Of a DNA stretch of 36,084 nt, positions 1 to 36,084 are shown in pieces (positions within the stretch are counted from its first letter, which is position 1; each line of letters begins with the position of its first letter). Below the pieces are notes generated by a model. It was not told the origin of the DNA. It made no database searches and was given only the letters and a program-made list of their open reading frames with translations. The DNA is from Leptolyngbyaceae cyanobacterium T60_A2020_046 (GTDB lineage: Bacteria > Cyanobacteriota > Cyanobacteriia > Phormidesmidales > Phormidesmidaceae). The position numbers were made by a program, and so were the translations under genes. Location: assembly GCA_015272155.1 (NCBI GenBank), contig JACYME010000231.1, positions 1 to 36,084 of the forward strand, given 5' to 3'.

Positions 1-1
1 G

Positions 2-289
2 CCGCGCGGTGATGTTGATGTGCCTCCCCGTTGGAGTGAGGACTACGGATCGCCTCGGGCGCGTGATCCCTACGATGCGCCGCGCGACCCACGGCGTCGA
101 GATCCAGATCCCTACGCGCCACCGGGACGCGACGCGTTTGCCCCACCCCGTGCCGAGGGAGAGAATGGCCGCGATCGCCGTCCGCGCAATCCTGCCCCGG
201 CCCGGCCCGAGCCGCCGATGCCCGATCCCCGCCGGAGCTACCCCGGCAATTACGATGATGACTGGGGCGATGAGGATGAGTGGCTCTAG
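2..289 (+). CDS. C-terminal tail of a truncated protein, probably DnaK
   Basis: The frame is open from the left edge of the window to a stop at 287-289, so this is the 3' end of a gene that begins outside it. The visible part is low-complexity, rich in Asp, Pro, Arg and Tyr, and ends in an acidic, tryptophan-containing tail (DDDWGDEDEWL). From family knowledge, some cyanobacterial Hsp70 (DnaK) paralogues carry long disordered tails ending in Asp/Trp-rich motifs, and the next gene on the same strand encodes a J-domain co-chaperone. DnaK is therefore the best inference, but no ATPase or substrate-binding domain is visible to prove it. An internal GTG at 20 could start an 89-residue protein, but the frame is open upstream of it, so an internal start is unlikely. 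Confidence 0.5.
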   Translation, partial: PRGDVDVPPRWSEDYGSPRARDPYDAPRDPRRRDPDPYAPPGRDAFAPPRAEGENGRDRRPRNPAPARPEPPMPDPRRSYPGNYDDDWGDEDEWL

Positions 290-399
290 GCCGCGATCGT
301 ACGCTTGAAGTTCACCGTTGGGGGGCAATACGGCCCAGCAACGCCAGCGATTACGTCAGCTATTGATGGCTTGCCAAGGGGGCAAGCAGTCGTGGGGTC

Positions 400-1362
400 A
401 TGCAAAATTTTCGTAATTACTTTGAGCTACTCAGGGTGTCTCAAGATGCCTCAATGGAGGACATTAAGCGATCGTATCGCCAGCTTGCGCGCAAGTACCA
501 TCCAGACCTCAACCCAGGGGATAAGGAGGCGGAGGAGCGCTTCAAAATGCTGGGCGAAGCCTACGAGGTGCTGTCTGATCCCGAAAAGCGGGCTCAATAT
601 GAGGAGTACAGCCGTTTTTGGAAGCAGAAGGGTTTTGCGGCGCGGGCGGGCAGTACGCTGGGCCGATTTTCCTTTGGGAACATTGATTTTGGCGAGTTTC
701 GCGACTTCAACACCTTTGTCGATCAGCTTTTGAACCGCCGTCGTGAATCGGCGACGGCCACCGCCCGACGGGAAGCGCCAACCCCGCCGCCACCTTCTGC
801 GTCCCGATCGCGCCCCCGCGAAACCGCTGCTTCGCGATCGCCCAATCGTCGAGATGCGGAGGCAAACCTGACCATTCCCCTAGAGCGGGCCTACGCCGGC
901 GGTGAAGAACGCATTCGCCTAGAAGACGGGCGATCGCTGGAGGTTTCCATGCCCCCCGGAATGGTGACGGGGCAGCGCATTCGCCTCAAGGGCCAGGGCA
1001 TCGGCGGCGGCAACCTCTACCTGCGGATTGAGGTAGAGCCCCATCCTGTGTTTCAAGTGCGGGAGAATGATGTGCTGTGCCGAGTGCCCGTCACACCGAC
1101 GGAGGCTGTCCTCGGCGGCACCATCACGGTTCCCACCTTGGATGGCCCAGCCCCGCTGTCTTTACCCGCTGGGGTGCAGGCGGGCGCGCGCCTACGCTTG
1201 CCAGGCAAGGGATACCCCGTCGGGCGCGATCGCCGGGGCGATCAGATTGTGGAAATCGATATCGCTGTGCCCAAGCAAGTCAGCGATCGCGAGCGGGCCT
1301 TGTATCAACAACTTCGCCAGATCGAAACCTTTGCACCGCGCACCACGCTCCTGAGTCCGTAG
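400..1362 (+). CDS. dnaJ: DnaJ-like (J-domain) co-chaperone, CbpA type
   Basis: A 320-residue J-domain protein that should stimulate the ATPase of a DnaK partner and deliver unfolded substrates in the cytoplasm. The N-terminal J domain spans about residues 6-70 and has the invariant HPD at 34-36. A glycine/phenylalanine-containing segment follows, then a disordered linker rich in Pro, Ala, Ser and Arg. The C-terminal part (about 155-310) resembles the two beta-rich substrate-binding domains of DnaJ/CbpA. The CxxCxGxG zinc-finger repeats of type I DnaJ are absent, so this is a type II (CbpA-like) protein. The gene lies 110 bases after a probable dnaK tail on the same strand, which fits a chaperone/co-chaperone pair. 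No strong ribosome binding site precedes the ATG. Confidence 0.9.
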   Translation: MQNFRNYFELLRVSQDASMEDIKRSYRQLARKYHPDLNPGDKEAEERFKMLGEAYEVLSDPEKRAQYEEYSRFWKQKGFAARAGSTLGRFSFGNIDFGEFRDFNTFVDQLLNRRRESATATARREAPTPPPPSASRSRPRETAASRSPNRRDAEANLTIPLERAYAGGEERIRLEDGRSLEVSMPPGMVTGQRIRLKGQGIGGGNLYLRIEVEPHPVFQVRENDVLCRVPVTPTEAVLGGTITVPTLDGPAPLSLPAGVQAGARLRLPGKGYPVGRDRRGDQIVEIDIAVPKQVSDRERALYQQLRQIETFAPRTTLLSP

Positions 1363-1423
1363 GCCATACCGACCGATAGAATCGGGAAACCGTGATCGAA
1401 GGCTGACTGAATTCTGCAACCCG

Positions 1424-2005
<582 letters not shown>

Positions 2006-2310
2006 CGGAAACCTCCTGAGGTGCGATCGCCCCTATCCTACCAGGGCAAGAGCTTGTAGAGGGTGACTTCGATTCTGCCTACGCTCAGCGATGGCTAGGG
2101 TATCAGGCGTGAGATTTTCGGTTAAGGTGGCGTCTTTGGTCTTGTGATGGCTTTTGATCCTAGGCAGATTTGTCAGCGCGGGCGCGGGTATCCTGCTTTA
2201 GAGAGCATTTGGTCTGCATGGGCAGGGCAAACGTATCCTCAGAAAATCCGTCTCCTAGTGCCGAGTCTTTGCTTGAGCACCCTCACGATAGCTGTACTGC
2301 CTTTGAGACT

Positions 2311-2849
2311 CTGAGTCAGAGCTTAGGAGCCAGTGCGGCTAGGAGAGTTCAGGAATATGCGTTTGCCCTATATGTCAATGACAACGCGGCACAAACTGCG
2401 ACTCGGGCTGAGGCAGCGCCCCAAAAAAGGGCTGTTTACCGTGCAGTAGTGCGATGAACTCTGGTCCTTTGTCGATAACAAAGGCAATCAGCCGTGGGTG
2501 TGGCTCGCCCTAGATGCCGATACCGGCGAGATGATTGGGGCGCATGTTGGCCATCGTGGGCGAGACAGCGCTCAGCAGCCTTGGCGATCGCTGCCGTCAG
2601 GTTATCGACAGGGCGCGGTTCTCGACACCGATGCCTGGGAGGCATATCAGGGGGGCTGCCATCCAAACGGCATCGAGTGGTGTCCAAAGACGGCGGCAAA
2701 CCCCGCGATATTGAGCGATGCAACTGTCCCCTTTGTCAGCGCGTCTCCCGGTTCATGAGGCGGAGTTTGGCATTTTCCAAGAGCCTGCGGCATCACTTGG
2801 CTTGTTGTGGAACCTCATCCACCACGACAATGCATCATTACCTCTATAG
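2311..2849 (+). pseudogene. degenerate IS1-family transposase (InsAB-like)
   Basis: Fragments of an IS1-type DDE transposase occur in order but in shifting frames. VQEYAFALYV and an AAPQK segment (about 2347-2427) are in one frame. KKGLFTVQ (about 2423-2446) is in a second frame and is followed by an in-frame TAG at 2447-2449. In that same frame comes CDELWSFVDNKGNQPWVWLALD with the downstream TDAWEAYQ (2450-2650). LPSKRHRVVSKDGGK and RQ-VSRF-like sequence (to about 2800) are in a third frame. Finally W-LIHHDNASLPL ends at a TAG at 2847-2849. This gives at least three frameshifts and one nonsense codon, so no functional transposase can be made. A possible right end, TATAGCACTACCC, lies at 2845-2857; no matching left end was found. 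It is a relic of an insertion next to groEL. Confidence 0.85.
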
Positions 2850-3007
2850 CACTACCCAGGATTTCAACCCGCAATCTACAGGAGAATAGGTATTCCAGCC
2901 CTCAACGAGTACACATACTCAGCGCCTCCGAGAAGGATATAAATCTTGATATCCCTTGCTGCATATAAGATTCAGCCATCCTTACCTGTGGGACACTACC
3001 TAACCGA

Positions 3008-3034
3008 AAACCCGCCTCTTGACGAAGCGGGTTT
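3008..3034 (-). terminator. probable groEL transcription terminator
   Basis: An exact 8-base inverted repeat, AAACCCGC (3008-3015) and GCGGGTTT (3027-3034), flanks an 11-base loop. On the minus strand the hairpin follows the groEL stop by about 60 bases and its second arm runs into TTTTC, as expected for an intrinsic terminator. Confidence 0.65.
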
Positions 3035-3094
3035 CTGGAGCGCGATCGCGAATTCACGGTAAGGCATGACTCGCGATCGCAACGGAGGATGGGA

Positions 3095-4774
<1,680 letters not shown>

Positions 4775-4801
4775 CTAGCACTCACCGCTGTCGAGTGCTA
4801 A
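4775..4801 (-). promoter_or_regulatory. CIRCE operator (HrcA binding site)
   Basis: The inverted repeat CTAGCACTC (4775-4783), a 9-base spacer (4784-4792), then GAGTGCTAA (4793-4801). It matches the CIRCE consensus TTAGCACTC-N9-GAGTGCTAA except for one outer base. It sits in the promoter/leader of groEL, which is read leftward from 4744. A possible minus-strand -10 box (TATTCT) lies just upstream of it. HrcA binding here would block transcription of groEL until heat stress. Confidence 0.93.
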
Positions 4802-5014
4802 CTCAGTCAGAATATCGTTCTGAGGAAAACCGGATAAGTCGCAATAACCGACCCTGGGGGAAGGGGGGGTAGGGGGTGTGAGGGTGTGAGGGATTCAATT
4901 GATTCACACTCATCCACCTACCCCTCCATTCATCCACGCCCCAACGCGATCGCTTCCCCCAAGAATGGAGCTTCGTAGAATAGAAGGGTTCCGGTTTGAA
5001 TGCGGGGGTGGGCT

Positions 5015-5644
5015 ATGGCGACGGTGCTGCGATCGCTGAGTTATCGCTATCAGTGGCTCTATGACGGGATTTCGCGCGCGGCAGCCCTCACCGTGGGGGG
5101 CGAGCGACGGTTTCGGCACTTGGCCCTCGACGGTTTGACGATCCATCGCGAAACCGACATTTTGGATCTGTGCTGCGGTAGTGGTCAGACGACGCAGTTT
5201 TTGGTGGAACTGAGTGATCGCGTAGTAGGGCTAGATGCGTCGCCGCGATCGATCCAGCGGGCCAGCCACAACGTTCCCAATGCCAAGTTTGTAGAAGGGT
5301 GGGCCGAGGACTTGCCCTTTTCGGCAGACAGCTTTGATGTGGTGCACACCAGCGCCGCCATGCACGAAATGAAGCCTGATCAGCGCCAGCAGATTTTTCA
5401 AGAAGCGCTGCGGGTGCTGCGCCCTGGCGGCACCTTTGCCCTGGTGGACTTTCATCGCCCTACGAACCCGATCTTTTGGCCGGGGCTGGCGGCCTTTCTC
5501 TGGCTGTTTGAAACCGAAACTGCGTGGCAAATGCTCCAGGCTGATTTGGGGCAGGATTTGCAGGCGATCGGGTTTCACGTCCCGCGATCGCGCCATTACG
5601 CGGGCGGCAGCCTTCAGGTCATCCAAGCCCAGAAGCCCGCCTAG
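5015..5644 (+). CDS. class I SAM-dependent methyltransferase (UbiE/Methyltransf_11 type)
   Basis: A 209-residue cytoplasmic methyltransferase. SAM-binding motif I, ILDLCCGSGQT, lies near the N-terminus; the acidic residue of motif II is in VVGLDASP; and motif IV/post-I is SADSFDVVHTSAAMHEM. The segment EALRVLRPGGTFALVDFHRP is typical of the Methyltransf_11 family. The N-terminal SYRYQWLYDGISRAAALTVGG is shared, as far as I recall, with cyanobacterial homologues of unknown substrate. I place the start at the ATG at 5015, which has a GGGGGTG-like ribosome binding site; the in-frame ATG at 5000 would add five residues and has no site. Substrate unknown; a quinone or other small molecule is possible. 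Confidence 0.85.
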   Translation: MATVLRSLSYRYQWLYDGISRAAALTVGGERRFRHLALDGLTIHRETDILDLCCGSGQTTQFLVELSDRVVGLDASPRSIQRASHNVPNAKFVEGWAEDLPFSADSFDVVHTSAAMHEMKPDQRQQIFQEALRVLRPGGTFALVDFHRPTNPIFWPGLAAFLWLFETETAWQMLQADLGQDLQAIGFHVPRSRHYAGGSLQVIQAQKPA

Positions 5645-5667
5645 GACTGTTTGGCATAAATTTGCTC

Positions 5668-5834
5668 GGCGTTGCTGACTCCCAGGATAAATTACCCACC
5701 CTGCGGGAAGCCGCAAAGCGTCTACATCCCAAACCCTTCTCTCCAGTGGAGAAGGGCTTAAGTCAGGTTCCCTCACCCTCCGGCAGAGGACGCAGGAGCG
5801 GGCTGCAAGGTTTGTCTGTACACACAAACTTGGG
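5668..5834 (+). repeat. dispersed intergenic repeat, family 1, copy A
   Basis: Similar in order and sequence to 15791-15912. Shared blocks are GGCGTTGCTGA-TCCCAGGAT-AATTACCC, AAACCCTTCTC-CCAG, GAGAAGGGCTTAA, TTCCCTC and GTACACACA-CTTGG. This copy carries about 40 extra bases between the first two blocks. It contains a hairpin, CCCTTCTC (5734-5741) with GAGAAGGG (5749-5756). It is non-coding; its function is unknown. Confidence 0.75.
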
Positions 5835-5876
5835 GATTAACGTCAGTTCGGATTAAGCCATTGGCCTGTATTTTTC

Positions 5877-6012
5877 CCTCCTAGGGGGTGTCCGTAGGAC
5901 GGGGTGGGGGAAACCCAGCACTCACCCACCCCTGGCCCCTCCGAGGCGGGGAAATCCTCTGGCAGGGAATCGGTCTTGCGCAATGGACGACTTAGCCCGA
6001 ACTCAGGTCACC
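5877..6012 (+). repeat. dispersed intergenic repeat, family 2, copy A
   Basis: Closely similar to the reverse complement of 34654-34795. Shared blocks include GTGTCCG-AGGAC-GGGTGGG, ACCCACCCCTG-CCCCTCCGAGG, the 20-base exact run ATCGGTCTTGCGCAATGGAC, and CCCGAAC-CAGGT. It lies about 40 bases after family 1 copy A, so the two elements form one repeat-rich block between the methyltransferase and the YqaA gene. Confidence 0.8.
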
Positions 6013-6311
6013 TAGAACTCTATCGCTCTGGGCGAGGGGAGATAATTCACCGTTACAAAGAAACCCGATTCATGGCTCCTAGCCTCTAGCTGGAAGCTGT
6101 GGTGGCGGTGCTGCTGTCTGGAAATCCAGGGTAAGCCGGCGCAATTCCAAAGAAGTTCTAAAGGCGATCGCGCTGTCCCCTGCCCAAAAATCGCCATTCG
6201 GGGCTGCATGGCTCCCAACTCCGGGAAATTTCCGCGTTCATGGCGAATGCGTAGGAGTTTGCTAGGGTAGAGGCGATTCTTTACAGTTCGCAATATACGG
6301 TGCGCAACCCC
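6013..6311. other. intergenic leader region before the YqaA-family gene
   Basis: About 300 bases without a credible gene. It contains one HIP1 site near 6170 and AT-richer sequence (TTTACAGTTCGCAATATACGG) just before the next start, where a promoter could lie, but I cannot define -35/-10 boxes with confidence. Confidence 0.4.
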
Positions 6312-6893
6312 ATGCTGAAGCAATCCTACGCAACCCTGGCAAACTGGAGCCAAAAGCCCTACGGCGAGCACCTGCTCTTTTGGTTTGCTCTGGCAGAATC
6401 TTGCGTGATTCCAGTGCCTGCGGATGTGCTGCTGTTGACGCTGTGTGCCGGGGCTCCCCAGCGATCGCTGCGCCTAGCCTTGATTTGCGGCGTTGGCTCC
6501 GTGGTGGGTGGGCTGGTGGGCTATGGCATTGGCCACTACGCCTTTGACTCCGTGGGCAGCCTGTTGCTCCGCACCTATGACCCGGAGCTCAGCACCTTTC
6601 ATCGGGTCGAAGGTATCTATGAGCAGTGGGGGTTTTGGGGCGTGTTGATGGCGGCGGTGACACCGATTCCCTACAAGATCTTTACCCTGGCATCGGGGGT
6701 GTTTCACTTTGACCTGGGGCAGTTTATGCTGGCCTCGGTGATTGGCCGCAATGCGCGGTTTTTGCTGGTTGGTGGGCTCATGGCCTATGGCGGCGATCGC
6801 GTCCAGCGCTGGGCTAGCGAGTCGTCACACCAGTTGGGTTGGATCTTGCTGGCCATTACCCTGATTGGACTTTATGCATTCACGCTGCTCTAG
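6312..6893 (+). CDS. YqaA/DedA-superfamily (VTT domain) membrane protein
   Basis: A 193-residue integral membrane protein with four to five hydrophobic segments. The sequence has the features of the SNARE-associated/VTT (DedA, YqaA) superfamily: an early AESCVIPVPADVLLL re-entrant-type helix, glycine-rich membrane segments (VVGGLVGYGIGHY), and the conserved AAVTPIPYKIFTLASG loop, whose Pro and Lys are typical of YqaA proteins. The superfamily is linked to lipid scrambling or transport in the cytoplasmic membrane, but this subfamily's substrate is unknown. I use the ATG at 6312; a GTG at 6300 in the same frame would add four residues. The next gene, also a membrane protein, starts 38 bases after the stop, so the two are probably co-transcribed. 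Confidence 0.85.
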   Translation: MLKQSYATLANWSQKPYGEHLLFWFALAESCVIPVPADVLLLTLCAGAPQRSLRLALICGVGSVVGGLVGYGIGHYAFDSVGSLLLRTYDPELSTFHRVEGIYEQWGFWGVLMAAVTPIPYKIFTLASGVFHFDLGQFMLASVIGRNARFLLVGGLMAYGGDRVQRWASESSHQLGWILLAITLIGLYAFTLL

Positions 6894-6931
6894 CCCCATA
6901 ATCGAGAAGACTTGTCGTTGCGAGATGCTGC

Positions 6932-7561
6932 ATGGCTCGACTCTCGGTAGAACTAGAGCGTTTTTTCTTTCAAGAAGCACAGGGTAGCAAGGTGACGCTG
7001 TTCGATATTCTCCAGCTTGCTGGGGAACGCACCTTTGGGTTCTTGTTTGTGTTGCTGGCTCTACCGTCTGCGCTGCCCGTGCCAGCACCGGGCTATTCCA
7101 TTCCCTTTGGGGTGGTGTTGCTGGTGCTTGCGGTGCAGCTTGTGGTGGGTCGGCGTCAGCCGTGGTTTCCCAAAGGTTGGCAACAGCGCGGGTTTGCGCT
7201 GGGCCAAGTGCAGGGGGTGGTGAAGGCCGGGTTACCGTGGCTGCGGCGCATTGAGCTATTGTCGCGGCCTCGGCTGACTTATATATGTCGCAGTGTGGCG
7301 GGGCGTGTAGTGATTGGGGGAGCGATCGCGTTGATGGCGATTTCGATGATGATTCCGATTCCGGGCACCAACACCCTACCCGCGATCGGCATTTTGGTGA
7401 CGGGGTTTGGCCTGCTGGATGACGATGGAGCCATCAGTTTGGCGGGGGTGGTGCTGTGTGTGATGGGGGGCGCACTCTCGACGCTGATCTTGATTTTTGG
7501 CTACACGGCGGTCAAAGAAGGCATTGAACTGCTGCGCCAGGTGATGATGCGCGGCGGCTGA
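6932..7561 (+). CDS. ExoD-family exopolysaccharide-synthesis-type membrane protein
   Basis: A 209-residue membrane protein of the ExoD family. It has an N-terminal cytoplasmic helix, then LQLAGERTFGFLFVLLALPSALP-VPAPGYSIPFG, a Pro-rich membrane hairpin typical of the family. The middle has a basic cytoplasmic stretch (RRQPWFPKGW), then PIPGTNTLPAIGILVTGFGLLDDDG and a C-terminal hydrophobic helix. ExoD was first described as needed for exopolysaccharide production and alkali tolerance in rhizobia; the biochemical role is not established. It follows the YqaA-family gene closely on the same strand and is probably in the same transcript. Confidence 0.85.
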   Translation: MARLSVELERFFFQEAQGSKVTLFDILQLAGERTFGFLFVLLALPSALPVPAPGYSIPFGVVLLVLAVQLVVGRRQPWFPKGWQQRGFALGQVQGVVKAGLPWLRRIELLSRPRLTYICRSVAGRVVIGGAIALMAISMMIPIPGTNTLPAIGILVTGFGLLDDDGAISLAGVVLCVMGGALSTLILIFGYTAVKEGIELLRQVMMRGG

Positions 7562-7998
7562 GGAGTGGGATAGCGATCTCAGCGTGATGTTTCCGCAGAA
7601 TCTGTAGAATCTGTGATTCAGAATCTGTGACGGCGCTCTTGATCCCCACTCGGTAAAGAATCCTGCTGTTCAGACCCGAGGGTTTCGGTCTGTCGGGAAA
7701 ATTAGGAACAGGCGAAGCACCCCCTCCGCTTGGGCGGGTCGCAGAAATTGCTGCTCTGAATTCCGGACATGATCGCCCAATTGCAGATTAGGCGCGGTCT
7801 GGGGGGGCGCTGGCCCCAAAACGCCCGAGGGTAATTTGGTCGAGAATGCGTCCTCGGGGTACGGCATTGCCGCATCGTCACCCCTTGAGTGCTGGCAGAG
7901 GCGATCGCGATCTAAAACGGTGTGGCCTTTTGAGATCGCGGCCCGTTGCTTCCGCTTCATCTGGCATCCAAGGTGGTCTTGGAAGGAGCCACCGCTGC
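7562..7998. other. long intergenic region before the diguanylate cyclase
   Basis: No credible gene. A short motif AGAATCTGT occurs three times within about 40 bases at the start. CAGACC (7671-7676) and GGTCTG (7687-7692) form a small hairpin without a T-run. The cyclase frame is open back to 7846, but the first start with a ribosome binding site is 7999. Minus-strand open frames here have poor protein character. Confidence 0.45.
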
Positions 7999-9531
7999 AT
8001 GACCTCTGTTGTTTCTACCTCCCGTGTTCAGACCCATGTGGTGTCGCTGGTGCAAGTTGCGACCTGTGCCGCGCAGGTGCCCATTGGCCTGTTTTGGCCA
8101 ACTGCCACCCCCCAGGCCGCCGTGAGCGTGGGGCTTGAGCCTCACACACTGATGACGCTGGCAGAACTCAATCAGTCAGTGCTGACGACGAATGCCCCGG
8201 TGATTCGTGCTGATCTGTGGCTCACCCAAGCAGAAGGGGGGTCGGGCTGGCCCAAAGTTCAGCTTGAGGGCACGGGGCGGGTAGAGGCGGTTCAGTTTTA
8301 TGCGGGGTTTCCAGTGGGTCACGATCGCGAGATCTATGGCGTTTTAGCCGTAGCAGACGTGGTGCCCCACCGGTTGAATGCTGTGCAGCAGGTCGCGATC
8401 ACCCACCTTGCCGAGGAAATCGGCTTCCTGATCGCCTCCCTCGGCAACCATCCGCTGCTGCCTGCCCGCGATCGCCGTGATCTGTCCAAAATGACGGATT
8501 CGCCCCTTACTACCACTGCCCAACCCTCCAGCTTGGTTGCCCAAATCCCCTGGGATACTGCCCTCACCGAGTTGAGTTTGGTGCTGCAAGACTGCCTCTC
8601 CAGCAAGTGCTTAGCAGCATCCGTCACCCAAGTCTTGACGACTTGGCTTCCCCTCCAGGCATTTCAGGTGCAGACCTTCCACAAAAAGCGGACTCCCCAA
8701 ATCCTGGTGCAGTGGCAGCGCAACCCGCAAGAGGTTGTCTTCGAGCATTCGACCTGTCAGCGCTTGATAACCACCGCCCGCCAAACCCTATCTGCCGATG
8801 GGCTACCCGATTGCCCCGAGTGTTTGTTTTGCCCCGTATCTGCTGCCGCCTGCGTCTGCTATCCGCTCATCACCCACCATCAGGTGATTGGCTCTTTGTT
8901 GATCCAGTTTTCGCCGGATCGGTGCAGCAGAGAACAGCTCAATCATGACGTGCTATCGGCCATGGGGCAGCAAATCGGGGCTGCGGTCGGGCGGCTGCGG
9001 GTGGTGCGTCACCTGCGATCAGAAACTCTGCGGGATCCCCTCACCCAACTGTTCAATCGGCGCTACATGATGACGATGCTCCAGGATTTACTAGCGCGGG
9101 TGAGCTACGGACGCTATCAGGTGGCGCTGTTATTGGTGGATATCGATTACTTCAAGCGGGTGAATGACACCTATGGGCATGATGTGGGCGATCGCGTGTT
9201 GAAAATGCTGGGCCTATTTTTGAAAGGCCACGCCCGCCCCAATGACGTGGTGTGTCGGTATGGTGGCGAGGAGTTTGCGCTGGTTTTGCCCAACATTTCC
9301 CTCAAAACGGCAGAAAAACGGGCGCAACAACTGCGGCGCGGCATTCGCTATCTCAACCTAACGGTGGGTAACCTGGCAATTCACATCACGTTGTCGATTG
9401 GGGTGGCGATCGCGCCGACCGATGCCCAAGATGCCGATGCCCTGATTAAAGCGGCGGATATTGCCCTCTATGCAGCCAAAAATGCGGGTCGCGATCGCGT
9501 AGTGTGCTCCCAATCGAGATCGACGCCCTAG
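7999..9531 (+). CDS. GAF-GAF-GGDEF diguanylate cyclase
   Basis: A 510-residue soluble signalling protein predicted to make cyclic di-GMP from two GTP. The N-terminal GAF-like domain (about 1-160) contains the typical FYAGFPVG and YGVLAVADVVPHRL segments. A second GAF-like domain (about 180-325) has a cysteine-rich insertion, CPECLFC (272-278), followed by ACVCYPL. The GGDEF domain (about 340-505) has the RDPLTQLFNRR motif, the GGEEF active site at 422-426 and an RPND allosteric I-site at 413-416, five residues before it, so product inhibition is expected. I start at the ATG at 7999, preceded by AAGGAG; the frame continues upstream to 7846 without a better start. The GAF ligand is unknown. Confidence 0.93.
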   Translation: MTSVVSTSRVQTHVVSLVQVATCAAQVPIGLFWPTATPQAAVSVGLEPHTLMTLAELNQSVLTTNAPVIRADLWLTQAEGGSGWPKVQLEGTGRVEAVQFYAGFPVGHDREIYGVLAVADVVPHRLNAVQQVAITHLAEEIGFLIASLGNHPLLPARDRRDLSKMTDSPLTTTAQPSSLVAQIPWDTALTELSLVLQDCLSSKCLAASVTQVLTTWLPLQAFQVQTFHKKRTPQILVQWQRNPQEVVFEHSTCQRLITTARQTLSADGLPDCPECLFCPVSAAACVCYPLITHHQVIGSLLIQFSPDRCSREQLNHDVLSAMGQQIGAAVGRLRVVRHLRSETLRDPLTQLFNRRYMMTMLQDLLARVSYGRYQVALLLVDIDYFKRVNDTYGHDVGDRVLKMLGLFLKGHARPNDVVCRYGGEEFALVLPNISLKTAEKRAQQLRRGIRYLNLTVGNLAIHITLSIGVAIAPTDAQDADALIKAADIALYAAKNAGRDRVVCSQSRSTP

Positions 9532-9745
9532 CCAAGGAACTTGAGCACACGGGGACAGAGATGACTGAATATCACATCCCTTAATGAAACGACAAAACCC
9601 GTTTCCGTATCGCCTTCCAATCAGTCGTTGCGGAGCTTGGTTGTGGCAGTTGTCAGCGCTGTAGAACCTCACTTTACCTCTCCTTGTTAAGGGAACCGGA
9701 ACCCCTGTCAGATGCGGGGCAAATTTTCCACCTGCCCGTGAATCA

Positions 9746-9768
9746 ACCTCTCCTTCGGAAGGAGAGGT
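9746..9768. repeat. hairpin-forming intergenic element
   Basis: A perfect 9-base stem, ACCTCTCCT (9746-9754) and AGGAGAGGT (9760-9768), with loop TCGGA. It is followed by GGCGGTGAGGTTTTA. Similar pyrimidine/purine hairpins occur in the dispersed repeats at about 5734, 15832 and 34716. It may also help end the upstream cyclase transcript. Confidence 0.6.
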
Positions 9769-9859
9769 GCCCAGGCGGTGAGGTTTTAGTCGGTCAGACA
9801 CAGTCTTGAAGCCCCGCGTAGCGGCAAAACAGAGAATTGATATCGGGCTCAAACTCGAG

Positions 9860-9891
9860 AACCCGGCGAACGCGATCGCGCCCGCCGGGTT
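9860..9891 (-). terminator. hairpin after the DUF3386 gene, HIP1 in the loop
   Basis: Exact inverted repeat AACCCGGCG (9860-9868) and CGCCGGGTT (9883-9891), lying 26-57 bases past the DUF3386 stop codon. The loop contains the HIP1 octamer GCGATCGC. There is only a short T-containing run after the stem, so termination is likely but not certain. Confidence 0.55.
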
Positions 9892-9916
9892 CAGCCTCAG
9901 AACACAACAGCTCTCA

Positions 9917-10561
9917 CTAGCCCAAGAGTTGAATGTTCGAGAACTGGAAGATTTGCTCATCGAGCCCGTCGTCGGTTTCTGTGAAAATCTTGCGCTCCGT
10001 CAAGATCATATAGTTGCCGATCTTTTCATAGAGATCTTCAAAGTCGCTGCGGCCTCCCTTTTGCTCCCCAGTTTTGGGGTCGTGGTACACCGAGTCATAG
10101 CGGTGAGAGAGGTAGCCTTCACCCGTATCGTGGCTGCTAAAGGTATGGATGGTGACCACCACGCCGTGGATGTGGCGATGCACCATGCTGACTTCGTTGT
10201 TGCGTACCTGGTAGCGATCGCCCTCAGCCTTGCCCCCCATCAAAATTTCGACCGAGCCATCCGCCAAGGTTTCACCATAGCGAAAGGTGTTCGCCCCATG
10301 GGTGTCCTCAAAACTGCGCCGCACCCGGTGAATCGCCACCTCCCACAGTTGGCTGTGGATCGCCTTTTTCACCGCTTCATCCTCGATGCCCGACACCTCA
10401 GCCTTGAGGTCAGCAGTCACCTTGGCTCGCCCAGTGACGGTCTGATCCCCATGAGTAAAGAGCACGTCTGCGGTGTAGCCGGGGAAGTTGCTATCCCAGG
10501 TGTAGCGGTTTTCGTAAGCCGCCCGAAAGAGCTCGCGTGCTGAAACTTGCGTTCCGACCAT
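9917..10561 (-). CDS. DUF3386 family protein
   Basis: A 214-residue soluble protein that I recognise as the cyanobacterial DUF3386 family. It begins MVGTQVSARELFRAAYENRY, followed by beta-rich sequence (NFPGYTADVLF, GRAKVTADLKAEV). Other recognisable segments are IHRVRRSFEDTHGANTFRYGE and NEVSMVHRHIHGVVVTIHTF. There is no signal peptide or membrane segment and no known catalytic motif; the function is unknown. The frame extends upstream to 10729, but I choose the ATG at 10561 because AGGAGA precedes it and the upstream part is low-complexity Arg/Pro sequence. It is divergent from glgA, with about 260 bases shared between the two promoters. Confidence 0.85.
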   Translation of the reverse strand: MVGTQVSARELFRAAYENRYTWDSNFPGYTADVLFTHGDQTVTGRAKVTADLKAEVSGIEDEAVKKAIHSQLWEVAIHRVRRSFEDTHGANTFRYGETLADGSVEILMGGKAEGDRYQVRNNEVSMVHRHIHGVVVTIHTFSSHDTGEGYLSHRYDSVYHDPKTGEQKGGRSDFEDLYEKIGNYMILTERKIFTETDDGLDEQIFQFSNIQLLG

Positions 10562-10819
10562 GCATTTCTCCTGTGAAATCGAGTCACAAATCTCTAAAAC
10601 AGAATCTTTTAGCATGGTAGCGCCCAGCGGTTGAGCGGCTGGAAAACCCCGTGGCGGATATCCGCGCGGCAAACGCTCAGCGCGATCGCGCAAATCCTTT
10701 CCCCGTGGTGCCTTTCCCCCTTCCCCCACAGGAATCTATCGCCAGTCCCTTGCCTGACTGAGACGATCCTGTTTGAATAAAGTCAACCAAAAATGAACTT
10801 TTATAAACGAGGATTTTCG

Positions 10820-12295
10820 ATGTACATCGTGCAGATTGCCTCGGAATGCGCTCCAGTGATTAAGGCGGGTGGCCTTGGGGACGTGGTGTATGGGCTCAGC
10901 CGCGAGCTGGAATCGCGCGGCCACTGCGTCGAGCTGATTTTGCCCAAGTACAACAACATGCGCTATGACCACATCTGGGGGCTGCACGATGCCTACCGCG
11001 AGCTGTGGGTGCCCTGGTATGGCGCGGCGATCCACTGCTCGGTGTATTGCGGGTGGGTGCATGGGCGGCTCTGCTTCTTCATTGAGCCCCACTCCGAAGA
11101 CATGTTCTTCGATCGCGGCACCTACTACGGCTGCGACGACGATCCCATGCGCTTTGCCTTCTTTAGCAAAGCTGCGCTAGAGTTCCTCCTCCAGAGCAAC
11201 AAGCGGCCCGATGTCCTCCACTGCCACGACTGGCAGACGGGGCTTGTGCCCGTAATGCTCTACGAAATGTACAAGTACCACGGCATGGAATATCAGCGGG
11301 TACTCTACACCATCCACAACTTTAAGCATCAGGGCTTTGGTGGGTCTGACGTGCTTTGGGCCACGGGGCTCAACCGCGAGTCCTACTACTTCCATTACGA
11401 TCGCCTGCGCGACAACTTCAACCCCTTCTCCCTCAACTTTATGAAGGGGGGCATTGTCTACTCTAACCACGTCAACACCGTATCGCCCCACCACGCCTGG
11501 GAAGCCCACCACGGTAGCTGCGGCTTTGGCCTGGGTCACACGCTGCACCTCAACCAGCACAAGTTTTCCGGCATTTTGAATGGGGTGGATTACGGCATCT
11601 GGAACCCAGAAACCGATACCCACATCCCCGCCCCCTATGGCATCGAAACCTTTGAAGACAAAGCGCTGAACCGCAAGGAATTGCGCGATCGCCTACTGCT
11701 GCGCGCCGCCGACAAACCCATCGTCGCCTTTATCGGGCGTCTGGATGATCAAAAGGGCGTCCACCTCGTCCACCACGCCATGTATTACGCCCTGAATCGC
11801 GGGGCGCAGTTTGTGCTGTTGGGGTCTGCTACCGATCGCACCATCCACGACTGGTTCTGGCACGAAAAACGCCACCTCAACGATAACCCCGACATTCACC
11901 TCGAACTCAGCTTTAACGAAGACCTGGCCCATCTAATCTATGCCGGGGCCGACCTCATGCTGGTGCCCAGCAACTTTGAGCCCTGCGGCCTAACGCAACT
12001 GATCGCGATGAAATACGGCACCGTGCCCGTGGTGCGCGGCGTCGGTGGCCTGGTGAGCACCGTCTTTGATTGGGATTACGACACCGAGCGAGCTCCCGAG
12101 GAACGGACGGGCTTTGTGTTTTACGAAACGGATAATTACGCCGTTGAATCGGCGCTGAATCGCGCGATCGACCTTTATTACCAGTCGCCTCAGCATTTTC
12201 GGCAGCTTGCGATTCAGGGGATGCAGTACGACTATTCTTGGCGCAACCCGGCGGATGAGTACCTTAAGATCTACGATCACATCCGTCACAAATAA
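10820..12295 (+). CDS. glgA: glycogen synthase, GlgA2 type (ADP-glucose, GT5)
   Basis: A 491-residue GT5 glycosyltransferase that extends glycogen using ADP-glucose in the cytoplasm. It begins [21 protein letters not shown], with the ADP-glucose-binding KxGGL at residues 15-19. The GT-B fold continues with [22 protein letters not shown] and the C-terminal [26 protein letters not shown] active-site region. The N-terminal pattern ([22 protein letters not shown]) fits the second cyanobacterial isoform, often called GlgA2. That subtype call is from memory of the families. I use the ATG at 10820, preceded by CGAGGA; an in-frame ATG at 10793 would add nine residues. No other glycogen genes are adjacent. 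Confidence 0.93.
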   Translation: [491 protein letters not shown]

Positions 12296-12792
12296 CCGGA
12301 TCAGTTTATGCGGCCCAGGATGCACCGCCTCCCCTCAGGAAGGGGTGTGCTGGGTTGTCAAGGATTCCAAGATGCAGCTTCCTGGGGGAATTCCCTCATT
12401 GGTTGAGTAATACAACGCCTTTCCTGACGAGGGTTTGGGCGACTTTTTCGACCTGCGATCGCCCGATGAAATTTGTCCAACCCGGAACCCAGTGCCTATA
12501 CTGACAACGGTATCCACAACCCCAAAACGATTAAAACGCAGGCATCCAGTATTGGCAGATCTAACCTAAACAGCGCACCCGTCCTCTAGGGAAGCCGTTT
12601 GGGAACGATATTACTGGGAATAAACCCTCGATCAATCAGGGAACAGGGAGCAACGGGATCGTAGTCAGCCGAGCTGGGTTGATTGTCATCTCAGACCATG
12701 ATCTGAGAAAGGTTTCTCCAAGTGCTGAGTCGGCAAGCCTTGGGGTTGCTGTGGCGGTTTCCCGCGCGAATTCGCTCTGATGGGAGGTCAGG
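12296..12792. other. intergenic region between glgA and a small gene
   Basis: About 500 bases with no credible gene. It contains a small hairpin near 12331-12347 (CCTCCCCTCAGGAAGGGG) that may end glgA transcription, and a possible promoter at 12473-12502. The remainder shows no recognised motif. Confidence 0.4.
12473..12502 (+). promoter_or_regulatory. possible sigma-70-type promoter
   Basis: TTGTCC (12473-12478) and TATACT (12497-12502) are separated by 18 bases. The next gene starts at 12793, so a 280-base leader would be implied. This is a pattern match only. Confidence 0.22.
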
Positions 12793-13068
12793 ATGGATAA
12801 AAAACAGAAACAGCATCGCCAACAGGCAGCCCATCAATTCATCCAGTCTTTAAATGAGCTGGGAACAGTTTTGCAGCCCGATCCTGAAGGAAACGAACCC
12901 TCTTCTGCTGCGATCGAGAATGGATCGTCTCCGGAGCCTTCGCAGCCCCATCCGTCACCGCCGCATCCATCCTCGTCGCCAACCTGGGAGTCGGCCCTCG
13001 ATGAGGCCGCAAAGGATATCGAGCAGTTCATGTCCGATGTCAATTCCGATGTCAATCTCGACCCTTAA
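12793..13068 (+). CDS. small proline/serine-rich hypothetical protein
   Basis: A 91-residue soluble protein I cannot assign to a family. It has a basic N-terminus (MDKKQKQHRQQAAHQFI) and a short amphipathic helix. A central disordered segment is rich in Pro, Ser and His. The C-terminal acidic helix runs WESALDEAAKDIEQFMSDV. A good ribosome binding site (GGGAGGT) lies just upstream of the ATG, and a 10-base-stem hairpin ends the region 52 bases after the stop. Both support a real gene. No membrane segment or signal peptide is seen. Confidence 0.7.
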   Translation: MDKKQKQHRQQAAHQFIQSLNELGTVLQPDPEGNEPSSAAIENGSSPEPSQPHPSPPHPSSSPTWESALDEAAKDIEQFMSDVNSDVNLDP

Positions 13069-13119
13069 CCGTTGGGTCTACAGGCCCCCTCATCGGCGTC
13101 TGAACCCTGATTCAACAGA

Positions 13120-13154
13120 AAACCCAGGGCTGCACACTGCTAAACCCTGGGTTT
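13120..13154. terminator. bidirectional terminator-like hairpin
   Basis: Perfect 10-base inverted repeat AAACCCAGGG (13120-13129) and CCCTGGGTTT (13145-13154) with a 15-base loop. It sits between the small plus-strand gene and the convergent lipoprotein gene. The arms end in AAA/TTT, so either strand could use it. Confidence 0.7.
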
Positions 13155-13270
13155 GAAGAGGGACGCTCTGGGGATGGCTTGGTGATCGCAATACCCTGCA
13201 AATCACCACCAGCCGTACCCCCAGAGGGGATGAGACGGGCAGAAGCCCAGATTTGTTTATTGCCCTTGGT

Positions 13271-13522
13271 TTATTGCCCTTCAGGCGCACCCTCAGGGGG
13301 AGCTGAAGGATCAGCTCCGGGGGCCGTTGGGTCAACGGGCTCCGGATCCTGCATTGGCTCAGTTCCGGGCTCTGGGACCAGCGGATCAGCACCCGGATCC
13401 GTCGGCTCCACAGGCACCGTGTCTTCTGGTACTGGTTCCGTTGGTTCCCCCCCACCACAGGCTGCACCGAGGACGGCGACGCCTGCAAATAACGGCAACA
13501 AGGCCCATTTTTTGAGTTTCAT
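13271..13522 (-). CDS. small acidic, proline-rich lipoprotein
   Basis: An 83-residue predicted lipoprotein. The signal peptide MKLKKWALLPLFAGVAVLGAAC ends at a lipobox-like LGAAC, with the cysteine at residue 22 and then GGG. The mature part is unordered and rich in Pro, Glu, Asp, Thr and Gly, with repeated units such as PTDPGADP and DPTAPGADP. It is probably a membrane-anchored spacer or surface-exposed low-complexity protein; no function is known. AAAGGAG precedes the ATG. It lies 61 bases downstream of the DUF4168 gene on the same strand, so the two are probably co-transcribed. Confidence 0.75.
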   Translation of the reverse strand: MKLKKWALLPLFAGVAVLGAACGGGEPTEPVPEDTVPVEPTDPGADPLVPEPGTEPMQDPEPVDPTAPGADPSAPPEGAPEGQ

Positions 13523-13583
13523 CTGCTTTCTCCTTTGAGAGAATACACGTCATGGCGCACTGTAAGTCCACCATGACTCAGGA

Positions 13584-14066
13584 CTACTCAACGGGTAGGC
13601 GCTGAGTAATCTCAGCTCGCAAGGCGGGATCTTGCTGAGCCAATGCCAAAATTTGTTCAAATTCTTCAACAGTCAGACGTTCGGCCTCGATCGCAGCCTC
13701 AATTTCGGCCTGGGCCTCCGCCTGAATCACCGAGAGTTGTTCCACTGCCGCATTAAACTTCTCGGCTTCGTCCGGGGCAACCTCTGATGCTGCCTCAGGG
13801 GATTGCTGGACTTCTGCGATCGTATTAAACTCTTCAACAGTCAGTCCTTCAGCTTCGACTACTGCAATCAGCTCGGCTTGCGTCTCTTGACGAATCACCT
13901 GAATCGATTGGTACGCACTCACAAAGCTGTCAATCTGTGCATCCGACAGGGTCGCTTGGGGCGCTTGGGCAGGTTCAGGCTGCTGCGCTGGGGCAACTCC
14001 AGTCACGGGGGCACCCAGCAAAAACAAAGCTGCTAGGGAACCCTGCACCATTTTTGAGGTCAGCAT
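13584..14066 (-). CDS. secreted DUF4168 family protein
   Basis: A 160-residue exported protein with an N-terminal signal peptide (hydrophobic core about residues 9-25, probable cleavage near AQQ at 27-29). The mature protein is helical, acidic and Gln/Ala-rich. It contains an internal duplication: residues 57-83 and 113-139 share the pattern VI-E-QAE-A-EAE-LTVEEF--I. This composition and the paired EF-like helices match DUF4168, a family common in cyanobacteria with unknown function. It is followed by a lipoprotein gene on the same strand, so both probably act in the periplasm or at the outer membrane. Confidence 0.8.
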   Translation of the reverse strand: MLTSKMVQGSLAALFLLGAPVTGVAPAQQPEPAQAPQATLSDAQIDSFVSAYQSIQVIRQETQAELIAVVEAEGLTVEEFNTIAEVQQSPEAASEVAPDEAEKFNAAVEQLSVIQAEAQAEIEAAIEAERLTVEEFEQILALAQQDPALRAEITQRLPVE

Positions 14067-14332
14067 TTTGAGGTAGTCCTCGCTATCGACAATTGCACCG
14101 CCGCAGCTGCACTGCGACAGCAGCTCGCACGATGCACGGCGAGCACAAGATGCGCTGCACCGCGTGTTTGATTCGATAGTTAACGTAACGAAGAGGCTTG
14201 ACGCTGAGATGACGCTGAAGCGGCAGTGATGTGAAAATTAGGCTTCAGGGCGTGAGAGAACCCTGGGGACTCCCCGCGATCGCGAGTGCCCAGATGGGGA
14301 GAACCGAAGAAACAGGAACATAGAATCTAAAG
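14067..14332. other. intergenic region upstream of DUF4168 and downstream of prs
   Basis: No gene seen. This stretch should hold the promoter of the minus-strand DUF4168 gene. It includes GC-rich sequence with repeated TGCAC/GCAGC words at about 14095-14165, and one HIP1 site near 14277. Confidence 0.4.
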
Positions 14333-14334
14333 GC

Positions 14335-14364
14335 AAAAAGGCCCGCCATTGGAAACGGCGAGCC
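14335..14364 (-). terminator. intrinsic terminator of prs
   Basis: Minus-strand hairpin GGCTCGCC (14364-14357) and GGCGGGCC (14347-14340), with one G-U pair, followed directly by five Ts (14339-14335). It lies about 35 bases after the prs stop. Confidence 0.85.
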
Positions 14365-14398
14365 CCACCAGAACGATTCAGGCAGGCAGGCCAGAGAG

Positions 14399-15391
14399 CT
14401 ACCGAAACATGCTGCTCACCGAGCTTTCTTCATGAATGCGCCAGATGGCTTCACCAATCAAGTTAGCCACCGAGAGCGTTGTCAATTGTGCGAACTGCCG
14501 CTCTTCTGGCACCGGCACCGTATTCGTCACGACGACCTCTTCAAAAAGCCCATTCGAGAGGCGCTCAGAGGCTGGAGGAGAGAATACCGCGTGGGTTGCG
14601 CAGGCATACACACACTTTGCGCCTTCCTTCCGCAGGAGACGACCCCCTTCACAGATGGTGCCTGCGGTGTCGATCATGTCATCCACCAGCACCGCCGTCT
14701 TGCCCCGCACGTCGCCAATCAGGTTCATGACCTCCGCAACGTTGTGGGCTTGACGGCGCTTATCAATAATTGCCAGGGGCGCATCGTTGAGCTTTTTAGC
14801 AAAGGCTCGCGCCCGGGCCACACCCCCCACATCTGGTGACACGACGACTAAATCATCGATGCCTTTGCTGGAGATGTAATCGATGATGACGGGAGAACCA
14901 TAAACATGGTCGCAGGGGATGTCGAAGTAGCCTTGGATCTGGGCAGAGTGGAGATCCATCGCCAGCACGCGGCTTGCCCCCGCTTTGGCCATGAGGTTGG
15001 CGACGAGCTTTGCGGTGATGGATTCTCGGCCAGCAGTCTTGCGATCGGCGCGGGCGTAGCCATAGTAGGGGATGACTGCCGTGATTTGGCGTGCTGAAGC
15101 CCGACGACAGGCGTCAATCATAATCAGCAACTCCATCAGGTGGTCATTCACCGGATGGCAGGTTGGCTGGATGAGGTACACATCACAACCACGAATCGAT
15201 TCCTGAATCTGGATGTAAAGTTCACCATCAGCAAAACGCTTGCGCACCATTGGCCCCAGGTCGATCCCCAAGTAGCGAGCGACCTCCCGAGATAGGGGGA
15301 CATTGGCTGAGCCGGAGAACAGTTTGAGCCGATTGTTGTCACTGAGGGTAGGCAGCGTCGCGTGGAGCGGTAGAGTGGCAGAGCGGATCAC
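14399..15391 (-). CDS. prs: ribose-phosphate pyrophosphokinase (PRPP synthase)
   Basis: A 330-residue cytoplasmic enzyme that makes PRPP from ribose 5-phosphate and ATP for purine, pyrimidine, histidine, tryptophan and NAD synthesis. Visible family motifs include FADGELYIQIQESIRGCDVYLIQP, IPYYGYARADRK (ATP/flexible loop), and AMDLHSAQIQGYFDIPCDH. Also present are VVVSPDVGGVARARAFAKKL and the PRPP-binding VLVDDMIDTAGT. Full length for a class I PRPP synthase. The start appears to be a GTG at 15391; MIRSATLPL resembles the N-terminus I recall for cyanobacterial homologues. A strong terminator follows the gene. Confidence 0.96.
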   Translation of the reverse strand: MIRSATLPLHATLPTLSDNNRLKLFSGSANVPLSREVARYLGIDLGPMVRKRFADGELYIQIQESIRGCDVYLIQPTCHPVNDHLMELLIMIDACRRASARQITAVIPYYGYARADRKTAGRESITAKLVANLMAKAGASRVLAMDLHSAQIQGYFDIPCDHVYGSPVIIDYISSKGIDDLVVVSPDVGGVARARAFAKKLNDAPLAIIDKRRQAHNVAEVMNLIGDVRGKTAVLVDDMIDTAGTICEGGRLLRKEGAKCVYACATHAVFSPPASERLSNGLFEEVVVTNTVPVPEERQFAQLTTLSVANLIGEAIWRIHEESSVSSMFR

Positions 15392-15790
15392 AGCAGGCCC
15401 CCAAAACCGTAAATCATCATGGCAATGCTAGCACTCCCCTCCAGATTCTCTCTGAGCATTTTTCCCGATGTCTTTGGGTAGCGAATTGCCCCGACAGCAA
15501 CGGGTATCGGCACAGATGGGCAGTCTATTGAGGAGACAACTGAGTTGAAGAACGGGACGTTAGAGAAGAAGGTTAAAATCGAGTGTCTGACACCAGGGGA
15601 GTAAGGGGCGCTGACCTTTGGTAAAAGTCGAGGTAAGGCCCAGGGGAATGGTGACGGACAAAAATTTATTAAAGAAATGTTAATGCTTTATCAGAATTAT
15701 AAGCGGAATCTGTCTTGGGATGGGGGAACGCCTTGCGACAATCTATGGTGATCGAGTTGACGATAGGGCGAACGTACACCTAGAAGATTT
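15392..15790. other. intergenic region upstream of prs
   Basis: No credible gene. This should hold the prs promoter on the minus strand. An AT-rich patch at about 15659-15700 (AAAAATTTATTAAAG and surrounding sequence) stands out from the GC-rich background. Confidence 0.4.
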
Positions 15791-15912
15791 GGCGTTGCTG
15801 ATTCCCAGGATGAATTACCCTCATCTAAACCCTTCTCCCCAGGGAGAAGAAGGGCTTAAAAGGCAGCTTCCCTCTCCCCTCAGGCTACCGTGTACACACA
15901 GCTTGGCCCTCA
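15791..15912 (+). repeat. dispersed intergenic repeat, family 1, copy B
   Basis: Second copy of the element at 5668-5834, in the same orientation. It starts GGCGTTGCTGATTCCCAGGA and ends GTACACACAGCTTGG. It includes the hairpin-forming CTTCTCCC (15832-15839) and GGGAGAAG (15842-15849). It lacks the roughly 40-base insertion of copy A. Confidence 0.75.
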
Positions 15913-16158
15913 CCCCCCTCCATCCCCTCTCCCAAAAATGAGCGAGGGGCAGGCCGGACAAGGCTTTCCAGCCCCCCTTCCCCCTCCTTAGGAGCTAATC
16001 CTGTAGGGGTTTGGTCTCTGGAGTAGACTATCTAGGACTCGTCCCCACAGGAATACACAATCTCGTGTCAGAAAATCTCATGTCAGAAACAGTGCTAGAG
16101 AGCCCGGTTCGACCACCGGTAAAAAAAGTCTAGAGAAAGCCATCAACGCTACGGAGGG

Positions 16159-16476
16159 CTAAAGGTCACCGAGCAGCCATTCAGAACTGCGTTCTCCAAG
16201 GTCTAGCAAGATGCTGACGGCTTTTCCGAGACGCGGCTTTTCGCGGGTTTCTGCGATCGCCGTGCGTACATGCTCGGCCTGCCCCCAAGCGACGAGGTAG
16301 GTGGCGATGCCGTCTAAGTGCTCAAAATATTCTGCCTCGGTGAGGGGAAAGGACGCTTGCTCCAGGTAGCGCCACATCACCTGAAAGAACAGTTGGTTTT
16401 GCTGACGCCGAAACTGAACATCAAAGGAATATCCCCACTTGCCAACGATGAGTTCGTGTAGCTCTTGCCCAGTCAT
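16159..16476 (-). CDS. DUF3067 family protein
   Basis: A 105-residue soluble protein matching the DUF3067 family, which is conserved in cyanobacteria and plant plastids. It begins MTGQELHELIVGKWGYSFDVQ; also visible are FFQVMWRYLEQ-SFPLTEAEY and the C-terminal RLGKAVSILLDLGERSSEWLL. No catalytic motif is seen and the function is unknown. A GGAGAT ribosome binding site precedes the ATG. It is divergent from petC, with a 425-base intergenic region between them. Confidence 0.85.
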   Translation of the reverse strand: MTGQELHELIVGKWGYSFDVQFRRQQNQLFFQVMWRYLEQASFPLTEAEYFEHLDGIATYLVAWGQAEHVRTAIAETREKPRLGKAVSILLDLGERSSEWLLGDL

Positions 16477-16901
16477 GGGGGAGATCTCCAGTACAGCATT
16501 AACATTTTTTTACACTGCCCGCCGTCCGCACGGGCGTGTTGAGCATCACCATTGGCGGGCAGGCGGGGGCGGGGTGAGAGCTTAAGCCCTAGGCGGAATT
16601 GGGCGCGATCGCGAGTCGCGCGATCGCAGTCTCCTGTCCCAACCGACCCGCCGCATTTTGCCCAGTCCATCGGACAACGGGCGTGAGATCGGTGGCTTCC
16701 AAAACTTGGAGCGCGATCGCAGACACCTTGAAATGTAATAATACCGATATCAATCTGCAAACTTATGTGACAAGCGGTTTTAAGGGATCCAAAGCTAAGA
16801 GACTCACTCTGAAAGCTGGCTGGATGCTTTGCATATGAACATCAGCCGCTTGGCCGCAAAGCCCACTGTAGTCTGTACTGAACGGAAACTCCGCCTGGAA
16901 T
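16477..16901. other. intergenic region between DUF3067 and petC
   Basis: This should carry the petCA promoter and the DUF3067 promoter. It contains several HIP1 sites near 16605-16720 and AT-rich TAATAATACC at about 16736-16746, a possible -10 area. A minus-strand frame at 16589-16726 reads like protein and is listed as a finding; I do not call it a gene. Confidence 0.4.
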
Positions 16902-17444
16902 ATGACTCAAGCCTCTAGAATGTCTGATGTTCCCAATCTTGGGCGACGTCAATTTATGAATCTGCTGACCTTTGGTGCTGCCGCCGGAACCGTTGGCGGT
17001 ATGCTCTACCCGGTTGTGCGTTATTTTATTCCCCCTTCAAGCGGTGTTGCCGGTGGTGGAACTTTGGCCAAAGACTCCCTCGGCAAAGACGTGCAAGCGA
17101 GTCAGTTTCTCCAAACCCATACTGCTGGCGATCGCGTTTTGGTGCAGGGTCTCAAAGGCGACCCCACTTATCTGGTGGTAAAGGATGACGGCAGCCTCGA
17201 AAAGTACGGCATCAATTCAGTCTGCACCCACTTGGGATGCGTGGTGCCCTGGAATGGGAGCGAGAACAAGTTCATATGTCCCTGCCATGGTTCGCAATAT
17301 GACGCGACAGGTAAGGTCGTACGCGGCCCCGCACCGCTTTCCTTGGCTCTGGCCCACGCAGATGTGACGGAAGACGACAAGGTTTCCCTTTCTCCGTGGA
17401 CTGAAACTGACTTTAGAACCAATGAGTCTCCCTGGTGGTCTTAG
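16902..17444 (+). CDS. petC: cytochrome b6f Rieske iron-sulfur subunit
   Basis: A 180-residue Rieske protein of the cytochrome b6f complex. It passes electrons from plastoquinol to cytochrome f in the thylakoid membrane. The N-terminus has [16 protein letters not shown], a twin-arginine-type signal anchor, and a membrane helix to about residue 42. A Gly-rich hinge (GVAGGG, 48-53) follows. The 2Fe-2S cluster is bound by CTHLGC (108-113) and CPCHGS (126-131). The C-terminal [15 protein letters not shown] is typical of PetC. The ATG at 16902 gives MTQ, as in other cyanobacterial PetC proteins; a second ATG lies at 16920. petA follows directly in the usual order. Confidence 0.97.
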
Positions 17445-17511
17445 GGCGATCGCGGTTCCTGACTCTCACCCATTGTTTTGCGCGTTGCGCTGTGTTGTTG
17501 ACTCTGCACTG

Positions 17512-18525
17512 ATGGCTGATACTTCAATGAAAATTAATCCTACGGCGGCTGTGCGCGGCTGGTACACGCTTCCAGTTCCGGGGGCACTGAAAACGATTGC
17601 AGTGGCGATCGCGGCGGCCCTAATTATTTTGTCTGGCAGCGTTGTCCTACCCCAACCGGCTCAGGCCTATCCCTTCTGGGCTCAGGAGAACTACGAAACC
17701 CCCCGTGAAGCAACGGGTCGCATTGTTTGTGCAAACTGCCACCTTGGTGCAAAACCCACTCAAGTTGAGGTACCCCAGTCTGTACTGCCAGATTCCGTGT
17801 TCAAAGCGGTGGTCAAGATTCCCTACGACTTGAATGCTCAGCAAGTTCTGGGCGACGGCAGCAAGGGTGGGCTGAATGTTGGTGCGGTGCTCATGCTGCC
17901 CGAAGGTTTCAAGATTGCGCCCCCCGATCGTATTCCCGAAGCGCTCAAGGAAGAAGTTGGGAATACCTACTTCCTCCCCTATGCCGAGGACAAGGAGAAC
18001 ATTGTTCTGGTTGGGCCGTTGCCGGGTGAACAGTACCAAGAAATTGTCTTCCCTATCTTGTCTCCTGATCCCAAGACGGATAAGAGCATTTCCTTTGGCA
18101 AGTATGCGGTTCATGTGGGGGGTAACCGAGGCCGTGGTCAGGTGTATCCCACGGGCCAAAACACCAATAACAACGTTTTCAAGGCCACTGCCGCTGGGAC
18201 GATTTCAGCCGTTGATGCGGTTGATTCCGGTGGTTATCAGGTCACGATTCAGACCGAAGATGGCAACACCGTGACGGATGCGGTACCCGCTGGCCCTGAG
18301 CTGATCGTGGCAGAAGGGGATACCGTCACCGTGGGTGCGCCCCTCACCAGCGACCCTAATGTGGGCGGTTTTGGACAAGTGGATACTGAAATTGTGCTCC
18401 AAAGTCCCGGTCGGGTGAAGGGGCTCATCGCCTTCATCGCTGCGGTCATGCTGACGCAGATCATGCTGGTGCTCAAGAAGAAGCAAGTGGAGCGTGTGCA
18501 GGCGGCTGAAGGACTGAGCCTCTAG
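17512..18525 (+). CDS. petA: cytochrome f (apocytochrome f)
   Basis: A 337-residue precursor of cytochrome f, the c-type cytochrome of the b6f complex that reduces plastocyanin or cytochrome c6. The signal peptide ends PAQA (to residue 52); the mature protein begins YPFWAQE, whose N-terminal Tyr is the axial heme ligand. The heme-binding CANCH is at 73-77. A single C-terminal membrane helix ([20 protein letters not shown]) is followed by the stromal [16 protein letters not shown]. The open frame extends to 17422, overlapping petC, but the preceding part does not resemble a signal peptide. I use the ATG at 17512; the ATG at 17527 (332 residues) is equally plausible. The gene forms an operon with petC. 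Confidence 0.96.
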
Positions 18526-18598
18526 GTCTGCAAACGTCTGCGATCGCGAGGGAGAGGGTTCCTCCTCGGCAAAGGCAGACTCAAATCGTGAAAGCGCG

Positions 18599-18625
18599 GG
18601 ACGGGGTGAACCCCCGTCCTTTTTT
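18599..18625 (+). terminator. intrinsic terminator of the petC-petA operon
   Basis: GGACGGGG (18599-18606) pairs exactly with CCCCGTCC (18612-18619) across a 5-base loop, followed by six Ts (18620-18625). It lies about 75 bases after the petA stop. Confidence 0.93.
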
Positions 18626-18751
18626 GTTCAGGATTTGGGGAAAATGCGTGTCACGACTGTACGAGGCAAAGGGGCCGAAATTGGTCGATCGCGGCTGCGC
18701 GATCGCGGCCTATCCTGGCAAAGCAGGAGGTTGCCTTAAGGAGGGGTCATC

Positions 18752-19444
18752 ATGGCCTTTACCCTAGATCGCGTTGTGCCCTGGGGACGATCCTTTGACG
18801 AATATGTCGCCATGTTTGCCCTAACCGAGGCCGACCTCCAGGATCGTATTTTGGGCTGTGGCGATGGGCCTGCCGCCTTTAACTGCACGCTAACCCAGCG
18901 GGGGGGGCGCGTAGTTTCCCTGGATCCGCTTTATCAGTTCAGCACAACAGAAATTCGCGATCGCATTCGCGACACCTTTGACGACATTTTGCAGAAAGTC
19001 AGCGACAACGCCCGAGATTTTGTGTGGGATGCCATTGCCTCCCCAGAGCAGTTGGGCCAGGTGCGTCAGGCCGCAATGGATGAATTTCTGGCCGATTACG
19101 CCGTCGGTCAGGCGGAGGGTCGCTACTTGCCCCATGCGCTGCCAACGCTTCCCTTTGCCGATCGCAGCTTTGATCTGGCGCTGTGTTCTCACTTTCTACT
19201 GCTCTATAGCGCCCAGTTGGATCTCGCGTTTCACATCGCATCGCTGCTGGAGATGGCGCGGGTTGCGTCCGAAGTGCGGATTTTTCCCGTGGTAGAACTC
19301 GGCAATGCGCGATCGCGGCATTTGGATCCGCTCATCGCTACCCTCCGCGATCGCGGGTACACCGTCGAGATCGTGCCCGTTGCCTATGAGTTTCAGCGCG
19401 GCGGCCATGAAATGTTGCGTCTTACCCAACCCCTCCTCCCATGA
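18752..19444 (+). CDS. SAM-dependent methyltransferase-like protein
   Basis: A 230-residue soluble protein with a Rossmann-type methyltransferase core. The SAM motif I is seen as DRILGCGDGPAAFN, motif II as GRVVSLDPLYQFS, and motif IV as FADRSFDLALCSHFLLLY. The rest (REVRIFPV-like strand, EFQRGGHEMLRL) fits the C-terminal strands. It belongs to a group of bacterial proteins annotated only as methyltransferase-like; the substrate is unknown. AAGGAGG lies upstream of the ATG. Its TGA overlaps the ATG of the next gene (ATGA at 19441-19444), which suggests translational coupling to a GNAT acetyltransferase. Confidence 0.8.
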   Translation: MAFTLDRVVPWGRSFDEYVAMFALTEADLQDRILGCGDGPAAFNCTLTQRGGRVVSLDPLYQFSTTEIRDRIRDTFDDILQKVSDNARDFVWDAIASPEQLGQVRQAAMDEFLADYAVGQAEGRYLPHALPTLPFADRSFDLALCSHFLLLYSAQLDLAFHIASLLEMARVASEVRIFPVVELGNARSRHLDPLIATLRDRGYTVEIVPVAYEFQRGGHEMLRLTQPLLP

Positions 19445-19998
19445 CCGTTGCCAGACAGCCCACCCTCCAGACAGCGCGCCTCGTGCTCAGACCCTTTACC
19501 CGCGCTGATGCCCCAGCCGTGCAATGTCTGGCCCGCGATCGCGACATCGCCGCCAATACCTTGAGCATTCCTCACCCCTACCCAGACGGGGCTGCCGACG
19601 CCTGGATTCGTACCCATCCCAAAGCGTTTACAGCAGGCAAAAGCGTGACCTTTGCGATCGTCCTCCCCGACGACACCCTCTGCGGCAGCATCGGCCTTGG
19701 CCTTGTTCCAGAGTTTCAGCACGCTGAACTCGGTTACTGGATTGGCAAACCCTTTTGGGGCAAAGGCTACTGCACGGAAGCCGGCCATGCTGTGATCAGC
19801 TACGGGTTTGAGACGCTTGGGCTCCACCGCATTCAAGCCACCCACTATGCAGACAACCCGGCATCCGGGCGTGTCACGCAAAAACTGGGCATGATCTACG
19901 AAGGCTGCCGACGCCAACATACGCTGAAATGGGGCGAGTTCAAAGACATCAAACTCTGTGGCTTTTTGAAAGGTGACGGCGATCGCAGTTCACAATAG
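19441..19998 (+). CDS. GNAT family N-acetyltransferase (RimJ/RimL type)
   Basis: A 185-residue acetyltransferase. It opens with LQTARLVLRPFTRADAPAV, the typical RimJ/RimL start. The core strand is CGSIGLGLVPEFQHAELGYWIG. The acetyl-CoA-binding loop is FWGKGYCTEAGHAVISYGF, followed by HRIQATHYADNPASGRV and KLGMIYEGCRRQ. It probably acetylates a protein N-terminus or small molecule in the cytoplasm; the substrate cannot be read from the sequence. It overlaps the upstream methyltransferase-like gene by 4 bases, so the two are made together. Confidence 0.88.
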   Translation: MTVARQPTLQTARLVLRPFTRADAPAVQCLARDRDIAANTLSIPHPYPDGAADAWIRTHPKAFTAGKSVTFAIVLPDDTLCGSIGLGLVPEFQHAELGYWIGKPFWGKGYCTEAGHAVISYGFETLGLHRIQATHYADNPASGRVTQKLGMIYEGCRRQHTLKWGEFKDIKLCGFLKGDGDRSSQ

Positions 19999-20108
19999 AT
20001 AAAGTCATGCATCACGATCAAGATGCGTCAATCCTGAATGCGTGGTTTGCAACGGATAAAGCGCGATCGCACCGCGCTGCTTAAGGTTTATTTCACACAA
20101 ATGATTAA

Positions 20109-21134
<1,026 letters not shown>

Positions 21135-21624
21135 GCGATCGCGATGCCCACCCACAAGCAAGGCCGTCCTCAAATGTGCGGTGCGTCTAGAGCAGTTGAC
21201 TGAACGTCGGCGCTGAACGTTAAGCAATTTTTTTTGGGGGGGTACAGGGCGAGATCTCCACTGATGATGTTTTGCTGATGGCGTTCCATCAATGTGGAAA
21301 TCTTGCCCTGTTTTGGGTCACTGTAAACGGATCTTGTCTTCGGGTTTATCTCAGGACGCAACGGTGGTTGTGAATGGTTTAAGCAGCTCTAACCTCTCGC
21401 ACGTCGTTAACCTGAGTTTGGCTTCAGTTTCCCATCCCGATCGCGAGGGACTCATACCCATCTTTTTAGGCTGGGATAGAAAATACAATCGGCAAAATTT
21501 GGGGTGATATTTCACCCGTGATCTCGCTGTTTTGAATCGACATTTTGCGAGTATAAAATTGAGGTAACTATCGCCCAAGTGTTCATCCGAAGGAAGCGGA
21601 ATGACTTGGCACAAGGGTGTCAAC
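21135..21624. other. intergenic region after por
   Basis: No credible gene. It contains a long imperfect hairpin (listed separately) and an (A/T)8-G7 tract at 21229-21242. Sequence at about 21540-21560 includes TATAAAATTGAGG, which could be a -10 region for the broken reading frames that follow. Confidence 0.4.
21244..21311 (+). terminator. long imperfect hairpin, possibly por terminator or MITE relic
   Basis: Arm 1 (21244-21266, starting ACAGGGCGAGATCTCCAC) pairs with arm 2 (21287-21311, ending ATCTTGCCCTGT). There is one C-A mismatch, one G-U pair and a 2-base bulge, around a 20-base loop. Four Ts follow arm 2 and then GGG, so it could terminate por transcription. The arm length (over 20 bases) is longer than a usual terminator, which also suggests a palindromic element. 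Confidence 0.55.
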
Positions 21625-22142
21625 ATGGAACGCTTCACTGAACCTGTCAATCCAACAACCCAGCACACCACCGGCAACAACCCGGGTGCGGTAGAGCCTT
21701 CTCACAACAGTGATGCGTTATGGGGAACTTTGGTTCAAAGGCGAGGAAGACAGTGAAACCACAACAGAAACCTTGAAAACCTTTAGGATCAATGACGTAC
21801 CCAATGACCTTAAATCAAACGATAGAATCGTCTTTGAATTCCACGACGCTTGAGTTAAAAAGGGGACGAGGCTGAAGAAAGGCATTTTTCTTCGCGGAAA
21901 TTGTTTCGTTCTGATGCTTGAAGACGACAAGTTGCCCTGTAGAAATCAGCGCGATCGCAGAAAAAATTGCCGTTCATTGAGCGTATCGCTGCTCAACCAT
22001 ATCACGGCAAGTTTATATTTCGATACATGGAAAAATATGGAACTGGTATGGCTCACCCATTCATCGCGAGGGCTCGGGATAATATCACCAAGGTTACTGG
22101 AGGGCTCGGCTCAAAATTAATTCTATATTTGCAGGGATGCTG
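21625..22142 (+). pseudogene. broken coding sequence of unknown origin
   Basis: Several short frames read like protein and follow one another. From the ATG at 21625 (with AAGG upstream) runs MERFTEPVNPTTQ for 43 codons. A shift of frame gives MRYGELWFKGEEDSE...FHDA (21713-21853). After its TGA the same frame continues VKKGTRLKKGIFLRGN. A third frame carries ERIAAQPYHGKFIFRYMEKY...LYLQGC, ending at 22142 within the last codons of the convergent gene. This looks like one or two decayed genes. I do not recognise the family; a phage structural origin is only a guess. Neighbouring intact genes are not broken this way. Confidence 0.35.
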
Positions 22143-22774
22143 ACCATCGTGGCCTCACTGCTTAGTAGCAGGGTGAGCAGGGCGGCAGTGGCCTGTCCCG
22201 CTGCTTGGCCTGAAGTCATGCCGCCTTTGACCACCAAAGCCAAAGCCACCCCTAACATCCTGAGGGAAAATAGGGGACTGTTGGGGTTTAGGGGTGTTTC
22301 GACGCGACGAATGGGAATCGGCAAGCTGGCTGCTGCAAAGACAAACAGTTGATGATTCACCAGGATGCTCTCGGTGATGAAGCGGACACTGTCGGGCGAT
22401 CGCACCATTTGCACCTGCACTGCCGTCCCCACGGGCAAAATTGTCCGCCCAGATCCATCCCGCACAGGCTGACTCAAATACACCATGATGGGTAATGGCG
22501 TTGCAGACAGTTGTCCTAAATCCACCTCAAGGGCTTGATTCAGTCGCACGACAATTGCCTCACAGGCTGCGATAGAATCGGCCAAGTTTGGGGTGGGAGA
22601 GGTTGGCGAAATTTCCATTGGCTCCGAGTCAAACAACTTTATTTGATTTGGGGTGTCTCGCAGGGGAAGCGGCGACGCGATCCGGGCGTGAGCCTGGGTG
22701 GCAAAACTTGCAAGTCCTGAATTCATTAGCAAAGAAAGCATCACGATGCTGGAGAAAGCCTTGACATCAAGCAT
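22094..22774 (-). CDS. secreted hypothetical protein
   Basis: A 226-residue protein with an N-terminal signal peptide (hydrophobic core LSLLMNSGLASFA, likely cleavage after AHA). The mature part has beta-rich sequence (YLSQPVRDGSGRTILPVGTAVQVQMV) resembling the LPVGT-type barrel found in TrbI/VirB10-like and similar cyanobacterial exported proteins. It then has a Gly/Ala-rich hydrophobic segment (MLGVALALVVKGGMTSGQAAGQAT) that could be a membrane or pore helix. I cannot name a family. It lies divergently from the helicase gene with about 200 bases between. The downstream end overlaps decayed sequence on the other strand. Confidence 0.7.
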   Translation of the reverse strand: MLDVKAFSSIVMLSLLMNSGLASFATQAHARIASPLPLRDTPNQIKLFDSEPMEISPTSPTPNLADSIAACEAIVVRLNQALEVDLGQLSATPLPIMVYLSQPVRDGSGRTILPVGTAVQVQMVRSPDSVRFITESILVNHQLFVFAAASLPIPIRRVETPLNPNSPLFSLRMLGVALALVVKGGMTSGQAAGQATAALLTLLLSSEATMVSIPANIELILSRALQ

Positions 22775-22983
22775 GGTTTTGACCCTGGGTGGCGTTCATC
22801 TCTATGCCTAGGATCTGCGATTCATCAAGCTCCGTCGATATGGAAAAACTCAGGACTTCGTGGGGAGACTTTTCCCTCAATACTCTGGTTTTCTCAGGGG
22901 ATGGTGCGCGATCGCGGCTGTGAGGCTGGCCGGCTGCGACAGACCCCGTCCCTGAAATTTGCTGGATCAGGTTGCCCAACGGC

Positions 22984-25449
22984 ATGGATATTCGACTTTC
23001 TCCAATTTTGGATTGGTTTGCGCACCAGGGCTGGCAGCCCCTCCCCTTTCAGCGGCAGACGTGGGATGCCTACCTGGCAGGGCGCAGTGGCCTGATTCAG
23101 GTGCCGACGGGCTCTGGCAAAACCTATGCGGCGGTGATGGGGCCACTGGCTGAACTGCTCACCACGCCCGGGTGTGGGCTGCAATTGCTTTATCTCACAC
23201 CGCTGCGATCGCTCTCGCGCGACATCGAGCATTCCCTGCAGCGCCCGATCGCCGATATGGGCTGGCCCCTGCGGGTTGAGTGCCGCACCGGAGACACCGC
23301 CGCCGCTCGCAAGGCCAAGCAACTGAAGGCCATGCCCGACGTGCTGATTACGACGCCAGAATCCCTCTCGGTCATGCTGTCTTATAGGGATAGTGCGAAA
23401 CGGTTTCAGACCCTGCGCTGCGTCGTGCTGGATGAATGGCACGAGCTGATGAGCTCCAAACGCGGTACCCAAACAGAGCTGTGCCTGTCGCGCCTGCGCC
23501 AGTGTGTGCCCGACCTGCGCACTTGGGCGGTGTCGGCGACCTTGGGCAACCTCCAGGACGCCGCGCAGACGGCGGTAGGGTTGGGGCAGGAGCCCGTGAT
23601 CATCCAAGCTGATCTGAAGCGCGAGACGGTGATTCATAGCGTCTTGCCCGACTCGGTAGATAGCTTTCCCTGGGCAGGGCATCTGGGGCTGCGGATGCTT
23701 GAGGCGTTGGTGGCGGCGCTGGATATCGAGCAATCAACGCTCATCTTTACCAATACGCGCAACCAGGCAGAGCGCTGGTTCCAAGCACTGCGGTTTGCCC
23801 TGCCAGAGCATGAACATCGCATCGCATTGCACCACGGATCCATTGAGGTCAAAGCCCGAGAAGCGATCGAGGCGGGGGTGAAGTCCGGTGAGATTAAGTG
23901 GGTGGTGTGTACCTCGTCGCTGGATTTGGGGGTGGATTTTCAGCCCGTGGCGCGGGTGGTGCAGATTGGCAGCGCCAAAAATCTGGCGCGGCTGTTGCAG
24001 CGAGCCGGGCGATCGGCCCACGTCCCCGAAGGCACCTCGGAGGTCTTTTTCTTGCCGACAAACGCGCTGGAGCTGCTGGAAATCTCAGCCTTTCGGCGGG
24101 GGCTCGCCTCAGGCTCCGTCGAATCTCGCCCCCCCCGAGATAAGCCCTACGATGTGCTGGTGCAGCACTTGGTGACGCTGGCCTGCGGAGACGGATTTGA
24201 CCCCGTGGCGACCCTCGCAGCCCTGCGCCAAACCGTGGCTTACCGCACCCTCACCGAGGCTGAATTTGCCTGGGTGCTGGAGTTTATCGAGAAGGGCGGC
24301 AAGTGTCTGGGGGCCTATCCCCGTTACCAAAAGGTGGTGCGCGGGGAAGACGGATACTACCGCATTGCTGACCCCAAGCTGGCCCGGATGCACCGCCTCG
24401 GCATTGGCACCATCACCAGCAACACGGCGGTGAAAATCGTGTACACCAACCGCCGCGAAATTGGCACGGTGGAAGAAAATTTCGTTTCGCGCCTCAAGCC
24501 AGGGGACGTGTTTTTTTTCGCGGGGCGGCAGTTGGAATTTTTTCAGATGAAAGACATGGTGGTGTATGTGAAAAACACCCGCCGCCAGTCTACGGTGACG
24601 CCGACGTGGGGGGGCGGGCAGTTAGCGATTTCAGATACCCTCAGCACCCATCTGCGTCGCGAGGTGGAGTGGGTACGCCAGCCCGAGGATTGGAGCCGTG
24701 AAGTGCACTGCATTGCGCCGATTCTTGACACTCAGGCGTCGCTGTCCCATATTCCCAGTGCCAATGAGCTGTTGGTGGAGTGTTGCCAAACCCGTGAAGG
24801 ACAGCATCTCTACGTGTTTCCCTTTGAGGGGCGGTTTGTCCATGAGGGGTTGGGCTTCCTGTGGGGCTATCGTTTTGCTCGCCAGCGGCAGGCGACGTTC
24901 ACGATTTCCGTCAATGACTATGGCTTTGAAATTCTCGCGCCCAAGGGGTATCCCTTTCGGGAATTATTTTCTGACGCGTTTTTTAGCTTAGATAACCTGG
25001 AGGCGGATATTCGGGCAAGCCTGAATCTTTCGGAGTTGACCCAGCGCAAGTTTCGGGGGGTAGCGCAGGTGGCGGGGCTGGTGTTTCAGGGGTATCCGGG
25101 CTCTCGCAAAACGGCGTCTCAGCTTCAGGTGAGTTCGTCGCTGCTGTACGAGGTGTTTACGAAGTATGAGCCGGGGAATTTGCTGCTGAAGCAGGCGGAG
25201 CGGGAGGTGCTGATGGAGCAGCTTGAAACCCATCGCCTGGCGAAGACCCTGGGCCGCTTGACTCAGATGACAGTGATTTGGCAAACCTTGAAGCGTCCGT
25301 CGCCGCTGGCGTTTCCGCTGTTGGTGGAGCGGCTGGGGACGCGCCTGTCGAATGAGAGTCTGCTGGCGCGCATTGAGCGGCTGAAGCAGCAGTGGGGCAC
25401 ATCTGGTCGTGCCGGAAAGGGGGCGTCGCGATCGCGCCGCAACCGTTAA
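22984..25449 (+). CDS. Lhr-type DEXH-box DNA helicase (ligase-associated DNA damage response family)
   Basis: An 821-residue superfamily 2 helicase. Walker A PTGSGKT is at 41-47; motif Ia is LTPLRSLSRD; the Walker B box is DEWH at 150-153; motif III is SATLGN; and motif VI is QRAGRSAH. The winged-helix and C-terminal region match the Lhr-core proteins classed as ligase-associated DNA damage response helicases. These act in DNA repair, usually encoded beside a dedicated ATP-dependent DNA ligase, an exonuclease and a phosphoesterase. None of those partners is next to it here. I use the ATG at 22984; a TTG at 22972 would add four residues. Full length with no lesions. Confidence 0.9.
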   Translation: MDIRLSPILDWFAHQGWQPLPFQRQTWDAYLAGRSGLIQVPTGSGKTYAAVMGPLAELLTTPGCGLQLLYLTPLRSLSRDIEHSLQRPIADMGWPLRVECRTGDTAAARKAKQLKAMPDVLITTPESLSVMLSYRDSAKRFQTLRCVVLDEWHELMSSKRGTQTELCLSRLRQCVPDLRTWAVSATLGNLQDAAQTAVGLGQEPVIIQADLKRETVIHSVLPDSVDSFPWAGHLGLRMLEALVAALDIEQSTLIFTNTRNQAERWFQALRFALPEHEHRIALHHGSIEVKAREAIEAGVKSGEIKWVVCTSSLDLGVDFQPVARVVQIGSAKNLARLLQRAGRSAHVPEGTSEVFFLPTNALELLEISAFRRGLASGSVESRPPRDKPYDVLVQHLVTLACGDGFDPVATLAALRQTVAYRTLTEAEFAWVLEFIEKGGKCLGAYPRYQKVVRGEDGYYRIADPKLARMHRLGIGTITSNTAVKIVYTNRREIGTVEENFVSRLKPGDVFFFAGRQLEFFQMKDMVVYVKNTRRQSTVTPTWGGGQLAISDTLSTHLRREVEWVRQPEDWSREVHCIAPILDTQASLSHIPSANELLVECCQTREGQHLYVFPFEGRFVHEGLGFLWGYRFARQRQATFTISVNDYGFEILAPKGYPFRELFSDAFFSLDNLEADIRASLNLSELTQRKFRGVAQVAGLVFQGYPGSRKTASQLQVSSSLLYEVFTKYEPGNLLLKQAEREVLMEQLETHRLAKTLGRLTQMTVIWQTLKRPSPLAFPLLVERLGTRLSNESLLARIERLKQQWGTSGRAGKGASRSRRNR

Positions 25450-25453
25450 AGCA

Positions 25454-26191
25454 TTAACCTTCGCTGGGATCAACCCCAAGCGATCGCAGTTTTTCTTGCA
25501 GACGGGCGAGTTCAGCCTCGGCGGCTTCCGCCCGTTGGCGTTCAGCTTCCGCGCGCTGGCGGGCCTGTTCTGCTTGGCGCTCAGCCTGCTCGCGTTGTAA
25601 TGCTTCCTGCTCCACCGCTTGGGCCAACTCCGCCGGAATTAACAGCTTCTCACCCGAGTCTTCCCGGTAGAAGCTAATCAATGGCCCGTCTGCCTGGAGG
25701 CGCAACTGGAGCGGGGCGCTGCGGCCATCGGTGATGGGTTCGTAGGTTTCGCCGCGCAGCCGATAGCCCTGCAACGGCGGATCGAGCCATTCGCCCCGGG
25801 GGTCAAACAGCCAATATTCCTGTACGCCAAGCTGTTCGTAGAGGGTGTATTTGAAGCTTTCGTCGTAGTTGCGGGTGCTGGCGGAGGTCATCTCAAACAC
25901 GACGCTGGGCACCTGTCCCTCTTCCCAGATTTTGTAATTGTCTCTGCCGCCAGGGGCTACGTCAAAAATCACCATGACATCGGGGGCAACCCTCAGCCGA
26001 GGAAATCCCTGGGCGTAGTACAAAAACTGATTGGCGAGGACGGTAGCCTGCTGCCCGCTGAGATATTGTTGCAGCACCTCTAGGGTGACAAGCAGCGCGT
26101 AGAGGTGGGCATAGGTTTCGGCCACGGGCTCACCGTCAGAGCTGGGGTAGAGGATTGGGGGTTTTGGGGTCGTTGAGGGTGTTGCAACCAT
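25454..26191 (-). CDS. Uma2 (DUF820) family putative endonuclease with coiled-coil tail
   Basis: A 245-residue protein of the Uma2 family, which has a PD-(D/E)XK nuclease-like fold and is highly expanded in cyanobacteria. Likely active-site residues are Asp71 in RVAPDVMVIFD, Glu100 in VPSVVFEMTSASTR and Lys114 in ESFKYTLYEQLGVQEYWLFDP. The C-terminal 50 residues are a charged coiled coil rich in Glu, Ala, Arg and Gln (repeats of QAEQARQRAEAERQRAEA type). The substrate is unknown for the family. The start is the ATG at 26191, preceded by GAGGT; the open frame upstream overlaps the next gene and is not protein-like. It ends four bases from the helicase stop (convergent). Confidence 0.87.
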   Translation of the reverse strand: MVATPSTTPKPPILYPSSDGEPVAETYAHLYALLVTLEVLQQYLSGQQATVLANQFLYYAQGFPRLRVAPDVMVIFDVAPGGRDNYKIWEEGQVPSVVFEMTSASTRNYDESFKYTLYEQLGVQEYWLFDPRGEWLDPPLQGYRLRGETYEPITDGRSAPLQLRLQADGPLISFYREDSGEKLLIPAELAQAVEQEALQREQAERQAEQARQRAEAERQRAEAAEAELARLQEKLRSLGVDPSEG

Positions 26192-26282
26192 CGTGACCTC
26201 GGGGGGATGTGTGCTTGTATTGTATCGAGTCGGCGGATGGGGGGCGATCGCGCGTTGGCCCCTACCCCCCTTCAGGTAGAGC

Positions 26283-26783
26283 CTAGTCCGGCAGCCACAT
26301 GTAGGGGTCGCCCTGTACTTGCACTCCGCCCGTTTTGGAGTAGCGCACGATGACGATATTGGCATCGTTGCGGCCGATGTCGAGATAGCCAGAGTCCCAA
26401 ACATCAAAGCGCGAGGTGCCCGTCACCTGGAGCCGATAGCCGCCAGCGGGCAGCCGCAGCGTGTAGTTGCGGCGTGTGTTGAAGGCGTTGAAGCGCAGCC
26501 GTCCATCAATGTAAATGGAGGCCCAATCGCTGCCTTCGGCGATGAACTGTACCTGAACTTCGCGCCGAGGAACGGCTTGGCGGCGCGGTGCGATGATGAT
26601 GGTGCCGTCGGGCAGTTCGATGGGAATGTAGATAGTGATCCCGGCGTGGAGGGCTTCGGCGGCAACGGGGGCCGGGGAGGGGGAGGGTAGAGCACCGGTG
26701 GTGAGCAGGGCAAGCCCTGCGGTGACCATGAGGCCGAGGCGCGATCGCGGAGCCCTGCCCCAACCTTGCCTTGTGCGTTTCAC
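26283..26783 (-). CDS. small secreted hypothetical protein
   Basis: A 166-residue protein with a basic N-terminus and a hydrophobic signal segment (LGLMVTAGLALLTTGALPS), so exported. The mature part is beta-rich, with YIDGRLRFNAFNTRRNYTLRLPAGGYRLQVTG, a pattern seen in carbohydrate-binding or PEGA-like beta-sandwich repeats (short strands around a YxLxLPAGxYxL core). I do not recognise a named family. The start is GTG at 26783 with an excellent GGAGGTGA ribosome binding site. It lies upstream of the Uma2 gene on the same strand with a 91-base gap, so co-transcription is possible. Confidence 0.7.
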   Translation of the reverse strand: MKRTRQGWGRAPRSRLGLMVTAGLALLTTGALPSPSPAPVAAEALHAGITIYIPIELPDGTIIIAPRRQAVPRREVQVQFIAEGSDWASIYIDGRLRFNAFNTRRNYTLRLPAGGYRLQVTGTSRFDVWDSGYLDIGRNDANIVIVRYSKTGGVQVQGDPYMWLPD

Positions 26784-27033
26784 AACGTCACCTCCGGGGG
26801 ATGAATGAATGGTATTGCTTCTTCTAAGCTATCTGGCTCGGGGTGGGGATGCCAGCGGGATTAATGGCAGGCTGGGATGGTCTTGAGGCGGTGGGGGGCA
26901 GGTTGACGATCGCGCCCAAGCCATTGATGCAAAAAGCGTGACCCATTGGGATGAGCCACGCCAGAAGCCAGCGCTCTCAGAAGAACGACAAGGGTTCAGA
27001 CGCGATCGCGCGACCCTCAGTTCCGCATCTGGC

Positions 27034-27681
27034 CTATCGCGAAAAGGTTTGATACCGCCAGCGATTGAGTCGAAATTCCCCAATCGCGGCCATCTGTTGG
27101 CTATGGGCCAAGTCGCTGCGCAGGGCTTCGAGTTCCCGCTCCTGGTCGGCCTGGATAGCTTCGATGTCGGCACACTGGGCGCGGAGATCAATCACCTGCT
27201 GCTGTAGGGCGGCGACGAGGGAGCTGGCGTGGGGTTCAGTGACCGGAGGGGCCGAGATCGCGGGGGTGGTCGCAGGGGCAGACGATTCTGGTGCTGCCAC
27301 CGCCGCCGTCGCCAGCTTGGCACGCAGGGTGGCTACTGTTTCCTCTAGACTGGCGATTTTCGCCGCTGCTGCCGGATCTGCATCTGGCGCTTTCTCTACG
27401 GTTGCCCCAGAGGCGGCAGCTGAAGATGGGGCGGGCGCGATCGCCGGGTCTGCCTCATCCGCATCGGGTCTTGCATCGCTCACTTCTAGGGAAACGGTGC
27501 CCGCATCATCCACCACCAAGTCAAACCGCCACTGGGACGCGGGTGAGGAAAGCGTAATCTGACCGCCGACCAGGCTTTCGACCAAGGCCGAGCGCGATAG
27601 GTCAGTCCGGGTGGCAAGTTCATCCAACACGCTGACAGCGTTTGGGGTGAGGGTTAGCCCAACTCGAATTTTGCGGCCCAT
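27034..27681 (-). CDS. ribbon-helix-helix N-terminus plus coiled-coil protein
   Basis: A 215-residue protein. The N-terminal 40 residues (MGRKIRVGLTLTPNAVSVLDE and then TDLSRSALVESLV) match a ribbon-helix-helix DNA-binding fold: a beta strand followed by two helices. A middle section is low-complexity Ala/Pro/Glu/Asp/Thr sequence. The C-terminal part is a coiled coil with QQQVIDLRAQCADIEAIQADQERELEALRSDL heptads. It is probably a DNA-binding protein that dimerises through both ends; target unknown. The start is the ATG at 27681; a longer frame to 27699 is possible. No partner gene (toxin or ParA) is adjacent. Confidence 0.75.
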   Translation of the reverse strand: MGRKIRVGLTLTPNAVSVLDELATRTDLSRSALVESLVGGQITLSSPASQWRFDLVVDDAGTVSLEVSDARPDADEADPAIAPAPSSAAASGATVEKAPDADPAAAAKIASLEETVATLRAKLATAAVAAPESSAPATTPAISAPPVTEPHASSLVAALQQQVIDLRAQCADIEAIQADQERELEALRSDLAHSQQMAAIGEFRLNRWRYQTFSR

Positions 27682-28102
27682 GATGACATCCAGAACCATG
27701 CAGACAACGGGGGAAAGGATGGGGCGATCCCCTTTCAGTGTAGGGAGATTGTGACATTCCGATGGCGATTGTTGATAAAACGGAACGCAACTGAATCTGA
27801 GTGTCAGACGCTCTGCACCCCCGTGTCTTGATGGTGCGGGTTAACGGGTTAAAAATCGTGGAGGCTAAGACCTGCGGCGGTTTTCGGTGTTGGGTGAAGT
27901 GAGCGATCGCGACAATAGGTCAGGGTTAGTGCTCAGTCAATCTGTGCTTAATGGATGCTTGAAATCTTGGCGGCGAGTTGGGGTTGAATGTTGACGGGTC
28001 GGTGGGGCTTATGGTTTCAGCCTTACGATTTGCTGCAAACCCCATTTCGGACGCCTTTAACCCTGGGTCGTGGCATCCGGTCAAAATCAGCTTAATCAAG
28101 AG
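27682..28102. other. intergenic region between the RHH gene and murG
   Basis: About 420 bases without a credible gene; both flanking genes are on the minus strand. It should hold the promoter of the RHH gene and the 3' flank of murG. A short 35-codon frame starting at 27988 is not supported by a ribosome binding site. One HIP1 site lies near 27903. Confidence 0.4.
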
Positions 28103-29254
28103 CTAGGTCGGGAGAATGATTTTGCGCAACAGGGCCGCAACCTGAGCGGCGCTATCTGGGATGGCGAGCCCCGCTGCCGCCGCCGCCATTTGGGACAGGC
28201 GAACATCGTCGGCAAGCAGCTTGAGGACGCGATCGCGCAATCGCTCGGGCGTCAGGTCGGCCTGTTGGGTCACGAGGGCAGCATTGGCCGCCGCAAATGC
28301 CGCTGCATTATAGGACTGGTGATCCTCCGCTGCAAAGGGATAGGGAATCAAAATCGAGGGGGTTTGGGTGTAGGCCAACTCCGTGAGGGTGCCTGCCCCG
28401 GCCCGGCTGATCACCAGCGTTGCTCGATGGAACAGTGCCGCCATTTGGTCAAAAAAGGGACGATGGATGTAATGAGGATGGGAAAGACTATCCGCGTCGG
28501 GGTCGCTTGTTCCCGTTTGATGCACGACCCAAATGCCTGCGTTGAGCCAGGCCGGAGCCGCCGATCGCACCAAGCGGTTGACTGCCACTGCCCCCTGACT
28601 GCCCCCTACCACAACAATGACGGGGGCGTCTGCGGGCAAGTCCACATCGCCGAGATCCGCCGTGTTGTTCAGGAACTGCGATCGCACCGGAGTGCCCACC
28701 ACGGTACTTTTGGCCTTGGGCAGATGCGCCGTCGCCGCCTCAAACCCTAGCCCCACCGCCGAACACCACGGACTCAACCAGCGTGTTACCTTGCCGGGCA
28801 GCGCATTCGATTCATGGAGCACCGCAGGCAGGCCCAGCGATCGCGCTGCCAAAATTGCCGGAGCCGCAATGTAGCCCCCTGTAGTAAACACGCCTGCAAA
28901 GTGACCCTGCTGCAACAGGGTTCGCACCTGCATCGTCGCTTGGATGACCTGCATCAGCAGCCGCAGTGACCCCAGCCCCATACGTCCCTGAAAGCCGCCC
29001 ATGCGCACCGTGTGGAGAGGATACTGATCGGGCACGAGTTGGGTTTCGAGGCGATCGGGCACGCCCAGCCATTCCACCGTATAGTCGGTCAACTGCTCGG
29101 CGGTGGCGATCGCGGGAAACAGGTGGCCCCCCGTCCCGCTTGCGGCAATCAACAGTTTGGCCGGTGATGGTATCTGCGCAGATTGTGCCAAAGCTCTGTT
29201 CCCTTGAAGGTCACGGCGAGAGGTAGGGTGCAGTTGCCAGCCCGATTTGGACAC
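28103..29254 (-). CDS. murG: UDP-GlcNAc:undecaprenyl-pyrophosphoryl-MurNAc-pentapeptide transferase
   Basis: A 383-residue GT28 glycosyltransferase that adds GlcNAc to lipid I to make lipid II for peptidoglycan, at the inner face of the cytoplasmic membrane. Motifs are the N-terminal GTGGHLFPA loop (about 40-48), GVFTTGGYIAAPAILAARSLGLPAVLHESNALPGKV with the conserved HExN, VVGGSQGA, and the donor-site VISRAGAGTLTEL and AEDHQSYNA. The called start is a GTG that leaves about 33 extra residues before the core; a TTG at 29191 with AGGG upstream would give a more usual length. It is not in a mur cluster here, as is common for cyanobacteria. Confidence 0.94.
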   Translation of the reverse strand: MSKSGWQLHPTSRRDLQGNRALAQSAQIPSPAKLLIAASGTGGHLFPAIATAEQLTDYTVEWLGVPDRLETQLVPDQYPLHTVRMGGFQGRMGLGSLRLLMQVIQATMQVRTLLQQGHFAGVFTTGGYIAAPAILAARSLGLPAVLHESNALPGKVTRWLSPWCSAVGLGFEAATAHLPKAKSTVVGTPVRSQFLNNTADLGDVDLPADAPVIVVVGGSQGAVAVNRLVRSAAPAWLNAGIWVVHQTGTSDPDADSLSHPHYIHRPFFDQMAALFHRATLVISRAGAGTLTELAYTQTPSILIPYPFAAEDHQSYNAAAFAAANAALVTQQADLTPERLRDRVLKLLADDVRLSQMAAAAAGLAIPDSAAQVAALLRKIILPT

Positions 29255-29435
29255 GATGACGATCCCAAAGGCCGGAACGCGAAGGACGCAAATTGATGCT
29301 GCGTTCAGCCAAGGGGCGATCGCGGTCAGACCTGCCCAGTGATCGGGGCGATCGCCCCGGCTGCATGTGAATTTTATCGCGCGGTGGCGGGGTTAGCCGC
29401 GCTGGATTACAACCGTTTGTGACAGACAGGATGGT

Positions 29436-29765
29436 TCAGCGTGGGTCGTGGCCCGATTCATAGACGGCCTCTAGCCAGAGCCGTTGCTCAAAGCCACCCC
29501 GCAATCGCCGTCGCGCCGCCCGGACGGCATCGAGGTCAGCCCAGGACAAACCCTCCGCCGCCATCAGCGCCGCCATTACTTCCCAGAGATCTGCCAACTC
29601 GGTCAAGAGTTCCGGTGTTGGCGCGATCGCAGCCTCCTGGGCTTCTTCGATCAGCTTGTCACGCAGGGCAACGCGGTAGGCTGATTCATCTAACACCCGG
29701 GTTTCACAGGTTTTACCCGCCTGCTGAATCACCTCTGGAATGCGATCTCGCACCAATTTCTTCAT
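29436..29765 (-). CDS. MazG-like (COG4997) nucleoside triphosphate pyrophosphohydrolase
   Basis: A 109-residue all-alpha NTP pyrophosphohydrolase of the MazG superfamily, a house-cleaning enzyme group that hydrolyses non-canonical nucleotides. It begins MKKLVRDRIPEVIQQAGK, typical of the COG4997 subgroup. The metal-binding EExxE-type helix is seen as KLIEEAQEA, and the second helix as LLTELADLWEV. I use the ATG at 29765 because GGAGGAGA precedes it; the frame is open upstream to 29840. The precise substrate is unknown. It is followed at a distance by murG on the same strand. Confidence 0.85.
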   Translation of the reverse strand: MKKLVRDRIPEVIQQAGKTCETRVLDESAYRVALRDKLIEEAQEAAIAPTPELLTELADLWEVMAALMAAEGLSWADLDAVRAARRRLRGGFEQRLWLEAVYESGHDPR

Positions 29766-29882
29766 CGCTATCTCCTCCGCGATCGCCGCGCGATGCTGTA
29801 CCCGCTTCCCAATCCAGAGCCTTGCCCAAGCAACGCGCACCTACCAGTCTGGCTCATGATCGCAATGGTGACCCCAAAGCCC

Positions 29883-30449
29883 CTACTCTTGCACCAGTTC
29901 GCTGTTCACCTCATTCACAGGGCGACGGCGCAACTCAACGGACTGCGATCGCGGCAATAAGTCAAACACCTCGCGCAACACATCATCAATCGCCTCGTAG
30001 GGCACAAGCCCCACTTCATTCAGGCGCACCTCACCGCTGCCATCGAGCACCACAGTTTGCGGCACCGACCCCGTAAAGTAATAGCCTGGCTCCGTCGGGT
30101 CATACTCCGCCTTAACGGGAATCGAGTCCGCCATCACCGGAATAAAGCTCGCCGCCCGTCCATAGGGCTCTTGCAGTTGCGAAATCACCGACGAAAACTG
30201 CTTGCAATCGGCGCTGTCATCCACATAAAACACCAGCAGCGCGGGCCGTTGCTGCTTGAGGGATTGCGCCAGGGTCACCAAAGGCGGCACGAGGGAACCA
30301 TTGCCCGCATACAGCGCAAAAATGTTGCCGTCGTAGTTGTCATCATTCAGGCCAGCCCAGGCGGGTTGCCCAAACCCGAGTCCGCTGACTACGACCAAAA
30401 GCGCGATCGCGATCCAGCGCTGCCATCGTTTCCACTGCTGATGTGCCAT
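29883..30449 (-). CDS. thylakoid thioredoxin-like protein, probable photosystem I accumulation factor
   Basis: A 188-residue protein with an N-terminal signal or anchor helix (IAIALLVVVSGLGFG, likely cleavage after AWA). It then has a thioredoxin-like fold: LYAGNGSLVPPLVTLAQSL, PALLVFYVDDSADCKQFSSVIS, and SVPQTVVLDGSGEV. The usual CxxC is replaced by DDSADCKQ with one cysteine, so it is unlikely to be an ordinary oxidoreductase. The pattern matches a cyanobacterial family that databases name thylakoid membrane photosystem I accumulation factor; that name is from memory, not a search. It should act in the thylakoid membrane or lumen. Confidence 0.8.
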   Translation of the reverse strand: MAHQQWKRWQRWIAIALLVVVSGLGFGQPAWAGLNDDNYDGNIFALYAGNGSLVPPLVTLAQSLKQQRPALLVFYVDDSADCKQFSSVISQLQEPYGRAASFIPVMADSIPVKAEYDPTEPGYYFTGSVPQTVVLDGSGEVRLNEVGLVPYEAIDDVLREVFDLLPRSQSVELRRRPVNEVNSELVQE

Positions 30450-30654
30450 ACCCGCGTGTTAAACCGTGTTAAACACTGTCGAATTCACCCTATCTATTAG
30501 AACAGGTTTCTCGCCATTCCCCCGGCTTTGGAGTCGCTCCACCCCGGATTTTGTTGCCGCAAAATAATGCTCCCGTTCAACACACGCCCCCCATACCAAG
30601 AGCCGCCGTAAATTTCAAAACCGCAGCCCACCATCGCGCGGCTCAGCCCGCAAT

Positions 30655-30686
30655 AAAAACAGCGCCTCGGGCAATTCCAGGCGCTG
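30655..30686 (-). terminator. intrinsic terminator of the CHRD/PEP-CTERM gene
   Basis: Minus-strand stem CAGCGCCT (30686-30679) and AGGCGCTG (30667-30660), 11-base loop, followed by TTTTT (30659-30655). It lies about 40 bases after the stop at 30723. Confidence 0.88.
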
Positions 30687-30722
30687 CTGCTGACATCACA
30701 GGAGTGGGTAAACTTGAGCGTT

Positions 30723-31352
30723 TTAGGGTGCAGAGCGTTGCTTCTGGCGAGTGGTGGCAACCGCGATCGCACCAGCGGCCAGCATCGCCGCGCCCGTCAT
30801 CGGTTCTGGCACAGCGGCAGCCTGTTCAAACTCAATCTGCCCCCGAATCTCGCCAGGCGCGGCAAATTCCGGCGTATCCGAGTGCAGATTAAAGTAGTAT
30901 TGCCCAGCCAAGAAGCTTTGATAAACCGTTGCCGGGTCAACCATGCCCGCCTGCATCACATCCACTGAAGTCCAGACGCCTGAAAACATACCACTCGTAA
31001 CCCCTTGATTCACGGGCGCATTGTTCAAATCATGAACCACGGGGCCAGTGCGCTGGGTAGCGGGCAAATTGGGGTTAGCCGGATCCGGGGCCGCAAGGTG
31101 AATGTGGGCCAAGATCAGTTCTGCGGAAAGCCCGTCAAAACTGACGTCATAGCTGAATTGCCAGTTGGTGGGGTCGCCCGACAGGGCTCCCGTCACCAGC
31201 CCTGTCGCCGTGCTTGCATTGGGGGGCACCTCATTTTGACCACTCAAGGACGAGGAGTAGGTGAAGGTTGCCGCATTGGCCGAGATTGAAGGCGCAAGAG
31301 ACAGGGCTGCGGCGAGGCCTACCGCAGCCATTGAGTTCATTTTGGAAATCAT
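30723..31352 (-). CDS. exported CHRD-domain protein with PEP-CTERM sorting signal
   Basis: A 209-residue secreted protein. A signal peptide (AVGLAAALSLAPSISANA) is followed by a CHRD-type domain: FTYSSSLSGQNEVPPNAS near the start, then LSAELILAHIHLAAPD, and YYFNLHSDTPEFAAPGEIRGQI at the end. CHRD domains occur in chordin and in bacterial exported proteins. The C-terminus has VPEP at about 181-184, a hydrophobic helix and a basic tail (TTRQKQRSAP), the PEP-CTERM signal recognised by exosortase for surface or exopolysaccharide-associated display. Full length; a strong terminator follows. Confidence 0.9.
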   Translation of the reverse strand: MISKMNSMAAVGLAAALSLAPSISANAATFTYSSSLSGQNEVPPNASTATGLVTGALSGDPTNWQFSYDVSFDGLSAELILAHIHLAAPDPANPNLPATQRTGPVVHDLNNAPVNQGVTSGMFSGVWTSVDVMQAGMVDPATVYQSFLAGQYYFNLHSDTPEFAAPGEIRGQIEFEQAAAVPEPMTGAAMLAAGAIAVATTRQKQRSAP

Positions 31353-31477
31353 GGTGAAAATGCTTCAGCAACTGTGCAGTGTGGGAAGTTCCCACTCAGC
31401 AAAAGTACGGATACCTGCTAGGGATGGATTGCAATTCCTTGGATTTGAGGGATTGATGCTGCGATCGCGCCCTGAAT

Positions 31478-32116
31478 CTACTGTGCATCACCCGTAATTT
31501 CACGGAAGGTTTCAGTAATGCCCTGCAACTCAGATTTGTAGAAGCCGTACTGTTCTGGAGTGGTCCAGCCGACGATTTGGTAATAGCGTGGCCCGCTAAC
31601 GACAGTGGTGTGCAAGTACACCACGGGCGACCCGTCATCGAGTTGCCCGCGTACTTCATACTGGCTGGCGAAGTCTTGCCCAACAAACACGACATCGGTT
31701 GCAGACTGGCTATCCAGCGATCGCAGAGAATTGGCCAGCAGATTGCGATAGCGCTGGGAATTTTCGGGTAGGCCAAAGCGTGCCAGCGTTTCATCCTCCT
31801 CGGCCACCACGATTAGATAAAGCTGATTGGTCGGATCGGAAGCTTGCAGTTCTGCGGAGGGATGGAGGCGATCGTCTTCTTGCCAGGTGGCAGGCAGCGT
31901 GATTTGAATGCCCGCTTCGGGATTTTCAAGCAGTTGGCCCGCTTCGGTATTGCTCAGGGTTTGCTGGCCGACACCAGCATTAGGGTCTTCGGCCACGGGC
32001 GGCTCACCCGAGCGAATGCCCGACGCCCGCAGCAGGCGATCGCACCCCGACGCCCCCAGTGCCAGCAACACCAACGGCAATAGCACACCCAGCTTCCATG
32101 CTGACTTCATCGTCAT
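31478..32116 (-). CDS. hypothetical lipoprotein
   Basis: A 212-residue predicted lipoprotein. The signal peptide (LLPLVLLALGASGC) ends in a lipobox cysteine. The mature part begins with a linker, then a mixed alpha/beta domain (GIQITLPATWQEDDRLHPSAE, NQLYLIVVAEEDE, YYQIVGWTTPEQYGFYKSEL). This pattern resembles a periplasmic domain seen in small DcrB/PsbP-like proteins (ending FREITGD), but I am not certain of the family. I use the ATG at 32116; a second ATG lies two codons on. The frame is open to 32167 with sequence unlike a signal peptide. Confidence 0.75.
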   Translation of the reverse strand: MTMKSAWKLGVLLPLVLLALGASGCDRLLRASGIRSGEPPVAEDPNAGVGQQTLSNTEAGQLLENPEAGIQITLPATWQEDDRLHPSAELQASDPTNQLYLIVVAEEDETLARFGLPENSQRYRNLLANSLRSLDSQSATDVVFVGQDFASQYEVRGQLDDGSPVVYLHTTVVSGPRYYQIVGWTTPEQYGFYKSELQGITETFREITGDAQ

Positions 32117-32226
32117 AGCCCCAAACTGACACCAAAGGATAGCACCGCCCCCCGCCCTGCGAATCAAGAACCCACTGCAAACATCCTCTATGCTGGTATA
32201 GGTTTCTTCATCTCAGTGCGATCGCC

Positions 32227-33318
32227 ATGCTCAGAGCCGGAATTGTCGGGCTACCCAACGTCGGAAAATCCACCCTATTCAACGCCGTCGTGGCGAATGC
32301 AAAGGCTCAGGCTGCGAACTTTCCCTTTTGCACTATCGAGCCCAATGTCGGCATTGTGGCGGTGCCCGACCCCCGTTTAGAGGTCTTGGCCAAAATTTCC
32401 AACTCCGCCGAGGTGGTGCCCGCCCGCGTCGAATTTGTGGATATTGCTGGCTTGGTCAAAGGAGCCAGCCAAGGCGAGGGTTTAGGGAACCAGTTTTTGG
32501 CAAATATTCGCGAGGTGGATGCGATCGTCCACGTCGTCCGCTGCTTTGAAAACGACGACATCATCCACGTTGCAGGCTCCATCGACCCGGCCCGCGATGC
32601 CGAAATCATCAACCTAGAACTCGCCCTGTCTGACCTGGCCCAGATTGAAAAGCGCCTTGATCGCGCCCGCAAACAGGCCAAAAAAGAGAAGGAGATTCAG
32701 GCGGAGGTGGATGTCCTTGAAAAGCTTCTGCCCGTGCTGAACGAGGGCAAAACCGCCCGTACTGTAGACCTTACGGAAGAAGAGGAGGTGCTGATCAAAC
32801 CCCTGGGGCTACTGACCCGCAAGCCCGTCATTTACGCCACCAACGTCAGCGAAGAGGACCTTGCCACGGGGAATGAGTGGGTGGAGCAGGTGCGTGCGAT
32901 CGCCGCCTCCGAGGGGGCCGAGGTCGTCATCATTTCTGCCCAAGTTGAATCCGAGCTGATCGAACTGCCCCCGGAAGACCGCACCGACTTTTTGGAATCC
33001 CTAGGCGTCAGCGAGGGCGGTCTGCAATCTTTGATTCGTGCCACCTACGAGCTGCTAGGCCTGCGCACCTACTTCACCACTGGCCCCAAGGAAACCCGCG
33101 CCTGGACAATCAAAGCGGGAATGCTTGCGCCTCAGGCCGCAGGCGTCATCCACTCCGACTTTGAGCGTGGCTTTATTCGCGCTGAAACCGTCGCCTACAC
33201 CGACCTCGTGGAAGCCGGATCCATGACCGCCGTCAAGGAAAAGGGTCTGTTGCGCAGTGAGGGAAAAGACTACCTGGTGCAAGAGGGCGATGTGATGCTG
33301 TTCCGCTTTAACGTGTAG
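32227..33318 (+). CDS. ychF: Obg-like ATPase/GTPase YchF
   Basis: A 363-residue P-loop NTPase of the TRAFAC class, Obg family, YchF/OLA1 subfamily, which binds ribosomes and prefers ATP. G1 is GLPNVGKS at 8-15; G3 is DIAGLVKGAS; and the G4 position reads NVSEED rather than NKxD, as is usual for YchF and consistent with ATP use. A coiled-coil helical insert (KRLDRARKQAKKEKEIQAEV) and the C-terminal TGS-like domain (TYFTTGPKETRAWTIKAG, HSDFERGFIRAETVAYTDL) are present. Complete. The sugar kinase gene follows 50 bases later on the same strand. Confidence 0.97.
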   Translation: MLRAGIVGLPNVGKSTLFNAVVANAKAQAANFPFCTIEPNVGIVAVPDPRLEVLAKISNSAEVVPARVEFVDIAGLVKGASQGEGLGNQFLANIREVDAIVHVVRCFENDDIIHVAGSIDPARDAEIINLELALSDLAQIEKRLDRARKQAKKEKEIQAEVDVLEKLLPVLNEGKTARTVDLTEEEEVLIKPLGLLTRKPVIYATNVSEEDLATGNEWVEQVRAIAASEGAEVVIISAQVESELIELPPEDRTDFLESLGVSEGGLQSLIRATYELLGLRTYFTTGPKETRAWTIKAGMLAPQAAGVIHSDFERGFIRAETVAYTDLVEAGSMTAVKEKGLLRSEGKDYLVQEGDVMLFRFNV

Positions 33319-33368
33319 GCGGTTGGGGGCAGCGGGTTCGCACCACCTAACAGGAGGACTCGGGTAAT

Positions 33369-34658
33369 TTGACGGCTGAGGCGCACCAGGGATACGCCAT
33401 CGGTGTAGATTTTGGCACCTCCGGGGTGCGGGCGATCGCGGTGGATCAGTCCGGCGCGATCGCGGCCCAGAGTCGCGCCGCCTACGCCGCAGAGGGGGCA
33501 GAATCCCTCGCAGCGCAGTGGCAAGCCGCCCTCGCCACCGTGCTGCTCGCCTTGCCCGCACCCCTGCGCGCCTCGGTGCAAGACATCGCCATCAACGGCA
33601 CTTCGGCGACGGTGCTGTTGTGCGATCGCGGCGGCATTCCCCTCGTCGAACCCCTGCGCTACGACGACGGACGTGCGATCGCCCAGGGTGAGGCATTGCG
33701 CGCGATCGCTCCAGGGGGCAGCCCCGTCCTCAGCCCCACCTCCAGTCTTGCCAAGCTGTTGTGGTGGCGCGACACCCTGCCGCCAGCCACCTGGCAACGG
33801 GCCGCAGTGCTGCTGCACCAAGCCGACTGGCTCGCCTATCAGCTCCACGGACGGCTGGGCATTAGTGACTATCACAACGCCCTCAAGCTCGGCTACGACG
33901 TGGGCTCGCTCGCCTATCCCGACTGGTTGCAACCCTTGGAAGTCGCGTCGCGGTTGCCGCAGGTGCTGGCTCCGGGGGCAGCGATCGCGCCCATCACCGC
34001 CGCCGCTGCCCAGCGCTACGGCCTGCCCCCCACCTGCATCATCCATGCAGGCACCACCGACAGCATCGCGGCCTTTCTCGCCAGCGGTGCTACCCAACCC
34101 GGCGAAGCCGTCACCTCCCTGGGCTCGACGCTGGTGCTCAAACTGCTGAGCACCACCCGGGTAGATGACAGTCGCTACGGTATTTATAGCCATCGATTGG
34201 GCGATCGCTGGCTGGTGGGCGGCGCATCCAACACCGGGGGCGCAGTGTTGCAGCAGTTTTTTTCGACGGATGATTTGGTGCGGCTCAGCCGAGCAATGCA
34301 ACCCGATCAGCCCACCGGGCTCGACTACTACCCCCTCTGCCGTCCCGGCGAGCGGTTCCCCATCGCCGACCCTCACCTACAACCCCGGCTCACGCCGCGC
34401 CCCGCCGATCCGGCGCAGTTTTTGCAAGGTTTGTTGGAAGGCATAGCCCGCATTGAGGCCCAGGGCTACGCCCACCTGCAAACCCTAGGAGCCACGCCCC
34501 TCAGCCGCGTGTGGACGGCGGGCGGCGGCGCTCAAAATACCGCCTGGACAAGCATTCGTCAGCGACTGCTGGGGGTGCCTGTGCAGCCCGCCCCTGAGAC
34601 GGAAGCCGCAGTGGGGACGGCCCGATTAGCGCTGCGATCGCGCCATCGTTCTTCCTAA
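33369..34658 (+). CDS. FGGY-family sugar kinase, probable D-ribulose kinase
   Basis: A 429-residue FGGY carbohydrate kinase. The N-terminal phosphate-1 motif is [15 protein letters not shown]; the mid-region has [13 protein letters not shown] and the catalytic-type [13 protein letters not shown]. The ATP-site region is [31 protein letters not shown] and the C-terminal [13 protein letters not shown] is typical. The length is shorter than xylulokinase (about 480-500), and the pattern fits the cyanobacterial/plant SePSK/XK1 group, shown in one cyanobacterium to phosphorylate D-ribulose. The start is TTG at 33369; AGGAGG lies 12 bases upstream. It probably shares a transcript with ychF. Its stop lies at the edge of a family 2 repeat. 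Confidence 0.85.
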   Translation: [429 protein letters not shown]

Positions 34659-34795
34659 CCTGGGTTCGGGATCAGTCGTCCATTGCGCAAGACCGATCCG
34701 CTGCCGCTGGGGTTCCTCTCCTCGGAGGGGGCAGGGGTGGGTTTGCCGATGGGGTTCACCCACCCTGTCCTGCGGACACTCCTCCCAAGGAGGGG
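34654..34795 (-). repeat. dispersed intergenic repeat, family 2, copy B
   Basis: Reverse-complement copy of 5877-6012, including the 20-base run ATCGGTCTTGCGCAATGGAC read on the minus strand. It fills the junction between the convergent sugar kinase and lipase genes. Both stop codons lie within it or at its edge: the kinase TAA at its right-hand edge as read on the minus strand, and the lipase TGA inside it at 34756-34758. Confidence 0.8.
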
Positions 34796-35409
34796 AAAGT
34801 CGCTGACGTTCTCGATGCGACGGGCTGAGCTAGGGCCGCCGCTACCGCCGCCAGGCAGCGATCGTCCCGCAGCATCAGCGGATGCGCCAACACTGGAAAC
34901 TGCGCCTCGTGGCCGATGCCGAGGCGAGAGCTGCTCGCGGGCAAAATCATCAGATCGTAGGGCGTCCACAGGGACGTGATCTGCACCGAGGCCAGGTCGG
35001 TTTTGAGGGTGCGGTTCAGATCAGCCAAGAAGGCGCTATTCAGGCACATGTGCTGAATGCCGGGAGCATTGCGCCAGCGGGCCATCCAGGTGCCCTGGTG
35101 GGGCGATGAAATCGTGATGCAGCGCTGGACCTGGCGATCGCCCCCAAGACGCTGGAGATAGTAGCGGCTGACGATGCCGCCCATGCTAAAGGCGACGATA
35201 TCAAAGGGCGCATCGGGGCCAAACTGTTGTGCAGCTAGGTGTTGAACCTGCTGCGCGAGATCATCCAGGCCCGCGCTGCCATCGTTGGGCGTGAGGTCGA
35301 TGCCGTGGGTCACCCAGCCGCGATCGCGCAAATATCGCGCCATTTTGCCAAACACGGCCTGGGTATCATGGATGCCGTGAACGAGAAGAACCGGATTTTT
35401 CGCAGTCAT
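34756..35409 (-). CDS. alpha/beta hydrolase, lipase-like
   Basis: A 217-residue soluble alpha/beta hydrolase. It begins MTAKNPVLLVHGIHDTQAVF with the oxyanion HG motif. The nucleophile elbow is AFSMGG, a GxSxG variant with Ala in first position; it is followed by ISSPHQGTWMARW, typical of triacylglycerol lipase-like hydrolases. A later Asp (LWTPYDLMILPASSS) and His (AHPLML) are plausible triad members. There is no signal peptide. I use the ATG at 35409; a GTG at 35424 would add five residues. The last 12 residues (PSLGGVSAGQGG) and the stop come from the family 2 repeat, so the original C-terminus may have been replaced. Confidence 0.85.
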   Translation of the reverse strand: MTAKNPVLLVHGIHDTQAVFGKMARYLRDRGWVTHGIDLTPNDGSAGLDDLAQQVQHLAAQQFGPDAPFDIVAFSMGGIVSRYYLQRLGGDRQVQRCITISSPHQGTWMARWRNAPGIQHMCLNSAFLADLNRTLKTDLASVQITSLWTPYDLMILPASSSRLGIGHEAQFPVLAHPLMLRDDRCLAAVAAALAQPVASRTSATFPSLGGVSAGQGG

Positions 35410-35530
35410 CACATCAAGCGCCACCGTTCAAGGGGGCCGCCCTAGGGGAATTGACTTCAGCGTAGTGTGCCTGCTCCATCCCTACGAAACCACCGAAGAC
35501 AGTCTGTGGGTTGGCCCCTTGGGGGTGCGG

Positions 35531-35989
35531 TTAGTTGCTGCTGCGAATCATGAAATAGCTGAGCGACAGGGCTAACAGCGCGATCGCGAGGCCAATCAAG
35601 CTGCTGCCCGACACCTTATCGAGATCCAGAATAATGAGCTTTCGACCCACGGCGGTCAGCGCTGTTGCAACCACTAGCTCCACCTGCACAATGTGTTTGC
35701 GGATGTAGGCCGTAATGTTTTCTAGAATTTCCAGCGCAATCAGCACGCTCAAAAAGATGCCGAAAATTTCCGTCAGGGTAGTCTTAAACAGTCCGTGGCT
35801 GTCCATTGTCAGCAGCGATCGATAGAGCACCACCCCCAAATCCACAACGGTGACGAGCACCACCACCACCATCGCGATCGACAAAATGCGCGCAACAATG
35901 CCTTCAACCTGGGCGAGCCGATGAAGAAAAATCTCACTCCGCAAGTTGTGCTCAATACACCGCAAGATCCCGTGGGGCCGTCGCGCCAT
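35531..35989 (-). CDS. PsiE-family inner membrane protein
   Basis: A 152-residue membrane protein resembling the phosphate-starvation-inducible PsiE family. It has a short basic N-terminus, then four hydrophobic helices (SIAMVVVVLVTVVDLGVVLY, LTEIFGIFLSVLIALEILE, VELVVATALTAVGRKLI, LIGLAIALLALSLSYFMI). The loop ENITAYIRKHIVQVE is the typical PsiE segment between helices 2 and 3. Function is unknown; phosphate control is known for E. coli psiE but I see no Pho box here. Start is the ATG at 35989. It lies about 120 bases upstream of the lipase gene on the same strand. Confidence 0.85.
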   Translation of the reverse strand: MARRPHGILRCIEHNLRSEIFLHRLAQVEGIVARILSIAMVVVVLVTVVDLGVVLYRSLLTMDSHGLFKTTLTEIFGIFLSVLIALEILENITAYIRKHIVQVELVVATALTAVGRKLIILDLDKVSGSSLIGLAIALLALSLSYFMIRSSN

Positions 35990-36084
35990 CGTATTTTCTG
36001 CAAAATCCAGTGAAGACTATCCTGCTGAGAGAATAGTGGATTTTGGGATCTGACACCAAGCGGTCTGGCGCGATCGCACTCCCC

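Follow-up and report, generated by a model that had tools for sequence, protein, structure and literature searches.

A hairpin-cored MITE with IS982-type ends dispersed in the genome of a Leptolyngbyaceae cyanobacterium

The inverted repeat pair in the 36,084-nucleotide stretch of DNA analysed here (the window) very probably consists of two copies of a MITE derived from IS982, mobilised by an IS982 transposase, carrying a captured hairpin core and now orphaned in its host genome. We assign the element to IS982 because IS982-family elements in related genomes carry the same ends and produce target duplications of 7-8 bp. This places a previously unexplained repeat among the mobile elements and names the enzyme likely to have moved it.

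The dispersed element and its ends

The original prediction placed the pair at 5877-6012 and 34654-34795. The pair is real, with 95 nt aligning ungapped at 82% complementarity, 28,629 nt apart and in opposite orientation; it extends over about 140 bp at 80% when gaps are allowed, and is by a wide margin the strongest of 19 inverted pairs in the window, the runner-up covering 35 nt at 71%. Its boundaries require slight adjustment, as copy 1 occupies 5840-6008 and copy 2 occupies 34658-34798 in the alignment, or extends to 34809 if a retained AACGTCAG is counted as its left tip.

Copy 1 (5840..6008, plus strand) is a full-length MITE of 169 bp, delimited from repeat to repeat in the genome-wide alignment. 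Comparison with the ends of other copies and of IS982 elements identifies a left IS982-type terminal inverted repeat, ACGTCAGTTCGGATTAAG (5840..5857, plus strand), and a right one, CTTAGCCCGAACTCAGGT (5991..6008, plus strand). Its neighbours are a methyltransferase gene (5000-5644, plus strand) and a gene for a VTT-domain membrane protein (6300-6893, plus strand), and no ORF of at least 90 amino acids lies inside 5840-6008. Directly upstream, window positions 5720-5800 hold a different hairpin repeat-like stretch (CCCTTCTCTCCAGTGGAGAAGGG...), and a similar motif is seen at locus L073.

Two copies proved far too low a count. In the host genome (G000; a draft of 4.2 Mb in 250 contigs), the query 5830-6020 gave 35 matches at E<=1, and a consensus query gave 33 at E<=0.001; since two of the 33 belong to a single place, about 32 places remain. 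Full-length copies of about 170 bp are found at 18 of these (169-181 bp in the 18 uninterrupted copies). When 30 matched places were aligned with 60 nt of flanking sequence, homology began at ACGTCAGTTCGGGTTAAG and stopped at CTTAACCCGAACTCAGGT, with abrupt edges and unrelated flanks; these two sequences are 18-bp terminal inverted repeats with differences at few positions.

Twenty copies retain both ends: the 18 of full length, one with a nested insertion (C66) and one with an internal deletion (C55). Ten of them are flanked by an exact target duplication of 6-9 bp, which abuts both ends exactly in eight cases; with mismatched flanks (1000 repetitions) the mean was 0.7 and the maximum 4 of 20 copies. 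The duplications mostly have T first and A last, and the targets end mostly in TA or CA. The remaining ten copies have no duplication of at least 6 bp, which counts against the MITE reading, as does the lack of a visible duplication at both window copies, of which copy 2 is damaged.

The element is short (under about 300 bp), lacks a transposase gene, and has both the terminal inverted repeats and the target-site duplications expected of a MITE. Of the two suggestions made, a small non-autonomous mobile element is borne out and displaces an uncharacterised interspersed repeat: the element has relatives in other genera and occupies about 32 places in the host genome, its ends are defined, and target-site duplications flank ten of its copies. 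The proposed search of the host genome and its relatives returned many copies, defined ends and copies in relatives, rather than two isolated copies lacking all of these.

Both window copies had been described as intergenic, which holds for copy 1 but not for copy 2, a left-damaged MITE (34658..34809, minus strand; alignable part 34658-34798) that sits between two convergent ORFs and overlaps the 3′ ends of both. Its left end is mostly lost, a further point against the MITE reading. The sequence AACGTCAG is kept at 34803-34810, which suggests that it is the surviving left tip of the copy; between it and the alignable part, the left end has lost about 24 nt. The alpha/beta-hydrolase ORF (34756-35424, minus strand; Pfam) has its stop at 34756-34758 within the MITE, and its last 17 codons (34759..34809, minus strand) are MITE-encoded; in relatives, the alignment of homologues stops at query residues 192-211 of 222 (matches in 11 of 19 genomes, including the host genome). 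On the other side, the TAA stop of an FGGY-kinase ORF (33369-34658, plus strand; Pfam) is formed across the MITE end (TA/A; 34656..34658, plus strand), its last base being the first base of the element. The same border stop also ends open frames of at least 150 codons at L008, L013 and L022 among the 24 copies examined.

IS982 as the source of the ends

IS982 was suspected because the copies start with AC and have variable duplications. The MITE is short and non-coding, starts with AC and has duplications of variable length, all of which agrees with IS982 features in the available text of PMC7335449 and with the Cardinium IS982 MITE in the available text of PMC9769881. The IS982 transposase (PF13612) is present in 29 of 59 relatives, and a scan of 30 PF13612 loci for the MITE end, allowing up to 5 mismatches, gave at least one end-like match at 17 loci and none or a doubtful one at 13. 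Nine IS982 loci were read end to end; these elements are 928-984 bp long, except for one 402-bp remnant (L100), and six have duplications of 7-8 bp while three have none. In seven of the nine, the end on the upstream side of the transposase reads GGGATAAG and the one on its downstream side GGGTTAAG (L098 lacks this polarity, the remnant L100 has it). The MITE shares its ends with IS982-family elements. A search of genome contigs for the pattern GACTTANCCCGAACTCAGGT gave 22 stretches, three of which (L116, L128 and L133) show similarity to IS982 transposase.

The host genome also holds a trace of such an element. Several of its MITE copies have a right 18 nt identical to the end of the IS982 element L088. 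In addition, a 63-bp IS982 tail lies at C113:12147-12209, with 92% identity to positions 902-964 of L088. The IS982 elements (PMC7335449, in the text available; L084, L088, L089, L091, L092 and L112) have the same AC-starting terminal repeats and variable duplications as the MITE, the duplications being 7-8 bp in the local IS982 examples compared with 6-9 bp in the MITE; unlike the MITE, they are autonomous, about 965 bp long, and encode a transposase of about 300 codons.

The statement that no transposase is associated with the repeats is true locally and, for IS982, across the whole draft genome: PF13612 gave no match in the host genome, a 250-contig draft that may miss repeats, and this counts against the MITE reading. 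The lack of a parental transposase in the same genome bears on present activity, not on descent. As no IS982 transposase was found, only the 63-bp tail, the family looks orphaned in the host genome and has probably lost its activity. Given this empty result in the 250-contig draft, mobilisation of the MITE by an IS982 transposase stands as an inference.

We propose that an IS982 transposase acting in trans would have bound the 18-bp ends and cut the unit of about 170 bp, which would then have inserted at targets whose last bases are mostly TA or CA and produced duplications of 6-9 bp. The GC-rich hairpin core, an independent interspersed repeat of cyanobacteria, would have been captured by the IS982 ends. 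With subsequent loss of the transposase gene from the host genome, the present copies would be relics subject to decay, truncation and invasion by other small elements.

Several candidate movers were considered and set aside. To look for an autonomous partner, the host genome was searched for the 13-nt inner end, allowing one mismatch, which gave 45 places; those read outside the known copies (C113, C165, C84, C83 and C239) contain nothing more than the IS982 tail, further short stretches resembling the end, or unrelated sequence. The right 65 nt of the element has an outside match in only one of 388 genomes besides the host genome (G171), and that match consists of a single 22-nt end, neither a second end nor a transposase being seen there. 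A tyrosine-recombinase-like fragment beside C1:13328 was rejected as the mover because the ORF lists at three interrupted copies, read by eye, contain no such gene, and because the duplications and ends are those of IS982.

MITEs with IS982 ends have already been published. MITECca01 and MITECca02 of Cardinium cOegib derive from ISCca4, of the IS982 family; as far as the available text of PMC9769881 describes them, they and the MITE reported here are short and transposase-less, with IS982-family ends, many copies, mostly intergenic positions and lineage-specific amplification. The Cardinium elements are about 240 bp long, with 169 copies and an intact parent, whereas ours is about 170 bp long, at about 32 places, with no parent found, and differs from them in that text in its interior, a palindromic repeat that is widespread and has no relation to the IS. 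As far as our limited searches show, a palindromic core shared by IS982 MITEs is new; five end and core strings were not found in the literature searched (mostly open papers), and we do not claim absence from print. Nezha and other cyanobacterial MITEs are likewise small non-autonomous elements, to which the present MITE can be likened by description.

The palindromic core across cyanobacteria

The middle of the element, about 85 bp, has no match in the IS982 elements. In copy 1 it contains a palindromic multi-hairpin core at approximately 5872..5952 (plus strand), common to bare repeats in other cyanobacteria, whose chain of hairpins consists of CCCCTCC/GGAGGGG, GTCC/GGAC, GGGGTGGGT/ACCCACCCC and then a second CCCCTCC/GGAGGGG. 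Within the same family, 31 of 57 genomes contain the core. When the query was a core taken from a different genus, the search detected it in 57 of the 388 class genomes, spanning ten families.

Sixty copies of the core were fetched from relatives, a subset chosen from the listed matches. By a strict end motif, IS982-type ends flank the core on both sides in 17 of the 60 and on one side in another 11, compared with 3 of 3000 shuffled sequences. The both-ended copies, 160-193 bp long, are spread unevenly over the genera (12/27 in g2, 3/10 in g8, 1/1 in g5, 1/21 in g12 and 0/1 in g3); 11 of these 17 show a duplication of at least 5 bp, where the control gave a mean of 1.4 and a maximum of 6. The end variant TACGGG occurs in g8 copies and one copy in G200, at both ends in four of them, and also at both ends of the IS982 element L091. 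Two copies in G328 (L189 and L196) resemble the host-genome element between end and core as well. The same hairpin repeat is bare in some genera and enclosed in transposon ends in others, and we infer capture of the core rather than loss of ends. The host-genome copies are reversed in end polarity relative to most relatives' copies; an argument for repeated independent capture from this polarity is weakened by L201, which suggests that the letter distinguishing the two ends can switch within a single subfamily. In some relatives the core forms clusters or near-regular arrays (G007:C1:371291-375525 and G188:C1:1446184-1447440), and along part of the array in G188 the units are spaced at 111 bp.

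Among host-genome copies covariation is weak, with an RNAalifold covariation term of 0 and two-sided change in 5 of 43 pairs (one alignment row was duplicated). A set across genera, 58 script-delimited cores of 71 tried (11 from the host genome and 60 from relatives), shows pairing in 93.7% of cells over the three helices tested. Two-sided changes in this set number 36 cells, compared with 11.2 in shuffles, and exceed all 500 shuffles; a single pair in the second stem accounts for 32 of the 36 (T-A 25, C-G 24, G-C 8), probably through few events.

These properties recall the REP/BIME palindromic repeats of the GTAG and CGTC superfamilies, to which the core can be likened, by the description in the available text of PMC3733652, as a GC-rich multi-hairpin interspersed repeat that is partly tandem or in half units in some relatives. 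A repeat of this kind with its own route of spread, such as a Y1/RAYT transposase, and with merely incidental IS982-like ends would account for the 20 of 21 g12 copies that are bare, for the reach of the core across the class and for its conserved stems. The host-genome copies, however, carry IS982 ends: each complete core there is tied to at least one, and the duplications abut these ends and not the core. We therefore consider this explanation improbable; the end duplications refute it for the host-genome copies, although for the bare core in other genomes it may be correct. Less credible still is the view that the repeat, not itself mobile, is a structured non-coding RNA or a terminator spread by segmental duplication. 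This view would fit the RNA fold of copy 1, which is stabler than shuffles (z -2.36, 3/200 as good; z -1.98 as single-stranded DNA), and the orientation of neighbouring ORFs, called mechanically (at least 100 codons, longest first): among the 20 of 24 copies with called neighbours on both sides, 12 lie between convergent, 8 between co-directional and none between divergent ORFs. Against it, Rfam gave no match in the window at the gathering threshold, with only far-below-threshold matches for copy 1, and transposition is marked by the target duplications and by defined ends set in flanking sequence that is unrelated between copies.

As an IS982-derived MITE, the element could still play a side role where transcripts end, and the orientation counts, taken on these 20 copies alone, hint that its copies avoid promoter regions. 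A wider scheme, which we offer tentatively and consider rather less likely than its opposite, is that the core is an ancient independent repeat whose hairpins are under selection, that IS982 ends of two or more variants (TTCGGG and TACGGG) recruited it more than once, and that the partnership spreads hairpins to the 3′ ends of genes. These observations raise the questions of whether REP-like repeats spread by being taken up between the ends of ordinary insertion sequences, and whether the hairpin helps the element or the host.

Other small elements

Some MITE copies are associated with other repeats. MITE halves at L026 and L027 (left), L028 and L029 (right), and also L030, are fused to a larger element that sits in the core hairpin and has inverted repeats of about 110 bp starting CTGTAGGGGTTTGGTC; reading by eye shows what looks like the C-terminus of a tyrosine recombinase beside L028. 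In Chryseobacterium genomes, a repeat ending GACTTATCCCGAACTCAGGT with a common inner sequence is present in multiple copies (L113-L115, L117-L120, L122, L123, L126, L127, L129, L131, L132 and L134); the fetched stretches show no similarity to IS982 transposase, and the repeat may be a further family of IS982 MITEs. A second small element, about 90 bp long (AAGTCC...GGACTT, with a query core of 82 bp), has 22 matches in the host genome at 84-100% identity and is inserted in three MITE copies, L075 (C66), L076 (C46) and L078 (C41), with further loci at L139-L150. Its flanks look like a 3-bp TNA duplication, and its high identity suggests that it spread recently.
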